Of a DNA stretch of 64,000 nt, positions 1 through 64,000 are shown piece after piece. The notes under the pieces are model-generated. The model saw only the letters and a program-made list of their open reading frames with translations, made no database searches and was not told the DNA's origin. Each line of letters starts with the position of its first letter. Positions within the stretch are counted from its first letter, which is position 1. Origin of the DNA: Nostoc sp. CENA543 (GTDB lineage Bacteria > Cyanobacteriota > Cyanobacteriia > Cyanobacteriales > Nostocaceae); the NCBI RefSeq assembly GCF_002896875.1, contig NZ_CP023278.1, positions 4,968,501 to 5,032,500 of the forward strand, read 5' to 3'. Made by a program: the position numbers and the translations under genes.

Positions 1-323
1 TCAAGGGTGGCAGGTGTGCGAAACTTACCAGAACATTCCAGCACTATATCCACACCGAAATCTTCCCAAGGTACATCACCTGGTTTAGCATACTCAGTAA
101 AGCTGAGGGGTATACCATCAATGAGAACTCGTTCACCTTCTGCTTCTACTTCGGGTGTCCAGCGTCCATGTACAGAATCAAACTTGAGTAAATGAGCTGC
201 TGTTACAGCCCCACCTTTGATTTCATTAATATGAACAAATTCTAGTTCTGGCCAACCCCAAGCAGCTCGCAGTGCTAGCCGTCCCATCCTACCAAAACCG
301 TTAATGCCAACACGAATTTTCAT
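1..323 (-). CDS. gap: Type I glyceraldehyde-3-phosphate dehydrogenase, 3' part missing at window edge
   Basis: The visible 107 codons start at an ATG at 323 and run off the left edge. They open with the Rossmann motif [10 protein letters not shown] (residues 6-15) and continue with the NAD-binding-domain pattern typical of phosphorylating GAPDH ([12 protein letters not shown], then VLECSGKF). The catalytic Cys lies beyond the edge. The gene sits 26 bases downstream of a pstS-like gene and arsR on the same strand. In arsenic operons of this order, GAPDH is known to form 1-arseno-3-phosphoglycerate, which the MFS protein ArsJ exports. I therefore infer an arsenate-detoxifying GAPDH rather than the main Calvin-cycle or glycolytic enzyme, but the family cannot separate these roles by sequence alone. 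Confidence 0.93.
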
Positions 324-349
324 TAGCTTAGATAAATAAATTTCTCAAA

Positions 350-1408
350 CTAAAACTGCTTTTGTTTGCGTAACAATTCGCTAATTGTTAGGTCTAATTG
401 CGCTTTGCCACCAAAAACTGTGCCGGCTTTACCTTGGTTTAAATGCACATAATCGATGTGATAGGCTTCATTTGGTAAAGGTACATAACCCACTATAGGT
501 ACAGTTTTCGGTGCTTGTTTAATGTAGAAATCTACAAATTGGTAAACTGCACTTTTATCTTTGGCTGACCAAGGATTAACGTAGATAAATAAGGGTCGAG
601 AAAGTGGTTGATACTTGGATTTTTCAACAGTTTCTCGTGATGGTAGAATTGCACCTTTACCACTATCTACGGCTAGCAATTTGAGCTTATTCTTATGCTC
701 TTCATAGTAGGCATAGCCAAAGTAACCCAAAGCATTTGGATCTTTGACAATTCCATCCACTAAAACTTCATCGTCTTCACTAGCTGTATAGTCATTACGA
801 CTGGCTTTGGCTTTACCTGTAATAGCTTCTGTGAAATAGTCAAATGTCCCAGACTGTTTACCCGCACCATATAAATTCAGTGGACGATCTGGCCAAGTTG
901 AGCGGACTTGATTCCAACGGGTGATTTTGCCTTCTGCTCCAGGTTCCCAAATCTTCTTCAATTCAGCAATTGTAATATCTTTTGCCCAGTCATTCTGGGG
1001 ATGAACCACAATTGTTAAGGCATCAAAAGCAATAGGTAATTCTATATACCTCACACTGTTTTTGTTACAAGCTGCCATCTCTGCCTGAGAAATTGGTCGA
1101 GAGGCATTATTAATATCTGTTTTACCAGTACAGAATTTTTCAAATCCGCCGCCTGTACCGGAAAAATTTACTTGAATTTGTGTATTATTTTTAGAGTTGG
1201 CTTGAAACTCTTTAGCGATCGCCTGGGTAATCGGATACACCGTACTCGAACCATCAATGGTAACTTTCGCCACCTGTTCAGAATTAGTGACTTCGGTGAC
1301 GACTGGTGACTGTTGAGTTTGAGTTGATGAATTGGATGTGGCTGTACAACTACTTGCTACAGCTAATATCCCAAATGCGAGAGCCAATTTTGTTGCTACT
1401 GCGTTCAT
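350..1408 (-). CDS. PstS/SphX-like phosphate (arsenate) ABC substrate-binding lipoprotein
   Basis: A periplasmic phosphate-binding protein of about 352 residues. The N-terminus is a hydrophobic signal ending in ASSC at about residue 21, suggesting lipidation. The binding-fold signatures are TIDGSSTVYPITQAIAKEF, FSGTGGGFEKFCTGKTDI and GAGKQSGTFDYFTEAI, the serine/glycine-rich loops that hold the oxyanion. I prefer the ATG at 1408 over the in-frame GTG at 1417 because AGGTG lies six bases before it. No pstCAB genes follow. Instead it lies between arsR and GAPDH. A binding protein in this place may capture arsenate or favour phosphate uptake under arsenate stress; that role is inferred. Confidence 0.92.
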   Translation of the reverse strand: MNAVATKLALAFGILAVASSCTATSNSSTQTQQSPVVTEVTNSEQVAKVTIDGSSTVYPITQAIAKEFQANSKNNTQIQVNFSGTGGGFEKFCTGKTDINNASRPISQAEMAACNKNSVRYIELPIAFDALTIVVHPQNDWAKDITIAELKKIWEPGAEGKITRWNQVRSTWPDRPLNLYGAGKQSGTFDYFTEAITGKAKASRNDYTASEDDEVLVDGIVKDPNALGYFGYAYYEEHKNKLKLLAVDSGKGAILPSRETVEKSKYQPLSRPLFIYVNPWSAKDKSAVYQFVDFYIKQAPKTVPIVGYVPLPNEAYHIDYVHLNQGKAGTVFGGKAQLDLTISELLRKQKQF

Positions 1409-1445
1409 TGACCTCACCTGTATGGGTGATTTGAAATGTATATTT

Positions 1446-1475
1446 CTATCATTTCAAAAAAAATTGATATGTCAA
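1446..1475 (-). promoter_or_regulatory. Putative promoter of the pstS-like/GAPDH unit
   Basis: Read on the minus strand, TTGACA (1475-1470) and ATGATA/TGATAG (about 1452-1446) are spaced 17-18 bases apart, about 40 bases before the pstS-like start. The -35 element lies inside the dyad AATTGA-N4-TCAATT. This suggests that pstS-GAPDH can be transcribed separately from arsR. Assigned by pattern only. Confidence 0.4.
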
Positions 1476-1477
1476 TT
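1462..1477. promoter_or_regulatory. Dyad AATTGA-N4-TCAATT overlapping the -35 box
   Basis: Perfect 6-bp arms with a 4-bp spacer. It covers the putative -35 TTGACA of the pstS-like gene, a position from which a repressor such as the adjacent ArsR would block transcription. No direct evidence identifies the protein that binds. Confidence 0.35.
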
Positions 1478-1504
1478 ACACAGAAGGCTATATTCACAAA
1501 AATT

Positions 1505-1522
1505 CATCAAAAAAAGTTGATG
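1505..1522. promoter_or_regulatory. Candidate ArsR operator, ATCAA-N6-TTGAT
   Basis: The arms CATCAA and TTGATG flank six bases (AAAAAG). From memory, this is the same layout as the ATCAA-N6-TTGAT site reported for the Synechocystis arsenic repressor. It lies just after the arsR stop codon and about 30 bases upstream of the putative -35 box of the pstS-like gene. A weak hairpin role at the arsR 3' end is the alternative. Confidence 0.4.
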
Positions 1523-1524
1523 TA

Positions 1525-1854
1525 TTAGGAAATGTTATCACAGCAACGTGCTGGTAATATCTGACCCAAGCGGTGGAAATCTGCTAAATACTGCTCTAAA
1601 ACAGCAAATTGAGGTAAATTGAGGCTGTAATAAATCCAACGCCCTTGCTGACGAGAGTTAACTAAACCAGCTTCTTTCAAGGTCTTCAAATGAAAAGATA
1701 ATTTGGACTGACTCACCCCCAAGGCTTCACATAAGTCACAAACGCACAATTCACGCTGACGTAGTAATTCTAAAACATTAATTCTAATGGGGTCAGAAAG
1801 TGCGTGAAAGCCTGCAACAATCAAGCTGGTAGTGGTAGCATTAGGAAATTGCAT
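1525..1854 (-). CDS. arsR: ArsR-family arsenic-responsive repressor
   Basis: A 109-residue winged-helix protein of the ArsR/SmtB family. The recognition region runs CDLCEALGVSQSKLSFHLKTL (about residues 39-59), followed by the wing GRWIYYSLN. The As(III)/Sb(III) sensing motif is complete: C37-V-C39-D-L-C42 at the start of the recognition helix. A C-terminal Cys pair (104-105) may add ligands. It heads a minus-strand cluster with the pstS-like gene and GAPDH. ArsR proteins bind dyads in their own promoters and release them when trivalent arsenic binds. Small dyads upstream (1922-1936) and downstream (1462-1522) are candidate operators. Confidence 0.93.
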   Translation of the reverse strand: MQFPNATTTSLIVAGFHALSDPIRINVLELLRQRELCVCDLCEALGVSQSKLSFHLKTLKEAGLVNSRQQGRWIYYSLNLPQFAVLEQYLADFHRLGQILPARCCDNIS

Positions 1855-1921
1855 TAACTTAACCTTGGTTCGGCAACGGTATAAATCTTGCTATATTCAA
1901 GCATTTCTAGTCTTGCTCATT

Positions 1922-1936
1922 TATTTGTCTCAAATA
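1922..1936. promoter_or_regulatory. Palindrome TATTTG-TCT-CAAATA upstream of arsR
   Basis: A perfect 15-bp palindrome (6-bp arms, 3-bp centre) 68 bases before the arsR start codon. Its position suits an autoregulatory operator, but its sequence differs from the ATCAA-N6-TTGAT layout, so the assignment is weak. Confidence 0.25.
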
Positions 1937-2040
1937 GCGGACTTCTTCCAGTAATATATTAAATCTCTGATCGTTTTTGGCGTTAATTAATATCCTCTAT
2001 TTTACTGTGGAGAAGCAAGGAATTGAGAGTATGATGTAGG

Positions 2041-2826
2041 TTATCTTAAACCTTGCTCACGCAATAACTGATCTGCCCAAATCGTGTCTGCTGCTGACAA
2101 TGGTGGAACTGGTTCTTGACGATAATCTACAACCAAATCATAACCAGATACGTCATATATTTCATTTAATAAAATCTGTAAATCTATCACTGGTTCATTA
2201 TCACCAGGACGCAAGGGTAAAGGAAAAGCAGGAATGACATCTCGTAAATTGAAAGCATATAAATCAGCTAGGGGACGACGATTTCCCCGACAAACTAAAA
2301 TTCGATAATCACTGGCAATATGATCACCGAACATTGGCATAGGTTCGCCTTTGCGTAAGAAATCAATTTCTACTAAATTTGTCTGACTTCTTAACACTTT
2401 TTCTCGTTTTTTTTCATAAGCTTTTCTGCCTTTAACTGGACGTTTATTAGTGGGAGAAAGAATTTCTATCGTAGTAATTAACTGTTCTGTACCTACTTCT
2501 TTAACTTCTAAATATCCTTCTTTTACAGTTATAGGTGTTGGTACTGTAACTTGGACAGGTTTAGATGTTGGTGTAGCAACAGCTACATTTGTACCCTCAG
2601 CATCACTGTTATGCTGGCGAGTTGTTACCATCACATCAGGAATCCCAACAGTTATCGAAGGATTATCGGCGGTTTCATACATCCGCACTTCAACAGCAAC
2701 ACGGTATTTGGGACGCAGTTGGGGAGATAAAAACCTAGCAATTTCAATAATTAACCAGTGATGTAATCCAGGAAATAAATCCGGGTGTTCTAAATATGGG
2801 TTCATTCCTGGAAATACCGAAGGCAT
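2041..2826 (-). CDS. DUF4058 family protein
   Basis: A 261-residue protein with the DUF4058 N-terminal signature (FPGMNPYLEHPDLFPGLHHWLI). The core PDVMV, then TTIEILSPTNK, recalls the PD-(D/E)xK pattern of the Uma2 family, which is also present twice in this window. A nuclease-like fold is therefore possible, but no activity is established for the family. It starts 3 bases after the stop of the aminotransferase gene, so the two are probably co-transcribed; no functional link is evident. DUF4058 genes are numerous in filamentous cyanobacteria and often sit beside unrelated genes. Confidence 0.85.
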   Translation of the reverse strand: MPSVFPGMNPYLEHPDLFPGLHHWLIIEIARFLSPQLRPKYRVAVEVRMYETADNPSITVGIPDVMVTTRQHNSDAEGTNVAVATPTSKPVQVTVPTPITVKEGYLEVKEVGTEQLITTIEILSPTNKRPVKGRKAYEKKREKVLRSQTNLVEIDFLRKGEPMPMFGDHIASDYRILVCRGNRRPLADLYAFNLRDVIPAFPLPLRPGDNEPVIDLQILLNEIYDVSGYDLVVDYRQEPVPPLSAADTIWADQLLREQGLR

Positions 2827-2829
2827 GAT

Positions 2830-4050
2830 TTATACTCCTAGTTCTGAGCCTGCAACAACAGTTTCGGGTTGATAACGAATACCAGCTTTTTCAATGCGGC
2901 GTAAAGCTTCACCCAGGCGATCGCAATCTGCAATCAAGCTAATACGCACATATCCTTCCCCAGCCACCCCAAAAGCATTACCAGGGGTGACAACAACGCC
3001 TGTCTGTTGCAACAAGTTCAAAGCAAAATCCGTTGAACCCATACCCACAGGACATTTTACCCACAAGTACATTGTAGCTTTGGTTTTGGGGATATCCCAA
3101 CCCAGCTTTCCAAATCCTTCAATTAAGAAATCTCGGCGGGTACGGTAGCGTTGCTGTACTTCGTGTAGGTAAATATCCGGTAGTTGTAAAGCTGTTTCGG
3201 CGGCTGTTTGCAAAGCTGCAAAAATCCCATAATCCAAGTTGGTTTTTAATGTCCGTAAGCCTTGGATGACATGACGATTACCCACCACAAAACCCACACG
3301 CCAGCCAGCCATATTGTAGGTTTTAGATAAGGTGTGAAACTCTACGCCAATATCTTTCGCCCCAGGAATTTCTAGTAAGCTAGTGGGTTGATAACCATCA
3401 AAAGCTAACTCGGCGTAACACAGATCATGCACCAAGAGAATTTCGTATTTTCTGGCAAAGGCCACGATTTCCTCGAAAAATTCACGGGGTGCGGTGGCGG
3501 CTGTGGGGTTACTGGGATAGTTGAAGTAAAGTATTTTGGCTTTTCTTGCCACTTCGTCGGGGATGGCGGTTAAATCAATTAACCAATTGTTTTCCTCTTT
3601 TAAAATCAGGCTGTGGACTTGACCACCCGCAATCACAGGCCCGCGAAAATGGGCGGGATAGGCGGGGGAGGGAACTAAGACCACATCCCCAGGATTAATG
3701 TAGGCGATCGCTAAATGCGATAATCCTTCCTTAGAACCCAACAATGGCAAAGCTTCACTATCAGGGTCTAGTACCACACCATAGCGACGCTTATACCAAG
3801 TCGTAATCGCACGCCGAAAGTTAGCAGTCCCTTCAAAGGGGGGATAACCGTGATTACTAGGGTCTTGTAAAGCCTTCATCGCTGCTTCCACCACTGGCTG
3901 TGGTGTCGCGCCATCGGGATTTCCCATCCCCAAATCAATTAAATCAATGCCTTGTTCTCTAGCCTTAGCTTTTAACTCATCAAGACGGGCAAATACATAG
4001 GGTGGTAGTTGCTGTATCCGATCTGCTGGCTTAATCCAATCCAAACTCAT
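2830..4050 (-). CDS. Class I/II PLP-dependent aminotransferase (AspC/LL-DAP aminotransferase-like)
   Basis: A 406-residue fold-type I aminotransferase. Visible motifs are the substrate loop DLGMGNPDG (about 39-47), the N of NYPSNPTAA (about 177-185), D209/Y212 that contact the cofactor, and the PLP-binding lysine K243 in HTLSKTYNMAGWRVGF. It probably transfers amino groups between aspartate, alanine or diaminopimelate-type donors and 2-oxoacids. Cyanobacterial members of this subgroup are usually annotated as aspartate aminotransferases, but substrate cannot be read from sequence. It is the first gene of a two-gene unit with DUF4058. Confidence 0.93.
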   Translation of the reverse strand: MSLDWIKPADRIQQLPPYVFARLDELKAKAREQGIDLIDLGMGNPDGATPQPVVEAAMKALQDPSNHGYPPFEGTANFRRAITTWYKRRYGVVLDPDSEALPLLGSKEGLSHLAIAYINPGDVVLVPSPAYPAHFRGPVIAGGQVHSLILKEENNWLIDLTAIPDEVARKAKILYFNYPSNPTAATAPREFFEEIVAFARKYEILLVHDLCYAELAFDGYQPTSLLEIPGAKDIGVEFHTLSKTYNMAGWRVGFVVGNRHVIQGLRTLKTNLDYGIFAALQTAAETALQLPDIYLHEVQQRYRTRRDFLIEGFGKLGWDIPKTKATMYLWVKCPVGMGSTDFALNLLQQTGVVVTPGNAFGVAGEGYVRISLIADCDRLGEALRRIEKAGIRYQPETVVAGSELGV

Positions 4051-4079
4051 TCCTCAACCTCGTCAACCCCTTTGGGGAA

Positions 4080-4136
4080 TTCAAAATACTCTACGAGAAG
4101 GCTTGCGCCTACAAAATTCAAAATTCAAAATTATTT
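4080..4136. repeat. Short interspersed repeat 'aggcttgcgcctac' plus 'aaaattcaaaattc' units
   Basis: A motif ending in AAGGCTTGCGCCTACAAAAT is flanked by tandem AAAATTC units. A close copy occurs at about 37475-37520, between pilC and pilT. The inner GGC-TTGC-GCC forms a small dyad. This is typical spacer repeat material of Nostoc-type genomes. Confidence 0.6.
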
Positions 4137-4198
4137 ACACTAGCTTTCAGCAGTTACAGTAGTTGTTAGTTCTGCTGGTTGCTTGTCAGAAGCAAGCC

Positions 4199-5395
4199 TT
4201 AAGAATTAGTCATGATTTCATTACTTGTTTCCCTGGTGGAGACACGATTTACTAAGTCTCTACTTTCTGTCGGTGCAGTGGTAGAAACCATCGCCGCCAT
4301 TAACTGTTCTAATGCAACCTTAAATGGGAGTCGATGAATATCAGATTCAGGTGCTAACGCGACTTCGGCGGCTGTTTGTAACTCACCCAGGGTAATGTTC
4401 CCTAAACCCAAATCTGCTAATTTTTGCGGCAGTCCAATCTCTGCGTAAAACTTTAATAATTGTTGTCTGGATGCGGCTGCTAATTGATTACCTTGTACCA
4501 TTTCTTCTAAACGCAGCTGCACTAAAATGCCGAAGGCGACTTTTTCCCCGTGGATGCTGCTGTGTCCGGCTATGTGCGTTAACCCATTATGCACCGCATG
4601 AGCAGCCACAGTGCGGCATTGCGCCCCACCCAAGCCACCAATTACCCCAGCTAGTAAGACGGAAGCGTCTACAACTTCTTGCCAAACTTCACTCCCTGGA
4701 TTTTCCAAGGCGGCGGCTGACTTTTGAAATAAGATATCCCGTAAGACTCGCGCCTGTTGGACGGCGGCGATAATTAAAGTCTGTTCTAAATGCCCACTGC
4801 TAACAGATGCTTCATACCATTTAGCGATCGCATCCCCAATTCCTGCTACTAAAGTATGTGGTGGGGCAGTTTTCACTAAATCGTAGTCCAGGATAACCAA
4901 ATCAGGACAGCGAGACAAAGCCACATCATACAAAAATGCCCCCGACTCAGAATAGACATTCGATAAAGCTGTCCAAGCGGCACAGGTAGCGGCTGAGGTG
5001 GGGATAGTAGCGATGGGTAACTGTAATTGATGGGCAACTAATTTGGCTGTATCTAAAGCCTTACCGCCACCCACACCGATAATTACATCGGCTTTATGTT
5101 CTTTAGCTGCCTTTCTCAGTGATTTTAGGCTAGTTTCGGCACAATCTGCACCATAGGAAACAGGGGTGACATAGAGATTGTGCTGTTCTAAAATTGGCTG
5201 TAAAATTTCCTGGGCGATCGCAATAGTGCTATTGCCTGCCACAATTAACGGACGGCTGCCTAACTTGGCAATTTCTAAAGCTGCGGCGGACAATATATTT
5301 GACCCACGCATCACTTTGGCAGGGGCTACTGCTAGCGTGAGTAGAGAAGTGGAAGTTTGAGTAGACAAGGCTGGAGTAGATATTTGATTAGACAT
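4199..5395 (-). CDS. Iron-containing alcohol dehydrogenase-fold oxidoreductase (glycerol dehydrogenase-like)
   Basis: A 398-residue protein of the Fe-ADH/dehydroquinate-synthase-like fold. The NAD(P) site is GVGGGKALDTAK (about 107-118). The family metal ligands appear at D188 (GIGDAIAKWYE), H269 (AHAVHNGLTH) and H282 (HSSIHGEKV), so the enzyme looks catalytically intact. It is somewhat longer than glycerol dehydrogenases because of a low-complexity Ser/Thr-rich N-terminus (about 20 residues) and a loose C-terminal tail. The substrate is unknown; glycerol or a sugar-alcohol phosphate are options. It lies alone, 148 bases from the aminotransferase, on the same strand. Confidence 0.88.
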   Translation of the reverse strand: MSNQISTPALSTQTSTSLLTLAVAPAKVMRGSNILSAAALEIAKLGSRPLIVAGNSTIAIAQEILQPILEQHNLYVTPVSYGADCAETSLKSLRKAAKEHKADVIIGVGGGKALDTAKLVAHQLQLPIATIPTSAATCAAWTALSNVYSESGAFLYDVALSRCPDLVILDYDLVKTAPPHTLVAGIGDAIAKWYEASVSSGHLEQTLIIAAVQQARVLRDILFQKSAAALENPGSEVWQEVVDASVLLAGVIGGLGGAQCRTVAAHAVHNGLTHIAGHSSIHGEKVAFGILVQLRLEEMVQGNQLAAASRQQLLKFYAEIGLPQKLADLGLGNITLGELQTAAEVALAPESDIHRLPFKVALEQLMAAMVSTTAPTESRDLVNRVSTRETSNEIMTNS

Positions 5396-5832
5396 ATACT
5401 CTAGTTTGCCAAAAACCTTGATGTTTCTTAATAAATTTAAATTTATCGCAACTGCTGCTCGGACATGGCCACCCCTGTGTTTCTAGTGGGAGTCATTCAC
5501 GGATGCTGCTCATTGTCCATAAATTCAGAAATATCAAAGTTTTGAATAACTATATGGTTTATTAAAGATACCACTGTCAGAATACTCAGGGAAAGTAAAT
5601 ATTAGAGCGTCTAACGAATTTGATACAGAGTAGACTGTATGTATATTGCGTGGATGACGCTGTTAAATTCATTTAGGTAATATCTTAATCTAAAATTAAC
5701 AAATATTGTATATCTAAATACAAAAAATAATTTTTTCTTAGGAAACGCTGATAATTTAGTGCAGGAATACGAGCTGAACTACAAAAGAGTCTCAAAACCT
5801 CAATTGCAGCCCAGCCCATAAACATAGGCTAA
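5396..5832. other. Non-coding spacer
   Basis: About 440 bases without a supported gene. It is AT-rich in its middle (5680-5740). It must hold the promoter of the dehydrogenase gene on the minus strand, but I see no clear operator, terminator or structured RNA. Confidence 0.5.
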
Positions 5833-6354
5833 TTAAGCATCAGATTTGGGCAGTTGAGCGAACTTTTCGGGATATATTTCCACGCTTAAATTTTGGTCTT
5901 CACGACTCACGAGCGATCGCCTAGCTTCACCTAAGTACACTGGAATAGATAAGCCTGGTTCTGGGTGAATAATGGTACGCGCCCGAATTATTAGCTGATT
6001 ATCACCATTTCTACCCCCACGCCCGAAAGAATAGAGATTACTAGCCGCTTGCAGTAAGGTAGCTTCTACTTCATCCGGTGAAATCTGCGGTGATGTGGCA
6101 ATGACAGCTTGATTTGAGCCATTATCATAAACTAGGGTATATCTAACCGCGCCAGGAATCACGGTACGGCTTAAAGGGACTATCGACAGGGCAAACAAAC
6201 CAGCAGTTAGCACCAACATAAAACCAGTTGTACCTACTAGCCGAAAGCGGATACCCCATTTAAACAAAAAAGCTAATATTGCTAAAGCAGCAAATACCAG
6301 TGTGGCAATACCTGACCATTGAGTGTATTGCAGAAATTCAGCTGTTGTAAGCAT
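5833..6354 (-). CDS. ycf51: Ycf51 family membrane protein
   Basis: A 173-residue protein matching the cyanobacterial and plastid Ycf51 (DUF2518) family. The first 65 residues contain two membrane segments (about 17-33 and 40-60). The remaining soluble part includes YTLVYDNGSNQAV and LYSFGRGGRNGDNQLIIRARTI, then LGEARRSLV. The family is conserved in oxygenic phototrophs, implying a thylakoid or plasma-membrane role, but no function is established. It stands alone on the minus strand. Confidence 0.9.
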   Translation of the reverse strand: MLTTAEFLQYTQWSGIATLVFAALAILAFLFKWGIRFRLVGTTGFMLVLTAGLFALSIVPLSRTVIPGAVRYTLVYDNGSNQAVIATSPQISPDEVEATLLQAASNLYSFGRGGRNGDNQLIIRARTIIHPEPGLSIPVYLGEARRSLVSREDQNLSVEIYPEKFAQLPKSDA

Positions 6355-6469
6355 ACAAATTGGCTACGAATGGCGTTTGATAAACATACCTATTTTAAGC
6401 CCTGACGGAATGGGGACAGGAGTTGGGGATTGGGGGTTGGGGATTGGTGACTGGGGAATAGTCCAGTAG

Positions 6470-6580
6470 TGGCGTGGCAAGCCTTAAATGCTGCATTAAA
6501 AAATCGATTTTATCTGCGTTTATCCGCGTTTATCTGCGTTTTTATCAAACTTAATGCCCGGTTTTAGCCTTGCCACGCCA
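6470..6580. mobile_element. MITE-like element with imperfect terminal inverted repeats
   Basis: A 111-bp element bounded by TGGCGTGGCAAG and CTTGCCACGCCA. The inverted repeat extends imperfectly to about 30 bases per side (matching CT-AAA and CATTAA blocks). GTAG occurs directly on both outer sides, which fits a 4-bp target duplication. The interior holds three tandem units of 'tttatctgcgt' type. It has no coding capacity. Confidence 0.5.
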
Positions 6581-6587
6581 GTAGTGT

Positions 6588-6612
6588 GCGTTAAAGCAAA
6601 GCTTAACGCACC
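6588..6612. repeat. Short palindrome TGCGTTAA...TTAACGCA
   Basis: Perfect 8-bp arms around an 8-base centre (AGCAAAGC), directly beside the MITE-like element and followed by a smaller ATCATATGAT dyad. Such GCGTTAA palindromes are common spacer elements in filamentous cyanobacteria; no function can be assigned. Confidence 0.5.
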
Positions 6613-6634
6613 TCCATCATATGATGCGTTGCGG

Positions 6635-6838
6635 CTACATATCATCAAAGTCTTTATCTAGTACAACTACTCCAAGCTTTTTTAATAGCCTCTGTAAATC
6701 ATCTCGATTTATATTTCCTGTTGATTCTTGAATGAAATCACAAATATTGCGTTGAGTTGCAAGATGAGAAAGTATTTTTATTAGTTCTGTAATTAATATT
6801 TTGCCAACATCGTTAAATATTGCTATTTTGATATATCT
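6635..6838 (-). pseudogene. Decayed or start-less ORF of about 67 codons
   Basis: An open frame on the minus strand ending at TAG (6637-6635) reads like real protein (ITELIKILSHLATQ, then NICDFIQESTG, then LQRLLKKLGVVVLDKDFDDM). It has no ATG, GTG or TTG near its 5' end and is closed by a stop upstream. It may be the C-terminal remnant of a larger helical gene; I do not recognise the family. Confidence 0.3.
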
Positions 6839-6861
6839 TTAATTTATCAAAAAATAAGCAT

Positions 6862-6887
6862 AAAAAAAGACATCTTTTCAGATGTCT
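6862..6887 (-). terminator. Rho-independent terminator, minus strand
   Basis: The hairpin AGACATC-TGAAAA-GATGTCT is followed on the minus strand by seven T residues. It is the best intrinsic terminator in this spacer. It does not directly follow a protein gene; the nearest upstream minus-strand CDS ends 530 bases away, which points to an RNA gene ending here. Confidence 0.7.
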
Positions 6888-6985
6888 GTTATGCAGGAAA
6901 AAACTAAACTGTTTTTCCCTACACCTTCCCAACAATCAGCAACAGTGGCTAATTTGAGTTAGCCACACTCACAGTCACAAACGTG
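6862..6985 (-). ncRNA. Candidate small RNA ending at the 6862-6887 terminator
   Basis: A minus-strand segment of about 124 bases ends in a strong intrinsic terminator. It contains a second perfect hairpin, GTGGCTAA-CTCAAA-TTAGCCAC (6966-6945). A -10-like TAAGAT/GATAAT lies at about 7000-6992 on the minus strand. No ORF fits. I do not recognise an RNA family; the 5' end is a guess from the -10 position. Confidence 0.35.
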
Positions 6986-7216
6986 AATGTAATTATCTTA
7001 TTAACTACAACCTCTAAATAGCCGCAGTGTAACCACTGAAAATTAATTAAGGTGATTATTGAGAATTCGTAGTGGGATATACCACCGCAATCATCTTGAG
7101 ATTTGTTGATTTTTTATAAAGCAGATTGTGGGTAATAATGTATTAATTGGTCGAATAAAGCCATAAACCAAAAGAACTTTAGCCTTGTTTAAGTAGAACG
7201 GTGTAAATAATTCAAG

Positions 7217-7270
7217 GTTTGTAGTGAGGACTTTAGTCCTCTGATAAGGACTGAAGTCCTTACTACGAAC
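7217..7270. repeat. Hairpin repeat family, copy 1
   Basis: GTTTGTAGTGAGGACTTTAG pairs with CTGAAGTCCTTACTACGAAC around a short loop, giving a stem of about 22 bp. Related copies occur at 20527-20578 and 57396-57450. The stem can form in RNA from either strand. Confidence 0.75.
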
Positions 7271-7320
7271 TAGATTCCAATCTTTTTACATTACTTCACA
7301 TAGTTTGTTTTTTTCAAGTC

Positions 7321-7375
7321 GTTCTGACTTGAAAAAGGGGTGTAGGGGTATAGAGGTGTAAGGGTGTAAGGGAAA
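7321..7375. repeat. Spacer repeat of 'ggtgtaagggtgtaggggta' units
   Basis: Tandem degenerate 7-8 base units (GTGTAGGG / GTATAGAG / GTGTAAGG). The same unit type recurs at about 15280-15310, 16945-17000, 38755-38795 and 49080-49110, always between genes. Confidence 0.6.
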
Positions 7376-7414
7376 GACTTTTTCATGTTTTCTTGTGTAC
7401 GCAGTTCATGACGG

Positions 7415-8764
7415 CTACTTACTGTTTCCTATTTCATGTTTTCTAGCATCATGCTGATAGTGGTGATACGTAATTCCAGAAACAGCCGCCAATAATAACC
7501 AAGATATCGTGTTTAATCGGAAATCAAAAAGAGTCACATCAACTGTATTAAATAGCAGCCATTCTATCAAAACTACAAGATAGCTAAAAATGATTACTCG
7601 ATTTTCTGTAATTAGAGAATGGGATTTTTGCAGAAGTTGGATACCGGAAAATAATATCCAGCCTAGTAAGCCAAAAAATAATAAAGTAGCTGGTAATCCG
7701 GTTTCGGCGGAAAGCATCAAAAATAAATTATGGGGGTGTCCCAAATCGATATTCATGTGCGCTTTGTAGAGGGCGGAAAAATTACGTAAACCCCACCCTG
7801 TCCACGGATGTTGCTGAGTCAAAGACCAAGCAAATTGCCATTGAGTTTTTCGCATTAAAGCCACTGGCCGGTCTGGGTATAGTTCATCATTGAGCCTAGC
7901 CCAAAAGAAAGCGGGGACAATGCGACGAAATAATTGGGCTACTGGCGCAGGTGCAAAAGCTGCTAATAAAACACTAGCGACAATTCCAGTCACCGCGCCC
8001 ACCAGTAAACGCCAACCTTGATATAGTGCAAAGGCTAAACAGGCAAGGATCGCGATCGCCCATCCGTTACGCGAATTAGTTAAAATCAAAGCTGCAAAAT
8101 CAGCCACTAAAATCAATGGCAGCCAATAATAAGGATTACGCAGTAAGGATTTATAGCGTTTCCCAGTTCCTAGTCTCCAATCCCCAATCCCCCTTTCTAG
8201 CAATAACCCTAATCCCAAAGTGAAGACAATCGCTAAATAAGCTGCAAAAATGTTGGCGTGCATGAAAATAGACGACATTCTCCCTGGGGGATTGCCACCG
8301 GATGCGATCGCCACATCTAGGACTAAAATTTGTAACTGGGATGTCCAGCCAAAAAACAACTGTCCAAAACCCATGATTAAAACTGGGACAGAACCAATCA
8401 CAAAAATCCAGGCTAGACGTTTTAATTGATTACCCGTTTGAATTAAGGCACTCAACCCAGCAAACACCAAAAAAAACGGCAGTAAATTAAATAAACCAAT
8501 AAAAGCGGCTGGTTTATCTACTGCCAAGCTAGAAGATATCAGCAATAGGATAGTAAAAACTGCAAAGCCCTGATTAATGGGAGTGTGGATAATTTTGCGG
8601 TTTTGGCGCAACCAACTAAATAGAGTGGCAAATCCTATACTTACAGCTCCCAAAAAAGGGCTTAATGGGAATATTAATAGCCCGATTTGCAGTAATTTCC
8701 AGGGTAATTGCAGATTATGAGGGGAATAACGATCAAAACCTAACTTCAAGCTAACTCCCAACAT
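7415..8764 (-). CDS. O-antigen ligase-like (Wzy/WaaL/IctB superfamily) membrane protein
   Basis: A 449-residue polytopic protein with about 10-12 hydrophobic segments and the large periplasmic loop characteristic of the O-antigen ligase/polymerase family. The loop holds QHPWTGWGLRNF and DLGHPHNLFLMLSAETG; the latter matches the conserved H-N motif near the last helices. It probably joins or polymerises lipid-linked glycans at the plasma membrane. Cyanobacterial relatives have been called IctB, but a direct bicarbonate transport role is doubtful. The first 19 bases overlap the YaaW-like gene upstream, suggesting translational coupling. A loop at about residues 188-200 (GIGDWRLGTGK) is encoded by spacer-repeat DNA. 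Confidence 0.88.
   Translation of the reverse strand: MLGVSLKLGFDRYSPHNLQLPWKLLQIGLLIFPLSPFLGAVSIGFATLFSWLRQNRKIIHTPINQGFAVFTILLLISSSLAVDKPAAFIGLFNLLPFFLVFAGLSALIQTGNQLKRLAWIFVIGSVPVLIMGFGQLFFGWTSQLQILVLDVAIASGGNPPGRMSSIFMHANIFAAYLAIVFTLGLGLLLERGIGDWRLGTGKRYKSLLRNPYYWLPLILVADFAALILTNSRNGWAIAILACLAFALYQGWRLLVGAVTGIVASVLLAAFAPAPVAQLFRRIVPAFFWARLNDELYPDRPVALMRKTQWQFAWSLTQQHPWTGWGLRNFSALYKAHMNIDLGHPHNLFLMLSAETGLPATLLFFGLLGWILFSGIQLLQKSHSLITENRVIIFSYLVVLIEWLLFNTVDVTLFDFRLNTISWLLLAAVSGITYHHYQHDARKHEIGNSK
8163..8200. repeat. Spacer repeat inside the O-antigen-ligase-like gene
   Basis: On the minus strand this reads GGGGGATTGGGGATTGGAGA and then CTAGGAACTGGG, the same 'ggggattggggactgg' repeat found between genes elsewhere. 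Here it lies in frame and codes for a hydrophilic loop of the membrane protein. Confidence 0.7.
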
Positions 8765-9615
8765 TCGCTACGGGTGAGACGAATTTGCGCCAAAGCAAAA
8801 ATAGTGGGGATGATTCGACCATAGTTAGTGGTAATCATTCTCCAACCCAAGTCTGCAAAGAACCAAGTCCACATCATCGGCCCTACCAAAGCAAAGACAC
8901 TGCGAACTGCTGTATAACGTGCAGCATTCAAAGCCATACCTCGACGTGCCATTTGCAATGTGACATAGCTTTGAAACTGTGCAGTTGCGGCTTGAGAACC
9001 TGCAATCACAGCATCTTTAGCTACTTGATAGGTGGCAAAGTGAATGGCGAATTGTCGGGCAATTTGTTGTAGGATGAAGGGCTTAACTACAGATGTTACA
9101 GCTAAAGCACTACCACCTTTTAGCAGTAAACCCAATGGATCATGTTGTAATAAAGGTGGTAGAGGTTCTGAATGTTCTGATTTTGCTAGTTGATTGTGAA
9201 ATTGTACAGTCAATTTTTGTTTTTCATTATCTGGTAGTTTTTTCCAAACTTGTCCTAGCAGATATAAAAATACTTCTGCTTCTAAATCTATAGTTGTTAA
9301 ATTGACAGAATAAGGAATTTTTAAGTATTTACAGACTTGAATTAGTGCTTGACGGTAAGTAACTTGGTTTGTACGTCCACGTAAAACTGTCATTCCGTCT
9401 GCGGCTAAAAAGCGAAAGCGACCTTCTAAGGAGTCCAGCCAAGCACGACGATTTTGGCTTTGAACTTCGATAGGTTCAGGCGTTTGGAGATAATCTAAAG
9501 GATTAAACTTCTTACTAAACAAAATTGCTGTTAAATCTTGCAATTCATCTTCGCTGGCTAACTCTAACGCCGCCCTTAGCTCATCCAATTTCCTTTCCTC
9601 CCTTCCATAGAGCAT
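8746..9615 (-). CDS. YaaW-like (DUF3944/UPF0174) protein
   Basis: A 289-residue protein resembling the YaaW/UPF0174 family. The N-terminal 40 residues (LRAALELASEDELQDLTAILFSKKFNPLDYL) match the DUF3944-type segment. A central helical part follows, then an Ala-rich C-terminal region with two weak hydrophobic stretches (about 165-180 and 245-262) that may touch the membrane. The family has no defined biochemical role. The 3' end overlaps the O-antigen-ligase-like gene by 19 bases, so the two are likely translated from one mRNA. Confidence 0.8.
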   Translation of the reverse strand: MLYGREERKLDELRAALELASEDELQDLTAILFSKKFNPLDYLQTPEPIEVQSQNRRAWLDSLEGRFRFLAADGMTVLRGRTNQVTYRQALIQVCKYLKIPYSVNLTTIDLEAEVFLYLLGQVWKKLPDNEKQKLTVQFHNQLAKSEHSEPLPPLLQHDPLGLLLKGGSALAVTSVVKPFILQQIARQFAIHFATYQVAKDAVIAGSQAATAQFQSYVTLQMARRGMALNAARYTAVRSVFALVGPMMWTWFFADLGWRMITTNYGRIIPTIFALAQIRLTRSECWELA

Positions 9616-9694
9616 ATCTGTACCCTATTCTACTAGGCGATCGCGGATTCAGGATTGGCATCGATATCAAGGTTTATGGAACACACCTTTGACA

Positions 9695-10279
9695 TTATTC
9701 CTCAATGCTGAAATCTACCTTATCGTAAATATCCCCTAGCAAAACCTGACAAGGAATAGAAGCCAAAGACAATATGACATCTGGGTCGTCGTACTCAGAG
9801 AAAATCCACTTATTATGATCAGTTTTGCAATACTGCTCAACATGAATTTTATACTGGTCAATCAGAATATACTCCTGAAAACTCGGAATTGACCGATAAG
9901 CCGCAAATTTTTCATCCCTGTCATAACTTCTGGTGGATTTTGATAGCACTTCAGCAATAAACACCGGATTAATCAAAGTATCTCGTCTTCCCTCCTGATA
10001 TTCCAAAGGAGTTTTTATGACCATGACATCAGGGTAAGTGTGAATTCGTCTGTTGGGTATCCATAGACGTTGGTCTGTAGTAGAAACTCGATAAGGCTGA
10101 CGCTTCAGAAGTCCGTTGATTATACCACCGAAATTAAGCACAATTTGACTATGATCTGGTGTTCCGCCTGCCATAAGAATAATTTGCCCATCAATATATT
10201 CGTGTTTTTCCTCTGAATTCACCTCCATTTCTATGTATTCTTCAGGCGAATAATAGTGTTGTTCTTGTGCAATGGTCAT
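9695..10279 (-). CDS. Uma2 family (DUF820) PD-(D/E)xK nuclease-fold protein
   Basis: A 194-residue Uma2/DUF820 protein. The catalytic-type core is visible as YPDVMVIK (about 102-109), PVFIAEVLSKST (about 125-136) and DEKFAAYRSIPSFQEYILID. These supply the D, E and K-like positions of the restriction-enzyme fold. The cellular role of Uma2 proteins is not established; they are strongly multiplied in filamentous cyanobacteria. It stands alone, 85 bases from obgE, on the same strand. Confidence 0.9.
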   Translation of the reverse strand: MTIAQEQHYYSPEEYIEMEVNSEEKHEYIDGQIILMAGGTPDHSQIVLNFGGIINGLLKRQPYRVSTTDQRLWIPNRRIHTYPDVMVIKTPLEYQEGRRDTLINPVFIAEVLSKSTRSYDRDEKFAAYRSIPSFQEYILIDQYKIHVEQYCKTDHNKWIFSEYDDPDVILSLASIPCQVLLGDIYDKVDFSIEE

Positions 10280-10363
10280 GATATTTCCACCCCCAAGGCT
10301 GCAAGTTTTTGATAAATCAAAAAAGTAGAAAGAGGACTATAGCCTCTCACTACCAACTTTTCT

Positions 10364-11407
10364 TTAAACCTGCTGATTTAAACTCAACAACTCTGTTTCT
10401 TCAATGGTGTTCATTTGGTCGAGAATATGCCAAACTTCTTGTAACATTGGCTCTAAACCAGTGCGAGTCACCGCAGAAATCAAGAAGACAGGAACATGAG
10501 CAAGATGATTTAATTGTGTTGCTAATGCTTCTAAATCTACAGTTTCTCTATCAACGGCATCGATTTTATTTAAAGCAATAATTTGCATTCTTTCATCTAA
10601 ACCGCGTCCGTATGCTGTTAATTCTTGCTGAATTGTATTGTAGTCTCCGATAATATCATCGCTGGTGGCATCGATTAAATGCAGCAATACCCGTGTGCGT
10701 TCAATGTGGCGAAGGAAATCATGTCCTAAACCTGCACCTTCGGCTGCGCCTTCAATGAGTCCAGGGATATCCGCAAACACTGTACCGTCACCTGTGGGTT
10801 TTTTGACTACGCCTAAATTTGGGATTAACGTTGTAAAAGGATAGTCAGCAATTTTAGGACGCGCAGCTGATAAAGAAGAAATGAGAGTAGATTTACCTGC
10901 ATTGGGTAAACCGATAATTCCCACTTCTGCTAAGAGTTTTAATTCTAGACGTAGTAGTTTTCTTTCTCCTGGTAGTCCTGGGAGGGCGTATTCTGGGGCG
11001 CGGTTACGGTTACTCAAGAAATGCTGATTTCCTAAACCACCTTTACCGCCTTGTGCAACTAGCAATTTTTGGTTTTTTTCGGTTAAATCCCCTATGAAAT
11101 CTCCGGTTTCTGCATCATAAATCACTGTTCCGCAGGGAACTTCGATAATTAAGTCTTTACCGGATGCACCTGTGCAGTTATTAGGGCCGCCTCGTCCGCC
11201 ATTTTCACCTTTAAAAATGTGGTTGTATCGGAAATCTAACAAGGTTTGGAGGTTTTCTACAGCCATAAAAATTACCGAACCACCACGCCCCCCATTACCA
11301 CCGGAAGGCCCACCTGCTGGTACATATTTTTCTCGCCGGAAAGCGACTATACCATCGCCACCTTTACCGGCTTCTACTTCAATTTGTGCTTGGTCAATAA
11401 ATTGCAT
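10364..11407 (-). CDS. obgE: Obg family GTPase
   Basis: A 347-residue Obg/CgtA GTPase that acts in late 50S ribosome assembly and stress control. The glycine-rich Obg fold covers residues 1-158 ([25 protein letters not shown], with GGNGGRGG). The G domain follows with G1 [10 protein letters not shown] (about 165), G2 around [13 protein letters not shown]3 DIPGLIEGA and G4 NKID. The short C-terminus lacks the extended acidic tail of E. coli ObgE, as is usual in cyanobacteria. It is preceded and followed by repeat-rich spacers. Confidence 0.97.
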
Positions 11408-11410
11408 AAT

Positions 11411-11460
11411 TAGTTATTAGTCAATGGTCAATAGTCAATGGTCAATAGTCAATAGTTATT
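11411..11460. repeat. STRR heptamers 'agtcaatggtcaat'
   Basis: About seven degenerate GTCAATA/GGTCAAT units directly upstream of obgE. A second block (TAATGACTAATAAC type) lies at about 11583-11625. The units are non-coding. Confidence 0.7.
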
Positions 11461-11619
11461 TATCTGCTGAAATTTTTATCTACTGATAACAATGGTGCGT
11501 CATGGCTATGAACGCACCTTCAACATTCTATGTTCTATAACTAGTCTTTTTTGCCTTAGACCTTCTTATTGCTATTATGCCAAACTAATGACTAATAACT
11601 AATGACTAATGACTAGTAA

Positions 11620-12294
11620 CTAAATATATTCTGAAACATCTTCTTTACATTCATCCGCTAAGTAGGAGAGGGCGCGGAAGCGTAAGCCCACAAGTTGTTC
11701 ATACAGGGGGTTAATTTTACATAATGGCGGGATATGGACAATTTTGTGTCCAAATATGGTGACATCTCGCTCAAAGGGACATTGGGAAGGAATCATTTTA
11801 CACAAAAATCGGGCAACTCTGGGGTCTTGGACATCTAGTCCATCTAACCAGTCGCGTAAGGGTGTAAGTGCGTCTGGTGTGGGGGCTGTAAATGGTGCAG
11901 CGATGGGAGGAGTTGCTTGTGCTTTGTCTTCTATGGTGTGGCGTAGGGCTGAGAGGATGTCTTCTGGTTCACCGAGGGCTTGGCAAAATTGATGTAGGAC
12001 TTGATCTTCACTGGGGGAATAGGTACCATCTGCGATCGCTACCATAACAGCTGTACGCAAAAAATTCTCCGCAGTTGGTGTATTTTTCCCTAAAACTGTT
12101 GCTAGTTCTTCTGGGGTGATGACTTCTAGTGAGTCCCATTCCAAACAAGGGGCTAATTCATCTTTGGTGATATTAGCAATTAATTGCTGTTCTTGTTCGT
12201 CAAAGTTACCGTCTGCCCAAGCTATAGTTAGCAGTCCCCGCAACCAAGCGGCTATCTGTTCGCTGCTGTAGGGTGATTGAACAACAGTTGTCAT
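11620..12294 (-). CDS. TerB-like domain plus Mo-dependent nitrogenase C-terminal domain protein
   Basis: A 224-residue two-domain protein. Residues about 10-125 form a helical TerB-like domain (LLTIAWADGNFDEQEQQLI and, as a second half, AVMVAIADGTYSPSEDQVL). Residues about 145-222 match the small domain named after the Mo-dependent nitrogenase C-terminus (LRDWLDGLDVQDPRVARFLCKMIPSQCPFERDV, then FGHKIVHIPPLCKINPLYEQL). The latter has conserved Cys residues and occurs as a separate protein in many cyanobacteria, including ones that do not fix nitrogen, so the name should not be read as proof of a nitrogenase role. Confidence 0.82.
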   Translation of the reverse strand: MTTVVQSPYSSEQIAAWLRGLLTIAWADGNFDEQEQQLIANITKDELAPCLEWDSLEVITPEELATVLGKNTPTAENFLRTAVMVAIADGTYSPSEDQVLHQFCQALGEPEDILSALRHTIEDKAQATPPIAAPFTAPTPDALTPLRDWLDGLDVQDPRVARFLCKMIPSQCPFERDVTIFGHKIVHIPPLCKINPLYEQLVGLRFRALSYLADECKEDVSEYI

Positions 12295-12383
12295 ATACTT
12301 ACGCCTTGTGGTTTTCTCAGTTCATAATAAGCTATGGGTATGGGGCATAGGGAATAGGGTATGGGGTATGGGTAATGTTTGTT

Positions 12384-12992
12384 TTATTCTCTTGTCAGTG
12401 GAGTTTCGGCGGTTGGAGGTTGGGGTAACTCGAAGGTGACATCTTCGTATACGTCTGCGATCGCACACCGAAAATCTATACTAGCTAAATGGATTTCCTG
12501 TTCCTTAACGTAGGGATAAAGTACCCACTGTCCATCTTGATTACGCCGAAAACAATCAATACTTATGCGATTTTGGCTGACTAAAACATATTCTTGCAGT
12601 GTTTCCATTTGTCGATAGTCAGCAAATTTATCTCCTCTGTCAAAGGCTTCTGTAGAAGGTGATAACACTTCGATGACTAAGCAAGGATAACGGATAAAAT
12701 TCTCAAAGGCTCTATCTCGTTGGTCACAACTGACGATTATATCGGGATAGTAATAAATGTTCCGTGATTCAATGTGGGCTTTCGTGTCTGAAATGTAAGT
12801 TTGACAACCACTTCCACGTAAATGATTTCTTAATCTGGAAGCGATATTTAAAGAAATGACTACATGAGTATTACTCGCCCCAGCCATTGCGTAAACTTCA
12901 CCTTGGCGATATTCGTGCTTAATGGGGCTGGTTTCTTCGCCTTTGAGATAGTCTTCTGGGGAGATGTAGGTGTAACTGGGGTTTGCAATCAT
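12384..12992 (-). CDS. Uma2 family (DUF820) PD-(D/E)xK nuclease-fold protein
   Basis: A Uma2 paralog of about 202 residues: YISPEDYLKGEE at the start, then YYPDIIVSCDQRD, PCLVIEVLSPSTEAFDRGDKFADYRQM and LQEYVLVSQ with the expected D...E-x-L...K-like core. I place the start at the ATG at 12992 (MIANPSYTYIS). The frame remains open 18 codons further upstream, but that extension is read from tandem 'gacaaggtagacaaggg' spacer repeat and looks accidental. Function of the family is unknown. It is divergent from the 441-residue gene at 13171. Confidence 0.88.
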   Translation of the reverse strand: MIANPSYTYISPEDYLKGEETSPIKHEYRQGEVYAMAGASNTHVVISLNIASRLRNHLRGSGCQTYISDTKAHIESRNIYYYPDIIVSCDQRDRAFENFIRYPCLVIEVLSPSTEAFDRGDKFADYRQMETLQEYVLVSQNRISIDCFRRNQDGQWVLYPYVKEQEIHLASIDFRCAIADVYEDVTFELPQPPTAETPLTRE

Positions 12993-13170
12993 GGGAATTT
13001 TAGGGTGTAGAGGAGACAAGATAGATAAGGTAGACAAGGGTGACAAGGGAGGAGAGTATTACCAATTAGTCAACCTACCAAATGTATATTATGGCAAATC
13101 TAGCTGTTGTTAGATGCTGTGATTCTCTTGTCTGTCTTAATCTACAAATGTTGTACCAGAAGATAGACTT

Positions 13171-14496
13171 GTGCATACAATTTTAGAGCGATCGCACTTT
13201 TTAAAACAGGCTTTATTAGATTTTGTGCTGGATGCAGAAGGGGATTTAGCACAAGCTTTAGAAACCTATGCAGCCGAACAATCTCGCCGTGGGCAAGATA
13301 ACACACAGCAAGAATTTATTATTGATAGCTTTTTAATAGAAGGGAAAGTTAAAGACCAATCACCTATAGATTTATTCCAGGCGCAATATTCAGATATTAC
13401 AGAGAGCGATCGCTTGTTACTTGATAGTTGGCATCGTAGCTTTATTGCTTTATTTGCTATTATGCAAATTGAGGGCGATCGCTTAGAGTTAAAAAACTGG
13501 TTAACAGATAAAAATTATATTATTAGAATCAACAATCATCAAACTTTACAAGAAACTTCACGCTTAAAAACCGGAGAAATTATATTAGTTCGTATTGCCC
13601 CTGTAACTGATATATACTGGACATTTTTTGGCAAATATACTCTACTTGGCAAATTAGGTAAGCCTAAACTAGCCGTAGCCATTGGTAACTTTAAAGAGAA
13701 ATATCCACATTATCTTTACAGTGATGCACCAGAATTATTAGAAGCTGCTTGGCAGTCGGTATCACACTATCATGAGCAATTTATTAACTTTTTTGGTAGT
13801 GATGAGATTACCTTACCTGGGTATCAACTCAATCAAAAAATTGGGGAATTTCAAGAATTAATTTCTGAGCAACGACTGGCAGCACTGGGAATTAATCAAA
13901 ATAAATCTCTGAGTGAATTAGCTGCCGAGGCTGGAGTTTCAGAAACAGAAATTCAAGCGGCAATTCAAGAAACGGGTGCTGATGGCAAATTAGTATCACA
14001 GCTAATGAATCAACAAAATGGCAACAGTAAAATGGTCATGCCAAAAGTTGATTTACCTGCGGAATTAAAAAAAGCAGAACAAGTCACAGCCATTTCTCAT
14101 CCCCGTTGGGGACAAATATTTTTACCAACTTATACTAAATTCCAAAAATTATTAACCACAGAAGATTGGCGAACCATAGAAGGTGCAGAAAAATTAGTGC
14201 GTCATTACCTAGAAGATAAATATACTAATGCTTTCGTTTGGTATCGTTTAGCCCAAAATTATCCCGATACCTTAGAAAAACTCCTACGAGATTATTTGCA
14301 ACGCCCAGAATTTAGCCTTGCTGATGACTTAGACAAACTTCTACAAGAATTCCAAAAACCTCTCAAACCAGAACTACCAGAAATCGCCAGTGTACCCATA
14401 CATCTGCACGAATTATTTCAATCTGCTGTCGCGGAGGTAAATAAGTCTAAACCTAAAGATAAGAAGCCGAAAAAGTCAGTCAAGGGGTTTAAGTGA
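13171..14496 (+). CDS. Conserved hypothetical protein, 441 aa, GTG start
   Basis: I do not recognise the family. The protein is soluble and mostly helical. Residues about 240-275 (LSELAAEAGVSETEIQAAIQETG) look like a helix-turn-helix. The C-terminus is a lysine-rich tail (KSKPKDKKPKKSVKGFK). The middle (EIILVRIAPVTDIYWTFFGKYTLLGKLGKPKL) is the most conserved-looking part. GTG at 13171 is the only good start in frame. The reading frame holds two HIP1 sites, so the gene is native in composition. It is monocistronic, divergent from the Uma2 gene. Confidence 0.8.
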   Translation: MHTILERSHFLKQALLDFVLDAEGDLAQALETYAAEQSRRGQDNTQQEFIIDSFLIEGKVKDQSPIDLFQAQYSDITESDRLLLDSWHRSFIALFAIMQIEGDRLELKNWLTDKNYIIRINNHQTLQETSRLKTGEIILVRIAPVTDIYWTFFGKYTLLGKLGKPKLAVAIGNFKEKYPHYLYSDAPELLEAAWQSVSHYHEQFINFFGSDEITLPGYQLNQKIGEFQELISEQRLAALGINQNKSLSELAAEAGVSETEIQAAIQETGADGKLVSQLMNQQNGNSKMVMPKVDLPAELKKAEQVTAISHPRWGQIFLPTYTKFQKLLTTEDWRTIEGAEKLVRHYLEDKYTNAFVWYRLAQNYPDTLEKLLRDYLQRPEFSLADDLDKLLQEFQKPLKPELPEIASVPIHLHELFQSAVAEVNKSKPKDKKPKKSVKGFK

Positions 14497-14561
14497 ATGG
14501 AAGGGAGTAGGAGGCAGGGGAGACAAGGTAGACAAGGGGACAAGGTAGACAAGGGAGAAGA

Positions 14562-14672
14562 ATAACTAATGACTAATGACTAATGACTAATGACTAATGA
14601 CTAATGACTAATGACTAATGACTAATGACTAATGACTATTGACTATTGACTATTGACTATTGACTAATGACT
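14562..14672. repeat. STRR array, about 15 heptamers
   Basis: Tandem TAATGAC units switch to TATTGAC units towards the right end, with a unit length of exactly 7 bases. This is the longest array of this family in the window. It lies between two convergent genes and is preceded by 'gacaaggtagacaagg' units (14515-14555). There are no spacers, so this is not a CRISPR. Confidence 0.9.
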
Positions 14673-15141
14673 ATTGTCTCGCCCGTTCTTTTTGATAGAA
14701 AGCCACAACTTTTTGTACATAACTACCGGTAAAGCCACTGTTACAGCCTGTATATTTACCAGTCATCCACCAACAGGCAGCGTTACGTACGGCAGCAGTT
14801 TCGTTATTAGTAGCGCGAAACTGCTGAGTTAACTCGCGGCTTATGATACAACTAACGACTTGGCGCGTTAGCTTTGGGTCATTTTCAAACTGTGCTGGCT
14901 TAACTTCTCTTTTCAGACAATTCCTTGACCAAGCTTTGAGGGTTTCTGGTTTAATTTGCCAATCAGTATACAAGGCATCGTTAGCTGTGCCTGTTTGCGG
15001 TGCAGCTAGGCGCAAAGCTTCTACCATTGCGGAAATTTGAGGATTTTGTGTTTGCTGTTGTGCTTGGACTGACAAGGGTGACAAGCTAAAACTACAAAGC
15101 ATTCCAGTAACCAACAATAATTTTTGAGAGTATTTTTTCAT
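14671..15141 (-). CDS. Conserved secreted hypothetical protein
   Basis: A 156-residue protein with a clear Sec signal peptide (positively charged KK, hydrophobic LLLVTGMLCSFSLSPLSVQA, cleavage near AQA at about residue 28). The mature part is small and has four Cys residues (NCLKR, SCIIS, ACWWMTGKYTGC) that could form two disulfides in the periplasm. No catalytic motif is visible. Its 3' end borders an STRR array, which supplies the last few bases before the stop. Confidence 0.8.
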   Translation of the reverse strand: MKKYSQKLLLVTGMLCSFSLSPLSVQAQQQTQNPQISAMVEALRLAAPQTGTANDALYTDWQIKPETLKAWSRNCLKREVKPAQFENDPKLTRQVVSCIISRELTQQFRATNNETAAVRNAACWWMTGKYTGCNSGFTGSYVQKVVAFYQKERARQ

Positions 15142-15606
15142 AGGTAGATGAGCTGTAACAATCTTGTAGTGGTTGTCAGTAAGACTTGACGGAAGAGGCA
15201 GAGGGGAAGAGGGCAGGGAGCAGGGGGAGCAAGCCTGACAGGTGTAGTTTTTTTACGTTGTGTACCAAAAACTTTGGTTTTGGGGTGTAGGGGTGTAAGG
15301 GTGTAGGGGTGAGTGAAACGATGATTCTCTCGTTAGTCTGAGAGTCATCACTCACTGCTGGGTAAAAAACCTACACTTGTGAGGGGGCGCAAGCTCAGTC
15401 TTCCCCCTTGCTCCCTGCTCCCTGCTCCCATGCCTCTTGTGACATCCTCTCATTTTTTATGTTCCCATGCCCTATTCCCTATGCCCCATACCCGATGATC
15501 AATTCTGCAATTTTTACCAAACTATTTTTTTGAGTCGTACCAGCATTTTGATAAGTTAGTACATAGTTCGCAACATATCGTAGTTATCGCCAAGGGGGAA
15601 TGTAAG
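15142..15606. other. Repeat-rich spacer between divergent genes
   Basis: It contains 'ggtgtaaggg' units (15280-15315), purine-rich 'gagcagggggagcaagcc' units and their complement 'ccttgctccctgctccctgctccc' (15405-15430). The two can pair as an inverted repeat about 200 bases apart. The last 60 bases should hold the sulfate adenylyltransferase promoter and its GGGGGA ribosome-binding site. Confidence 0.5.
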
Positions 15607-16785
15607 TTGAGTCAACGTCCAGATGCCATTGCACCACACGGTGGACAGTTAGTCAATCGTATTGCCACACCAGAACAAAAAGCCGAGTTTCTTTCTAAAG
15701 CCGAGTTTTTACCACGGGTACAACTTGACGATCGCTCGCTTTCTGATTTAGAAATGATCGCGATCGGTGGTTTTAGTCCACTCACTGGTTTCATGAATGA
15801 AGAGGACTACAACCGCGTAGTAGCCGAAATGCGGCTTGCTAACGGTACTGTGTGGTCAATTCCGATTACCCTCTCAGTAACAGAGGAAGTAGCTGCACCT
15901 TTAAAAGAAGGTGGTCTTGTGCGTCTGGATAACCCCCAAGGTGAATATGTCGGGGTTTTACAGCTGACACAAAAATATCATTACGATAAAACCCGCGAAG
16001 CTATTAACGTCTACCGTACTGATGACGCAAAACACCCAGGGGTACAGGTAGTTTATAACCAAGGTGCGGTGAATTTAGCTGGTGATGTCTGGTTATTACA
16101 ACGCGACTCCCACCCCTATTTCCCCGCCTACCAAATTGACCCTGCGGCTTCACGCCAAATGTTTAGAGATAAGGGTTGGAAAACAATTGTCGGTTTCCAA
16201 ACCCGCAACCCCATCCACCGCGCCCATGAATACATTCAAAAGTGCGCTTTAGAAACAGTAGATGGTTTATTTTTACATCCCTTAGTTGGTGCAACTAAAG
16301 AAGACGACATCGCGGCGGATGTGCGGATGCGCTGCTATGAGATTTTGCTAGAACACTACTATCCTGCGGACAGGGTAATTTTGGCAATTAATCCCGCCGC
16401 TATGCGTTACGCTGGCCCTCGTGAAGCGATTTTCCACGCTTTAGTGCGGAAAAACTATGGCTGTACCCACTTTATCGTCGGTCGTGATCATGCTGGCGTG
16501 GGTGACTATTATGGTACTTACGACGCTCAATATATCTTCGATGAATTTGAGCCTGGGGAATTGGGTATTGTCCCCATGAAGTTTGAACACGCGTTTTACT
16601 GCACCCGCACCAAACAAATGGCGACTACCAAAACCAGTCCCAGCAAACCAGAAGAACGCATTCACCTATCGGGGACAAAAGTTCGAGAAATGCTGCGTCG
16701 TGGTGAGTTACCCCCACCAGAATTTTCTCGTCCTGAAGTTGCCGCAGAATTAGCCAGGGCAATGCGAGTACAAGTATTGGCCTAA
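15607..16785 (+). CDS. sat: Sulfate adenylyltransferase (ATP sulfurylase)
   Basis: A 392-residue ATP sulfurylase of the homo-oligomeric Sat/Met3 type. It activates sulfate with ATP to APS, the first step of assimilatory sulfate reduction. The nucleotide motif [11 protein letters not shown] spans residues 198-207 or so, and [12 protein letters not shown] follows at about 296. There is no C-terminal APS-kinase domain. I accept a TTG start at 15607 because a strong AAGGGGGAA lies seven bases before it and no ATG is available before the conserved N-terminus. It stands alone with repeat-rich DNA on both sides. Confidence 0.96.
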
Positions 16786-16794
16786 AAGGAGTAT

Positions 16795-17000
16795 AAGGGT
16801 ATGGGGGTGTAGAGGAGGCAGGGGAGCAGAGGAGCAGGGAGCAGGGGTGCAGGGAGCAGGGGAGAGAAAATCCTCCTCAATACTCAGCACTCAATACTCA
16901 GCACCGGCTAAACGCCGCGCTACCGCTAACAGCACTCAGCACTCAGCACTCACCTTACACCCCTACACCCTTACACCCCTACACCCTTACACCCCTAAAC
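16795..17000. repeat. Composite spacer repeats
   Basis: Blocks of 'gcaggggagcagg', 'actcagcactcag' and 'acacccctacacccttac' follow each other. In the middle is the palindromic 'ggctaaacgccgcgctaccgctaac' element, which recurs reversed at 23080-23140. They fill the whole spacer up to one base before the orthocaspase start codon. Confidence 0.75.
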
Positions 17001-17001
17001 T

Positions 17002-19161
17002 ATGAAGCGTCGGAGTTTTATACAAAGGATTGGCTCAATACTCGCTGTTTTGGGTGTGACTGAAGCTGAATGGTTGACTTTTAGTGACCGCTATTATCAA
17101 GCTTTAGCTCAACCAACACCCCGTAAATTAGCTTTATTGATTGGTATTAATAATTACAAAAATATTCCTGCTCTCAATGGTTGTCTCACTGATGTCGAAC
17201 TGCAAAAAGAACTGTTGATTCATCGGTTCGGCTTCCAATCTTCAGATATTCTGACGCTGACTGATGAACAAGCTAGCAGAGAATTCATTGAGGCGGCTTT
17301 TAGTGAACACCTCACCCAGCAAGCCAAAGCCGGGGATGTGGTAGTTTTCCATTTTAGCGGTTATGGGACACGGATTCAGGTAGCACCGGGGCAAATCCAA
17401 AATGCTTTAGTACCTACCGATGAAAATCAAGCATTACAAAACGCTCCCGTAGGTAATTATTTATTAGAAGAAACCTTATTATTACTATTGCGATCGCTCT
17501 CTACAGCTCGAATCACGGCAGTTTTAGACACTAGTTATTCTCCCCCTAATACCATCCAAACTAAAGGTTTAAGAATTCGCGCCTTTCCAGAATCAGCACA
17601 GGTGCAATTAGCAGCCGATGAACTAGCATTTCTACAAAAACTCAAAACCCAAACCGCTAGCAAAACTCCAGATGTAGAACTCAATAGTCCGGCTGTGGTG
17701 CTATCGGCTACCTCAGATATACAGCAAGTCGCTAGGGAAGTTTTACTATCTGGATTTAGTGCAGGGTTATTTACCTATGCTTTAACCCAACAATTATGGG
17801 AGTCTACCCCATCTACTACTATTCAAGTCAGTTTTTCTCGTGTTGCTAGTGCAATGTCTCAGTTGGGGAGTAAACAACAACCTGCACTTGTGAGTAACAA
17901 GAAAAATCAAGCGGGAGTAACTATAGAAAATCTACTCCCCGATGGTAATAACGGGGCTGAAGGTGCAATCATCGCTACAGAGGAGGACGGTAAAGCCGCG
18001 CAGATATGGCTAGGAGGGCTACCCGCCCAGGTTTTAGAATACTACGGTAGTAATTCTCGCTTGGCTTTGTCTACAGGGGAAGAATTGGTGGTGCGATCGC
18101 GCACGGGATTAACCGCCAAAGCACAACTTGCTAAAATCAGTGATGCAACTCCCCTACAAGCGGGACAACTCCTGCAAGAAACAGTGCGGATATTACCGAG
18201 AAATATTAATTTAACAGTCGCTTTAAATACAAATTTAGAAAGAATTGAACGGGTAGATGCTACGAGTGCGTTTGCAGCCGTTCCCCACGTTTCCACTGTA
18301 GTCGAGGGAGAACAACCCGCCGACTACATATTTGGTAAACTCCTACAAACCCCCAGTCGCTATGGTTTATTTTCCTTGGGTGGTGAACCCATACCTAGCA
18401 CCACGGGGGAATTTGGCGAAGCTGTAAAAGTAGCCGCACTACGACTAGCCAAAAAATTACCCTCATTGTTAGCTGCAAAGTTATGGCGACTCACAGAAAA
18501 TGAAGGTTCATCACGCTTACCTGTCAAAGCCAGCTTAGAGGTTGTAGGAATTTCACCAAGAGTAGTATTACAACGGGAAACCCTACGAAATGCTGTAGTG
18601 GAAACTTCTACTAAAAAATCATCAAGTACCCAGTATGCTACCCTTAAAACTCCTGTGATTCCCATTGGTAGTAGGGTGCAGTATCGAGTGCAGAACAAAA
18701 GCCAAAACCCAATTTATTTAATGCTATTAGGGATGAAAAATCATCGGACTGCGATCGCATTTTATCCTTGGCAAATTATCTCAGAAGCCGAAGCCCCCGA
18801 CAATAAACTGCAACTCCAACCCATAATTATCGCCCCTGGTGAAACAATCACCTTACCCCAAACCGCCACAACATCAGGCTGGACGATTGCGGGGCCTGCT
18901 TATGAATGCGAATATCAATTAATTTTGAGTACCGCACCCTTTAAAGAAACTTTGAAAGCCTTAGAAATAGCCAAATCTCCCACAGGCGACCAACAACCAA
19001 TTAGTACACTAGTAAATCCCTTAGTAATTGCCCAAGCCTTAATGCAAGACTTACACAATGCTAGTAATAGTAAGACTGAGACAGGTAGCACAGTTACCGA
19101 TACTTATATATTAGACGTAAATCATTGGGCAAGTCTCAACTTTAGTTTTCAAGTCGCCTAG
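17002..19161 (+). CDS. Caspase-family (orthocaspase) protein with substituted catalytic dyad
   Basis: A 719-residue protein. The N-terminus (KRRSFIQRIG, then a hydrophobic stretch) resembles a twin-arginine signal, so export is likely. A caspase p20-like fold follows at about residues 40-290 (RKLALLIGINNYKNIPALNGCLTDVELQKELLI). The catalytic His of the usual H-x-S-G-H-G motif is replaced: HFSGYG, Y121. The catalytic Cys of D-x-C/S-C-H-S-G is replaced too: LDTSYS, S178. This matches the 'YS' pseudo-orthocaspase type known in cyanobacteria. The C-terminal part (about 560-650, RVQYRVQNKSQNPIYLMLLGM, then IIIAPGETITLP) resembles a DUF4384-type module. Proteolytic activity is unlikely; a scaffold or binding role is inferred. 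Confidence 0.88.
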   Translation: MKRRSFIQRIGSILAVLGVTEAEWLTFSDRYYQALAQPTPRKLALLIGINNYKNIPALNGCLTDVELQKELLIHRFGFQSSDILTLTDEQASREFIEAAFSEHLTQQAKAGDVVVFHFSGYGTRIQVAPGQIQNALVPTDENQALQNAPVGNYLLEETLLLLLRSLSTARITAVLDTSYSPPNTIQTKGLRIRAFPESAQVQLAADELAFLQKLKTQTASKTPDVELNSPAVVLSATSDIQQVAREVLLSGFSAGLFTYALTQQLWESTPSTTIQVSFSRVASAMSQLGSKQQPALVSNKKNQAGVTIENLLPDGNNGAEGAIIATEEDGKAAQIWLGGLPAQVLEYYGSNSRLALSTGEELVVRSRTGLTAKAQLAKISDATPLQAGQLLQETVRILPRNINLTVALNTNLERIERVDATSAFAAVPHVSTVVEGEQPADYIFGKLLQTPSRYGLFSLGGEPIPSTTGEFGEAVKVAALRLAKKLPSLLAAKLWRLTENEGSSRLPVKASLEVVGISPRVVLQRETLRNAVVETSTKKSSSTQYATLKTPVIPIGSRVQYRVQNKSQNPIYLMLLGMKNHRTAIAFYPWQIISEAEAPDNKLQLQPIIIAPGETITLPQTATTSGWTIAGPAYECEYQLILSTAPFKETLKALEIAKSPTGDQQPISTLVNPLVIAQALMQDLHNASNSKTETGSTVTDTYILDVNHWASLNFSFQVA

Positions 19162-19376
19162 TAAAAAAAATCACAGTAAAAATAAATCACCAACCTGCGG
19201 TCAAGAGAACAAACAACGAGGAATGAGTAAAAGTCTTCCTCTAACCAATCCCCAGTCCCCAATCCCCAACTTAAGTACGACGAGCATTTATTTCATCCGT
19301 AAGATGGAATGCGGGAAAAACTTGACGACAGTAGAAGAGCAATTTTGATGCAAGTTTTTCTTGCAGAGGTCAAATA

Positions 19377-20495
19377 ATGACAAACAGCAAAAGCGATCGC
19401 CAAATCCGTTATGCTGTGGTTGGCTTGGGTTGGTTTGCTCAAGAAGCCGCTTTACCTGCATTTGCTCACAGTGAAAATTCCAAATTAGTCGCGCTAGTTT
19501 CAGACGATCCCGAAAAACTGGAAGAACTCAGCCAAAAGTATGGCGTTGACCATACTTACTCTTATGAAGAATATGAGGACTGTCTAGCCAGTGATGAAAT
19601 TGATGCTGTTTATATTGCATTACCCAATCACTTACATTGTGAATACACCGTGCGTGCTGCTAATCAAGCAATTCATGTTTTGTGTGAAAAGCCAATGGCC
19701 GTAACCGAACAAGAATGCGAGTCCATGATTAAGGCTGCAAACGACAACGGTGTCAAACTGATGATTGCTTACCGACTACACCTAGAACCAGCAAATCTAG
19801 AAGCAGTGGAAATAGTCAACTCCCAGCAAATTGGTGAAGTGCGGGCTTTTAACTCAGTTTTTACTCAACAAGTAGAACAGGGTAATATTCGTCTGCGAGA
19901 CATTACTGGCGGTGGTACACTCTACGATATTGGTATTTACTGCATTAATGCTGCACGCTACTTATTTCAGGACGAACCTACAGAAGTGTTTGCAGTAGCC
20001 GCCACTAAGGGAGAACAACGCTTTAGTGAAGTGGAAGAAATGACTAGTGTGATTCTCCGCTTTCCTAATGAACGCCTAGCAACGTTTACCTGTAGCTTTG
20101 GAGGAGCAAAGGTTTCTAATTATCAAGTTGTGGGAACTAAAGGCGATTTATTTGTTGAATCCGCCTACACATGGCAAGGAGAAATCAAGCATTATCTAAC
20201 AATTGAGGGTCAAACTCAAGAACGGAATTTTCCCCGCCACGACCAACTAGCAGCTGAATTTACCTATTTTTCTGACTGTATTTTGTCAGATCAAGAACCC
20301 GAACCAAACGGTATTGAAGGACTAATTGATGTCAGAATTATTCAAGCACTATATCAATCTATTGCCACAGGTCAACCTGTAACAATTCCAACTCTTGAAC
20401 GTGATCAACGTCCCACATCAGATCAATCGATTGAACGTCCTCCCGTGGAAGAGAAGCCAGATTTAATTCATGCTGCTTCACCCGGTGGTGAGTAA
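19377..20495 (+). CDS. Gfo/Idh/MocA family oxidoreductase
   Basis: A 372-residue NAD(P)-dependent sugar dehydrogenase-type protein. The N-terminal Rossmann fold begins IRYAVVGLGWFAQEAALPAF (about 10-29). The family motif CEKPMA is at about residues 103-108, and the C-terminal alpha/beta domain carries GGGTLYDIGIYCINAARYLF with the catalytic-type D and H/Y region. It resembles glucose-fructose oxidoreductases. A flexible, proline- and acid-rich tail closes the protein (ERDQRPTSDQSIERPPVEEKP). The substrate is unknown. It is monocistronic. Confidence 0.92.
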   Translation: MTNSKSDRQIRYAVVGLGWFAQEAALPAFAHSENSKLVALVSDDPEKLEELSQKYGVDHTYSYEEYEDCLASDEIDAVYIALPNHLHCEYTVRAANQAIHVLCEKPMAVTEQECESMIKAANDNGVKLMIAYRLHLEPANLEAVEIVNSQQIGEVRAFNSVFTQQVEQGNIRLRDITGGGTLYDIGIYCINAARYLFQDEPTEVFAVAATKGEQRFSEVEEMTSVILRFPNERLATFTCSFGGAKVSNYQVVGTKGDLFVESAYTWQGEIKHYLTIEGQTQERNFPRHDQLAAEFTYFSDCILSDQEPEPNGIEGLIDVRIIQALYQSIATGQPVTIPTLERDQRPTSDQSIERPPVEEKPDLIHAASPGGE

Positions 20496-20526
20496 CATAA
20501 TCAATCAATACAGTGCAGATAAATAG

Positions 20527-20578
20527 TTTGTAGTAAGGACTTTAGTCCTGAGATGACGACTAAAGTCCTTACTAAGAA
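20527..20578. repeat. Hairpin repeat family, copy 2
   Basis: GTTTGTAGTAAGGACTTTAG pairs with CTAAAGTCCTTACTAAGAAC. It lies between convergent genes, where its stem may act as a bidirectional transcript end. Copies: 7217-7270 and 57396-57450. Confidence 0.75.
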
Positions 20579-20594
20579 CTTCTTCTTCCTGCAA

Positions 20595-21143
20595 TTAATT
20601 CATCAGATAAAAACAGAAAATTTCTGCTACCTTGCCATTTTTAATTGTGAAATTTAAACCTGCGGGACTTGGTTCGTCAATTCCGTAGCTTAAAGTAGTG
20701 AACTGTCCATTTTCACTATTGGGGGGTTTACCATAAACTTTCAGAACTTTTGCTTGACTATCTCCGACTTTTATACCATTGACAGTGGCGTATTTAGGAC
20801 TGGTAACTGTGATTTGATAGACAGTAAAGTAACGAGGCTGTACACCTTCATCTAAATCAATAGTGATGCCCGAATATTTCAAAGTCCGCACATTACCAAT
20901 AGCAGGGAAAAACTTATTTTCCACTTTCAATGGTTTACCTAAAAGCCTCCTCACTACCTGCTCAGACATGGAAAGTTTAATTTTACCTACTTCTAAACTC
21001 CTGGTGGTAATGCCTTTTGTCTGCTGTTTAATATTTTGAGCAATGAAATCTTGAGAAGTATTAGCCTTGACTGAACTAATATTGTAATCAGAAAAGGTGA
21101 AACTTAAAGTAGCGATCGCCAGAAAAATTGTTCTTAAGTACAT
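20595..21143 (-). CDS. Secreted hypothetical protein, partner of the upstream EF-hand protein
   Basis: A 182-residue protein with an N-terminal signal (MYLRTIFLAIATLSFTF). The mature part contains two similar half-repeats: 'VGKIKLSMSEQVVRRLLGKPLKVEN' and 'VNGIKVGDSQAKVLKVYGKPPNSEN', each followed by a beta-rich stretch. This 'G-x-S-x-x-x-V-x-x-x-x-G-x-P' pattern recalls SmpA/OmlA-like and related envelope folds. It starts only two bases after the stop of the 412-residue gene, so the two form an operon. Function unknown. Confidence 0.78.
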   Translation of the reverse strand: MYLRTIFLAIATLSFTFSDYNISSVKANTSQDFIAQNIKQQTKGITTRSLEVGKIKLSMSEQVVRRLLGKPLKVENKFFPAIGNVRTLKYSGITIDLDEGVQPRYFTVYQITVTSPKYATVNGIKVGDSQAKVLKVYGKPPNSENGQFTTLSYGIDEPSPAGLNFTIKNGKVAEIFCFYLMN

Positions 21144-21145
21144 AA

Positions 21146-22384
21146 CTAATTAAACCAAGCTGCAAATTGAAAAAATTGTCCGCGAAAAACTTCTAATAAT
21201 CTCTGCCAAGTCGCTGCATCAGTTTGTTTACCAAACTCCAAATAGGGAGCAGCCGCAGTTCCTTGAACCCACAAAATTAAATCAAACGGTTGCGGTTCAG
21301 TAAAAACTTTATTGAGATTAATCCCTCTAACTTCGCGTTTTCGCCAAAAGGGAATTAACTTTTTACCAGTGAGTAAAGTATCAGCTTCATCTAAAAATGC
21401 TAACCAACTATCAATCATTTCTTGAGTCACTGCTGCATTAGGGATTACAGCCTTTTGTTTGGGGTTGGGTAGCCATTCTCGGTCATTATCGGTTTCCGCT
21501 AAAATGGCATCCCAAGACTGACGACTTAAGCCTGTCACCGCTTGTAAATGTTCGATTGCAGCTCTTAACCTTTCTGGTTCAGCCACAGGAAAATTCATCA
21601 GGTGAACAAAGGCTACAATGTCGCTAATGTCAATATTACCGAAGCTGAATATACCTGTACCTTTAGCTAAAAATGGATAAGCTGATTGAGGATTAGCAAA
21701 GACTAAATGACCTGTAGAATCAAACAATTTACTTTCATCGTATCCCAAAACAGTTTGAGTCATGGCAGAGAGTAAATTACAGTAACCTTTGAGCCAAATG
21801 ACATCACCGAAATCAAAGGCGATCGCAAAATTTTCGGCAGCTTTTTCGGTGGTTTGTATCCCTGACAATAAACTAAAAGTTTTCCAGAAAGATTCATTTT
21901 CTTCTAGCTTCCCATCAGCATTAAAATCCATCCGTGTTAAACCAAGCCGCACAGGCAATTTAACTTTACTATCTTTAATAGGTTCAAGAGTGGCTCTGAT
22001 TTTAGTTAAATCATCCAGTAAATTTTGCAAAATATTGCGAGCGTCTTTGTAAGTGACTGGTTGCGGTTGCGGATTTTCTGGTACAGGTAAACGCAAAATC
22101 GGAAAAAATTGGGTAATACCGTTTTGCTGTAAACCATAACGGTACAATGACTGCATTAACTTTTCAGTTGCACCCATTAGTTGTACAATACCCAAACCAA
22201 ACCGCGTCTGATCATCATTTTGGTTCTCTTGAATCTTGGCAACTAAGGCTGCTTCACCCTCTTGAAATTGAGCATTAATTAAGTAAGTCTCAATCTCTGC
22301 AAAAGGCGTTTTTGATTGTGCTAGTGGTGCAAAGTGAAATAAAAGCAAAAGAGTCAGTAGAAGAGAGCATAAAAAAAGACGCAT
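21146..22384 (-). CDS. Secreted hypothetical protein with one EF-hand-like loop
   Basis: A 412-residue exported protein (signal MRLFLCSLLLTLLLLFHFAPLAQS). The first 70 residues resemble a TPR-like helical pair (FQEGEAALVAKIQENQNDDQTRFGLGIVQLM). At about residues 152-163 DFNADGKLEENE forms a canonical EF-hand calcium loop (D-x-N-x-D-G-x-L-x-x-x-E). No catalytic site is recognised. Genes of this type occur in cyanobacteria as conserved hypotheticals. It is cotranscribed with the 182-residue secreted protein. Confidence 0.8.
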   Translation of the reverse strand: MRLFLCSLLLTLLLLFHFAPLAQSKTPFAEIETYLINAQFQEGEAALVAKIQENQNDDQTRFGLGIVQLMGATEKLMQSLYRYGLQQNGITQFFPILRLPVPENPQPQPVTYKDARNILQNLLDDLTKIRATLEPIKDSKVKLPVRLGLTRMDFNADGKLEENESFWKTFSLLSGIQTTEKAAENFAIAFDFGDVIWLKGYCNLLSAMTQTVLGYDESKLFDSTGHLVFANPQSAYPFLAKGTGIFSFGNIDISDIVAFVHLMNFPVAEPERLRAAIEHLQAVTGLSRQSWDAILAETDNDREWLPNPKQKAVIPNAAVTQEMIDSWLAFLDEADTLLTGKKLIPFWRKREVRGINLNKVFTEPQPFDLILWVQGTAAAPYLEFGKQTDAATWQRLLEVFRGQFFQFAAWFN

Positions 22385-23250
22385 AACTTCTGATTCTCAG
22401 TGGTCTTCGATAGTTGCCACACTATATCCTAAAATGACTTTTTATACTCCGTATCTTAACTTTTCCTCAAGCTTGATTCCTCTAAGGGTTGATTTTCTCA
22501 AAATTTCGCAACATTTCGGCTGTGATTCCATCAATACTGCATCACCAATAGAACGTGAGCCATTTTTTTTAAGAAGTGGTGACTTGTGAGTAATAGCTCA
22601 TTAAAAATAAGTTTTTATGCTATTGCTAAACTGCAAAAATCACTGCTAAAGTAACAAAACTATGTGCAAATACAGCATAATTCTTCTACTACCATTAATG
22701 ATTAATTATGTTCACAAAGTTATCAGAATAGTTTCAGTAAAATGTTACTAGGTAGAACCAAAATTATCTGCGGGTGTGATATTTCGATGATAAATTTGGC
22801 ATTACATTGCTAAAACAGCCCCATAAAGTCATATAAGTTGCAGAAAATTTTGGCAAAGTTTGGCAAACTGAAATCTATCTGAAAAATCAGATTCCTCATT
22901 TAAATAACTTACGAATACTCAACTATTCGTGAGAGACAGTAACCCAGTTTTAGTAGAGAAAGCAGGGTGATTAAGTCTAGTCACTATAGGTAGTTAAAAT
23001 CCAAAATTTGCATCTCACCTCATAGCTGATTCAAGCTGTGAAGTTAAATATTTATCAGGTATAGGCTGAGTGCCGAGTAGTGTTAGCGGTAGCGGGGCGT
23101 TTAGCCCGTGCTGTTAGTGGTAGCGCGGCGTTTAGCTGGTGCTGAGTGCTGAGTTGGGGGATTTTTCTCCCCTGCCCCCTGCCCCCTGCCCCCCTGCCTC
23201 CTACCTCCTTCCTTTCATTAAAGAAATTTCAGATAAACGGGCAAAAAACC
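22385..23250. other. Long spacer upstream of devB
   Basis: The first 650 bases are AT-rich without a convincing ORF or RNA. I searched for GTA-N8-TAC (NtcA) and found none. A short dyad CGAATACTCAACTATTCG lies at 22912-22929. From 23065 onward the DNA is repeat material: 'gagtgctgag' units, two copies of the 'gttagcggtagcgcggcgtttagc' element and a CT-rich 'cccctgccccctgcc' run that leads to the devB start. Confidence 0.5.
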
Positions 23251-24675
23251 ATGTCAAGGGTGACTGAGCAGCAAAGTTCAAGAGAGCAGCCACTTGAGCT
23301 AGAACAACCTAAGATTTGGTGGGGTCTTGCTGTAGCTCTACCAGTAGCAGTTGCAGCCGGCTTATTAGCTACAGCCAAAATGGAGCAAATAGGCAAATTC
23401 AACCCATCTGTACCCATCAAACCAGTTGCTAGTAGTGTTAGTGCTTTAGGACGTTTAGAACCACAAGGAGAAGTGATTAGACTTTCTGCGCCAGTAGGAG
23501 GATTACAATCAGCTTCACGAGTTAAACAGCTCTTTGTCAAAGAGGGAGAACGTGTCAGAAAAGGTCAAGTGATCGCTATTTTAGATAATCATGATACCCA
23601 GCTAGCGGCTGTGGAAGAAGCAAAAGCCAAACTCTTAGAAAGCCGCGCTAATTTGGCACAGGTAAGAGTTGGTTCACCTAGAGATATTCAAGCGCAAACA
23701 GCAGTAATTGCGCGTTTGCAGGCTCAGTTACGCGGCGAAAGCGAAGCCCAACAAGCTACAGTTACGCGCATAGCTGCTCAATTAAGTGCGGAAAAAATTG
23801 CTCAACAAGCCACAGTTAACCGCTTAGAAGCTGAACTTAGGGGACAACAAGACAGTTTAAGAGCCACTCTCAACCGTATCCGCGCCGAGCAACGTAATGC
23901 TCAGGTGGATGCTGGACGCTATGAGTTTTTATACAGACAAGGGGCTATTTCCCAGCAAGAACGAGATAATAGGCGATTGAGCGCGATTACAGCAAATCAG
24001 CAGGTAATCGAAACCCAAGCAAGCCTACGTCAAGCAGTAGCGACTATCCGCCAGCAAGTAGCAGAAGCCAGAGCCAACCAAGTCAAAACTCTATCTACTT
24101 TGCAACAGCAGCTAATAGAAGCTAAAGTTACTCGCGACAAAACCATCGCCACGCTGCAAAGACAAATCGACGAAGAAAAAGCCAGACTCAAAAGACTGGT
24201 GGAAGTTAGTCCTACCGATGTGCAGATGGCGCAAGCACAAGTGAGTAATGCGATCGCTAACCTCAGAAAAGCCGAAGCCGAACTAAAATTAAGCTACGTA
24301 CAAGCACCCACATCTGGAGAAATTTTAAAAGTTCATACCAAATCAGGTGAAGCTATTAGCTCAGAAGGTATAGCCGAAATGGGTGATACTGAGCAAATGA
24401 CGGTAGTTGCGGAAGTTCCAGAAGACAGCATTGGTAGAGTGCGTGTTGGTCAAAATGTCACTGTCTCTAGTGATAACGGTGCATTTAGCGGCGAAATCAG
24501 AGGAACTGTCACCGAAATTGGTAGAAGAATCGGCAAAAAAGACGTACTCAACAATGATCCCGCAGCTGATGTTGATGCCAGAGTCGTAGAAGTCAAAATC
24601 ACTTTGTCACCAGAAGATAGTCAAAAAGTTTCTGGTTTAACCAACGCCAAAGTATTAGTTGAAATTAATAACTAA
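23251..24675 (+). CDS. devB: DevB-type membrane fusion (HlyD family) subunit of an ABC exporter
   Basis: A periplasmic adaptor of about 475 residues in the DevBCA family. One N-terminal membrane anchor (WWGLAVALPVAVAAGLLATA, about 28-47) is followed by a split biotinyl-lipoyl domain (VSALGRLEPQGEVIRLSAP, and LSYVQAPTSGEILKVH) around a long coiled-coil hairpin (about 115-355) that should reach an outer-membrane TolC/HgdD channel. I place the start at ATG 23251 (MSRVTEQQ); the frame upstream is repeat DNA. It is followed by devC and devA. DevBCA of Anabaena exports heterocyst glycolipids, but several paralogous sets exist, so this copy's cargo is open. Confidence 0.92.
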   Translation: MSRVTEQQSSREQPLELEQPKIWWGLAVALPVAVAAGLLATAKMEQIGKFNPSVPIKPVASSVSALGRLEPQGEVIRLSAPVGGLQSASRVKQLFVKEGERVRKGQVIAILDNHDTQLAAVEEAKAKLLESRANLAQVRVGSPRDIQAQTAVIARLQAQLRGESEAQQATVTRIAAQLSAEKIAQQATVNRLEAELRGQQDSLRATLNRIRAEQRNAQVDAGRYEFLYRQGAISQQERDNRRLSAITANQQVIETQASLRQAVATIRQQVAEARANQVKTLSTLQQQLIEAKVTRDKTIATLQRQIDEEKARLKRLVEVSPTDVQMAQAQVSNAIANLRKAEAELKLSYVQAPTSGEILKVHTKSGEAISSEGIAEMGDTEQMTVVAEVPEDSIGRVRVGQNVTVSSDNGAFSGEIRGTVTEIGRRIGKKDVLNNDPAADVDARVVEVKITLSPEDSQKVSGLTNAKVLVEINN

Positions 24676-24714
24676 TCAAAGGGAACAGAAAACAGGGAAC
24701 AGTAATGAATTACC

Positions 24715-24786
24715 TGTTAACTGTTGACTATTGACCATTGACTATTGACTATTGACTATTGACTATTGACTAATAACTAATGACCA
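24715..24786. repeat. STRR array at the devB-devC junction
   Basis: About nine TATTGAC/TAATAAC heptamers. The last unit, TAATGAC, contains the ATG start codon of devC, so the repeat has grown up to and into the gene start. No separate ribosome-binding site is visible. Confidence 0.8.
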
Positions 24787-25958
24787 ATTTACTTACAACA
24801 ATTAATCGTAAAAAAATACCTCTGGCGTGGCTGCAATTAACACGAGAAAAAACTCGCCTCGCCGTCGCTTTAGCCGGAATTGCCTTTGCTGATATCTTGA
24901 TGTTTATGCAGCTTGGTTTCCGGGATGCACTGTATTACAGTAACGTCCGGTTACATACTAGTTTACAAGGTGATATTGTTTTATTAAATCGTCAATCTAA
25001 TGCTGTCTTGGCTATGAAAGGCTTTTCACAGCGACGATTGTATAAAGCTTTGGAATTACCATCTGTAAAATCAGTGCATCCCATCTATTTGGATTATTCA
25101 GTTTGGAAAAATCCTGATACTGGTAAAACTCGCAGCATTCTGGTATTTGGTATTAATCCTGAAACCAATCTCTTTAATTTACCAGGAGTACAGGAAAATC
25201 TAGATAAACTCAAACTGTCTGATACTGTTTTATTTGACCGTTCTTCTCGACAAGAATATGGGCCGATCGCCAAGTATTTTGAACAAGGTAAAAATGTCAC
25301 GGCAGAAGTTCGCAGACGACAAGTTAAAGTAGTAGGACTGTTTACTTTGGGTGCATCTTTTGGTGCAGATGGTAACTTAATTACCAGTGATGTCAATTTT
25401 TTACGTTTATTCCCTATTCGTCGTCAGGGGTTAATTGATATTGGTTTAATTAGATTAAAACCAGGTGCTAATGCGAATGCTGTTGCTCAAGAATTACGCA
25501 ATTATTTACCTCAAGATGTCAATGTTTTAACCAAACAAGAATTTATTGATTTTGAGCGTAATTATTGGGCAAGTAGTACAGCTATTGGTTTTATTTTCAC
25601 TTTAGGCACAATCATGGGTTTTATTGTGGGAACCGTGATTGTTTACCAAATTTTGTATACAGAGGTAACAGATCATTTATCGGAATATGCTACTTTAAAA
25701 GCCATAGGTTATACCCACAAATATTTATTAGGTGTCATTCTCCAAGAGGCATTAATATTAGCCCTAATTGGTTACATTCCTGGGTGGGCTTTTACAATGT
25801 TCATGTATCAAACTGCTAGAAACGCTACATTATTACCTGTATTTATGAGTTTTGAGCGTGCTGTGACAGTTCTGATTTTAACATTTGTAATGTGTGTAGT
25901 GTCTGGTACAATCGCCGTGAGAAAATTAAACTCTGCCGACCCAGCAGATATTTTTTAG
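24780..25958 (+). CDS. devC: DevC-type permease of an ABC exporter
   Basis: A 392-residue MacB/FtsX-like permease. It has the layout of one N-terminal membrane helix (about 27-47), a periplasmic domain of about 200 residues and three C-terminal helices (about 262-285, 318-340, 358-382). The N-terminal IPLAWLQLTREKTRLAVALAGIAFADILMFMQLGFRDAL is typical of DevC. It should pair with DevB and with the ATPase encoded downstream. The start codon lies within the last STRR heptamer, so translation may depend on an unusual initiation context. Confidence 0.94.
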   Translation: MTNLLTTINRKKIPLAWLQLTREKTRLAVALAGIAFADILMFMQLGFRDALYYSNVRLHTSLQGDIVLLNRQSNAVLAMKGFSQRRLYKALELPSVKSVHPIYLDYSVWKNPDTGKTRSILVFGINPETNLFNLPGVQENLDKLKLSDTVLFDRSSRQEYGPIAKYFEQGKNVTAEVRRRQVKVVGLFTLGASFGADGNLITSDVNFLRLFPIRRQGLIDIGLIRLKPGANANAVAQELRNYLPQDVNVLTKQEFIDFERNYWASSTAIGFIFTLGTIMGFIVGTVIVYQILYTEVTDHLSEYATLKAIGYTHKYLLGVILQEALILALIGYIPGWAFTMFMYQTARNATLLPVFMSFERAVTVLILTFVMCVVSGTIAVRKLNSADPADIF

Positions 25959-26100
25959 TCGAATTTTGCCTAAAATTTCAATTATAAATTTGACTTAAAT
26001 ACAGCAATATCAAGGTAAAAATGTGCTGATAAAGCTATAAATATTGTTTTAAATCACGAATCAGCATTTGAAATCATCACTATTAGCAAGTCAATTAACC

Positions 26101-26835
26101 ATGAGAAAAGAACCTGTAATTGCCATTAGTAATCTCAATCATTATTATGGCAGAGGCGCGCTAAGAAGACAGATTTTATTTGATATCAATCTCGAAATTT
26201 ATCCAGGAGAGATTGTGATTATGACTGGGCCATCAGGTTCAGGTAAAACTACACTATTGAGCTTAATCGGTGGTTTGCGTTCTGTACAAGAAGGCAGCCT
26301 AAAATTTTTGGGTGTGGAATTATTGGGTGCGAGTCAAAGTAAACTGGTGCAAATTCGGCGTAGCATCGGCTATATTTTTCAAGCCCACAATTTGCTAGGG
26401 TTTTTAACTGCAAGACAAAATGTACAGATGGCTGTGGAATTGAACGATCATGTTTCTCAAGAAGAAGCGATCGCTCAAGCAAAAGCCATGCTTACAGCTG
26501 TAGGATTAGAAAATCGGATTGATTATTATCCAGATAATATGTCTGGTGGGCAAAAACAAAGAATTGCGATCGCCCGTGCTTTGGTGAATAATCCCCCTCT
26601 AGTCTTAGCTGACGAACCAACAGCAGCCTTAGATAAACAATCAGGGCGTGATGTTGTCGAAATTATGCAGCGTCTCGCTAAAGAACAAGGAACATCTATT
26701 TTATTAGTCACCCATGATAACCGGATTTTAGACATCGCCGATCGCATCGTCGAAATGGAAGACGGAATCCTAGCTCGTGACTCCCAAAGCGCAGTCATCA
26801 GTTACGATGGTGGCGCATGGAGTGAGAAACCTTAA
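26101..26835 (+). CDS. devA: DevA-type ATPase of an ABC exporter
   Basis: A 244-residue ABC ATPase of the MacB/LolD type, powering the DevBC exporter. Walker A is GPSGSGKTT (about 43-51), the signature is SGGQKQRIAIARAL (about 147-160), Walker B is LVLADEPTAALD, and the switch His is in LLVTHDNR. I take the ATG at 26101 (MRKEPVIAISNLNHYYG), matching the usual DevA N-terminus; a TTG 33 bases upstream is less likely. It follows devC after 142 bases, so all three genes may be one transcript. Confidence 0.95.
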   Translation: MRKEPVIAISNLNHYYGRGALRRQILFDINLEIYPGEIVIMTGPSGSGKTTLLSLIGGLRSVQEGSLKFLGVELLGASQSKLVQIRRSIGYIFQAHNLLGFLTARQNVQMAVELNDHVSQEEAIAQAKAMLTAVGLENRIDYYPDNMSGGQKQRIAIARALVNNPPLVLADEPTAALDKQSGRDVVEIMQRLAKEQGTSILLVTHDNRILDIADRIVEMEDGILARDSQSAVISYDGGAWSEKP

Positions 26836-26930
26836 GGAAGAGAGCAGGGGAGCAGAGGGAGACAAGGGAGACAAGGTAGATAAGATAGACAAGGTAGAAG
26901 AAGTAGTTAATAGCTATTGACCATTGACTA

Positions 26931-27731
26931 CTATCTAGCACCTGATGGCTTTTGTGGTGTGGAAGCATTGGGTTGGCGACTGGTGCGGAAAGTTACGTTC
27001 ACACCTTCGTTAGATTGTTCTAACACTAATAGAGGTGTTGGTTTGGCTTTCTGATCCCAGTGCATCGTAGCAATGCGTCCTTGAATTGTCGGTTGCCAGT
27101 TGTCTTCTTCGTCTATGGGACTAAGATAGGTTTCAATGCAGTCAATAATCTGGCTAATCGTGGCAGAAGTTGCCTGTGTTGGTAACTTCATCAAACGAAT
27201 CTGAATCCGAAATAATACGCGTTTTGCTATATTTGGCGGAGTTCCAGATTCATATTCCACATCAAAGATTTCATCCACTTGTCGCGCTGCATTATTCGCG
27301 ATTCCCACCGTTCCTTGGTTTGACTGACTAGGACGTAAGGCTTGGGAAACTTTATCTTTAACCCTGATTTTAATTTGATTCAAAATCGCAAAATGAAACA
27401 CTTCCTCAGACATCCGCATCCGCAGATAGTCTAGGTTAAAATCCCGCGAGTTAACTAAATCGGGATTAGTTTCCATTTTGCGGATAGTTTCTAATGCTAG
27501 TTTAAATTTTTTCTCTAATTCTCTGGCACGGAATTGTTCAAACTTAATCTTTTTCTCTAATTTAGTTAATTGCATTTTCCCAAAAACAACCAATGCAATC
27601 AATGCTACTAATAACCCGCCAGAAGTCATGATGAATACTGGCGGTATCTGAGAATCTTTTGCTGCTTGTTGTGTAGTTATTGGCTTTTTTGGTTTTGAAG
27701 ATGTTTGGGCAAGATATACAGGAGTTAGCAT
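26931..27731 (-). CDS. Conserved hypothetical membrane-anchored protein
   Basis: A 266-residue protein with one membrane helix at about residues 33-52 (FIMTSGGLLVALIALVVFG). A coiled coil follows (KLEKKIKFEQFRARELEKKFKLALETIRKM, about 57-86), and then a soluble beta-rich domain of about 170 residues. The C-terminus is disordered (SRQPNASTPQKPSGAR). No known domain is recognised. It is divergent from the HAD phosphatase gene and convergent with devA, separated by a spacer of 'gacaaggtagacaagg' repeats. Confidence 0.78.
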   Translation of the reverse strand: MLTPVYLAQTSSKPKKPITTQQAAKDSQIPPVFIMTSGGLLVALIALVVFGKMQLTKLEKKIKFEQFRARELEKKFKLALETIRKMETNPDLVNSRDFNLDYLRMRMSEEVFHFAILNQIKIRVKDKVSQALRPSQSNQGTVGIANNAARQVDEIFDVEYESGTPPNIAKRVLFRIQIRLMKLPTQATSATISQIIDCIETYLSPIDEEDNWQPTIQGRIATMHWDQKAKPTPLLVLEQSNEGVNVTFRTSRQPNASTPQKPSGAR

Positions 27732-27836
27732 AGGTCATAAACAGAAACACTGGAGTTAGTATTTTTAGGATGCCCAAATTTTGCCTGTGATATTGCTGTA
27801 TCATTGGTATTTTTTACGGCTTGTCTTTCACGACAT

Positions 27837-28637
27837 ATGTACATCAACCCTGATATTCCGGCTAGTCTCCAGCCTCTGTCCTCAAACGCGTCTACTGACT
27901 GGGGCAAAATTCGCCTGATTGCTACTGATATGGATGGGACACTGACAAATCAGGGCAAATTTTCCACCGCTTTACTACAAACCTTAGAAGACTTACAAGC
28001 GGCTGGGATTAAAGTGATGATCGTCACAGGACGTTCTGCTGGCTGGGTAAATGGATTAAATAGCCTACTGCCAATCACTGGGGCGATCGCAGAAAATGGT
28101 GGACTGCTATACTTATCTGGAAGTGAGGAAACAATAGCATTAACACCTATTCAAGATTTCACAGCCCATCGTCATGAATTAGCCACAGTTTTTGCCAATT
28201 TACAAACTAAATTCCCCCAAATTCAAGAATCTGCTGACAATCGCTTCCGCATCACCGATTGGACATTTGATGTAGCGGGTTTGAGTGTGGATGCACTCCA
28301 AACTATGGATGATCTCTGTCAAAAACTGGGTTGGGGATTTACTTATAGTAATGTGCAGTGTCACATCAAACCCCAAAAACAAGAGAAAGCCATTGGTTTA
28401 TTGCAAGTATTGCGAGAATACTTTCCTGATTACAACCCGCAACAAATTGTGACAGTTGGGGATAGTCCTAATGATCAAAGCCTATTCAATTATCGAGATT
28501 TTCCCTTGTCTGTAGGCGTGGCGAATGTGCGCCAATATGTCAGCCAAATGCAGTATCAACCCACCTATGTTACCACTGCGGCTGAGGGAAAAGGTTTTTG
28601 TGAGCTTTGTGATTATATCTTGGCAAACAGGGGTTAG
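27837..28637 (+). CDS. HAD superfamily phosphatase, Cof-type
   Basis: A 266-residue HAD hydrolase of the Cof/sucrose-phosphatase-like IIB subclass. Motif I is IATDMDGTLTNQG (about 32-44), motif II is MIVTGRSAGW, a lysine occurs near HIKPQKQEKAIGL, and motif IV is VTVGDSPNDQSLF. These give a Mg2+-dependent phosphatase of sugar phosphates or similar compounds. I start at ATG 27837; a TTG at 27804 is also in frame. It stands alone; the next genes form a toxin-antitoxin pair. Confidence 0.9.
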   Translation: MYINPDIPASLQPLSSNASTDWGKIRLIATDMDGTLTNQGKFSTALLQTLEDLQAAGIKVMIVTGRSAGWVNGLNSLLPITGAIAENGGLLYLSGSEETIALTPIQDFTAHRHELATVFANLQTKFPQIQESADNRFRITDWTFDVAGLSVDALQTMDDLCQKLGWGFTYSNVQCHIKPQKQEKAIGLLQVLREYFPDYNPQQIVTVGDSPNDQSLFNYRDFPLSVGVANVRQYVSQMQYQPTYVTTAAEGKGFCELCDYILANRG

Positions 28638-28848
28638 GCGGCGATCGCGCTTCCCGTTGTCGCAGACATCGCTCATCACGGTATTTCTAGGGAGAACATA
28701 TGTAGATATAGATCATGATCACATTCATCTGCGTCTGTCTAAGGTTGAGCGATCGCTATTATCGCCGAATTACTCAACAACTTTGATATGGTAGTGTCGG
28801 CTGCTGCTGTTTACATTAATATCTAATTGCTAATTTTTTCATCAGGAG

Positions 28849-29148
28849 ATGCACGTTATTAGTTTTAAAATTCTAAGAGAATATGCAGAAAATCACGCTG
28901 ATTCTCAGGAAGCACTGAATAACTGGTATAAAATTGCTAGTAAAGCTAAATGGTCAAACTTGGTTGAATTACAGCAAATTTTTCCTCAAGCTGAGGCTGT
29001 AGGTAATTTTACAGTTTTCAATATTAAAGGCAATAAATACCGCTTAATTGTTAGTATAGATTATGAAGGTCAATTAATTTATATTAAATATATCCTCACT
29101 CACGCAGAATACGATAAGGATAATTGGACAAATGACCCTCACTTTTAA
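28849..29148 (+). CDS. higB: HigB-type toxin (mRNA interferase)
   Basis: A 99-residue RelE/HigB-superfamily toxin. It shows the HigB_toxin family pattern: MHVISFKILREYAENHADSQEALNNWYKIASKAKWSN near the start, FNIKGNKYRLIVSIDYEGQLIYIKYILTHAEYDK at the end. Such toxins cut mRNA on the ribosome. A good ribosome-binding site (CAGGAG) lies five bases before the ATG. It overlaps the antitoxin gene by 17 bases with toxin first, the order typical of hig systems. It opens a small defence island with the restriction-modification genes downstream. Confidence 0.93.
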   Translation: MHVISFKILREYAENHADSQEALNNWYKIASKAKWSNLVELQQIFPQAEAVGNFTVFNIKGNKYRLIVSIDYEGQLIYIKYILTHAEYDKDNWTNDPHF

Positions 29149-29536
29149 TCCAGAAAAGTACAAAGAACTATTAACGGCTTATCTCCCCAAACTAATCAAG
29201 ACTGAATCAGAAAACGAACAAGCATTAGCTATTGTTGAAGATTTAATGCACCGTGAACGCACTTCTGAAGAAAATGAACTCTATCAATTATTAATAACTT
29301 TAATTGAAAAATTTGAACAAGAATATTATCAACCTGAACAACCAAATAACCCCCAATCTATGCTGTTATTTCTTTTAGAACAATCTGACAAAACCAAAGC
29401 CGATTTACAAGCTGTTTTAGATTCAGAAAATTTGGTTGATAATATTTTAAACGGTAATCAAAAGATAACTCCAGAATTAGCGCAAAAACTGGGAGACTTT
29501 TTTCATGTGGAAGCAAGTTTATTTACAATTCCCTGA
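29132..29536 (+). CDS. higA: HigA-type antitoxin with HTH domain
   Basis: A 134-residue antitoxin. The N-terminal half is an acidic helical region that should bind and neutralise HigB. The C-terminal half is an XRE-like helix-turn-helix (QSDKTKADLQAVLDSENLVDNILNGNQKITPELAQKLGDFF, about 86-126). This matches the HigA variants found with HigB_toxin proteins in cyanobacteria and proteobacteria. It overlaps higB by 17 bases, indicating coupled translation, and probably represses the operon together with HigB. Confidence 0.92.
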   Translation: MTLTFNPEKYKELLTAYLPKLIKTESENEQALAIVEDLMHRERTSEENELYQLLITLIEKFEQEYYQPEQPNNPQSMLLFLLEQSDKTKADLQAVLDSENLVDNILNGNQKITPELAQKLGDFFHVEASLFTIP

Positions 29537-29589
29537 GTTACAGCACAGGCAGAGCATATGTTTTTATGTGCAAGAAATAGCTGACATAC

Positions 29590-29608
29590 TATACTTATTG
29601 GAAGTATA
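29590..29608. promoter_or_regulatory. Palindrome TATACTT-N5-AAGTATA upstream of the restriction gene
   Basis: Perfect 7-bp arms about 50 bases before the restriction endonuclease start. It is placed where a controller protein or the methyltransferase could regulate restriction expression. No controller gene is seen, so the binding protein is unknown. Confidence 0.35.
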
Positions 29609-29656
29609 ATAATACTTATTACTAACTAGCTAATTAATTTCTAATTGTGACAACCT

Positions 29657-30754
29657 GTGTTATTAAAAAATGTACCATATCGGCAGCCTGGATTATTTGG
29701 TTTAATACACTCAAACCGAGATTTCACCCAAAAAGAAGCTTGGGGCAAAAACTGTTTTAATTCTTCATTTCCGGCTTCTCTTTGCTCTTATTTATATAGT
29801 TTAAATCTAGAGAATGTATACATTAAGCTAAACTCAAACCTCAAAGTTGAGCATTCAAGCATTAGTACAGAAAACTTCTACGGAATCGACCCAAACTCCG
29901 ATAATCTTTTCTATGCGTTTGAAACGCAGTTTACACCATATCAACAATATTTAATCGGAAATCTTCCAGGTGTTGATCTCGTTACCCAAGCAAGAGATTC
30001 AGGTTCTTGCTTACAGCCAATTGAGATTAAATTAACGGCTTTACCCGATAATACAACTTGTGAATTTGCCGAAGATTATTATGGTTGTGAAATTGTAGTC
30101 AGACCAGATACTATAGTTTATTTAGCTTGTAGTATTGTAGAAAACTTTAGACTCAACCCGTCTACTATCGCAGGTGCATTTACGGAAAAGCTGGTAAACA
30201 TTACTGACTGGACAGAAGCAATTTCTGTAATACCTTTAATTCCAGATATGATTGACTGTATAGATGCGATCGCACTTTCACTTATAGATGTACAAAAGCC
30301 TTTTTTAATGCAGCCTATCTGGAAAACGGAAGGTAAATCACCAAGATTAGTAGATAACTGCTTAGATGTTTTTGTGTGGAGTAATCTAGCTTTTACTAGA
30401 TTATTTATAGATTTAGCAAAAATAGAAATTAATACATACGGAAGAATCAGAAATATTGCTAGGCATACTCGAACAATTATTTGGCTGTTTAAAATGCTAT
30501 CTGACTTTAGTATTAATGGTTATTTTAATCATGGAAGAATTATAGACAGCCTTTCTTATAATACGAAAAATGATAAAGCATTTGCCGTAAGTGGTAGAGT
30601 TACTCATGCTTACATGACATCGGCAGCTTTAAGACAACCTAGAATTACAAAACAAGACATTAAAAGAATTATTTTAGGTGGTGGTCAGAATCTCTTGAGT
30701 CCAGAAAGAAGGTTTGATGCTATAATATTTAACTCACCAGATATATTTGATTAG
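29657..30754 (+). CDS. Type II restriction endonuclease, HindVP-like
   Basis: A 365-residue protein matching the HindVP-type restriction endonuclease family (N-terminal GLIHSNRDFTQKEAWGKNCFNSSFPASL). A PD-(D/E)xK-type centre is visible: PGVDLV (about 103-108), then PIEIKLTAL (about 121-129) with the E-x-K pair. Family members cut GRCGYC; that specificity here is inferred. The start is GTG 29657. A cytosine-C5 methyltransferase follows 33 bases downstream. The gene is AT-richer than its neighbours and contains one HIP1 site, which suggests old transfer or selection. Confidence 0.85.
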   Translation: MLLKNVPYRQPGLFGLIHSNRDFTQKEAWGKNCFNSSFPASLCSYLYSLNLENVYIKLNSNLKVEHSSISTENFYGIDPNSDNLFYAFETQFTPYQQYLIGNLPGVDLVTQARDSGSCLQPIEIKLTALPDNTTCEFAEDYYGCEIVVRPDTIVYLACSIVENFRLNPSTIAGAFTEKLVNITDWTEAISVIPLIPDMIDCIDAIALSLIDVQKPFLMQPIWKTEGKSPRLVDNCLDVFVWSNLAFTRLFIDLAKIEINTYGRIRNIARHTRTIIWLFKMLSDFSINGYFNHGRIIDSLSYNTKNDKAFAVSGRVTHAYMTSAALRQPRITKQDIKRIILGGGQNLLSPERRFDAIIFNSPDIFD

Positions 30755-30787
30755 TAAATTTACAAAGCTCAAGTTAGCAGAGCAGAA

Positions 30788-31711
30788 ATGAAAACAGTAG
30801 ATTTATTTGCAGGTTGTGGAGGTTTGTCCCTGGGATTTCAAAATGCTGGTTTTAATTTATTAGCAGCTTTTGATAATTGGCTTCCAGCAGTTGAAGTATA
30901 TAGACAAAACTTTCATCATCCTATTTTTGAGAAAGACATTTTCCAAGAAGATGTATGTAGAATAATTTCCAGTTTTAATCCAGAAATAATTATTGGCGGC
31001 CCTCCATGCCAAGATTTCTCAAGTGCAGGGAAACGAGATGAGAATCTTGGTAGAGCCGATTTAACGATTGTGTTTGCCAAGATTATTTCGCAAATCAAGC
31101 CTAATTGGTTCGTGATGGAAAATGTAGATAGAATTACTAAAAGTCAAATTTTAACAATAGCCTTAGAAATATTCAAAGAAGCTGGATATGGTTTAACTTA
31201 TTCAATATTAAATGCAAGCTACTGTGGAGTTCCACAAGCTAGAAAACGTTACTTTTTAATTGGTCAACTTCATGGGAAAGATAATGCCCTCAGCACTTAT
31301 CTCATAAAACATCTATCTAAGAAGCCTATGACTGTTTTTGATTATCTAGGTTATGATTTAGGTATTGAGTATTTTTATCGTCATCCAAGAAGTTATAAAA
31401 GAAGGGCTATATTCAGCATATATGAACCTAGTCCAACAGTTCGGGGAGTAAACCGTCCTATTCCCAAAACATATAAAAAGCATGAAGGAGATGCTTGTGA
31501 TGTTAATGAGAAATTAAGACCTCTTTCTACAATTGAAAGAAGTTATATTCAAACATTTCCAAAAACGTTTAAGTTTCAGGGTAATAAATCAGATTTAGAA
31601 CAGATGATTGGTAATGCTGTTCCGGTCAAATTAGCTGAATATGTAGCTCGTTCTATCCTTCAATATATACAAGATTCTTCTCTTCAAGTTTCACTTCATA
31701 CGGTTTCTTGA
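30788..31711 (+). CDS. DNA (cytosine-5)-methyltransferase
   Basis: A 307-residue C5 methyltransferase. Motif I is VDLFAGCGGLSLGFQNAGF (about 3-21), the catalytic Pro-Cys is in GGPPCQDFSSAG (motif IV, about 74-85), motif VI is MENVDRI, motif VIII is PQARKRYFLIG, and motif X is IGNAVPVKLAEYVA. A short target-recognition part lies between VIII and IX. It protects host DNA from the adjacent HindVP-like enzyme, making a complete type II system. A hairpin terminator follows at 31776. Confidence 0.96.
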   Translation: MKTVDLFAGCGGLSLGFQNAGFNLLAAFDNWLPAVEVYRQNFHHPIFEKDIFQEDVCRIISSFNPEIIIGGPPCQDFSSAGKRDENLGRADLTIVFAKIISQIKPNWFVMENVDRITKSQILTIALEIFKEAGYGLTYSILNASYCGVPQARKRYFLIGQLHGKDNALSTYLIKHLSKKPMTVFDYLGYDLGIEYFYRHPRSYKRRAIFSIYEPSPTVRGVNRPIPKTYKKHEGDACDVNEKLRPLSTIERSYIQTFPKTFKFQGNKSDLEQMIGNAVPVKLAEYVARSILQYIQDSSLQVSLHTVS

Positions 31712-31775
31712 CGAACCTACACTTTACTCCTAAATGTAGAGACTTGATATATCAATCTCTACTTAATTTATTGTG

Positions 31776-31806
31776 AGGCGCATTTGATAATAATGCGCCT
31801 ATTTTC
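31776..31806. terminator. Bidirectional hairpin terminator
   Basis: AGGCGCATT-TGATAAT-AATGCGCCT is a perfect 9-bp stem followed by ATTTT. It lies between the converging methyltransferase gene and galT, so it can end transcription from both sides. Confidence 0.8.
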
Positions 31807-31809
31807 CCA

Positions 31810-32910
31810 TTATGCAGAAATTGGCATTTGCAAATTTACGCTCACCGCTTGTAACTCCTTGGCCTTCTCCTCTGGTAAAGCATCATTCGCAAACATCCCG
31901 GCTGCAAGTTCTGTTCCCGCCAAATACTTCAGCTTGTCACTGGTGCGATATGGGGGGTAAAACTGCGCGTGTAAATGTGCTTCAGGATGTGCTGAACCGT
32001 CCGTGGGTGCTTGAAACCAAGCCATGAGGTAAGGAAACGGGCGATTCCACAAGCCGTCATACTTGAGGGTGACGGTTTTCAATGCCTTAGCCAGTCCCAA
32101 GCGTTGTTTTGGACTAAGTTTCATAAAACTGCTTACTGGCTGAATTGGTGCAACCCAGACTTCATAGGGATAACGCGCACACACAGGGACAAAGGCGATC
32201 GCATCTTCATCCTGATATATAATCCTTTGGTTGTCAGCAATCTCTTGTTGAATCAAATCTTGCAGTAAACCTCTTTGATGTTCCTGATAATACTTCTGCT
32301 GCATGGCTGACATCCGCGCAGGCACGGGCGGTATAAAGGGATAAGCGTAAATTTGCCCGTGGGGATGGTGCAATGTTACACCCACTTCTACACCTTTATT
32401 CTCAAAGGGCAGAACGTACTGTATTTGAGGATTTTCGCCCAGTTCGCGAGTGCGATCGCCCCACACTTCCAATAGTAAATCTAGGTGCGACAATTCTAGG
32501 GAACTGAGGGAAGCACTAGCATTTTGAGTAAAAACCACTACCTCACAAGCTCCATTAGCGGGTAGAGTCTCCACGATGGTGTGAGGTGGATTCTGGGCTG
32601 TGGGAATCATCGAGGGGAAGCGGTTATCGAATACCGCCACATCATACCTACCTTGGGGTAATTCGGTAGGAAAGTTGGGGTCGATGGTTGGCGCGAGGGG
32701 GTTATATTCTGGAGGCGGCATGAATGTCCGCCCTTGACGGTGACTAGCATAAGCCACCCATTCACCCCGCAAGGGATGCCAGCGCAGATGCGGATTAGCT
32801 TGCACTGGCTCGTTACTAGGGCTAGTAGCTTCTAGCTGATTGCCAATGGGATAGCGACTATATAAAGTTAACTTTCGTCCGTCGGGCTTTAACAGCTGGT
32901 GGGAGTACAT
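31810..32910 (-). CDS. galT: Galactose-1-phosphate uridylyltransferase
   Basis: A 366-residue GalT of the Leloir pathway, exchanging UMP between UDP-glucose and galactose-1-phosphate. The active-site HPH (about 182-184, in [12 protein letters not shown]) supplies the nucleophilic His184. The N-terminal [22 protein letters not shown] and the C-terminal [13 protein letters not shown] are family motifs. The usual N-terminal zinc Cys pair is not apparent, as in some bacterial members. Its 5' end overlaps the GH2 glycosidase by 22 bases, so galactoside hydrolysis and galactose use are translated as one unit. Confidence 0.95.
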
Positions 32911-34748
32911 AATCCTTGTCCTGAGAGGGTAGCAGCACGGATGGTTTCAATGGGAAATTTCGGTGTGCGATCGCCGTATAATAAACCGTTAGCTTCTTGG
33001 AAGGTATCTGTGAATTGGGTGTAACAGAAGCCGCTAAATAGCTCAATATCATTCACTGTTTCCAGCAAAGCCGCATATTTCTGTTCTAATTCGGAGATAT
33101 TTGAGCAGTTTTCATATCCCCAGGCTTTATCTGCATCAGGTTGGTCAAGTGGTACATAAGCAATCCCACCAAATTCCGTTAACATGACTGGTTGTCCTTG
33201 ATGGGGGTAGTTATCGAGGGTGAGGATGCGTCCGCCTGGACGGCTACGCTCAAATAAATCCGATATCTTAATATCCGGGCGATAACGATGGGCTAATCGT
33301 TCAGGCTGGCGATCATAGTCATGGATAGCAAGAATATCTGTATCTGTACTTTCCCAACCATCGTTACCAATGACTGGACGCGTTGGGTCAAGGGTTTTGG
33401 TCAAGTGGTACATTGCTAAGACGTAGTTACGATGAGCCGCCGTCTCTACTAAATTTGGCACTCCCCAAGATTCATTAAACGGAACCCAAGCCACAATACA
33501 TGGATGACTAACATCGCGTTTGATTACCTCAGTCCACTCGCGGGTTGTGCGTTCTACGGCTGTCGGCGTAAAACGGTAAGCACTAGGCATCTCTTCCCAT
33601 ACTAACAACCCTAAAACATCTGCCCAATATAAAAAGCGGGGGTCTTCAATTTTTTGGTGTTTGCGGACTCCGTTAAAACCCATAGCTTTGACGAGTTCTA
33701 CATCACGTCGTAAAGCTTCGTCGTTGGGTGGAGTCATTAAGGTATCAGGCCAATAGCCTTGGTCGAGAACTAGCCTCAGATAGTAGGGGCGACCATTGAG
33801 CATAAAGCGATCGCGCTGAATACTCACAGTCCGCATAGCTGTATAAGACTGCACATTATCTAGCAACTGGTCTTTGTACCATAGCTGAATTTCCGCATCA
33901 ATCAGCGTCGGCTTTTCTGGACTCCACAGCAATTCATTGCGACAGTCGTCAATACCTGGATCACCTAAAGCAATCCGACGACTAATTTCCCCACTGAATA
34001 CCTCGTAGGTATCACTAGCTAACACCAGTCCATCAACGCTTAATTTCACTTTGATTTGTACACCCGCAGTTGGTACATCACCAGCTAGTCCAGCTTCAAA
34101 GCCTATTTCCCAACGTTCACAGTCAGGCATCCAACGCAGATGACCGAGATAAGTCTTACCGACACGTTCTAACCAAACAGTCTGCCAAATTCCAGTGGTG
34201 CGGGGATACCAAATACTATGGGGTTTTAACTGCCAATCTTGCTTCCCACGAGGTTTAGCGAGGTCATGGGGGTCATCTTGCGCCCATACCGTTACCTTCG
34301 TTGTGCCACTATCGTTTAAAGCATGGGTAATATCGAGGCTAAAAGAAGTATGTCCGCCTTCATGCTCGGCTATATATTGATCGTTGACCCACACACGCGC
34401 ACGATAATCTACAGCACCAAAATGTAACAATAATCTGCCATCACCAGTTGGTGTGGCAAATTCCCGCTCATACCAGCAATTAGGATGAAAACCCTGATCA
34501 TTAATCCCACTTTTGATAGATTCAGGGGCAAAAGGAACTTCTATATGATCAGACCAATGTTTAAGATCCTGGGGTTGGACGCATTTTCCTTCGTCATCAA
34601 ATGCGAACTTCCAAATACCATCTAAGCTTTGCCAGCCAGAGCGTTTTAACAGTGGTCGTGGGTGTCCTATTGTTTTTGAATTCCAAAAATTACTATTAGC
34701 TTTAGAAGGTAATTCAACTTCACGATTTTTCAAATCTAACAACCTCAT
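32889..34748 (-). CDS. Glycoside hydrolase family 2 protein (beta-galactosidase/glucuronidase-like)
   Basis: A 619-residue GH2 enzyme. A jelly-roll sugar-binding domain covers about 20-195 ([37 protein letters not shown]). An immunoglobulin-like domain follows to about 305, then a TIM barrel. The acid/base is E426 in PFNESWG and the nucleophile is E525 in LTEFGGIA, so both catalytic residues are present. There is no signal peptide, so it is cytoplasmic. I chose the ATG at 34748 because GGAGG lies seven bases upstream; a GTG directly precedes it. Overlap with galT suggests a galactoside substrate, though GH2 also includes mannosidases and glucuronidases. Confidence 0.93.
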
Positions 34749-35335
34749 CACTTTTCCTCCCTATCTAGAACTTACTAAACTCCTGCTATCGGTTAAATTT
34801 AGACAAAAATATTTAGATTGCCAGATATAGCATGAGTTTTTACCAGATTCTTTATTGCCTGTTTATAGAAACTTACATTGTTTTTTGGCAGCAGATAATG
34901 TTACCTTCAGCACTAGATGTGTTAGGCAATAAAAATAGTTTCTATGCTATTAACTCGTGACATTATGACACATACGTCATCAATCTTTGCCAGGATAAAT
35001 CAAAAAAAGGCATTAAATTTAGCTAGATAATGAATAGCATAAATCTCCTGATTTCTAAATTAGGGCAGAAAAAATGTCTATATTAGATATTCGTTCAAAT
35101 CCTTTAAAAAATCTGTTTTTTGTAATAATTGGTAGTCAATAAATCTTAGTAAAAGCTATTAAAATAGCGCAAAATAAATTATGGGAAAGTATCAAGTAAT
35201 CATTCGCTGAATCTGCCGAAAATATCATACTGTTAGCTGAAAAATTCAGTATGACGGAGAATAATAAAATTGAGTCGTGGAGATTTGCTACCTCTACCTG
35301 GGTGGTTTGGTGTCACTGGTATTATGTTTACAGAT
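34749..35335. other. Non-coding spacer upstream of the GH2 gene
   Basis: About 590 AT-rich bases with no supported gene. They should hold the promoter for the GH2-galT unit on the minus strand. No regulatory dyad stood out. Confidence 0.45.
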
Positions 35336-35565
35336 CCGCCCTTCTAAGACAGCTTTCTGATAAAATACTGTAAACAAGCAGGGCCTTATCTGTTGGGCGA
35401 GATATTGTAAGTCTGGTTATACCTGCAACTGTTGTTTGAACCCAGCATCTCTGCACTTTTAGGGCGGGTAGCCTATGGTAGATAAGCTACAAGCCCCCAC
35501 TGATTGTTCGTATGAAAGCGTTCCCAAAAGGTAGACCACTCTCATTGAAAATTTAGCGGGGGCTT
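35336..35565 (+). ncRNA. Candidate structured RNA
   Basis: The segment is GC-richer than the flanking spacer. CCGCCCT (35336-35342) can pair with AGGGCGG (35461-35467), enclosing internal pairings such as GCAGG/CCTGC. Immediately downstream, AAGCCCCC (35491-35498) can pair with GGGGGCTT (about 35555-35562). No ORF fits. I do not recognise the family; a 6S-like RNA or a transposon-associated RNA are options I cannot confirm. Confidence 0.25.
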
Positions 35566-35652
35566 TAAACCCAAAAAATTAGCAATTACTAAATTATTGG
35601 GTCAGCATCTATATTGATTGAATAAACTGGCATAATGAGGTTGTGAAATTTG

Positions 35653-36210
35653 TTATTCCCTCGTTTCTAAACTTTCTTCGTCCTGACTTTCATCAGAAAG
35701 TTGCAAAGTCGGCGTTTGAATGACAAATGGCAATTCTGCACCTATTAGACCCCTTTGAATACGTTCTGAAGTCTCATTAAACAGAATAAATAAAGGATAT
35801 ATACTATTAGCCCCCTCACTGAAAATATGGCTGTGACGATAGGGCATTAACCACTCATAATCTTGATCTAAAAACACCTGAGTTTGCCGCCAACGTCCTA
35901 ATAAATCTGAAAAATCTTCATCGGGACGATGAATAAACAGTAAAATTTCTGCTCCAGTTTTCACCTTCCACTCAGGATCACACATTAAAATTGCCACATC
36001 ACAGGGGAGATGAATAGCCTGTGTAGTTGCAGACATAGTGTTGCGTAAACGCACAATTGGCAGAGGAATAGAGATTAAGCTTTCATGTGGACGGCGCAGA
36101 CTAGGGAGCATTTCCAAGTAGGGACGGTATTGCTTGAGTAATGCGATCGCTGCTAAATGATTGCTATACTCTGCTAAACTCGCTTCATAATAAGATTTCT
36201 GCACAGGCAT
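35653..36210 (-). CDS. Conserved hypothetical protein downstream of pilC
   Basis: A protein of about 185 residues without signal peptide or membrane segment. The middle contains LPCDVAILMCDPEWKVKTGAEILLFIHRPDEDFSDLLGRW, and the C-terminus is very acidic (SDESQDEESLETRE). I do not recognise a family. The ATG at 36210 is preferred over the in-frame TTG six bases upstream. It follows pilC by 38 bases on the same strand, so it may belong to the pil transcript, but no pilus function is shown. Confidence 0.75.
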   Translation of the reverse strand: MPVQKSYYEASLAEYSNHLAAIALLKQYRPYLEMLPSLRRPHESLISIPLPIVRLRNTMSATTQAIHLPCDVAILMCDPEWKVKTGAEILLFIHRPDEDFSDLLGRWRQTQVFLDQDYEWLMPYRHSHIFSEGANSIYPLFILFNETSERIQRGLIGAELPFVIQTPTLQLSDESQDEESLETRE

Positions 36211-36248
36211 AATCAATTCAAAATTTATAATTCATGATTCATTTTTGA

Positions 36249-37463
36249 CTATCCCAATTTTTCAAATACCTTAAATAAGGGTAGATACATAGCTAACAAG
36301 ATTGTCCCCACCATACCCCCTAAAACCAAAATCATAATTGGTTCTAAAACACTAGTTAATGCTTTTACTGCTTGCTCAACTTCATCCTCATAGAAGTCAG
36401 CAATTTTCATTAACATCCCATCTAGTTCCCCAGTTTCTTCGCCAATGCTAATCATTTGAATCGCCATTGCTGGAAAAACATTTGCTTTCTGTAGAGCCAA
36501 ACTAATCATACCCCCTTGTTGAATTTCTGCTCTAGCTCCATCAATAGCATTAGCAACTACCTGATTACCTGATGTATCCCGTACAATTTCTAATGATGTC
36601 AAAATCGGTACACCAGAACGAGTCAAGGAACCAAATGTACGGCTAAAACGAGCCACCGAAGACTTTTGAATTAAATCACCAAACAAAGGCATCTTTAAAG
36701 AAAGACGGTCAATAGTTTCCTTACCAACACGGGTTTTATAGTATTGTACGAAAGCAAATCTTACACCTACAAGTGACGCAATAATTACTAACGACCAAAG
36801 ACTTCTTAAAATTTGACTACAAGTCATCAGAAATGCTGTCAGTGCTGGTAGTTCTGTTCCTAATTCTTGGAAGATTTTCGCAAAAATGGGAATCAAAAAT
36901 ACAGTCATCCCCACGAAAATAGCAGTTGCCAAGAAACCAACCACCATAGGATAAGCCAGAGCCGACTTAATTTGGTTCTGTAACCTAGCCATATCTTCTA
37001 ATAATTTGGCGAGTCGGTTGAGAACTTCATCGAGAACACCACCAACCTCTCCAGCTTGGATCATACTGACATATAATCCATCAAAACAATCAGGATGCTT
37101 ACGCATAGCATCTGAAAGATTCACGCCACTTTGAACATCATTACTAATATCAATGAGAGCCTGCTTCATTTTAGGATTATCGCACTGATCACCTAGTACG
37201 CCCAAACCTCTAACAATAGCTACACCGGCATTTACTAAGGTAGCTAATTGCCGAGAAAAAACCGCCTTTTCTTTAACAGTGACTTTCGCAAAAGAATTCT
37301 GGAATTTTTGGAGGTCAAAACCACCACCTGACTGTTTTAGGTCTTGAACTACAAAACCTTTATCTCTCAAATTAGTACGAGCGTCTGCCAAAGATTCGGC
37401 AACAACTTTTTCGCTTCTAGTTTTTCCTTGTGAATCCCGAACACGGGCAACAAATGTTGGCAT
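36249..37463 (-). CDS. pilC: Type IV pilus inner-membrane platform protein PilC
   Basis: A 404-residue GspF/PilC protein. It begins MPTFVARVRDSQGKTRSEKVVAESLADAR, then has two related cytoplasmic four-helix domains (AVFSRQLATLVNAGVAIVRGLGVL; ARFSRTFGSLTRSGVPILTSLEIV) separated by membrane segments at about 170-195 and 215-235, with a last helix at about 375-395. It couples the PilB and PilT motor ATPases to pilus assembly. It is the third gene of pilB-pilT-pilC, the usual cyanobacterial order. The 135-base gap to pilT is filled with repeats. Confidence 0.96.
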   Translation of the reverse strand: MPTFVARVRDSQGKTRSEKVVAESLADARTNLRDKGFVVQDLKQSGGGFDLQKFQNSFAKVTVKEKAVFSRQLATLVNAGVAIVRGLGVLGDQCDNPKMKQALIDISNDVQSGVNLSDAMRKHPDCFDGLYVSMIQAGEVGGVLDEVLNRLAKLLEDMARLQNQIKSALAYPMVVGFLATAIFVGMTVFLIPIFAKIFQELGTELPALTAFLMTCSQILRSLWSLVIIASLVGVRFAFVQYYKTRVGKETIDRLSLKMPLFGDLIQKSSVARFSRTFGSLTRSGVPILTSLEIVRDTSGNQVVANAIDGARAEIQQGGMISLALQKANVFPAMAIQMISIGEETGELDGMLMKIADFYEDEVEQAVKALTSVLEPIMILVLGGMVGTILLAMYLPLFKVFEKLG

Positions 37464-37474
37464 AATAATTCAAA

Positions 37475-37598
37475 ATTCAAAATACTTTACAATAAGGCTT
37501 GCGCCTACAAAATTAAGATTTTAGTCAATAGTCAATCATCTATAGTTAAAAAATTTACTAATGACTAATGACTAATGACTAATGACTAATAACTAAGA
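37475..37598. repeat. Spacer repeats between pilT and pilC
   Basis: 'aattcaaaattcaaaatac', then 'aataaggcttgcgcctaca' (copy of the 4080-4136 repeat), then TAATGAC heptamers (37558-37597). The array sits within a probable operon. Confidence 0.75.
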
Positions 37599-38723
37599 TT
37601 AATGTGCTTTGACAGCACCGGGTTTTGCACCTGCTGCGGCTTGTGGGGGAGCAGTACCAATGAGGCGTTGAATTTCATCTGGTTTAGAAGTTTTAGACAT
37701 TGCAGCTTCAAAAGAAATTGTGCCTGCTTTGTAGTAATCTGCTAAAACTTTTTCTAAAGTTTGCATTCCCAATTTACCACCTGTTTGAATTGCAGAGTAA
37801 ATCTGTGATGTTTTCCCTTCACGAATTAAGTTAGAAATAGCGGGAGTAACAATCATGATTTCCTGCGCCATTACCCGTCCATATTCACCCGGTTTAGGAT
37901 TTTTCTTCGGTACTAAGGTTTGACTAAATACTGCTACTAAAGAGTTCGATAATTGCACCCGTACTTGGGTTTGTTTTTCGTGGGGAAAAACGTCAATAAT
38001 CCGGTCAACAGTTTGAGCGGCGGAACTGGTGTGTAATGTACCAAATACTAAGTGTCCTGTTTCTGCGGCAGAAATTGCCAAAGAAATTGTTTCTAAATCC
38101 CGCATTTCCCCCACCAGAATGATATCTGGATCTTCCCGAAGGGCAGCTTTCAAGGCATTAGCAAAACTCTTAGTATCTTCACCCAATTGCCGTTGGTGGA
38201 CTAAACTTTTAATTGGTTCGTAGACAAATTCAATGGGGTCTTCTACTGTTAAGATATGTTCGGCTTTAGTGCGGTTAATTAAATCAATCATTGCCGCTAG
38301 AGTGGTTGTTTTACCAGAACCTGTAGGGCCTGTCACCAAAATTAACCCTCTGGGTTTATCAGACATTTCTCTGACTACATCTGGTAAACCTAATTTCTCA
38401 AAATTAGGGATTTTAGAACTCAGAGCGCGCAAACAAGCAGCATATGCACCACGCTCTTTATAAACGTTTACCCGAAAACGAGCTAAACCCTTGACACCAT
38501 AGGAACAGTCCAATTCCCAGGTTTGTTCTAGGGTTTTGCGCTGGGTATTATTGAGCATACTAAAAATTAGTCTTTGGCATTGCTCTGCGCTCAAGACATT
38601 ATCTCCAATGGGTGTGAGCTTACCACTGATCCGGAAATAGGGTGGTAAACCGGCAGATAAGTGCATATCCGAACCACCCATTTCAATCATTTGCTCCATC
38701 AAGTCTTCAATCATCATTTCCAT
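37599..38723 (-). CDS. pilT: Type IV pilus retraction ATPase PilT
   Basis: A retraction motor ATPase of about 374 residues. An N-terminal PAS-like domain (IEDLMEQMIEMGGSDMHLSAGLPPYFRI) precedes the RecA-like core with Walker A GPTGSGKTTT (about 131-140), the Asp box around LTVEDPIE, Walker B ALREDPDIILVGEMRD and the His box GHLVFGTLHT. I place the start at the ATG at 38723, with GGAG upstream; the frame extends to a TTG at 38753. The C-terminus is Ala/Pro-rich (TAPPQAAAGAKPGAVKAH). It drives twitching motility and DNA uptake; in this phylum it is linked to hormogonium motility. Confidence 0.96.
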   Translation of the reverse strand: MEMMIEDLMEQMIEMGGSDMHLSAGLPPYFRISGKLTPIGDNVLSAEQCQRLIFSMLNNTQRKTLEQTWELDCSYGVKGLARFRVNVYKERGAYAACLRALSSKIPNFEKLGLPDVVREMSDKPRGLILVTGPTGSGKTTTLAAMIDLINRTKAEHILTVEDPIEFVYEPIKSLVHQRQLGEDTKSFANALKAALREDPDIILVGEMRDLETISLAISAAETGHLVFGTLHTSSAAQTVDRIIDVFPHEKQTQVRVQLSNSLVAVFSQTLVPKKNPKPGEYGRVMAQEIMIVTPAISNLIREGKTSQIYSAIQTGGKLGMQTLEKVLADYYKAGTISFEAAMSKTSKPDEIQRLIGTAPPQAAAGAKPGAVKAH

Positions 38724-38825
38724 AGGTTCGCTGCACTCCAATTCAAAATGCAAAAAGGGTATAGGGGTATAAGGGTGTCAGGGTATAGGGGAAACATCTT
38801 TGGTGTGTTTCCTCTCCTTCTTTGA

Positions 38826-40838
38826 CTAGTCTTCAAACCGAGGTGTCATACAGTAGGGACAATCGAGCCATTCTGGTTGTAAAACGGCGTTACAACTGCG
38901 ACAGGTCAGTCCACTCTTGCGTTTAGCTTTTAATTCAGCTTCTAAACCTGTGTCTGTGAATGTCACCCGTTCTACTTCTTCTAAGGTGGTAGAACCTTGG
39001 CGTACTAGGTCTAAGCTGTAAGCCAGCAAGGTTTTCATACCTTCTTCCACAGCTACCTCTTTGATGCGTTCTGTGGGTGCTTCTTCGTTGATTAAAGTTT
39101 GTAGCTGTTCAGTCACCCGCATGACTTCATAAACACCACAACGGCCTTTGTAGCCGACACCGTTACAGCTGGGGCAAAGCTGATTTTTGTTTTTAGCTTC
39201 CGCGATCGCCTCTGATGGTACAGTATTAGCCTTATAGAAGGTGACGTTAACTTCTTGGGAAGCAGACATCCCATAACGGGCTAATTCTTCTGGTGTGGGA
39301 GTATAGGCAATCTTACAATCAGAACAAACACGCCGCACTAGACGTTGTGCTAATACCCCAATTAGAGAACTTGACACCATGAATGGTTCAATACCCATTT
39401 CTCCCAAACGAGCGATCGCGCCAGGAGCATCATTTGTGTGTAAAGTAGTTAATACTAAGTGACCAGTCAAAGCAGCTTCAATCGCTGTTTTGGCTGTTTC
39501 TTTATCTCTTGTTTCCCCCACCAGCAGCACATCGGGGTCTTGTCGCAAAAACGCCCGTAATGCAGTGGCGAAATCTAGTCCTTTCTCCCGAATTACCTGG
39601 ACTTGAGTAATCCCTGGCAAACTGTACTCAATCGGATCTTCTACCGTACTGATGTTAATACCAGGAGAGTTCTTTTCCGAAAGTGCAGAATACAGCGAAG
39701 TAGTTTTACCAGAACCAGTCGGCCCCGTTACCAAGATTAATCCGAAAGGCTTACTGACCATGTCTTTGACAATATTCAGAGTTTCTGGATCAGTAATTAA
39801 CTTATCCAATCCCAACTGGGTGGAAGAGTTATCCAAAATTCGCAGACACACCTTTTCCCCATAGCGACTGGGTAGGGTATTTACCCGAAAGTCTACCTTG
39901 CGTCCCTCAAACATCCGGCGAATCCGTCCATCTTGAGGTAAACGTCTTTCTGCAATATCTAAGTTGGAGATGATTTTAAAGCGGGCTGTGACTGCCGGAA
40001 TGATTTTCTTCGGTAGAGGATCAAAAGCCTCCCGCAACACCCCGTCCTTACGGAAACGAATCCGCAAATTCTCTTCTTGGGGTTCAATGTGGATATCAGA
40101 AACCTTCTCATGCAAAGCTTTCGCCAGAATGCGGTTCACCAGATTAATTACTGGCGCATCCTCTGCACCCTTCATCGCCGCCCCTAAATCCGCCTCCATT
40201 TCTTCTGGGGCATCTTCCAGGTTGAGATTGCTGAGGTTTTCTAAATCCTGATTAATATCTGTAAATTTTTCTTGTTCTATGTGTTTTTGTCGGACAGCCA
40301 AATCATCCAGATATTGATTGATCAGTTGCTGATAATCCTCCTGGGTGATTACCATGCGCTTTAGTGCTAAACCTTGGGGGCGCAAGATACGATTCAGGTC
40401 ATCAGACGCTTCTAAGTTATCTGGATCAACCATTGCCACCAGAATGTAAGGTGGATTTTGTTGATCATTTTTTGATAAGGGTACTAAACGATGACGACGG
40501 CAGATATCAACTGGAATCAGGGATTCTATCAGTTGACCCACCATTGTATCGCCGACATTGTTGGCTTCCGGATCAAGGAATTCAACACCGTATAGTATCT
40601 TCAGTTCAAATAATTGTTGTTTCTTGTATTGTCTAAGAAACTCAGGTGATAATTGTCGCCCGGTGATTGACTCTAGCACGTCTGTCAATGGTCTACCAGA
40701 CTTGCGACTTTCAATCAACGCTTGCCTCATCTGGTCAGTATTGACATAACCAGACTGTACTAATTTACTACCAAAAGGCGAAAACTCCGTTCTTGTCGTG
40801 AGAGCGGTACTGCGCCGTTGCGGAGAGGATTGAGTCAT
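38826..40838 (-). CDS. pilB: Type IV pilus extension ATPase PilB
   Basis: A 670-residue GspE/PilB assembly ATPase. The GspE-N domain (about 20-180) is followed by the ATPase core: Walker A GPTGSGKTTS (about 385-394), TVEDPIEY, Walker B LRQDPDVLLVGETRD and GHLVLTTLHTNDA. A zinc-binding Cys tetrad is present (CSDC, then CPSCNGVGYKGRCGVYEVM). An unusual second CxxC pair lies at the extreme C-terminus (CRSC and CPYC, about 647-663), which looks like an added zinc ribbon. It heads the pilB-pilT-pilC run. Confidence 0.96.
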   Translation of the reverse strand: MTQSSPQRRSTALTTRTEFSPFGSKLVQSGYVNTDQMRQALIESRKSGRPLTDVLESITGRQLSPEFLRQYKKQQLFELKILYGVEFLDPEANNVGDTMVGQLIESLIPVDICRRHRLVPLSKNDQQNPPYILVAMVDPDNLEASDDLNRILRPQGLALKRMVITQEDYQQLINQYLDDLAVRQKHIEQEKFTDINQDLENLSNLNLEDAPEEMEADLGAAMKGAEDAPVINLVNRILAKALHEKVSDIHIEPQEENLRIRFRKDGVLREAFDPLPKKIIPAVTARFKIISNLDIAERRLPQDGRIRRMFEGRKVDFRVNTLPSRYGEKVCLRILDNSSTQLGLDKLITDPETLNIVKDMVSKPFGLILVTGPTGSGKTTSLYSALSEKNSPGINISTVEDPIEYSLPGITQVQVIREKGLDFATALRAFLRQDPDVLLVGETRDKETAKTAIEAALTGHLVLTTLHTNDAPGAIARLGEMGIEPFMVSSSLIGVLAQRLVRRVCSDCKIAYTPTPEELARYGMSASQEVNVTFYKANTVPSEAIAEAKNKNQLCPSCNGVGYKGRCGVYEVMRVTEQLQTLINEEAPTERIKEVAVEEGMKTLLAYSLDLVRQGSTTLEEVERVTFTDTGLEAELKAKRKSGLTCRSCNAVLQPEWLDCPYCMTPRFED

Positions 40839-41285
40839 AGATGAGCAATGAGTAGGGAAAACCTCTGCTTAGAGTATTCCCAACCTGAGCTAAATAATTT
40901 TCATTAAGACTAAGTAAATTCAGGTGAAAACTTTAAAATGTCTGGATTGGGGATTGGGGACTAACTAAATTCAAAATTCAAAATTCAAAATTCAAAATTG
41001 AAGAATGACTGGGGAATGGGGACTGGGGACTGGGGAGACAAGGGAAGAGAAACTAATGACTGTTGACTAATGACTAATGACTATTGACTATTGACTATTG
41101 ACTAATTTCGGTTTCTCACACCTAGAAGGTCTGTTCACCATTTGTCAAAATAAGATGACTGTAAAAGCATTTCTGGCGAAATTGCGGTCAAACATCAGCC
41201 AGAGTGTACAGCCATTGATCAAAATGGTTGGTACTTGTGGCGAAATTCTACCGTAAACCACACCAGGGATGAGTAGACTTAGATA
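40839..41285. repeat. Repeat-filled spacer between divergent pilB and grpE
   Basis: Contains 'ggattggggattggggact' (40948-40965), four tandem AAAATTC units (40970-41000), 'actggggaatggggactgg' units (41008-41036) and STRR heptamers (41054-41106). The last 170 bases are unique and should hold the grpE promoter. I looked for a CIRCE element (TTAGCACTC-N9-GAGTGCTAA) and did not find one. Confidence 0.7.
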
Positions 41286-42032
41286 ATGATGGACGAAAAT
41301 AAACAGGTCAACAATACAAGCCAGCCGTTGGGTGAATCAACAGAGGTAAATCAAGCAATGATGAGCGACTCCCAAGCCCCAATCAATTCTCACGAATCTG
41401 GCAGCGAGGTTACTGAGCAAGTGGCAGCCCCCAATAATGTATCGGGAGACACTGTACTCACAGAAGAAAATAACTTCGCTGCACCAGAAACAATTCAGGT
41501 CGAAACAGCCGCCTTGGCAGAATTAAATCAGCAAATTGATTTACTCAAAGCGCAACTGGAAGAACGTAGTACGCAATACATGAGAATTGCGGCTGATTTT
41601 GAAAATTACCGTAAACGTACACAAAAAGAAAAAGAAGAGTTAGATTTGCAGGTAAAGCGCAACACAATTATGGAGTTACTGCCCGTAGTTGATAATTTTG
41701 AACGGGCAAGAGCGCACCTGAAACCGCAAACTGAAGGTGAGATGACGATTCATAAAAGTTATCAAGGTGTCTATAAACAACTGGTAGATTCCCTGAAGCG
41801 ACTGGGTGTATCACCAATGCGTCCCGAAGGTCAAGAATTTGATCCCAACCTTCATGAAGCAGTAATGCGCGAACCTACGGATGAACATCCTGAAGGAACA
41901 GTGTTAGAAGAGTTAGTGCGCGGATATTACTTGGGCGATCGCGTTTTGCGCCATTCGATGGTGAAAGTGGCTGCTCCCAAGGAAGATGCACCACCTGCAC
42001 CAGAAAGTCAGTCGAGTCCAGCCGACAGTTAA
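41286..42032 (+). CDS. grpE: Nucleotide exchange factor GrpE
   Basis: A 248-residue GrpE. An acidic, disordered N-terminus of about 75 residues precedes the long helix ([40 protein letters not shown], about 80-120). The four-helix and beta-wing domain follows, with the signature [49 protein letters not shown]. GrpE releases ADP from DnaK. It lies upstream of dnaK and dnaJ, giving the complete chaperone set. A stable hairpin separates it from dnaK. Confidence 0.97.
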
Positions 42033-42042
42033 TTGCTGTATT

Positions 42043-42090
42043 TGCTCGCCTCACTGACCAATAGTGCCTGGATTATAGTGGAGGCGAGCA
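42043..42090 (+). other. Stable intercistronic hairpin between grpE and dnaK
   Basis: TGCTCGCCTC (42043-42052) pairs perfectly with GAGGCGAGCA (42081-42090), extended by ACT/AGT with one bulge. No T-run follows, so it is more likely a processing or attenuation hairpin than a full terminator. Confidence 0.55.
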
Positions 42091-42283
42091 TTGCTCAGTG
42101 TTGGGTATTGGGAACTGGCAACTAACTGGCGATTGAAGATTGGTAAAACCTGGTATTAGGCATAATCGGAAATTTCCTTTCCTAAATTCCTCCAGCGTTG
42201 CACCCCTAAATCTCCGTCTTTTGCCTCAAGGTTGTCCGCGCATGTAGCATTACGGCAACAGCAGTCAGTAAAAATACCTTAAT

Positions 42284-44245
42284 ATGGGAAAAGTTATTGG
42301 AATCGACTTAGGCACTACAAATAGTTGTGTTGCGGTTTTAGAAGGTGGACAGCCAATTGTCATCGCCAATTCCGAAGGCGGAAGAACTACTCCAAGTATT
42401 GTGGGATTTGGTAAAAGTGGCGATCGCTTGGTCGGTCAATTAGCCAAACGCCAAGCTGTCACTAACGCAGAAAACACAGTTTTTAGTATTAAAAGATTTA
42501 TCGGTCGTCGTTGGGATGACACGGAATCAGAGCGCGATCGCGTCCCTTATAACTGTGTCAAAGGTCGAGACGAAACTGTTGATGTGCAGATTCGCAATAA
42601 AAATTTCACGCCCCAAGAAATATCTGCCATGATTTTGCAAAAACTCAAGCAAGATGCAGAAAATTTCTTGGGCGAAACTGTCACGCAAGCCGTAATTACC
42701 GTACCAGCATATTTCACCGATGCTCAACGACAAGCCACTAAAGATGCTGGAACTATTGCTGGTTTAGAAGTATTAAGAATTATCAATGAACCGACAGCTG
42801 CGGCTTTAGCGTTTGGCTTAGATAAGCAAGACCAAGAGCAGCTGATTTTAGTTTTTGACTTAGGTGGCGGAACGTTCGATGTCTCTATCCTGCAACTAGG
42901 GGATGGGGTGTTTGAAGTCAAAGCTACCAGTGGCAATAATCAATTAGGTGGTGATGACTTTGATAGTTGTATTGTCAATTGGATGATTGAACGCTTCCAA
43001 CAACAAGACAACATCGATCTAGCTCAAGATAAAATGGCACTGCAACGACTCCGAGAAGCCGCAGAAAAAGCCAAAATAGAACTCTCTAGTATGGTCAGTA
43101 CCTCCATTAACTTGCCTTTTATTACGGCTGATGCAAGTGGGCCAAAGCATCTAGAAATGGAACTGAGCCGCTCTAAATTTGAAGAATTGGTGGGATCTTT
43201 AATTGAAGCTACCATCCAACCAATGATTCAAGCCCTCAAAGATGCTGACCTCAAAGCCCAAGATATCAACAAAATTATTCTAGTAGGCGGTTCTACTCGC
43301 ATTCCGGCTGTCCAAAACGCCCTGATTAAATTTTTTAACGGCAAAACTCCAGATCGTTCCGTGAACCCCGATGAAGCTGTAGCTTTGGGTGCAGCTATTC
43401 AAGCAGGTGTTTTGGGTGGCGAGGTTGATAATCTTTTGCTGTTGGATGTCACACCTCTATCTTTGGGAATTGAAACTTTGGGCGAAGTCTTCACCAAAAT
43501 CATCGAACGTAACACCACAATTCCCACCAGCAAATCGCAAGTCTTTTCTACCGCCGTGGATGGTCAAACTTCTGTAGAAATTCATGTCCTCCAAGGTGAA
43601 CGGGCAATGGCAAGAGATAATAAAAGTCTCGGCAAATTCCTCTTAGCCGGAATTCCGCCAGCCCCCCGTGGTGTACCGCAAATTGAGGTATCCTTTGAAA
43701 TCGATGTTAACGGTATCCTCAAGGTTGCAGCCCAAGATAAAGGCACAGGTAGAGAACAGAGCATTCGTATTACCAATACAGGTGGATTGAGTAACACCGA
43801 AATAGAACGGATGCGTCAAGAAGCCGAAGTTTTTGCCGAAGAAGATAAAAGACGCAAAGAACTGGTGGAACTCAAAAACCAAGCCGACAATCTGTTGTCT
43901 AGTTATGAAGCGACTATCAAAGATAACGGACAACTGATTGGGGAGCAGATGAAAGTTCTCGCCAACGAAAAAGTCGCTCTACTTCAGAGTGTGATGACAA
44001 ATCCTGCGATCTCCCTCAAAGAGTTTCAACAGTGTCTAGAAGACTTCCAACAAACTCTGTTTGCAATTGGCGCGGATGTCTACCAACGCGCAGGCGGTCA
44101 AGGCGATGAGACAATAGATGCGATCGCCGGGGATGCGTTACCTCCCGAAATGGAACATCCGATGAATGGGACTCTGATCCCGCAATTTAATTTTGATTTT
44201 GATGAGGAAAGCACAGCACAAGCTGATTATGAAGCGATAGATTAG
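42284..44245 (+). CDS. dnaK: Chaperone DnaK (Hsp70)
   Basis: A 653-residue Hsp70. The ATPase domain shows [52 protein letters not shown] and [14 protein letters not shown]. The substrate domain has [17 protein letters not shown]. The C-terminal tail is [32 protein letters not shown]: acidic, without the G/P-rich linker and terminal EEVD/DVD-like motif usual in DnaK2. It folds and protects proteins with GrpE and DnaJ encoded next to it. The linkage grpE-dnaK-dnaJ is the common cyanobacterial arrangement. Confidence 0.97.
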
Positions 44246-44746
44246 GGATAGGGGAATGGGGACTGGGTAATAAACCTTTTATATAGATCCTCCTCGTTCT
44301 CTAAATTTGAGATTGACGGAGATTAACGGAACATATTCGGATTGAATACAATCCCTAATTCCCAATCCCCCAATCCCTAATCACTAATCCCCAATAGCCA
44401 ATACCTCGCAAGGGGGGTTTTCCACACCTGATGGTGCGGCTAGCCCCTCTAGTTTATGGGCAGGCTTTTTTCATGGTACGTAGCACAATTGTAAAAGAGA
44501 CAGCCAAGTTTGTGAGTCACAAATCTCAGCTGTTGTTCTCTGACTCTCAGATTCAGTAGCTTTCTTTTGTTGAATCAAGAAAAGCTCTCTTAACTTGCTA
44601 TTTGCTGGTGATTTTTGTAAAAGGTAAAAGGTAAAATCAATTATTAAAATAAGTTAACGTCTACCTTCTGCCTAGCTGATAGCCAGCCGCCCTATTGGTG
44701 TCTGCTGCTTTAATTATCTATCCGTCCTCACTTTTACCTTTGCTAT
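44246..44746. other. Spacer between dnaK and dnaJ
   Basis: 'aatcccccaatccctaatcac' spacer repeats (44345-44400) are followed by a compact structured block at 44410-44471: CACC-TGAT-GGTG, then GCCC...GGGC, with a T6 run at 44466-44471. This could be a weak terminator. The final 200 bases likely contain a separate dnaJ promoter. Confidence 0.4.
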
Positions 44747-45871
44747 ATGGCCCGCGACTACTATGAAGTTCTTGGCGTTTCTCGTGACGCTGACAAGGAA
44801 GAAATCAAACAGGCTTATCGTCGTCTCGCCCGGAAGTATCACCCAGACGTGAACAAAGAATCTGGTGCGGAGGAACGATTTAAAGAAATTAACCGTGCTT
44901 ACGAAGTCCTATCCGAGCCAGAAACCCGCGCGCGTTACGATCGCTTTGGGCCTGAAGGAGTTTCTGGTGCTGGTGTAGGTTTCCAAGATATGGGAGATAT
45001 GGGCGGTTTTGCCGATATCTTTGAAAGTATTTTTAGTGGTTTTGCTGGTGGTATGGGTGGCCCCACGCAAAGACGGCGTAGCGGGCCAGCGCGAGGCGAT
45101 GATTTACGGCTAGACTTAAAGTTAGATTTTCGGGAAGCAGTTTTTGGCGGCGAAAAGGAAATTCGCATTTCCCATTTAGAAACCTGTGAAACCTGTGCTG
45201 GTTCTGGTGCAAAACCTGGAACTCGCCCCCGCACTTGTTCCACTTGTAGCGGTTCTGGTCAGGTGCGGCGTGTGACGAGAACCCCCTTCGGTAGTTTTAC
45301 TCAAGTATCCACTTGTCCCACCTGTAACGGTACAGGGATGGTCATTGAAGATAAGTGTGATACCTGTGATGGTAAAGGTACTAATCAAATTACCAAAAAA
45401 CTGAAAATCACCATTCCCGCAGGTGTTGATAACGGTACACGTTTACGCATATCCCAAGAAGGTGATGCCGGTCAACGCGGTGGCCCACCAGGGGATTTGT
45501 ACGTGTATTTGTTCGTCAATGAGGATGAGGAATTTCAGCGCGATGGCATTAACATCCTCTCAGAAATTAAGGTGAGCTATTTACAAGCGATTTTGGGCTG
45601 TCGTTTGGAAGTTAACACGGTAGATGGCCCAGTAGAGTTAATTATCCCGGCCGGGACTCAACCCAATACGGTGATGAAATTAGAAAATCGTGGTGTACCC
45701 CGCTTGGGTAATCCCGTGAGCCGTGGGGATCATCTGTTAACGGTGTTAATTGATATTCCTACCAAGGTGACACCAGAGGAGAGAGAATTGTTAGAGAAGC
45801 TGGCTAAAATTAAGGGAGACCGTACCGGTAAAGGCGGTTTAGAAGGTTTTTTGGGAAATCTGTTTAAGTAA
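44747..45871 (+). CDS. dnaJ: Chaperone DnaJ (Hsp40, type I)
   Basis: A 374-residue full-length DnaJ. It has a J domain with HPD ([10 protein letters not shown], about 30), a Gly/Phe-rich segment ([20 protein letters not shown]), the four CxxCxGxG zinc repeats ([42 protein letters not shown]) and the C-terminal substrate domain. It stimulates DnaK ATPase. Its stop codon TAA overlaps the ATG of the TusA-like gene by one base, which implies translational coupling. Confidence 0.97.
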
Positions 45872-46125
45872 TGAAGTTATCTTCTCTATCAACTCCTGAT
45901 GCTCAACTAGATTTGCGCGGCACTCCTTGCCCGATTAATTTTGTGCGGACTAAACTCCGTTTGGAGCAAATGTCCCCTGGTACTTTGCTGGAGGTATGGT
46001 TAGACCCTGGTGAGCCAATTGAGCAAGTCCCCGATAGTTTGACAATGGCCGGTTATCAAGTAGAAAAAATTACCGATTGTGCTGGCTATTTTTCTTTGTT
46101 AGTTCGCCGTCCTGTAAACGCCTAA
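45871..46125 (+). CDS. TusA/SirA-like sulfurtransferase family protein
   Basis: An 84-residue TusA-fold protein. The signature LDLRGTPCPINFVRTKLRLEQM carries the active-site Cys of the C-P-x-P-type motif (here CPIN). DPGEPIEQVPDSLTMAGYQVEKI forms the second half. TusA proteins relay sulfur for tRNA thiolation and cofactor synthesis; the substrate here is unknown. The start overlaps the dnaJ stop by one base and the stop overlaps the rsgA start by one base (TAATG at both), so the three genes are probably coupled. Confidence 0.92.
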   Translation: MKLSSLSTPDAQLDLRGTPCPINFVRTKLRLEQMSPGTLLEVWLDPGEPIEQVPDSLTMAGYQVEKITDCAGYFSLLVRRPVNA

Positions 46126-47252
46126 TGAAAGTTGGTACTACTGGACAGTTTTTGGGTACGGTGTTAGCCGTACAGGCGAATTTCTACAAGGTACAGCTAG
46201 ATTTTGAGGCAGGGGTGCAGGGGTGCAGGGGTGCAGGGGAGAAAATTGATTTAGACTCCCTAGTACCCAGTCCCCAATCCCCAATCCCCAATCCCCCCTT
46301 CCTCCTATGTACTCGTCGGACTCGGTTGAAAAAAATCGGCCAGCAGGTGATGGTGGGCGATCGCGTGATTGTAGAAGAGCCAGATTGGTCTGGAGAACGA
46401 GGAGCGATCGCGGAGGTCTTACCCCGTCAAACTGAATTAGACCGACCACCAATCGCCAATGCGAACCAAATCCTGCTGGTTTTTGCAGTGGCTGACCCTC
46501 CCTTAGAACCTTACCAACTCAGCCGATTTTTAATAAAGGCAGAATCTACGGGTTTAGATGTGGTGTTATGCCTAAATAAAAGCGATTTAGTTACACCCCC
46601 AGAGCAAGCAGCAATTCGCGATCGCCTGTTAAGTTGGGGATATGAACCCCTATTTATCAGCGTCCAGCAGCAAACGCATATTGCAGAAGTAGCAAAACAT
46701 CTCAGCCAAAAAATCACCGTTGTGGCTGGCCCTTCTGGCGTGGGTAAATCGAGCTTAATTAATGCGCTGATTCCCGATATCAACCTGCGCGTGGGCGAAG
46801 TTTCCGGGAAATTAGCTCGTGGTCGTCACACCACACGCCACGTAGAATTATTTGAGTTACCTAGCGGCGGTTTACTCGCAGACACCCCAGGCTTTAATCA
46901 GCCTGATTTAGATTGTAGTCCCGAAGAATTAGTACATTACTTCCCTGAAGCCAGTGAAAGCCTCGCCCATGCTCACTGTAAATTTAATGATTGTTTACAT
47001 CGAGATGAACCAGATTGTGCTGTGCGGGGTGATTGGGAACGCTATGAACATTATCTAGAGTTTTTAGCAGAAGCGATCGCCAGACAAACACAACTCCAAC
47101 AACAAGCCGATCCCGAATCGACCTTAAAGCGCAAAACCAAAGGCAAAGGTCAAAGCCAATACGAACCCAAACTAGAAAGTAAAAAATATCGTCGAACTTC
47201 CCGACGCACTCAAGTGCAAGGTTTACAAGATTTATATCATGATGAAGAATAA
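46125..47252 (+). CDS. rsgA: Ribosome small-subunit biogenesis GTPase RsgA, with a repeat-derived insert
   Basis: A GTPase of about 375 residues that checks 30S maturation. It has an N-terminal OB fold, then a circularly permuted G domain with G4 LNKSD before G1 GPSGVGKSSLI and G3 DTPGFNQPDL, and a C-terminal zinc knuckle (C-x5-C-x-H-x6-C type, CKFNDCLHRDEPDC). I set the start at ATG 46125 (MKVGTTGQFLGTVLAV). Within the OB fold, residues about 29-59 are translated from intergenic spacer repeat ('ggggtgcaggggtgcagggg', then 'agtccccaatccccaatcc'), expanding a loop between two beta strands. The frame stays open, so the protein may still fold. Confidence 0.94.
   Translation: MKVGTTGQFLGTVLAVQANFYKVQLDFEAGVQGCRGAGEKIDLDSLVPSPQSPIPNPPFLLCTRRTRLKKIGQQVMVGDRVIVEEPDWSGERGAIAEVLPRQTELDRPPIANANQILLVFAVADPPLEPYQLSRFLIKAESTGLDVVLCLNKSDLVTPPEQAAIRDRLLSWGYEPLFISVQQQTHIAEVAKHLSQKITVVAGPSGVGKSSLINALIPDINLRVGEVSGKLARGRHTTRHVELFELPSGGLLADTPGFNQPDLDCSPEELVHYFPEASESLAHAHCKFNDCLHRDEPDCAVRGDWERYEHYLEFLAEAIARQTQLQQQADPESTLKRKTKGKGQSQYEPKLESKKYRRTSRRTQVQGLQDLYHDEE
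46209..46305. repeat. Spacer-repeat insertion inside rsgA
   Basis: Three 'aggggtgcagggg' units, then a 30-base unique piece, then three 'ccccaatccccaat' units. Both repeat types occur many times between genes in this window. Here they lie in frame within the OB-fold coding region. Confidence 0.85.
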
Positions 47253-47444
47253 CAGCATTTCCCAGCCCCTAAATTTATTTATAGGGTTCTCCCCCTGTTT
47301 CCCGTTCCCTGTTCCCCGTTCCCTTTCTTGATATTTAATTTGCTGAAATTACTCATCTGCTACGATCCCCAGAAGGTCTTAAAATATTGTTAATTTCTGC
47401 CTACTCCCTAGACCTTCAATTTATAAGAATCACCCCAGAAAATT

Positions 47445-49034
47445 ATGGCTATTGGCTACGTCGCGCTTGTACTTCATGCACATCTACCCTTCGTGCGTCA
47501 CCCAGAAAGTGATTATGTGTTGGAAGAAGAATGGCTTTATGAAGCTATTACAGAAACTTACATCCCCTTATTAAAAGTATTTGAAGGCTTAAAGCGAGAC
47601 GGTATCGACTTTAAAATCACGATGAGTATGACACCTCCATTGGTGTCAATGCTGCGTGATCCATTATTACAAGAACGCTACGATGCACATTTAGCACAAT
47701 TAGAAGAACTTATAGAACTGGAAGCTGAACGCAATATCCACAATGGGCATATGCGTTATTTGGCGGAACACTACGCCACCGAGTTTAACGAAGCGCGCCA
47801 GATGTGGGAACGCTACAATGGCGATTTGGTGACGGCTTTTAAACAGTTCCAAGAAAGTAATAATCTCGAAATTATTACCTGTGGTGCAACTCACGGCTAT
47901 TTACCGTTGATGAAAATGTATCCGCAAGCGGTGTGGGCGCAAATTCAGGTAGCTTGTGAACACTACGAAGAAACTTTTGGTCGTCCACCGAAAGGAATTT
48001 GGTTGCCGGAATGCGCTTACTATGAAGGTTTAGAACGGATGCTAGCTGATGCTGGGTTGCGTTACTTCCTCACCGATGGACATGGTATTTTGTATGCGCG
48101 TCCCCGTCCCCGCTTTGGTACTTACGCACCAATTTTTACAGAAACTGGTGTGGCGGCTTTTGGTCGAGATCATGAATCTTCTCAGCAGGTATGGTCTTCT
48201 GAGGTGGGTTATCCTGGTGCGGCGGAATATCGGGAATTTTACAAAGATTTAGGCTGGGAAGCTGAGTATGAGTACATCAAGCCCTACATTATGCCCAACG
48301 GTCAGCGTAAAAATACGGGGATTAAGTATCACAAAATCACCGGACGCGGTTTAGGTTTATCTGATAAGGCACTTTATGATCCTTATTGGGCAAGAGAAAA
48401 GGCGGCAGAACACGCGGCTAACTTTATGTATAACCGCGAAAGACAAGCAGAACATCTCTATGGCATTATGCAGCGTCCACCGATTATTGTTTCGCCTTAC
48501 GACGCGGAATTATTCGGTCATTGGTGGTATGAAGGCCCTTGGTTTATTGATTACCTGTTCCGCAAGTCTTGGTATGACCAAGGGACTTATCAAATGACCC
48601 ACTTGGCTGATTATTTACGGGCTGAACCGACTCAACAAGTGTGTCGTCCTTCCCAGTCCAGTTGGGGTTACAAAGGTTTTCATGAGTATTGGTTGAATGA
48701 TACCAATGCTTGGATTTACCCCCATCTGCATAAAGCTGCGGAACGGATGATTGAAATCTCCCAATTAGAACCAGAGGATGAATTAGGCTGGAAGGCTTTA
48801 AATCAAGCCGCAAGGGAATTACTATTGGCGCAATCTTCAGACTGGGCGTTTATTATGCGGACAGGAACAATGGTTCCCTATGCGGTGAGACGGACGCGAT
48901 CGCACTTGATGCGCTTTAATAAACTCTATGAAGATGTGAAACTCGGCAAAATCGATAGTGGTTGGTTAGAAAAAGTCGAATTAATGGACAATATTTTCCC
49001 TAATATCAATTATCGGGTTTATCGTCCTTTGTAA
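47445..49034 (+). CDS. Glycoside hydrolase family 57, 1,4-alpha-glucan branching enzyme-like (DUF1957)
   Basis: A 529-residue GH57 protein. The N-terminal beta/alpha barrel starts GYVALVLHAHLPFVRHPESDYVLEEEWLYEAI. The nucleophile is E189 in GIWLPECAYYEGLE, and the acid/base is D353 in SPYDAELFGHWWYEGP. The C-terminal helical DUF1957 domain (about 415-525) includes SSWGYKGFHEYWLNDTNAWIYPHLHKAAERM. It should introduce alpha-1,6 branches into glycogen in the cytoplasm. It stands alone and ends at a strong terminator. Confidence 0.93.
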   Translation: MAIGYVALVLHAHLPFVRHPESDYVLEEEWLYEAITETYIPLLKVFEGLKRDGIDFKITMSMTPPLVSMLRDPLLQERYDAHLAQLEELIELEAERNIHNGHMRYLAEHYATEFNEARQMWERYNGDLVTAFKQFQESNNLEIITCGATHGYLPLMKMYPQAVWAQIQVACEHYEETFGRPPKGIWLPECAYYEGLERMLADAGLRYFLTDGHGILYARPRPRFGTYAPIFTETGVAAFGRDHESSQQVWSSEVGYPGAAEYREFYKDLGWEAEYEYIKPYIMPNGQRKNTGIKYHKITGRGLGLSDKALYDPYWAREKAAEHAANFMYNRERQAEHLYGIMQRPPIIVSPYDAELFGHWWYEGPWFIDYLFRKSWYDQGTYQMTHLADYLRAEPTQQVCRPSQSSWGYKGFHEYWLNDTNAWIYPHLHKAAERMIEISQLEPEDELGWKALNQAARELLLAQSSDWAFIMRTGTMVPYAVRRTRSHLMRFNKLYEDVKLGKIDSGWLEKVELMDNIFPNINYRVYRPL

Positions 49035-49117
49035 GTGCTGAGTAGTGAGTGCTGAGTGGTGAGTGCTGAGTGATTTTTTCTCCCCTACACCCTCATACCC
49101 TTACACCCCTAAAAAAC

Positions 49118-49150
49118 AAAACCCCCAGTAATTAACGCTGGGGGTTTTAT
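49118..49150. terminator. Bidirectional rho-independent terminator
   Basis: AAAACCCCCAG-TAATTAACG-CTGGGGGTTTT is a perfect 11-bp stem with A-run before and T-run after. It serves the GH57 gene on the plus strand and the converging small membrane protein gene on the minus strand. Confidence 0.92.
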
Positions 49151-49168
49151 TATTGCTGTCCACTAGAA

Positions 49169-49396
49169 CTATTGAGGTAAATTGCGGCTAGTGTAAGCAT
49201 CCATAGCATAGGCGGGGGTGCGATCGCTATAGTCTATGTCTGCACCTGTAATCGATTTCGCTAATTTTTCAAAAGATTCAGAACGCCAGTTTCTTTCGTG
49301 GATGGGTTTTTTCTGTTCTCCCAAGAAGTAGGCTAAAGTGCCTAGTACGGAAGCTGCTACCCAACCTAAAAGTATTACTGCAACTAGGATTGTCAT
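49169..49396 (-). CDS. Small single-span membrane protein, possibly Psb35-like
   Basis: A 75-residue protein with one N-terminal membrane helix (ILVAVILLGWVAASVLGTLAYFLG, about 3-26) and a polar tail (KPIHERNWRSESFEKLAKSITGADIDYSDRTPAYAMDAYTSRNL). The size and layout match small thylakoid proteins such as the photosystem II assembly factor Psb35, but I cannot confirm that from memory of the family. It is a clear gene: GAGG precedes the ATG and a strong terminator follows the stop. Confidence 0.75.
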   Translation of the reverse strand: MTILVAVILLGWVAASVLGTLAYFLGEQKKPIHERNWRSESFEKLAKSITGADIDYSDRTPAYAMDAYTSRNLPQ

Positions 49397-50112
49397 AATT
49401 AACCTCTTTTTTATATTTTTGTAACTTTATGTAAATAAATATAACACTATTGCGACAAAATTTGCAATATATGCAGCAATCCCTCTTGGTGCAAGGAGTT
49501 ATCTAGATTTGTAAAAGCAAGTCAAATTGCTTTTAAGCAAGTTTATTTAAATGATATTTATCGGCTGTTAAGTAGCCATCATGAACTGTGTGCTTTACTA
49601 GGTTAACAACCGCTATAAGTATGTAATTTTAATTACATGTTTATGATTTTTACTTATATAAATGTGCGGTTTAAGATATGTTCATAATTAAACTGGATTT
49701 TGATATCAGAGGTTTTGAGAAGTTGTAGCGATCGCAGCTTTCAACTAACATCTAATATTTGAAAAACAGGCTATTTTAGCGCATTTTCTATCTGGATGAC
49801 ATCTAGAAAGCGGAAAATCATCCTAGAGATTTCCAGAATACTACCTGGGTATTAATTTAATTTACTGTTGGCAAACGATAACTTTGTGAGTTTCGCAGTT
49901 TGTCTTGCGATATACAACAGCTTTATAGTCATGGAAATATATTTAGAAAAGAGGAGATTAATTACTGGTTTTGATGAGTTAAAAAATAAAATTTTTAACT
50001 TACATTTACCAATATGCTTAGGATGCTAATTATCTGTGTTTTGTTCCAAGACTGTTTTGCATAAATTTTAGACAGACCAAGTCAATTACGTATAATTTAC
50101 ACATTTTTTCTC
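49397..50112. other. Non-coding spacer
   Basis: About 715 AT-rich bases between divergent genes. One HIP1 site lies at about 49728. It should contain both promoters. I see no NtcA site, terminator or repeat. Confidence 0.5.
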
Positions 50113-50910
50113 ATGAAAAAATCACATCAATACAAACAAACAGTTCTGATTACAGGAGCTGCTAACGGGATTGGTTATGAATTGGCATATATTTTTGCCC
50201 AGAATAACTATAATCTTGTATTAGTAGATATCATGCCGCAACAGCTAGCGGATGTTACTGAGAAAATTAGACATCAATTTGACATTTGGGTAAAACCAAT
50301 AGTTAAGGATTTATCTATCAAGACTGCACCGGAAGATATTTTTTCAGAGTTACAACACGAGTCTATTCAGATTGATGTTTTAGTAAATAATGCTGGATTT
50401 GGTATTCATGGTTTATTTAGTGAAACCAACTTGAATACTGAACTAGAAATGCTGCAAGTAAATTTAGTAACTCTGACTCATCTAACTAAGTTATTCCTTA
50501 AAGATATGATCAGAAAAGGTGATGGTAAGATATTAAATCTTGCTTCTGCTGCTGCTTTCCAGCCAGGCCCATTAATGGCGGTTTATTTTGCCACCAAAGC
50601 TTATATTTTATCTTTTTCCCAAGCACTAGCAAGTGAATTAGAAAATACAGGTGTAACTGTAACCGCCCTTTGTCCTGGCCCAACAGAATCAGCTTTTCAT
50701 AAACGCACAGGACTTGCAGGTGCTAGGCAAATAGAAAGTAATAATATGATGGATGCAGAAACAGTTGCAAAAATCGGTTATCGTGCCTTAATGAAAGGTA
50801 AAACTGTGTCTATCCCTGGGTTGAAAAATAAAATGCTGGCAGAAATGGTGAGATTTATCCCCAGAAATTTGGTCACAAAGATTGTGAAAAATATGCAGGA
50901 AGTTACTTAA
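50113..50910 (+). CDS. Short-chain dehydrogenase/reductase
   Basis: A 265-residue classical SDR. The cofactor motif is LITGAANGIGYELA (about 13-26), NNAG is at about 93-96, the catalytic Ser lies in LASAAAFQPGPLMAV, and the Tyr/Lys pair in YFATKAYILSFSQAL (about 157-171). D39 after the beta-2 strand (LVLVDIMPQQ) suggests NAD(H) preference. The substrate is unknown. The C-terminal region (VRFIPRNLVTKIVKNMQ) recalls DltE/YqjQ-like membrane-proximal SDRs. Confidence 0.92.
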   Translation: MKKSHQYKQTVLITGAANGIGYELAYIFAQNNYNLVLVDIMPQQLADVTEKIRHQFDIWVKPIVKDLSIKTAPEDIFSELQHESIQIDVLVNNAGFGIHGLFSETNLNTELEMLQVNLVTLTHLTKLFLKDMIRKGDGKILNLASAAAFQPGPLMAVYFATKAYILSFSQALASELENTGVTVTALCPGPTESAFHKRTGLAGARQIESNNMMDAETVAKIGYRALMKGKTVSIPGLKNKMLAEMVRFIPRNLVTKIVKNMQEVT

Positions 50911-50964
50911 CGGGGAACAGGACAGGTTTTGGGCGGGGATTTAAACCCCACCCAATACAAGCGA

Positions 50965-51165
50965 ATGAAAAAGTCCTGCTTGCGGTATCTAAGCCAGAGG
51001 TGGTTTTCTCCACGCCAGTTGCTTCTCTTTACCCGTCGGTGCTAGTTCATTTTAGGGAAAAAGGGAATTAAAATCACCAGTAGAAGTCTACAAAAACTAC
51101 ACCGGACATGATCCTAAGTCGATGACTGTAGAATCCCCATGCCTCTAGTCTAGGAAGTCTCAACT
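50965..51165 (+). mobile_element. Possible degraded IS200/IS605-type right end
   Basis: The block ends in GAATCCCCATGCCTCTAG, then TCTAGGAAGTCTCAA, which resembles the right-end/guide-RNA region of TnpB-bearing elements. A short frame upstream (KSMTVESPCL, ending at TAG 51158) is interrupted by a stop further 5'. No tnpB is left. Confidence 0.25.
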
Positions 51166-51244
51166 AGGCAAAATACGCCTGATGTGAATTAGAAAAACCT
51201 TAGATATCCAAAAAATAGCCGATGCTGGGAGCTAATGAGACTCG

Positions 51245-51307
51245 GTAGGGGCGGGTTAATCAAATATCATGAACAATTAACGATGATTTTGGTGAACCCG
51301 CCCCTAC
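51245..51307. repeat. Near-perfect hairpin element, 63 bp
   Basis: GTAGGGGCGGGTT at 51245-51257 matches AACCCGCCCCTAC at 51295-51307 exactly. The pairing continues imperfectly for about ten more bases on each side. The 'taggggcgggtt' unit is a common mobile hairpin in filamentous cyanobacteria. Confidence 0.75.
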
Positions 51308-51551
51308 AAATGTTTACGGAATTACCCGATTTTAATTCACATTAGACGTAAAATATAAATTTTTAATTAAGTTTATCTTGCTCTCTGCTGTCGAAATCAC
51401 CGTTGGAAAAGGCTAAATTTGCTATTGTGAAAAATTCAGACTTTCCTTGATGGTTTTGCTGACTGAATTACAGAAGTCAAACAACTTCATGAGGGGTGAC
51501 AGCTATCTTGGCAACTTTACTGCAATTAGTTAGCCATATCTGCGAAAATCT

Positions 51552-51593
51552 GTAGCTTAGGATACATAATAGCTGTTTTAAATGCTTTAGTAT
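51552..51593 (+). promoter_or_regulatory. NtcA-activated class II promoter of hetC
   Basis: GTA-N8-TAC lies at 51552-51565 (GTAGCTTAGGATAC). Exactly 22 bases follow, then TAGTAT at 51588-51593, fitting the -10 form TAN3T. This is the canonical NtcA class II layout and closely resembles the known hetC promoter of Anabaena PCC 7120. It predicts a start near 51600 and a leader of about 710 bases. Confidence 0.85.
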
Positions 51594-51599
51594 CTCTCT

Positions 51600-52312
51600 C
51601 TTGGGTAGAATTCTATCTAGAAAAAATAAAAAGCATTCACAATTTTTGGTTTGATTTTCCGGTTATGTAATCAATAACGGGAAAAGGTAACTAGGTTAAG
51701 AAAACTCTCAATTCTCACAAATAAAAGTTATTTTGTGTGTGGATAGCCCTGTTAATCGACCCAATTAGGATATTACTAAAAACCGCAAAATTTAGTTTTT
51801 AGTGAACATTTAAGGAGTGGAAAAATTACTTTTAACAAGTTTTTAGTAGAAACACTGTGGTAATAATTCCGATACCGATTAACAAAATAGATATAGGCTT
51901 CTGGCAAATTACTCAGTTTTGATTTTGCGCTTAACTTCCTAATGAACAGCCACCAGATACCCAAAGCTAAGTTTATGAACACTGGTTAAAGAATTCGTGA
52001 AAATTTGATAAAATTGGCAAGTCACCCTGAATGCCACTCAGATCAATTCAAAAATAAGTCGGCTTTTATGTCAAATTGCTGATTTATTTATGATTGGCTT
52101 GTGGTGAAAAAATCATTTTGCCAAATGTTGGTTACATAAGTCTTATCAAGAGTAATCACAAAGCAATTCTTGTGAAAAAATCGCAGGATTGTATGAATAA
52201 TGAACTGTTGAAATGAACTAATTTTCATGATTCAAATCAACACGAATTTTTGACATTGGCAACTTTGAGCTAAATCCAACCAAGAGTTTACACACCAATC
52301 TGAAGTTAAACC
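51600..52312 (+). other. Long 5' leader of hetC
   Basis: About 710 bases between the predicted start point and the hetC ATG. It is AT-rich and has no convincing ORF on the plus strand. Long leaders are usual for hetC and hetP. I saw no riboswitch-like fold. Confidence 0.55.
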
Positions 52313-55300
52313 ATGAACCCCTCTTCGCCGTTAAGAGTTTCGGGAGGGCTGAATCAATATGCTAGCAATCAGCCATCTTCCACTCCAGTCGCGCCTATCC
52401 TCAAATTGCTGAGGTTAGTTGCAGGGGATACGAGTCTAGTAACGGAGTTTAGCCAAGCTTGGATGGTGCGGGAGTTCCAGCTAGGTGATGAGTTGGCTAC
52501 CTATAGTTTAGGTGGGGAAGTTGTAGATAGTAATAATATTGTTTCTTTGGTTTGTCAAGGCCGAGTCCGGTTGTTGAGTTTGAATCACAAGTTAGGGCGG
52601 GAAGTTTCGACTCAATTATTGTTAGATGGACAAGTTTTTGGGGGAGATTATTTATTTTGGCATCATTGTTTACCATATCGAGCGATCGCAGCAAGTCCTG
52701 GTAGTCTGGTGCAAATCTCTGTCACCGAACTAGAACAATGGTTAGAACGTATACCCCAACTAGAAGATTATTTACAGCAGTTAGCTAATGAACGCCAAAC
52801 GCTAATTTTCTTCAAAAGCTACACTGATTTACACTCACTCAAAAGCACCACACTGCGAGAATTATCACCTTTATTAACCACTAAACAAATCCCCGCCGAT
52901 ACACCTTTATCAACCGCTACACCCCCAGAAGCTGGACGATTTTGGCTAGCGCGTGGTCAAGTCGAGTCTATATCTGTAGGGAGTTTAACCCCGGCGATGG
53001 GTGATAGTTGGGGATATCCAGAACTGACACCACCAGACGGGAAGGCGCAAACAGATTTGTTAGTTTACTACCTATCTATAGAAAATTGGGATACAGCCAA
53101 GGCTTTAGCACCTAATTTCTGGATTAATCATCATCCAGCCGTAGCAGCCAAACCAGTGGCGAAAACGACGGAGAGTAAAACTAAAATTCTCCTACCGCCA
53201 ATTACGAATGTGTCAGTGCCGGAAAATCATACACATCATCCCAAAGCAGATAGTGAAGTTGTTAACGAGGAACAGGGAACAGGGAATGGGGAAGAGGGAA
53301 TTGACTTTCCCCAACAAGAGGTAAAACGCAGGTTTTGGTTTACTTATCCCTTCATTCAGCAACAGAGTTTATCTGATTGTGGGGTGGCTTGTTTGGCGAT
53401 GATTAGTCAGTATTGGGGTAAACGCTTAAGTTTCCCTACCCTACGTCAGTTAGCCCAAGTGGATAGATTAGGTGCAACTTTAGAAAGTTTAGCCAACACC
53501 GCCCAAACTTTGGGTTACGATGTCCTACCAGTCCGCGCTAGTTTAAATAAATTAGAATGGCAAACTAACCCGTGGATTGCCCACTGGCAAGGCATTCACT
53601 ATATAGTAGTGTGGCAAATTAAAGGCGATCGCATCTTAATTTCTGACCCTGCTTTGGGTAAACGATGGCTAAAACGTGCCAAATTTACGGCAAATTGGAC
53701 GGGTTATGCTCTGTTATTAAATCCTACTGATGTTTTTTATGCCCTCAAAAGTGAGAAAGTCTCATTAGGTCGCTATGGGCAAATATTGTGGCATTACCGA
53801 AAGTTACTCAAGCAAGTTATTCTCGCTTCCCTCTTAATTCAGATATTCGGACTAGCTGCACCTCTTTGTACACAAATTGTTATTGACCAATTCATCCCCA
53901 GTAAGAATTTAGATACATTAAATGTCTTCGCCATTGCTTACCTATGTTTAGGGATTTGGCGAAACATCTTAACGGTGCAACATCAATACTTACTTGATTA
54001 TTTAGCCAGTCGTCTTGACCTCAATCTCATTGGCAGTTTTATTCACTACACCTTGCAATTACCCTTGCAGTTTTTTGCTACTCGTTCCGTAGAAGATATT
54101 GTCAGTCGCGTCCAAGAAAATCAAAGAATTCAACAATTTATTACTCGTCGGGCAATTGGTGCAACTATCGATGCTTTGATGGTCATCATTTATCTGGGGT
54201 TGATGATTTCCTACAACTGGCAATTAACTTTGTTGGTATTAAGTTGGATTTTAGCGATCGCATTTTTTGCGTTAGGTGTCAGTCCTTATATTAAGCAAGC
54301 ATCCAGAGAAGTTTGGCAAGAATCCACCGGACAACAAACAGCAATTGTCGATATGATTAGTGGGATTACCACCGTCAAAACCGCCACAGCCGAACGGGGA
54401 CTGCAAAAGTATTGGGAAGAACGCTTCTTGAAAATGTTAAAAGCGCGGTTGCAGGGACAAAAATTAGCTAATCGGTTACAGCTAACCCGCAGCTTAATTA
54501 ACCATATCAGTAGCACCCTGATTTTATGGTTTGGGGTGACACTAGTCATGGGAAAACAAATCTCCCTTGGTCAATTTGTCGCCTTTAATCTACTAATTAG
54601 TAGTATTACTAACCCAGTTTTAGCCTTGGTGGGATTATGGGATGAATTTCAACAAGTGCTAATTGCAGTCGAAAGACTCAATGATGTGTTTGCAGCCGGT
54701 GCAGAAGAAAATCAGCAAACCACACTGTTGGTAATGCCTCCTATTGATGGGGAGGTAAGGTTAGAAAATGTCTCTTTTCACTATCATGACCAACCAGAAC
54801 GCGAAATTCTGCAAAATATTTCCTTTATTGCCAAACCAGAACAGATTATTGGCATTATCGGCCATAGTGGTGCTGGTAAAACTACTTTAGGTCATGTACT
54901 TGCAGGCTTATACACACCCACATCGGGCAAAATCTTCATTGATGATCATGATACAGCCATCATGTCTACCCAATCCCTGCGGAGTCAATTGGGACTAGTA
55001 TTACAAGATGTGTTTCTGTTTTCTGGGACAATTTTAGAAAACATTACCTTACATGATCCAGAGTTTAGCCGAGAACAAGCCATTGCGGCTGCCAAGTTGG
55101 CTAACGCCCATGAGTTTATTCAAGCATTACCTTTTGGTTACGATACAAAAGTTAGTGAAAGGGGTTTAGGGCTTTCCGTAGGACAAAAACAAAAAATTGC
55201 GATCGCCCGCACCTTAATTAGAAACCCCAAAATTTTGATTTTGGATGAAGTAACTTTTAACTCCGATATCGAAACCGAAGCCGACTGGCACGATAATTTA

Positions 55301-55468
55301 GCCCTCATCACTCAAAACCGCACTACATTTATCATCTCTCATCGCGCTGCCAGTGTGCGCCATGCCGACTATATCTTAGTCCTAGACAGAGGCATGATTA
55401 TTGAGCAAGGCACACACGAACAACTGATGAACATTGCAGGTATTTATCATCAGTTAGCAGCGAGGTAG
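52313..55468 (+). CDS. hetC: HetC: peptidase-containing ABC exporter of heterocyst development
   Basis: A 1051-residue ABC exporter. Domains in order: a cyclic-nucleotide-binding-like fold (about 45-170), a linker, a C39 peptidase (about 340-470) with C356 (LSDCGVACLAM), H429 (GIHYIVVW) and D445 (ISDPALGK), six membrane helices (about 495-770), and an ATPase with Walker A GHSGAGKTT, signature LSVGQKQKIAIARTL and Walker B ILILDEVTFNSD. The D-loop reads NSD instead of the usual ALD. It resembles exporters that trim double-glycine leaders; its cargo is unknown. hetP downstream and the NtcA promoter upstream support the hetC name. The linker at 320-332 is repeat-derived. Confidence 0.93.
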   Translation: MNPSSPLRVSGGLNQYASNQPSSTPVAPILKLLRLVAGDTSLVTEFSQAWMVREFQLGDELATYSLGGEVVDSNNIVSLVCQGRVRLLSLNHKLGREVSTQLLLDGQVFGGDYLFWHHCLPYRAIAASPGSLVQISVTELEQWLERIPQLEDYLQQLANERQTLIFFKSYTDLHSLKSTTLRELSPLLTTKQIPADTPLSTATPPEAGRFWLARGQVESISVGSLTPAMGDSWGYPELTPPDGKAQTDLLVYYLSIENWDTAKALAPNFWINHHPAVAAKPVAKTTESKTKILLPPITNVSVPENHTHHPKADSEVVNEEQGTGNGEEGIDFPQQEVKRRFWFTYPFIQQQSLSDCGVACLAMISQYWGKRLSFPTLRQLAQVDRLGATLESLANTAQTLGYDVLPVRASLNKLEWQTNPWIAHWQGIHYIVVWQIKGDRILISDPALGKRWLKRAKFTANWTGYALLLNPTDVFYALKSEKVSLGRYGQILWHYRKLLKQVILASLLIQIFGLAAPLCTQIVIDQFIPSKNLDTLNVFAIAYLCLGIWRNILTVQHQYLLDYLASRLDLNLIGSFIHYTLQLPLQFFATRSVEDIVSRVQENQRIQQFITRRAIGATIDALMVIIYLGLMISYNWQLTLLVLSWILAIAFFALGVSPYIKQASREVWQESTGQQTAIVDMISGITTVKTATAERGLQKYWEERFLKMLKARLQGQKLANRLQLTRSLINHISSTLILWFGVTLVMGKQISLGQFVAFNLLISSITNPVLALVGLWDEFQQVLIAVERLNDVFAAGAEENQQTTLLVMPPIDGEVRLENVSFHYHDQPEREILQNISFIAKPEQIIGIIGHSGAGKTTLGHVLAGLYTPTSGKIFIDDHDTAIMSTQSLRSQLGLVLQDVFLFSGTILENITLHDPEFSREQAIAAAKLANAHEFIQALPFGYDTKVSERGLGLSVGQKQKIAIARTLIRNPKILILDEVTFNSDIETEADWHDNLALITQNRTTFIISHRAASVRHADYILVLDRGMIIEQGTHEQLMNIAGIYHQLAAR
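53265..53303. repeat. Spacer repeat inside the hetC linker
   Basis: 'gaggaacagggaacaggga' followed by 'atggggaagaggga' is the same unit as in spacers (compare 24682-24700, 47300-47325). It is translated as EEQGTGNGEEG between the regulatory and peptidase domains. Confidence 0.65.
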
Positions 55469-55474
55469 GGGTTG

Positions 55475-55645
55475 GGGATTGGGGACTTATCAATTCAAAA
55501 TTCAAAATTCAAAATTCAAAATTGAAGAGTGATTGGGGACTGGGGACTGGGGACTTGTACTGAGCTTGTCGAAGTATTGGGGACTGGGAGACAAGGTAGA
55601 TAAGGTAGAAGAACTATCAATAACTAATGACTAATGACTAATGAC
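55475..55645. repeat. Composite spacer repeats downstream of hetC
   Basis: 'ggggattggggact', four AAAATTC units (55490-55520), 'gactggggactggggactt', a 'gtactgagcttgtcgaagta' element, 'gacaaggtagataagg' units and TAATGAC heptamers follow in order. Confidence 0.8.
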
Positions 55646-55975
55646 TCAACATTTTCCCTAAAAGTTTTTTGGATAAATTGAATAATACTGATACTGAATA
55701 CATATTTGTTCGTTTTTAAAGGCAAATTTTATTTTTATTTTATTTTTGTGTAAATAGATAATTAATAATCATTAAAAAGTGGTCTATATCTACATTCTGC
55801 ATCAGTTGTCTGCTACCGAATAGTTACGTATCTCCATGCTACTCATTTATTTAGCAAAGACGGTATCTGGCAAATCAATAAGTGACATCACAAGAAAATT
55901 AAATTAACGTTATTCTTCCTCTTCTTATCGGCTGCTTACTGCCTCAAAAGCAATTACGATTACATTCAATCAGTG

Positions 55976-55998
55976 AAAAAGGGTTTGACCCCTCACCC
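55976..55998. promoter_or_regulatory. Degenerate second HetR-type site
   Basis: AAAGGGTTTGACCCCTC (55978-55994) matches 13 of 17 positions of the strong palindrome at 56116-56132. The right half (ACCCCTC) is intact. It lies 138 bases upstream of the main site. Confidence 0.35.
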
Positions 55999-56109
55999 AA
56001 AAAGTTATTCAATGAGCTTTTATACAGTATTAATTCTGAATTTTAATTGTTGCTTATAACCCTATTTAGTGGTAAATTTTCTTAGTGGGTTTAAAGTCTC
56101 AAATGCACG

Positions 56110-56138
56110 ACGGGCGAGGGGTTAAACCCCTCATTACC
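56110..56138. promoter_or_regulatory. HetR-binding palindrome of hetP
   Basis: GAGGGGTTAAACCCCTC (56116-56132) is a perfect palindrome with one central base. The 29-bp context (ACGGGC before, ATTACC after) corresponds closely to the HetR site described upstream of hetP in Anabaena PCC 7120, whose core I recall as GAGGGGTCTAACCCCTC. HetR is the master regulator of heterocyst formation. It lies about 790 bases before the hetP start. Confidence 0.88.
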
Positions 56139-56499
56139 TAGTCAAAAGTATTCAATATGAAAAACAGTACAGCAAAAAAATCCACATTGAAAATATTCCG
56201 TAAATTTAATGGTTAAAATCCCAGATCCGTAGGTGACATTCATGAAAAAAAATAGTATAAATACGAATATCACACTTGATATATTGAGTATGGATAAATA
56301 AGTTTTCAGTAACATACTCAAAAACACTGAAGATGATAAGTATTTTATTCTTATACAGAGGAAAATATCATACAGTGAAAATATCAGGGTTAAGATAATT
56401 GGGAAAAGTGACAGTTAAGTACGAAAAACTGTATCTACCAAAATCAGAATTGAGACTTTTGTCTGCTAGTCAAAATCAATGACAAGGAGCAGTTAAAAG

Positions 56500-56829
56500 A
56501 TGAAGCCAGATAATGTTTGCCAGGACTTAAAAGTAGTCATTAAAAGGGTAACAATTAGCAGTAGCGATCGCGTTGTCAAATTAACAGCACCTTTGGTAGA
56601 AATATCCCAAACTGTAGAAAATGCCACATCTTACATTCAGTTATTTAATACAAAACAGCAAGTATATTTTTGGCAGATGTTATCTGCACTTACTTATCTA
56701 AATATCCTTAAAAAATTTACTTTTATTTTTCAAGGTATGAAACAAGACAAGTTTTGCTTCATATCGAAGACACAGCAAGTTTTGTGTGCATTCTCTAATC
56801 TAGCTATTTATTCCTGCAATATCTGCTAG
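56500..56829 (+). CDS. Possible small ORF in the hetP leader
   Basis: A 109-codon frame with AAGGAG 11 bases before its ATG. The sequence (MKPDNVCQDLKVVIKRVTISSSDRVVKLTAPLVEISQTVEN) looks moderately protein-like in its first half, but the second half is rich in F, I, C and Q as expected from AT-rich DNA. It has one HIP1 site. It would be translated from the long hetP leader. I do not recognise a family and consider it doubtful. Confidence 0.3.
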   Translation: MKPDNVCQDLKVVIKRVTISSSDRVVKLTAPLVEISQTVENATSYIQLFNTKQQVYFWQMLSALTYLNILKKFTFIFQGMKQDKFCFISKTQQVLCAFSNLAIYSCNIC

Positions 56830-56931
56830 TACAGCTTTTTCATTACGTTAATTGAATTGCGATCGGCAAGCTTTAACTGCCGTATCAATCATCACACAGC
56901 CAAAGTAGTATTTCTCCAGACAACAACCACT

Positions 56932-57375
56932 ATGAATCAACAGATTACAAGCATCAACAACCCCAACAAAGCAGTTAATCCTCAGCAATTTGACAAAGTA
57001 GTTGAAGCAATTTTGGCTGGGAAATATTCTTGGGCTTGTGTTTTAATGCTGCGGATTGCAGGATATAACCCTTTACATTACATTCCCTACCGCACCTATA
57101 ATCGACTACTCAAAGAAAACTCGGAATCTGGGAGAGTGCAACAATCACATCCAAGTAATGCCACAATGGGTAAATCATCTGAGACGCATACTTCCTCTAG
57201 TTGTTTAAGTAAGATTAAAGACTTGGCATACTTTGAAGTAGTGGGTAAGCAAAAAACAGAGATTCGTGGCGGTAGTATAGATGCGTGGTTTGCTCAGAAA
57301 ATTTACGAGACTCAATCCATACAATTTGATTCAGAATCCCTAAATGCTGGTGAACTGAATCTGATAAATAATTAG
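56932..57375 (+). CDS. hetP: HetP, heterocyst differentiation regulator
   Basis: A protein of about 147 residues. The conserved HetP domain covers about 13-55: [45 protein letters not shown]. The rest is a variable, polar tail with a second conserved block ([30 protein letters not shown]). HetP acts downstream of HetR to commit cells to heterocyst fate. I take the ATG at 56932 ([10 protein letters not shown]); the open frame starts 25 codons earlier without a ribosome-binding site. Position after hetC and the HetR palindrome confirm the call. A terminator follows at 57478. Confidence 0.93.
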
Positions 57376-57395
57376 ACAATTATGTATCAGATTCA

Positions 57396-57450
57396 GTTCG
57401 TAGTAAGGACTTTAGTCCTTTTCGGAGAACTAAAGTTATTACTACAAACC
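57396..57450. repeat. Hairpin repeat family, copy 3
   Basis: TTCGTAGTAAGGACTTTAGT with the partner ACTAAAGTTATTACTACAAA. It is slightly decayed compared with the copies at 7217 and 20527. It lies 20 bases after the hetP stop. Confidence 0.7.
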
Positions 57451-57477
57451 TTTAAATTTACCTTGTGCTACTTACTC

Positions 57478-57505
57478 CCACACCTTCAAGGTGTGGAATT
57501 TTTTT
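57478..57505 (+). terminator. Rho-independent terminator after hetP
   Basis: CCACACC-TTCAA-GGTGTGG is a perfect 7-bp stem followed by AATTTTTTT. It is about 100 bases after the hetP stop codon and on the correct strand. Confidence 0.85.
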
Positions 57506-58188
57506 AACAACCCATCTTACTGAGGGTCTGATTGTCAGGAATTGCTGAATTTACCGCTAAACTCTGCCAAAATGGCAAATATTCAGTAATGGAATCTTAT
57601 ATATTAAAGTTAACGACTCAAAACTTGGGTAATTAGCTGGCTGACTCAATTTTCAGAGTAAAATCAGTGATTCACCGACTATGAGATATACCTAACTGAT
57701 AACTTGTGCTGAAGTCATCAGTTGATAAAACTAAAGTGACAAATTAACTATTACGATTAGTAGTACAATTCTCAGGAAATTTGAGCAGGTAAAACTGGGA
57801 GTGCTGGCTTCCTTAAATTTACACAATCAATGCTCTTTGTCGAGTTTCCAAATGGTGGAGGAAAAGTAGATAATTTTCCTGACTAGGGCTAGTTTAATTC
57901 GAGTATTTATACTCTATTGATAGCCACAATAGTCAAAATGAGAATAGACTCAGTAATCGTTGAAATTTTGTCATCAATTGTAGAACCTGTAGTTCTTATT
58001 TCTGTCAAAAACTGTAATCCTCGTCCTCCCAGATAGGATTACTAATACTTGATAAATTTCTAACTTATACAACAAATTGAACTCAAGCAGGAAGTTGACT
58101 ATTTTATAAACTTCCTGCTTTTTTATTTGCCAAAGTGCAGAATTTTTGAAAATGAGTATATGATTGAATTTTCAACAATTCTGAAGAG
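57506..58188. other. Non-coding spacer
   Basis: About 680 bases between the hetP terminator and the PPIase gene. A hairpin GGAAGTTGACTATTTTATAA followed by ACTTCC and TTTTTTAT at about 58090-58130 could be a terminator or small-RNA end on the plus strand (GGAAGTT...AACTTCC then CTGCTTTTTTAT). No gene is supported. Confidence 0.45.
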
Positions 58189-58917
58189 ATGAACGAACCA
58201 AATCCCATAGTGATTACACCAGAGGAAGTGGTGAACTTACTCAAAAGAGAGATGACTTTTAAGGAAGTTTATCAAAAAATTCTGTTCAATAAAGTGATTT
58301 GGCAAGTTGCCCAAGAACGTGGGATTATCGTCACAGACGAAGAAATCGAAGCTGAAGCCAACCGCCAGCGACGGGAGAAGCATTTAGAGAAAGCCGCCGA
58401 TACATTAGCATGGTTGCAGGAAGAAGTCGTGACGACAGATGACTGGGAACTGGGAATTCGCGATCGCCTGTTATCGGAAAAATTAGCTAATGTATTATTT
58501 GCTGCCGAAGTAGAAGATTTTTTCTATAAAAACAAACTAGACTTTGAGCAAGTTATTTACTATCAAATCATTGTCGATTCTGAAAAACTTGCCCAAGAAA
58601 TTTATTATCAAATCGAAGATAGTGAAATTAGCTTTTATGAAGCTGCTCATCTTTATAATATAGATATCTCGCGCAGGAGAAAGTGCGGTTACGAGGGTCA
58701 AGTTTATCGCTTTAACCTGCTAAAAGATATTGCTAAAGTTGTATTCACATCTCAACCCCAACAGTTAATCGGCCCTGTAAAAACTGAACAAGGTTATCAC
58801 CTACTCATGGTAGAAGAATTTATCCCGGCTGAGTTAACACCCCAAAAGTATCAAGAAATTCTTCATCATCTATTTCATAAATGGTTATTAGTAGAAAGTC
58901 AAAAACAGAATCAATGA
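58189..58917 (+). CDS. Parvulin-type peptidyl-prolyl isomerase (SurA-like), cytoplasmic
   Basis: A 242-residue protein with a SurA-N-like helical domain (about 10-100: MTFKEVYQKILFNKVIWQVAQERGIIVTDEEIEAEANRQRRE) and a parvulin-like domain (about 110-215: FEQVIYYQIIVDSEKLAQEIYYQI, then FTSQPQQLIGPVKTEQGYHLLMVEE). There is no signal peptide. The catalytic region is somewhat degenerate, so chaperone rather than isomerase activity is possible. In cyanobacteria such genes often accompany peptidase-type ABC exporters of the HetC kind, and hetC lies 2.7 kb upstream. A link to exporter cargo folding is inferred. Confidence 0.88.
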   Translation: MNEPNPIVITPEEVVNLLKREMTFKEVYQKILFNKVIWQVAQERGIIVTDEEIEAEANRQRREKHLEKAADTLAWLQEEVVTTDDWELGIRDRLLSEKLANVLFAAEVEDFFYKNKLDFEQVIYYQIIVDSEKLAQEIYYQIEDSEISFYEAAHLYNIDISRRRKCGYEGQVYRFNLLKDIAKVVFTSQPQQLIGPVKTEQGYHLLMVEEFIPAELTPQKYQEILHHLFHKWLLVESQKQNQ

Positions 58918-59040
58918 CAATGGGCATAGGGCATAGGGCATAGAAGAGGAATTGGAGCAGGGTGCAGGGGGGAGAAGAATTTCCCCCCTGCCCCCCTGCC
59001 TCCTTTCTCCCAGCCCCAATCCCCAAAAACTACATAAGGT
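58918..59040. repeat. Spacer repeats 'gggcatagggcatagg' and 'ggtgcagggggg / cccccctgcccccctg'
   Basis: Tandem GGGCATA units directly after the PPIase stop, then a purine-rich block and its complement that can pair as a hairpin (58960-59000). Confidence 0.7.
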
Positions 59041-59106
59041 CAACCAGCCTAGAATTAAGAACAGATGTCAGGCGATACTGCTATTGATGGTTAAGTTGAC
59101 ATACTT

Positions 59107-60495
59107 ATGGGTGTGACATCGCGATATTGGCAACTGGTGAAAATTGATGGAGTGGGACGGCGACAGGTTCAAGAAATTACGCCAGCTAAGGTGTTTTTTG
59201 CTGACTTGTTTCCGGCGATCGCACATAATGCACATAATGACCTTCCCGATGCAGAAATTCAACGGGAATTGCTACAAGTGGCGCAGGATGCACCCATTGA
59301 TAGATGCTTATTAGCACAGCGTTGTCTGTTGTGCTTTATTTCTTGGCAAATCGAACAGGCTTGCTTGCAGATAGCAGAAAAGTTTGGAACTAATCATGGG
59401 TTTAGTAGTGTTGATTTATTACCCTATGTCTTAGATGATGATGGTTCTATTCAACCTAGTGATGACTATCAATGTTCTGCACGTAAGATTTTGCAAACTT
59501 TTGACCCCCAACAAAGCAGCCTAACAACCTGGACAACTACAAGAGTAAAACATGACGCTGGACTGAATCAATTTTTGCTAGAGTGCGGGGTATATTTGGT
59601 GAGTGATTGGGCAATTTTGAATGATACTCGTCCTCATCAAATAGAACGTATTTTTACAGAGTTTTACTCGTTAACACCTGATGAAATTCAACAAGCACAA
59701 CAACTTTTAGACAGCTATCACGCTGTTTACCGTACTGCACGTTTACAACAACGGGCGCAGGGAAAAGGCGGTAAATGTAGTGTACCAACAACACAACAAC
59801 TCCAACAAATTGCCACTCTCGTAGCAAGTAAAACTGGTCAAACTTGCAAAAGTGAAATTGTGTTGACCAAATTGCAACAACTCGCTGACAGATTGCGACA
59901 ATATCGGATTTATATTCGTGGTGGGTATTTACCGACGGAATCTTTAGATACTCTCCTGCTAAATAACTATATTGATACTCCAAAATTGTTAGATAATGAA
60001 GATGAACAATTAGATTTTTTACAGTTATATCGACCACAGTTTTTAAGTTGTTTAGAACAGGCGTTAGCTGTGGTGACACAATCACGAGTCGATAAATTAC
60101 AAAGAAAAAAAAGTGAGAAAGATAAACAGTTTTTAACAGCACTCCAGTTATTTCACTGTCAAAATTTATCCATGACAGAGATTGCTGCTAGGGTAGGATT
60201 ACGCGCCCAAGATGCTGTCACACGCCTTTTAAAACTCAAAGAATTTCGTAATGATGTTAGTCAGCAGCTTTTAATGATGTTATGCGATCGCGTGCTGGAA
60301 CTAGCGAAAAAATATTCCCAAATAGAAAGCATGACAACTTTAGAACAGCAAATTAAAATAGCTTTGAATGAACAAGTTGAACTTGTGATTAGAGAAGCAG
60401 AAATCCAAGCACAAACTGCAAGACCTTATATTAAAACCAGTTTATTTAATGATAAACTCTGCCGCTATCTAGATATCATCAATGAGGTGAAATGA
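59107..60495 (+). CDS. Uncharacterised HTH (sigma-like) protein of the DUF1822/CHAT-CHASE2 cluster
   Basis: A 462-residue soluble helical protein. Residues about 355-380 (NLSMTEIAARVGLRAQDAVTRLLKL) form a clear helix-turn-helix resembling sigma-70 region 4 or other transcriptional activators. Earlier parts (CLLCFISWQIEQACLQIAEKFGTNHGFSSVDLLPYVLDDDG, then TTWTTTRVKHDAGLNQFLLECG) resemble the helical layout of diverged sigma-like proteins, but the core region 2 motif is not evident. Its stop overlaps the start of the DUF1822 gene by four bases. I infer a DNA- or RNA-polymerase-binding regulator controlled by the membrane CHAT-CHASE2 protein. Confidence 0.75.
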   Translation: MGVTSRYWQLVKIDGVGRRQVQEITPAKVFFADLFPAIAHNAHNDLPDAEIQRELLQVAQDAPIDRCLLAQRCLLCFISWQIEQACLQIAEKFGTNHGFSSVDLLPYVLDDDGSIQPSDDYQCSARKILQTFDPQQSSLTTWTTTRVKHDAGLNQFLLECGVYLVSDWAILNDTRPHQIERIFTEFYSLTPDEIQQAQQLLDSYHAVYRTARLQQRAQGKGGKCSVPTTQQLQQIATLVASKTGQTCKSEIVLTKLQQLADRLRQYRIYIRGGYLPTESLDTLLLNNYIDTPKLLDNEDEQLDFLQLYRPQFLSCLEQALAVVTQSRVDKLQRKKSEKDKQFLTALQLFHCQNLSMTEIAARVGLRAQDAVTRLLKLKEFRNDVSQQLLMMLCDRVLELAKKYSQIESMTTLEQQIKIALNEQVELVIREAEIQAQTARPYIKTSLFNDKLCRYLDIINEVK

Positions 60496-61841
60496 ATAAC
60501 TTAACTAATAATAATTCTCCGAAGCGGCTAGAATTTGAGACTTTACCAACAGCCGCCATAAATCTGAATACTGCACAAATTACTCAGGCTGTAGAAATCA
60601 GTAATCAAATTAATCATTCGTCGCAACAATGGCAAGTATATCTTCAGGCTTTAGCGTTAATTGCCTTTGAGTCATGGCTAGATGAACGCTCAGATTCCCT
60701 GAAGATTAACATTGAAAATTGCACCCTTTTGCATCCAGGATTAGCAACTGCGATCGCGGCTGTTGCCAATTTACAAATAGGTGAATTTAAACTGTGTTTA
60801 CTCACAACTACTAGTCTCACTGATAATCAAGTTATTTTACCGAGAGCAGTTGTAGATCTACCAGAGTATATTGCTCATTTTTATGTTTTACTGGAAGTCT
60901 TAGAAGAACAAGATGCTGTCACTATCTCTAGTTATTTAACATATTCAGAATTAAGAGATAATTGTTTAAAAACAACATTAAAACCGACATCCGACTGGAA
61001 TTATCATATTCCTATCAATTGGTTTGTATCTGAACCAGACCGTTTATTACTATACTTACATTGTTTAGAACCAGCAGCAATTACCTTACCCCAGCCAAAC
61101 AATAAAAATACTCAGGTGTTAGCCAAAATTCAAAATGAATTATTGAATCTATTACCTCAATTACAGTCACCAGAAATTGAACTGTGGCAAATATTAACTT
61201 GGGAACAAGGGATGGCTGTCATAGCTCATCCAGAACTACTCACTTGGGTGTATAATTTACCCCAAAAACCACATCATGATTCATCACAAAACAGTTTAAA
61301 AGACTTACTCAAATTATTAACCCAACCTGCCTTAAATGTAGGTCGTTGGCTGTGGGATGAATTAGATGAATTAGCACAAGAATTTGCTTGGCAATTATTA
61401 CCGGTTGTCACCCCCGCCGCCGCTATGAGGAGTCCGACAGAAGAATTTACAGCAATTGTCACTCAACTCCAACAGCGAAATATTGAAATTCCCATGCAAG
61501 CGCGGGGTGCATATCAAGATTTTCTCTTAACAGGAATTCCTCTGCGTTTATATGCTGTAGCTTGGCATTTGTTATCAGAATCAGACCCGCATTTATGGAC
61601 ATTGTTGTTAGTCTTGGGTACAGCTTCTCATCAAACTTTACCTGTACACTTAAAGTTAAGAGTAAGTGACCAAACAGGGGTGTTAGTAGAAAAGGGAATA
61701 AATCCACAGCAGGGAGAAGCTTATTTATTTACCCGTGTAGTTGGTAATTGGGATGAAAAGTTTTTAGTAACTGTGAGTTTAATAGATGGGGTAGAGGTGA
61801 ATTTACCTCCATTTACATTCTGTCCCCAGAAAGTCATTTAG
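60492..61841 (+). CDS. DUF1822 family protein
   Basis: A 449-residue cyanobacterial DUF1822 protein. The N-terminus (FETLPTAAINLNTAQITQAVEISNQINHSSQQWQVYLQALALIAFESWLDE) is the family signature. The middle is helical, and the C-terminal 80 residues (LKLRVSDQTGVLVEKGINPQQGEAYLFTRVVGNWDEKFLVTVSLIDG) look beta-rich, like a small adaptor domain. There is no signal peptide or membrane segment. No function is known. It overlaps the HTH gene by four bases (ATGA) and is followed after 75 bases by the CHAT-CHASE2 gene, so the three form one operon. Confidence 0.88.
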   Translation: MNNLTNNNSPKRLEFETLPTAAINLNTAQITQAVEISNQINHSSQQWQVYLQALALIAFESWLDERSDSLKINIENCTLLHPGLATAIAAVANLQIGEFKLCLLTTTSLTDNQVILPRAVVDLPEYIAHFYVLLEVLEEQDAVTISSYLTYSELRDNCLKTTLKPTSDWNYHIPINWFVSEPDRLLLYLHCLEPAAITLPQPNNKNTQVLAKIQNELLNLLPQLQSPEIELWQILTWEQGMAVIAHPELLTWVYNLPQKPHHDSSQNSLKDLLKLLTQPALNVGRWLWDELDELAQEFAWQLLPVVTPAAAMRSPTEEFTAIVTQLQQRNIEIPMQARGAYQDFLLTGIPLRLYAVAWHLLSESDPHLWTLLLVLGTASHQTLPVHLKLRVSDQTGVLVEKGINPQQGEAYLFTRVVGNWDEKFLVTVSLIDGVEVNLPPFTFCPQKVI

Positions 61842-61916
61842 GTGTGCTGGTTACAGTTTTGGTAACAAAATATTACTTAAATTTTGAATTGATTCATATT
61901 CTGATATTGGCAGATC

Positions 61917-64000
61917 ATGATGATGGCAATGACGTTTTATTTAAAAATTCAACAATTTGATCAATCATGTGCTTTTGAATTATCCTGGGGGCAATGTCAA
62001 CAAATTGTAGTGACACTTGCCTATCCTAATGAACTGAAGTTAAAATATCAAGAATGGCAGCGTATTTATCTGCGATTTTATAATAATGGAATGCGAGGTA
62101 GAGTAGAAGATGTTGGTAGTTTAGTTGCACCTCCTGTTGACTGGAATTCACAATTAATTCAAGCAGAAGCGCAACTTTTAGCAGCATTTCATCACTGGTT
62201 ACGCAGCGCAGAATTGTATGAAATTCGGGCAACTATCGCCCAGGCTACTACTAATATTGATGTTTTTCTGACTTGTCATCCTTTAGATTTAGCACGTTTA
62301 CCTTGGGAAGTCTGGGAATTTGGCGCAGAGTTTGGGAAATCGTCTACAAGGAAGATGAGAATTGTTCGCACAGCTTTAAATCGCAAGGAAGCAGTTAATC
62401 ATAGGCGACGCAATGGTAAGGCTAAGATTTTGGTGATTTTAGGGGATGAAACAGGTTTAAATTTTCAAGCTGAAAAAAAAGCTATAGCCGCTTTAGGTTC
62501 TTTAGTAGAAACAACTTTTATTGGTTGGCAACCAGCAGTTAATATTAATGAATTAAAAACTCAAATTGTGCAGGAGATCGCAGCAGATTCAGGTTGGGAC
62601 ATTCTCTTATTTCTGGGACACAGTAATGAAAGTAGTTTAACTGGTGGAGAAATTGCGATCGCTCCCCACGTTGCTTTATCAATTAGTGAAATAGAACAAT
62701 CATTAATTACCGCTAAATCTAAAGGATTACAGTTTGCCATTTTCAATTCTTGTCAGGGGTTAAGCATTGCCAATAAATTAATTGATTTAGGTTTAAGTCA
62801 AGTAGCAGTAATGCGTGAACCCATCCATAATGATGTAGCTAAAGATTTTTTAACACAATTTATACAGGCTTTAGCTAACTATCAAGATGTGCAGGAAGCA
62901 TTAATCACTGCGGCTCAATATTTGCAAATAGAAAAACATCTCACTTATCCCAGTGCTTATTTAATTCCTTCTTTATTCCGTTATCCTGAAAGTGATTTAT
63001 TTCGCCTACAACCCTCTGGAATTCGGCAATTAATTCAAAGTTTGCAACCAAGTCGCCAAGAAGCGATCGCCCTAGCAATTATCTTATTTATTAGTCTACT
63101 ATTACCAGTACAAAATTTTTTATTACAAAGACGTTTATTAGTACAAGCTATTTATCGCCAATTAACTAATCAGGTAGAAACCACCAATAATCAGCCACCA
63201 GTGCTTTTAGTACAGATTGATGAAGAGTCTATCCGCAAAGCCAAAATCTCTAACCCAAAACCATTAGATCGCAAATATCTAGCCAGTCTCGTTGACAAAT
63301 TAGTGGCTAATCAAGCAAAGGTAGTTGGTATTGATTATCTCTTAGATCGACACCAAGAACAAAGCGATCGCTTCCTCGCTAACTCCATTCAAACTGCGGT
63401 TTCTCAACCCCAACCTACATGGTTTGTCTTTGCAGCTACTTCCAACACAAAAGGCGAATGGCTACAGACACTACCTAATATTGCTAGCCTCAACTGGAGT
63501 TTACAAGGGGAGATTGAATTTCTGCCTGGGTATATGCAACTATTTGCTATAGATGATTTACAAGCACAACCTTGGTACTTTTCGAGTTTATTAACACTGT
63601 CATACCAATTACAAAAAATACCCAATTCACCACAACCAAAATTAGATAGCCAAATTGACTTTTTACAACAGATTAATATGTTTTTAAAAGAAGGTAATAA
63701 AAGTCATTTAACTATTTTGTCATCACCAAGTTCCCATCTACAACCAGTCACCGCATTGAGTTATTGGCTAGAACAAATGTGGATGCACCCAATTGTTGAT
63801 TTCTCGCTTCCACCTCAGCAAATATATCAAACAATCTCCGCTTGGCAATTACTCGAAAATCCAGGTATAGTCTCGAATTTATCACAGCAAATTGTCATAA
63901 TTGTACCTGGTGGGTATGAAGATGCTGGAATTAATTTCAACGGCGAAGATAATTTGCATGGCACAAATTTACCTTTAGCTGTTAAATATTGGCGACAACA
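61917..64000 (+). CDS. CHAT protease-CHASE2 membrane sensor protein, 3' end beyond window
   Basis: At least 694 residues are visible from ATG 61917; further in-frame ATGs at 61920, 61923 and 61929 are alternatives. Residues about 160-365 form a CHAT caspase-like domain with an intact dyad: H235 in ILLFLGHSNE and C279 in FAIFNSCQG. A membrane helix follows at about 383-403 (AIALAIILFISLLLPVQNFLL). From about 425 a CHASE2 sensor domain starts (PVLLVQIDEESIRKAK, VVGIDYLLDRH), which should lie in the periplasm and continue past the edge. The layout allows an outside signal to control an inside protease. The target is unknown; the HTH and DUF1822 proteins of the same operon are candidates. Confidence 0.92.
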   Translation, partial: MMMAMTFYLKIQQFDQSCAFELSWGQCQQIVVTLAYPNELKLKYQEWQRIYLRFYNNGMRGRVEDVGSLVAPPVDWNSQLIQAEAQLLAAFHHWLRSAELYEIRATIAQATTNIDVFLTCHPLDLARLPWEVWEFGAEFGKSSTRKMRIVRTALNRKEAVNHRRRNGKAKILVILGDETGLNFQAEKKAIAALGSLVETTFIGWQPAVNINELKTQIVQEIAADSGWDILLFLGHSNESSLTGGEIAIAPHVALSISEIEQSLITAKSKGLQFAIFNSCQGLSIANKLIDLGLSQVAVMREPIHNDVAKDFLTQFIQALANYQDVQEALITAAQYLQIEKHLTYPSAYLIPSLFRYPESDLFRLQPSGIRQLIQSLQPSRQEAIALAIILFISLLLPVQNFLLQRRLLVQAIYRQLTNQVETTNNQPPVLLVQIDEESIRKAKISNPKPLDRKYLASLVDKLVANQAKVVGIDYLLDRHQEQSDRFLANSIQTAVSQPQPTWFVFAATSNTKGEWLQTLPNIASLNWSLQGEIEFLPGYMQLFAIDDLQAQPWYFSSLLTLSYQLQKIPNSPQPKLDSQIDFLQQINMFLKEGNKSHLTILSSPSSHLQPVTALSYWLEQMWMHPIVDFSLPPQQIYQTISAWQLLENPGIVSNLSQQIVIIVPGGYEDAGINFNGEDNLHGTNLPLAVKYWRQ

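Follow-up and report, generated by a model that had tools for sequence, protein, structure and literature searches.

Cyanobacterial caspase-like proteins are many and, to our knowledge, known targets are mostly lacking for them. The closest described relatives of the operon presented here are the EACC2-caspase systems of Kaur, Iyer, Burroughs and Aravind (2021; PMC8195603), whose genes, according to the passages of that paper on these systems, adjoin genes for ECF sigma factors and DUF1822 proteins; the C-termini of the EACC2-caspases are variable, CHASE2 included, and autocleavage was proposed. In the CRISPR-associated CASP system, the corresponding passages of PMC10028731 report experimental cleavage of Csx30, an inhibitor of CASP-sigma, by Csx29, and describe a locus that contains three sigma motifs. 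This cleavage takes place after a leucine, and the Arg-reading residue of separase has been exchanged in Csx29 (relevant part of PMC9729208), an argument against Arg as a general rule. An earlier note on the DNA analysed here held that no function was known for the gene set; this did not stand, as the set is already covered as a prediction in the EACC2 passages of PMC8195603, one without a defined output. What we add is a two-part promoter-like element upstream of the sigma factor gene, with copies near other genes in some relatives. A concrete promoter element together with candidate targets makes the gene-set prediction testable: from the two it can be predicted which genes should respond, and they provide a ready reporter.

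We analysed a window of 64,000 nucleotides from Nostoc sp. CENA543 (contig NZ_CP023278.1, positions 4,968,501 to 5,032,500). Near its end, open reading frame calls place three genes on the plus strand: SIG (59107..60495, 462 aa) overlaps by 4 bases with the gene of a DUF1822 protein (60492..61841, 449 aa), which is followed after a 75-base gap (61842..61916) by the gene of a CHAT-CHASE2 protein with an EACC2-like N-terminal region (808 aa; 61917..64000, ending at 64343 outside the window). A fourth gene beyond the window overlaps the latter by 8 bases and encodes a 221-aa protein with a hydrophobic segment at its N-terminus and a weak DUF928 match (4.1e-4, below cut-off). Pairwise dN/dS values against Nostoc sp. 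CMAA1605 were 0.11-0.22 across the four genes (CHAT from residue 32 on). In that strain, an 884-aa TPR-CHAT gene with a signal-like start occupies the position of the 75-base gap; such a gene lies within the operon of some relatives and is absent from the operon in the window's strain.

Among 80 named loci, the best of 162 found, 76 had DUF1822 directly 3' of SIG; the same held for 49 of the 56 loci in an order survey, the two sets having some genomes in common. An EACC2-CHAT gene lay downstream of SIG in 53/80 and 41/56 of these loci, many of which are incomplete. DUF1822 was missing from 8 of 136 SIG loci, with 3 further loci incomplete, and ten of the 56 surveyed loci had no CHAT gene within 9 kb downstream, two of which (L049 and L083) carry one upstream. 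SIG and DUF1822 are the most constant pair, even without CHAT nearby, and this suits a sigma/anti-sigma pair. No fusion of the two was observed: the N-terminal part of the long SIG frames (L053 and L056) is a different one, and the DUF1822 frames listed for 59 genomes reach 507 aa at most, none fused with SIG. SIG, DUF1822 and CHAT-CHASE2 genes form an operon and the families co-occur widely. The tight packing described in the earlier note is confirmed, its expectation of co-occurrence survived the survey, and reading on past 64000, as it proposed, completed the CHAT-CHASE2 gene and revealed the DUF928-like fourth gene.

SIG matches no Pfam family above cut-off (HTH_40 at E 0.1). Its profile aligned collinearly over 310 columns with that of an L010-type ECF sigma family (hhalign 98.9%, E 1.9e-17), compared to E 0.28-0.65 for four unrelated profile pairs used as controls. 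The L010 family matches TIGR02937 at 5.2e-28, while SIG itself does so weakly (residues 129-377, E 0.034) and 21 of 67 members of the SIG family do so at E<=1. Following the ECF sigma alignment, a region-2-like stretch can be assigned to about residues 124-173 (59476..59625, plus strand; many invariant residues in alignment A3) and a region-4-like helix-turn-helix to about residues 344-377 (60136..60237, plus strand; model helices 336-351, 356-363 and 368-375); the two are separated by an insert and preceded by a long N-terminal part. In the AF2 model (pLDDT 90), the linker 279-295 is the sole stretch with a pLDDT under 50, and it is mostly variable and gapped across the family. Foldseek listed sigma chains of T. 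thermophilus first among the PDB matches of the model; at a non-significant E of 0.11, this merely supports the sigma identity, and a sequence search of solved structures with the SIG profile gave nothing convincing (best E 0.031). By profile comparison, SIG is a divergent sigma-70/ECF-like factor, for which binding to core RNA polymerase is predicted.

The third protein combines Pfam matches to CHAT (4.5e-8) and CHASE2 (2.3e-14). The CHAT match spans residues 182-340 (62460..62936, plus strand), with His235 at 62619-62621 and Cys279 at 62751-62753, both identical in 47/47 aligned CHAT proteins. Within this alignment (A5, which omits the CMAA1605 locus L115), CHAT was detected in 45 of the 47 proteins and CHASE2 in all of them; a conserved region N-terminal to CHAT holds invariant residues, e.g. 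L22, Y44 and W47. Hydropathy places a first transmembrane segment at residues 384-402 (63066..63122, plus strand), after which the CHASE2 match follows (residues 392-738), and three more hydrophobic segments (723-741, 757-775 and 780-800) lie outside the window. The C-terminus varies among CHAT proteins without a DUF928 neighbour, being CHASE2 in 11 and nSTAND1 in 8 of 19 aligned in A6 (19 of 21, fragments L068 and L141 omitted); WD40 repeats occur in L014, and other types were seen by eye in L013, L015 and L016. A search of solved structures with the CHAT profile yielded nothing convincing (best E 0.019). The intact His/Cys pair, the variable C-terminal sensor and the ECF sigma and DUF1822 neighbours are features that the locus shares with EACC2-caspase systems. 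The domain readings of the earlier note, an HTH/sigma-like first protein and an intact caspase-like CHAT protease joined to a CHASE2 membrane part, were confirmed.

The second protein belongs to DUF1822 (PF08852, 8.5e-57). Foldseek with its AF2 model (pLDDT 88) returned PDIP38, ApaG and SoxY-like matches (best 6e-4), which do not indicate a function, and a search of solved structures with the DUF1822 profile gave nothing convincing (best E 0.6). Csx30 was absent among the 50 fold matches listed (of 1192 at E<=10) and from the sequence search matches. We regard the DUF1822 protein as a candidate anti-sigma factor and candidate CHAT substrate. A speculative site of cleavage is the variable, low-confidence loop at residues 305-318 (61404..61445, plus strand; pLDDT below 50 at 308-312), which ends in a conserved Met/Leu-Arg-Ser: R313 is found in 54/65 and S314 in 55/65 aligned proteins, and Arg occupies the R313 column in 90 of 129 proteins of the wider DUF1822 family.

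Upstream of SIG, we found a two-part element, AACTACATAAG-N10-CTAGAATTA (59028..59057, plus strand), 79 bases from the SIG start. It is a conserved block in 11 aligned SIG upstreams, the window included; the general form of the element is AAMTGCATAAS-N10-CNAGANNTA. At up to 2 mismatches, the element occurred in 69 of 103 distinct SIG upstreams, a count that is partly circular because the motif was derived from 25 of them, and was not found in the other 34; the controls, based on 109 upstreams including duplicates, gave 4/327 for shuffled and 1/109 for reversed sequences. Random pieces of SIG loci matched in 15 of 327 cases, which may be real copies. The 10-base spacer was present in 62 of the 69 element-bearing upstreams, and 80 matches in 137 SIG loci stand against a mean of 2.0 and a maximum of 9 over 100 permuted patterns. 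The other SIG subfamily shares the first half of the element; its second half differs, ending at the same place. A sigma-70 consensus scan found 27 against 21.3 expected from shuffles (sd 4.1), which is not clearly above expectation. On these sequence patterns, the element is a candidate cognate two-part promoter through which SIG may autoregulate its own gene.

In the window's genome, the sole match at up to 1 mismatch is SIG's own promoter; a first form of the pattern with variable gap gave no match there, and the 11-base first half alone occurred at 6 places compared to 7 for the control. At three mismatches, there were 28 matches versus 15 in the control, and 17 of the 28 places were inspected, among which SIG's own, an L014-type locus (L246), L234 and L244 were noted. 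Two of these matches, each with 3 mismatches, lie at promoter distance: L234 is found 107 bases ahead of an ORF of 474 aa and L244 86 bases ahead of one of 95 aa; we do not claim either as a target.

Across genomes, at up to 1 mismatch, 51 matches were found in 30 genomes with SIG of the window's type and 5 in 116 others, 45 of the 51 being other than SIG's own promoter. At least one match was present in 14/30 compared to 5/116 genomes (Fisher p = 7.6e-8, a value that ignores phylogeny, since some of the genomes are related; G065 and G147 are of one genus), and the remaining 16 of the 30 had zero copies; counting all SIG types instead gave 14/41 versus 5/105 (p = 1.2e-5). Of the 50 non-self copies, 41 were located 35-160 bases upstream of an ORF, compared to 328 of 3810 random positions (8.6%), which were drawn from SIG loci and not from whole genomes. 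We scanned 42 of 48 downstream proteins, the other six being a duplicate, SIG itself (L330) and four proteins whose genomes lack SIG; three more (L286, L294 and one of L329) were omitted for N or stops. Ten of the 42 were CHAT, caspase or subtilase proteins, and about three quarters were others; exported proteins and transporters are among the proteins behind the element. The element is thus associated with SIG-carrying genomes and with gene starts, and the copies elsewhere support the motif independently of its derivation.

How might a signal reach these promoters? The reading we favour, at slightly better than even chances, is a membrane-to-promoter relay. CHASE2, outside the cytoplasmic membrane, would sense an envelope or outside signal, perhaps in cooperation with the exported DUF928-like protein, and activate the cytoplasmic CHAT protease on the N-terminal side of the same protein. 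CHAT would then cleave the anti-sigma-like partner co-produced with SIG, DUF1822, with the flexible loop that ends in Met/Leu-Arg-Ser as a possible site, and the freed SIG would join RNA polymerase and read AAMTGCATAAS-N10-CNAGANNTA promoters. Its own operon would be one target, giving positive feedback; in some relatives, others would include genes for secreted TPR-CHAT, caspase and subtilase proteins. The operon, its conservation, the intact catalytic residues, the sigma relationship and the element with its links to SIG-carrying genomes and gene starts are computational findings; sensing, membrane sidedness, DUF1822 cleavage, the anti-sigma role and SIG release are inferred. More tentatively, and with the odds somewhat against it, the operon may be part of a self-amplifying protease cascade that runs from the cell surface to the genome and back. 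In it, a dedicated sigma factor, freed by the membrane protease, would in several relatives control secreted TPR-CHAT proteins, C14 caspases and subtilases among other genes. Several parallel copies would operate per genome, and the promoters read by the SIG subfamilies would have the first half in common, with the second half specific to each subfamily. The earlier note had likewise imagined a transcription response released by the protease. That path is partly supported: the operon layout fits and SIG is a sigma factor by its profile; its transcription branch is much strengthened by the promoter element and the copies elsewhere.

Could the caspase-like domain instead cleave itself on a signal and thereby activate the system, with DUF1822 as an adaptor and the sigma factor coupled otherwise? 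Autocleavage was proposed for EACC2 systems in the passages of PMC8195603 on them, and the variable C-termini and partners (CHASE2, nSTAND1 and, in L014, WD40 repeats) would suit it, but the constancy of the SIG-DUF1822 pair, also where CHAT is not nearby, makes this unlikely. A role of CHAT as a killing effector in a defence or cell-death module, with transcription secondary, appears very unlikely to us: EACC2 systems are described among apoptosis and conflict systems (same passages of PMC8195603) and STAND versions of CHAT proteins exist, yet CHASE2 is described as an outside receptor, and exported proteins and transporters stand behind the element.

Two further alternatives concern SIG. As all Pfam sigma domains fall below cut-off, TIGR02937 reaches a minority of the family and the Foldseek match is weak, SIG might be read as an ordinary DNA-binding regulator with TGCATAA-N10-CNAGA as its operator. 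Against this stand the collinear match to an undisputed ECF sigma family, a two-block element at promoter distance with its near-constant spacer, and the retention of the first half with a differing second half between SIG subfamilies, and we consider the regulator quite improbable. There is hardly more than a slim chance that SIG itself is cleaved by CHAT, within the disordered linker joining its halves (279-295), turning the response off or on. This linker alone drops under pLDDT 50 in the SIG model; it is, however, mostly variable and gapped, whereas the Arg-Ser edge of the loop in DUF1822 is conserved, and in the CASP system it is the inhibitor and not the sigma factor that is cleaved, according to the passages cited above. 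We retain the membrane-to-promoter relay as the preferred reading.

How does this relay compare with known systems? With the EACC2-caspase systems, as they are described, the operon shares the caspase-like domain, the variable C-terminus and the neighbours, and probably the constant N-terminal domain; the passages of PMC8195603 on them give no promoter, targets, TPR-CHAT, DUF928-like gene or cleavage site. Metacaspase-CHASE2 proteins likewise have an N-terminal caspase-like domain and four membrane helices around CHASE2, and sigma factors occur in some metacaspase operons; these proteins carry a metacaspase and not CHAT, and neither promoter nor substrate is given in the section of PMC3501461 on them. 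RseA/RpoE and RsiW proteolysis, as outlined in PMC10028731, also links an envelope signal, a protease, an anti-sigma factor and an ECF sigma factor, but there DegS cuts a transmembrane part of the anti-sigma factor, whereas in the operon presented here the membrane sensor is part of the protease protein and DUF1822 is the presumed substrate. CASP/Craspase, as described in the passages of PMC10028731 and PMC9729208 on it, shares a CHAT protease, a sigma factor, a third protein and sigma motifs in its own locus. Its third protein, Csx30, is both sigma inhibitor and substrate, a role presumed here for DUF1822, with no likeness between the two among the matches listed; its input is RNA via Cas7-11, while the operon in the window has a membrane sensor. 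The operon is likely to be a membrane version of the CRISPR-associated CASP logic, with a presumed CHAT cut of DUF1822. If this cleavage step is true, CHAT-gated sigma release would be a general strategy, employed by RNA-guided CRISPR proteases and cyanobacterial membrane sensors alike.

The open reading frames of the window bear out the tight three-gene arrangement described in the earlier note, and sequence read past its end supplied the rest of the operon: SIG (59107-60495, forward strand; 462 aa) and a DUF1822 gene (449 aa) are followed by CHAT-CHASE2, with a full length of 808 aa, and by a DUF928-like gene (221 aa) that shares 8 bases with the CHAT-CHASE2 3' end. A peptidyl-prolyl isomerase gene (58189-58917) and a C39-type peptide exporter (C39-peptidase ABC transporter, positions 2-1969 of the fetched window locus L009) lie directly before the operon. 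A small protein (56857-57375), for which no Pfam match was obtained, contains a HetP-like stretch (motif YIPYRTY.RL.KEN); among the loci searched, it adjoins the operon elsewhere only in Nostoc sp. CMAA1605, the nearest named relative found (SIG identity 95%). The 7.2 Mb genome holds eight DUF1822 genes, six of which (L009, L012-L016) have a CHAT gene with an EACC2-like N-terminal region nearby; L011 has a TPR-CHAT gene (CHAT 3.8e-58), and a search with the EACC2-CHAT model found none near L010. Sigma-like genes adjoin DUF1822 in L009-L011 and L014-L016, being of SIG type in L009 and L014, matching TIGR02937 at 5.2e-28 in L010 (51% identical to the L011 protein) and Sigma70_r2 at 2.1e-9 in L015, to which the L016 gene looks similar. 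The proteins upstream in L012 and L013 merely resemble these by eye, and a family scan placed none above its cut-off.

A survey of the order, queried with SIG alone and hence independent of the other operon genes, found SIG in 42 of 148 genomes. The co-occurrence survey suggested in the earlier note left its reading standing: DUF1822 lies immediately 3' of SIG in 49 of 56 order loci (two cut off, five without) and in 76 of the best 80 of 162 named loci (one cut off, three without), although the two sets share genomes (e.g. L054 and L147) and are not independent. CHAT follows downstream in 41 order loci (another five are cut off, and ten show no CHAT over 9 kb, two of which have it upstream instead) and in 53 of the 80 named loci, the remaining 27 having less than 9 kb of sequence left. 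A DUF928-like gene comes after CHAT in 23 of the 41 (two cut off) and 42 of the 53 (six cut off), with a median overlap of 8 bases. CHASE2 was present in all 47 CHAT proteins scanned (46 complete ones from named loci plus the window) vs 11 of 19 without a DUF928 neighbour, the other eight having nSTAND1; among the proteins scanned, the DUF928-like neighbour thus accompanies the CHASE2 form. PMC5587647 already notes a CHASE2-DUF928 neighbourhood and an acid stress response of one DUF928 protein. A TPR-CHAT gene lies between DUF1822 and CHAT in 13 of 137 loci, and 19 have another farther downstream on the same strand; N-terminal hydrophobicity suggests that most of the intervening ones are exported. 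CMAA1605 has such an intervening gene where the window, which lacks it, has 75 bases, with flanks of 94% and 93% identity.

By its sequence relationships, SIG is a sigma factor of divergent type. Direct family matches are weak (TIGR02937 at 0.034; at E<=1 in 21 of 67 relatives, best 5.7e-4). When family profiles are compared, 310 columns align with the ECF sigma factors of L010 type (98.9%, 1.9e-17), four unrelated profile pairs giving E 0.28-0.65. The L014-type subfamily is clearly related to the window type (E 3.2e-80). With the predicted model (pLDDT 90), Foldseek ranked sigma chains first, without significance. Cysteines 76, 86, 224, 351 and 452 are kept in 67/67 relatives and C73 in 65, for which a metal or redox role is possible. 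In L053 (10868-13735) and L056 (9588-12476), SIG is joined C-terminally to a nucleotide-binding-like part, presumably AAA_35-like; these stretches gave no DUF1822 or CHAT match, and the fusion is perhaps an alternative way to control SIG. Likewise, 9-11 kb downstream of SIG in L054/L147, L060 and L150 gave no match to either.

H235, S236, N277, S278 and C279 are identical in all 47 CHAT proteins, and dN/dS against CMAA1605 was 0.11 for SIG, 0.22 for DUF1822, 0.14 for CHAT (computed from residue 32 onward) and 0.22 for the DUF928-like gene, consistent with CHAT being an active protease under selection. What might it cut? The DUF1822 model (pLDDT 88) begins with an alpha/beta part, is helical in the middle and closes at the C-terminus with a series of strands; ahead of these strands, a low-confidence loop ends in a conserved Met/Leu-Arg-Ser. 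R313 is found in 54 of 65 relatives, Arg occupies this column in 90 of 129 wider DUF1822 proteins, and by eye Arg-Ser or Arg-Asn occurs close to the loop end in most of the DUF1822 copies of the own genome. According to PMC9729208, eukaryotic separase cleaves after Arg but Csx29, the TPR-CHAT protease of the CRISPR-associated CASP system, cleaves Csx30 after Leu; the Arg therefore marks a candidate cleavage site, and a structural role for the conserved Arg-Ser is equally possible.

Eleven aligned SIG upstreams share a single conserved block, with scant conservation ahead of it. This promoter-like element (59028-59057), with the consensus AAMTGCATAAS-N10-CNAGANNTA from 25 upstreams, occurs with <=2 mismatches over 14 core positions in 69 of 103 distinct window-type upstreams (10-base spacer in 62), compared to 4/327 shuffled and 1/109 reversed controls and 15/327 random pieces of the same loci, which could include genuine copies. 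It is retained in L054 and L147, which by length are one contig and are among the loci that gave no DUF1822 or CHAT match. None of 22 L014-type upstreams has it at <=2 mismatches; several carry AACTGCATAAG plus RCAYCTA, the latter ending at the same place. Matches to this form (<=2 mismatches) number 17 and fall in 14 of the 146 genomes, 13 of which carry SIG; the reversed pattern gave three. One copy in the own genome (L246, G000:C1:6661640-6661669) precedes by 92 bases a gene of 479 aa that by eye resembles an alpha-amylase; the L014 SIG gene is roughly 9 kb away.

Allowing <=1 mismatch, the 146 genomes contain 56 window-type matches: the 30 genomes that have window-type SIG account for 51 (six being SIG's own promoter) and the remaining 116 for five, compared with four and nine for the reversed pattern. 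In the own genome, the sole match is SIG's promoter. We fetched 52 stretches around matches. A position 35-160 bases ahead of an ORF with >=80 codons, and not inside another ORF on the same strand, was found for 41 of 50 non-self matches in SIG genomes (six of G147 counted in, one of G097 left out), for 328 of 3810 random positions in SIG loci and for one of the five matches in SIG-less genomes. Among 42 downstream proteins scanned, 12 contain TPR, seven CHAT and three an ABC ATPase. Ten were inspected one by one: two of these are C14 caspases, one is an S8 subtilase, and a DUF1194 protein and a sulfatase are also among them, while two more gave no family match. Further RTX-TPR and subtilase-like proteins, named by eye, stand behind the element adjoining SIG loci. 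The candidate regulon is thus mixed, and exported proteases stand out most in it. G081, in which no SIG was detected, has one element (L336), located 80 bases before the gene of a large protein whose N-terminus looks like a signal sequence; SIG may have diverged or been lost there.

The operon is real, conserved and of a protease-plus-sigma kind. The earlier note named no known function for the set; it had already been predicted in print, Kaur et al. (PMC8195603) giving gene set and transcription outcome in outline. A literature search, mostly of papers outside subscription, returned no title reporting a promoter or regulon for it. What we add is the promoter element, which in relatives also stands in front of further genes, together with two accessory genes and a candidate site of cleavage. 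The central step, CHAT cutting its candidate substrate, is inferred; for CASP, cleavage of a sigma inhibitor by a CHAT protease has experimental support. There, as PMC10028731 describes, full-length Csx30 is required to bind and block CASP-sigma, cleavage lifts the block, and three CASP-sigma motifs lie within the CASP locus; in another report (PMC9729208), Csx30-N is still attached to RpoE once Csx30 has been cleaved, so release may need further steps. In the Nostoc set, the CHAT protease would likewise cut a sigma inhibitor, but whereas the CASP input is RNA, a membrane sensor would take its place.
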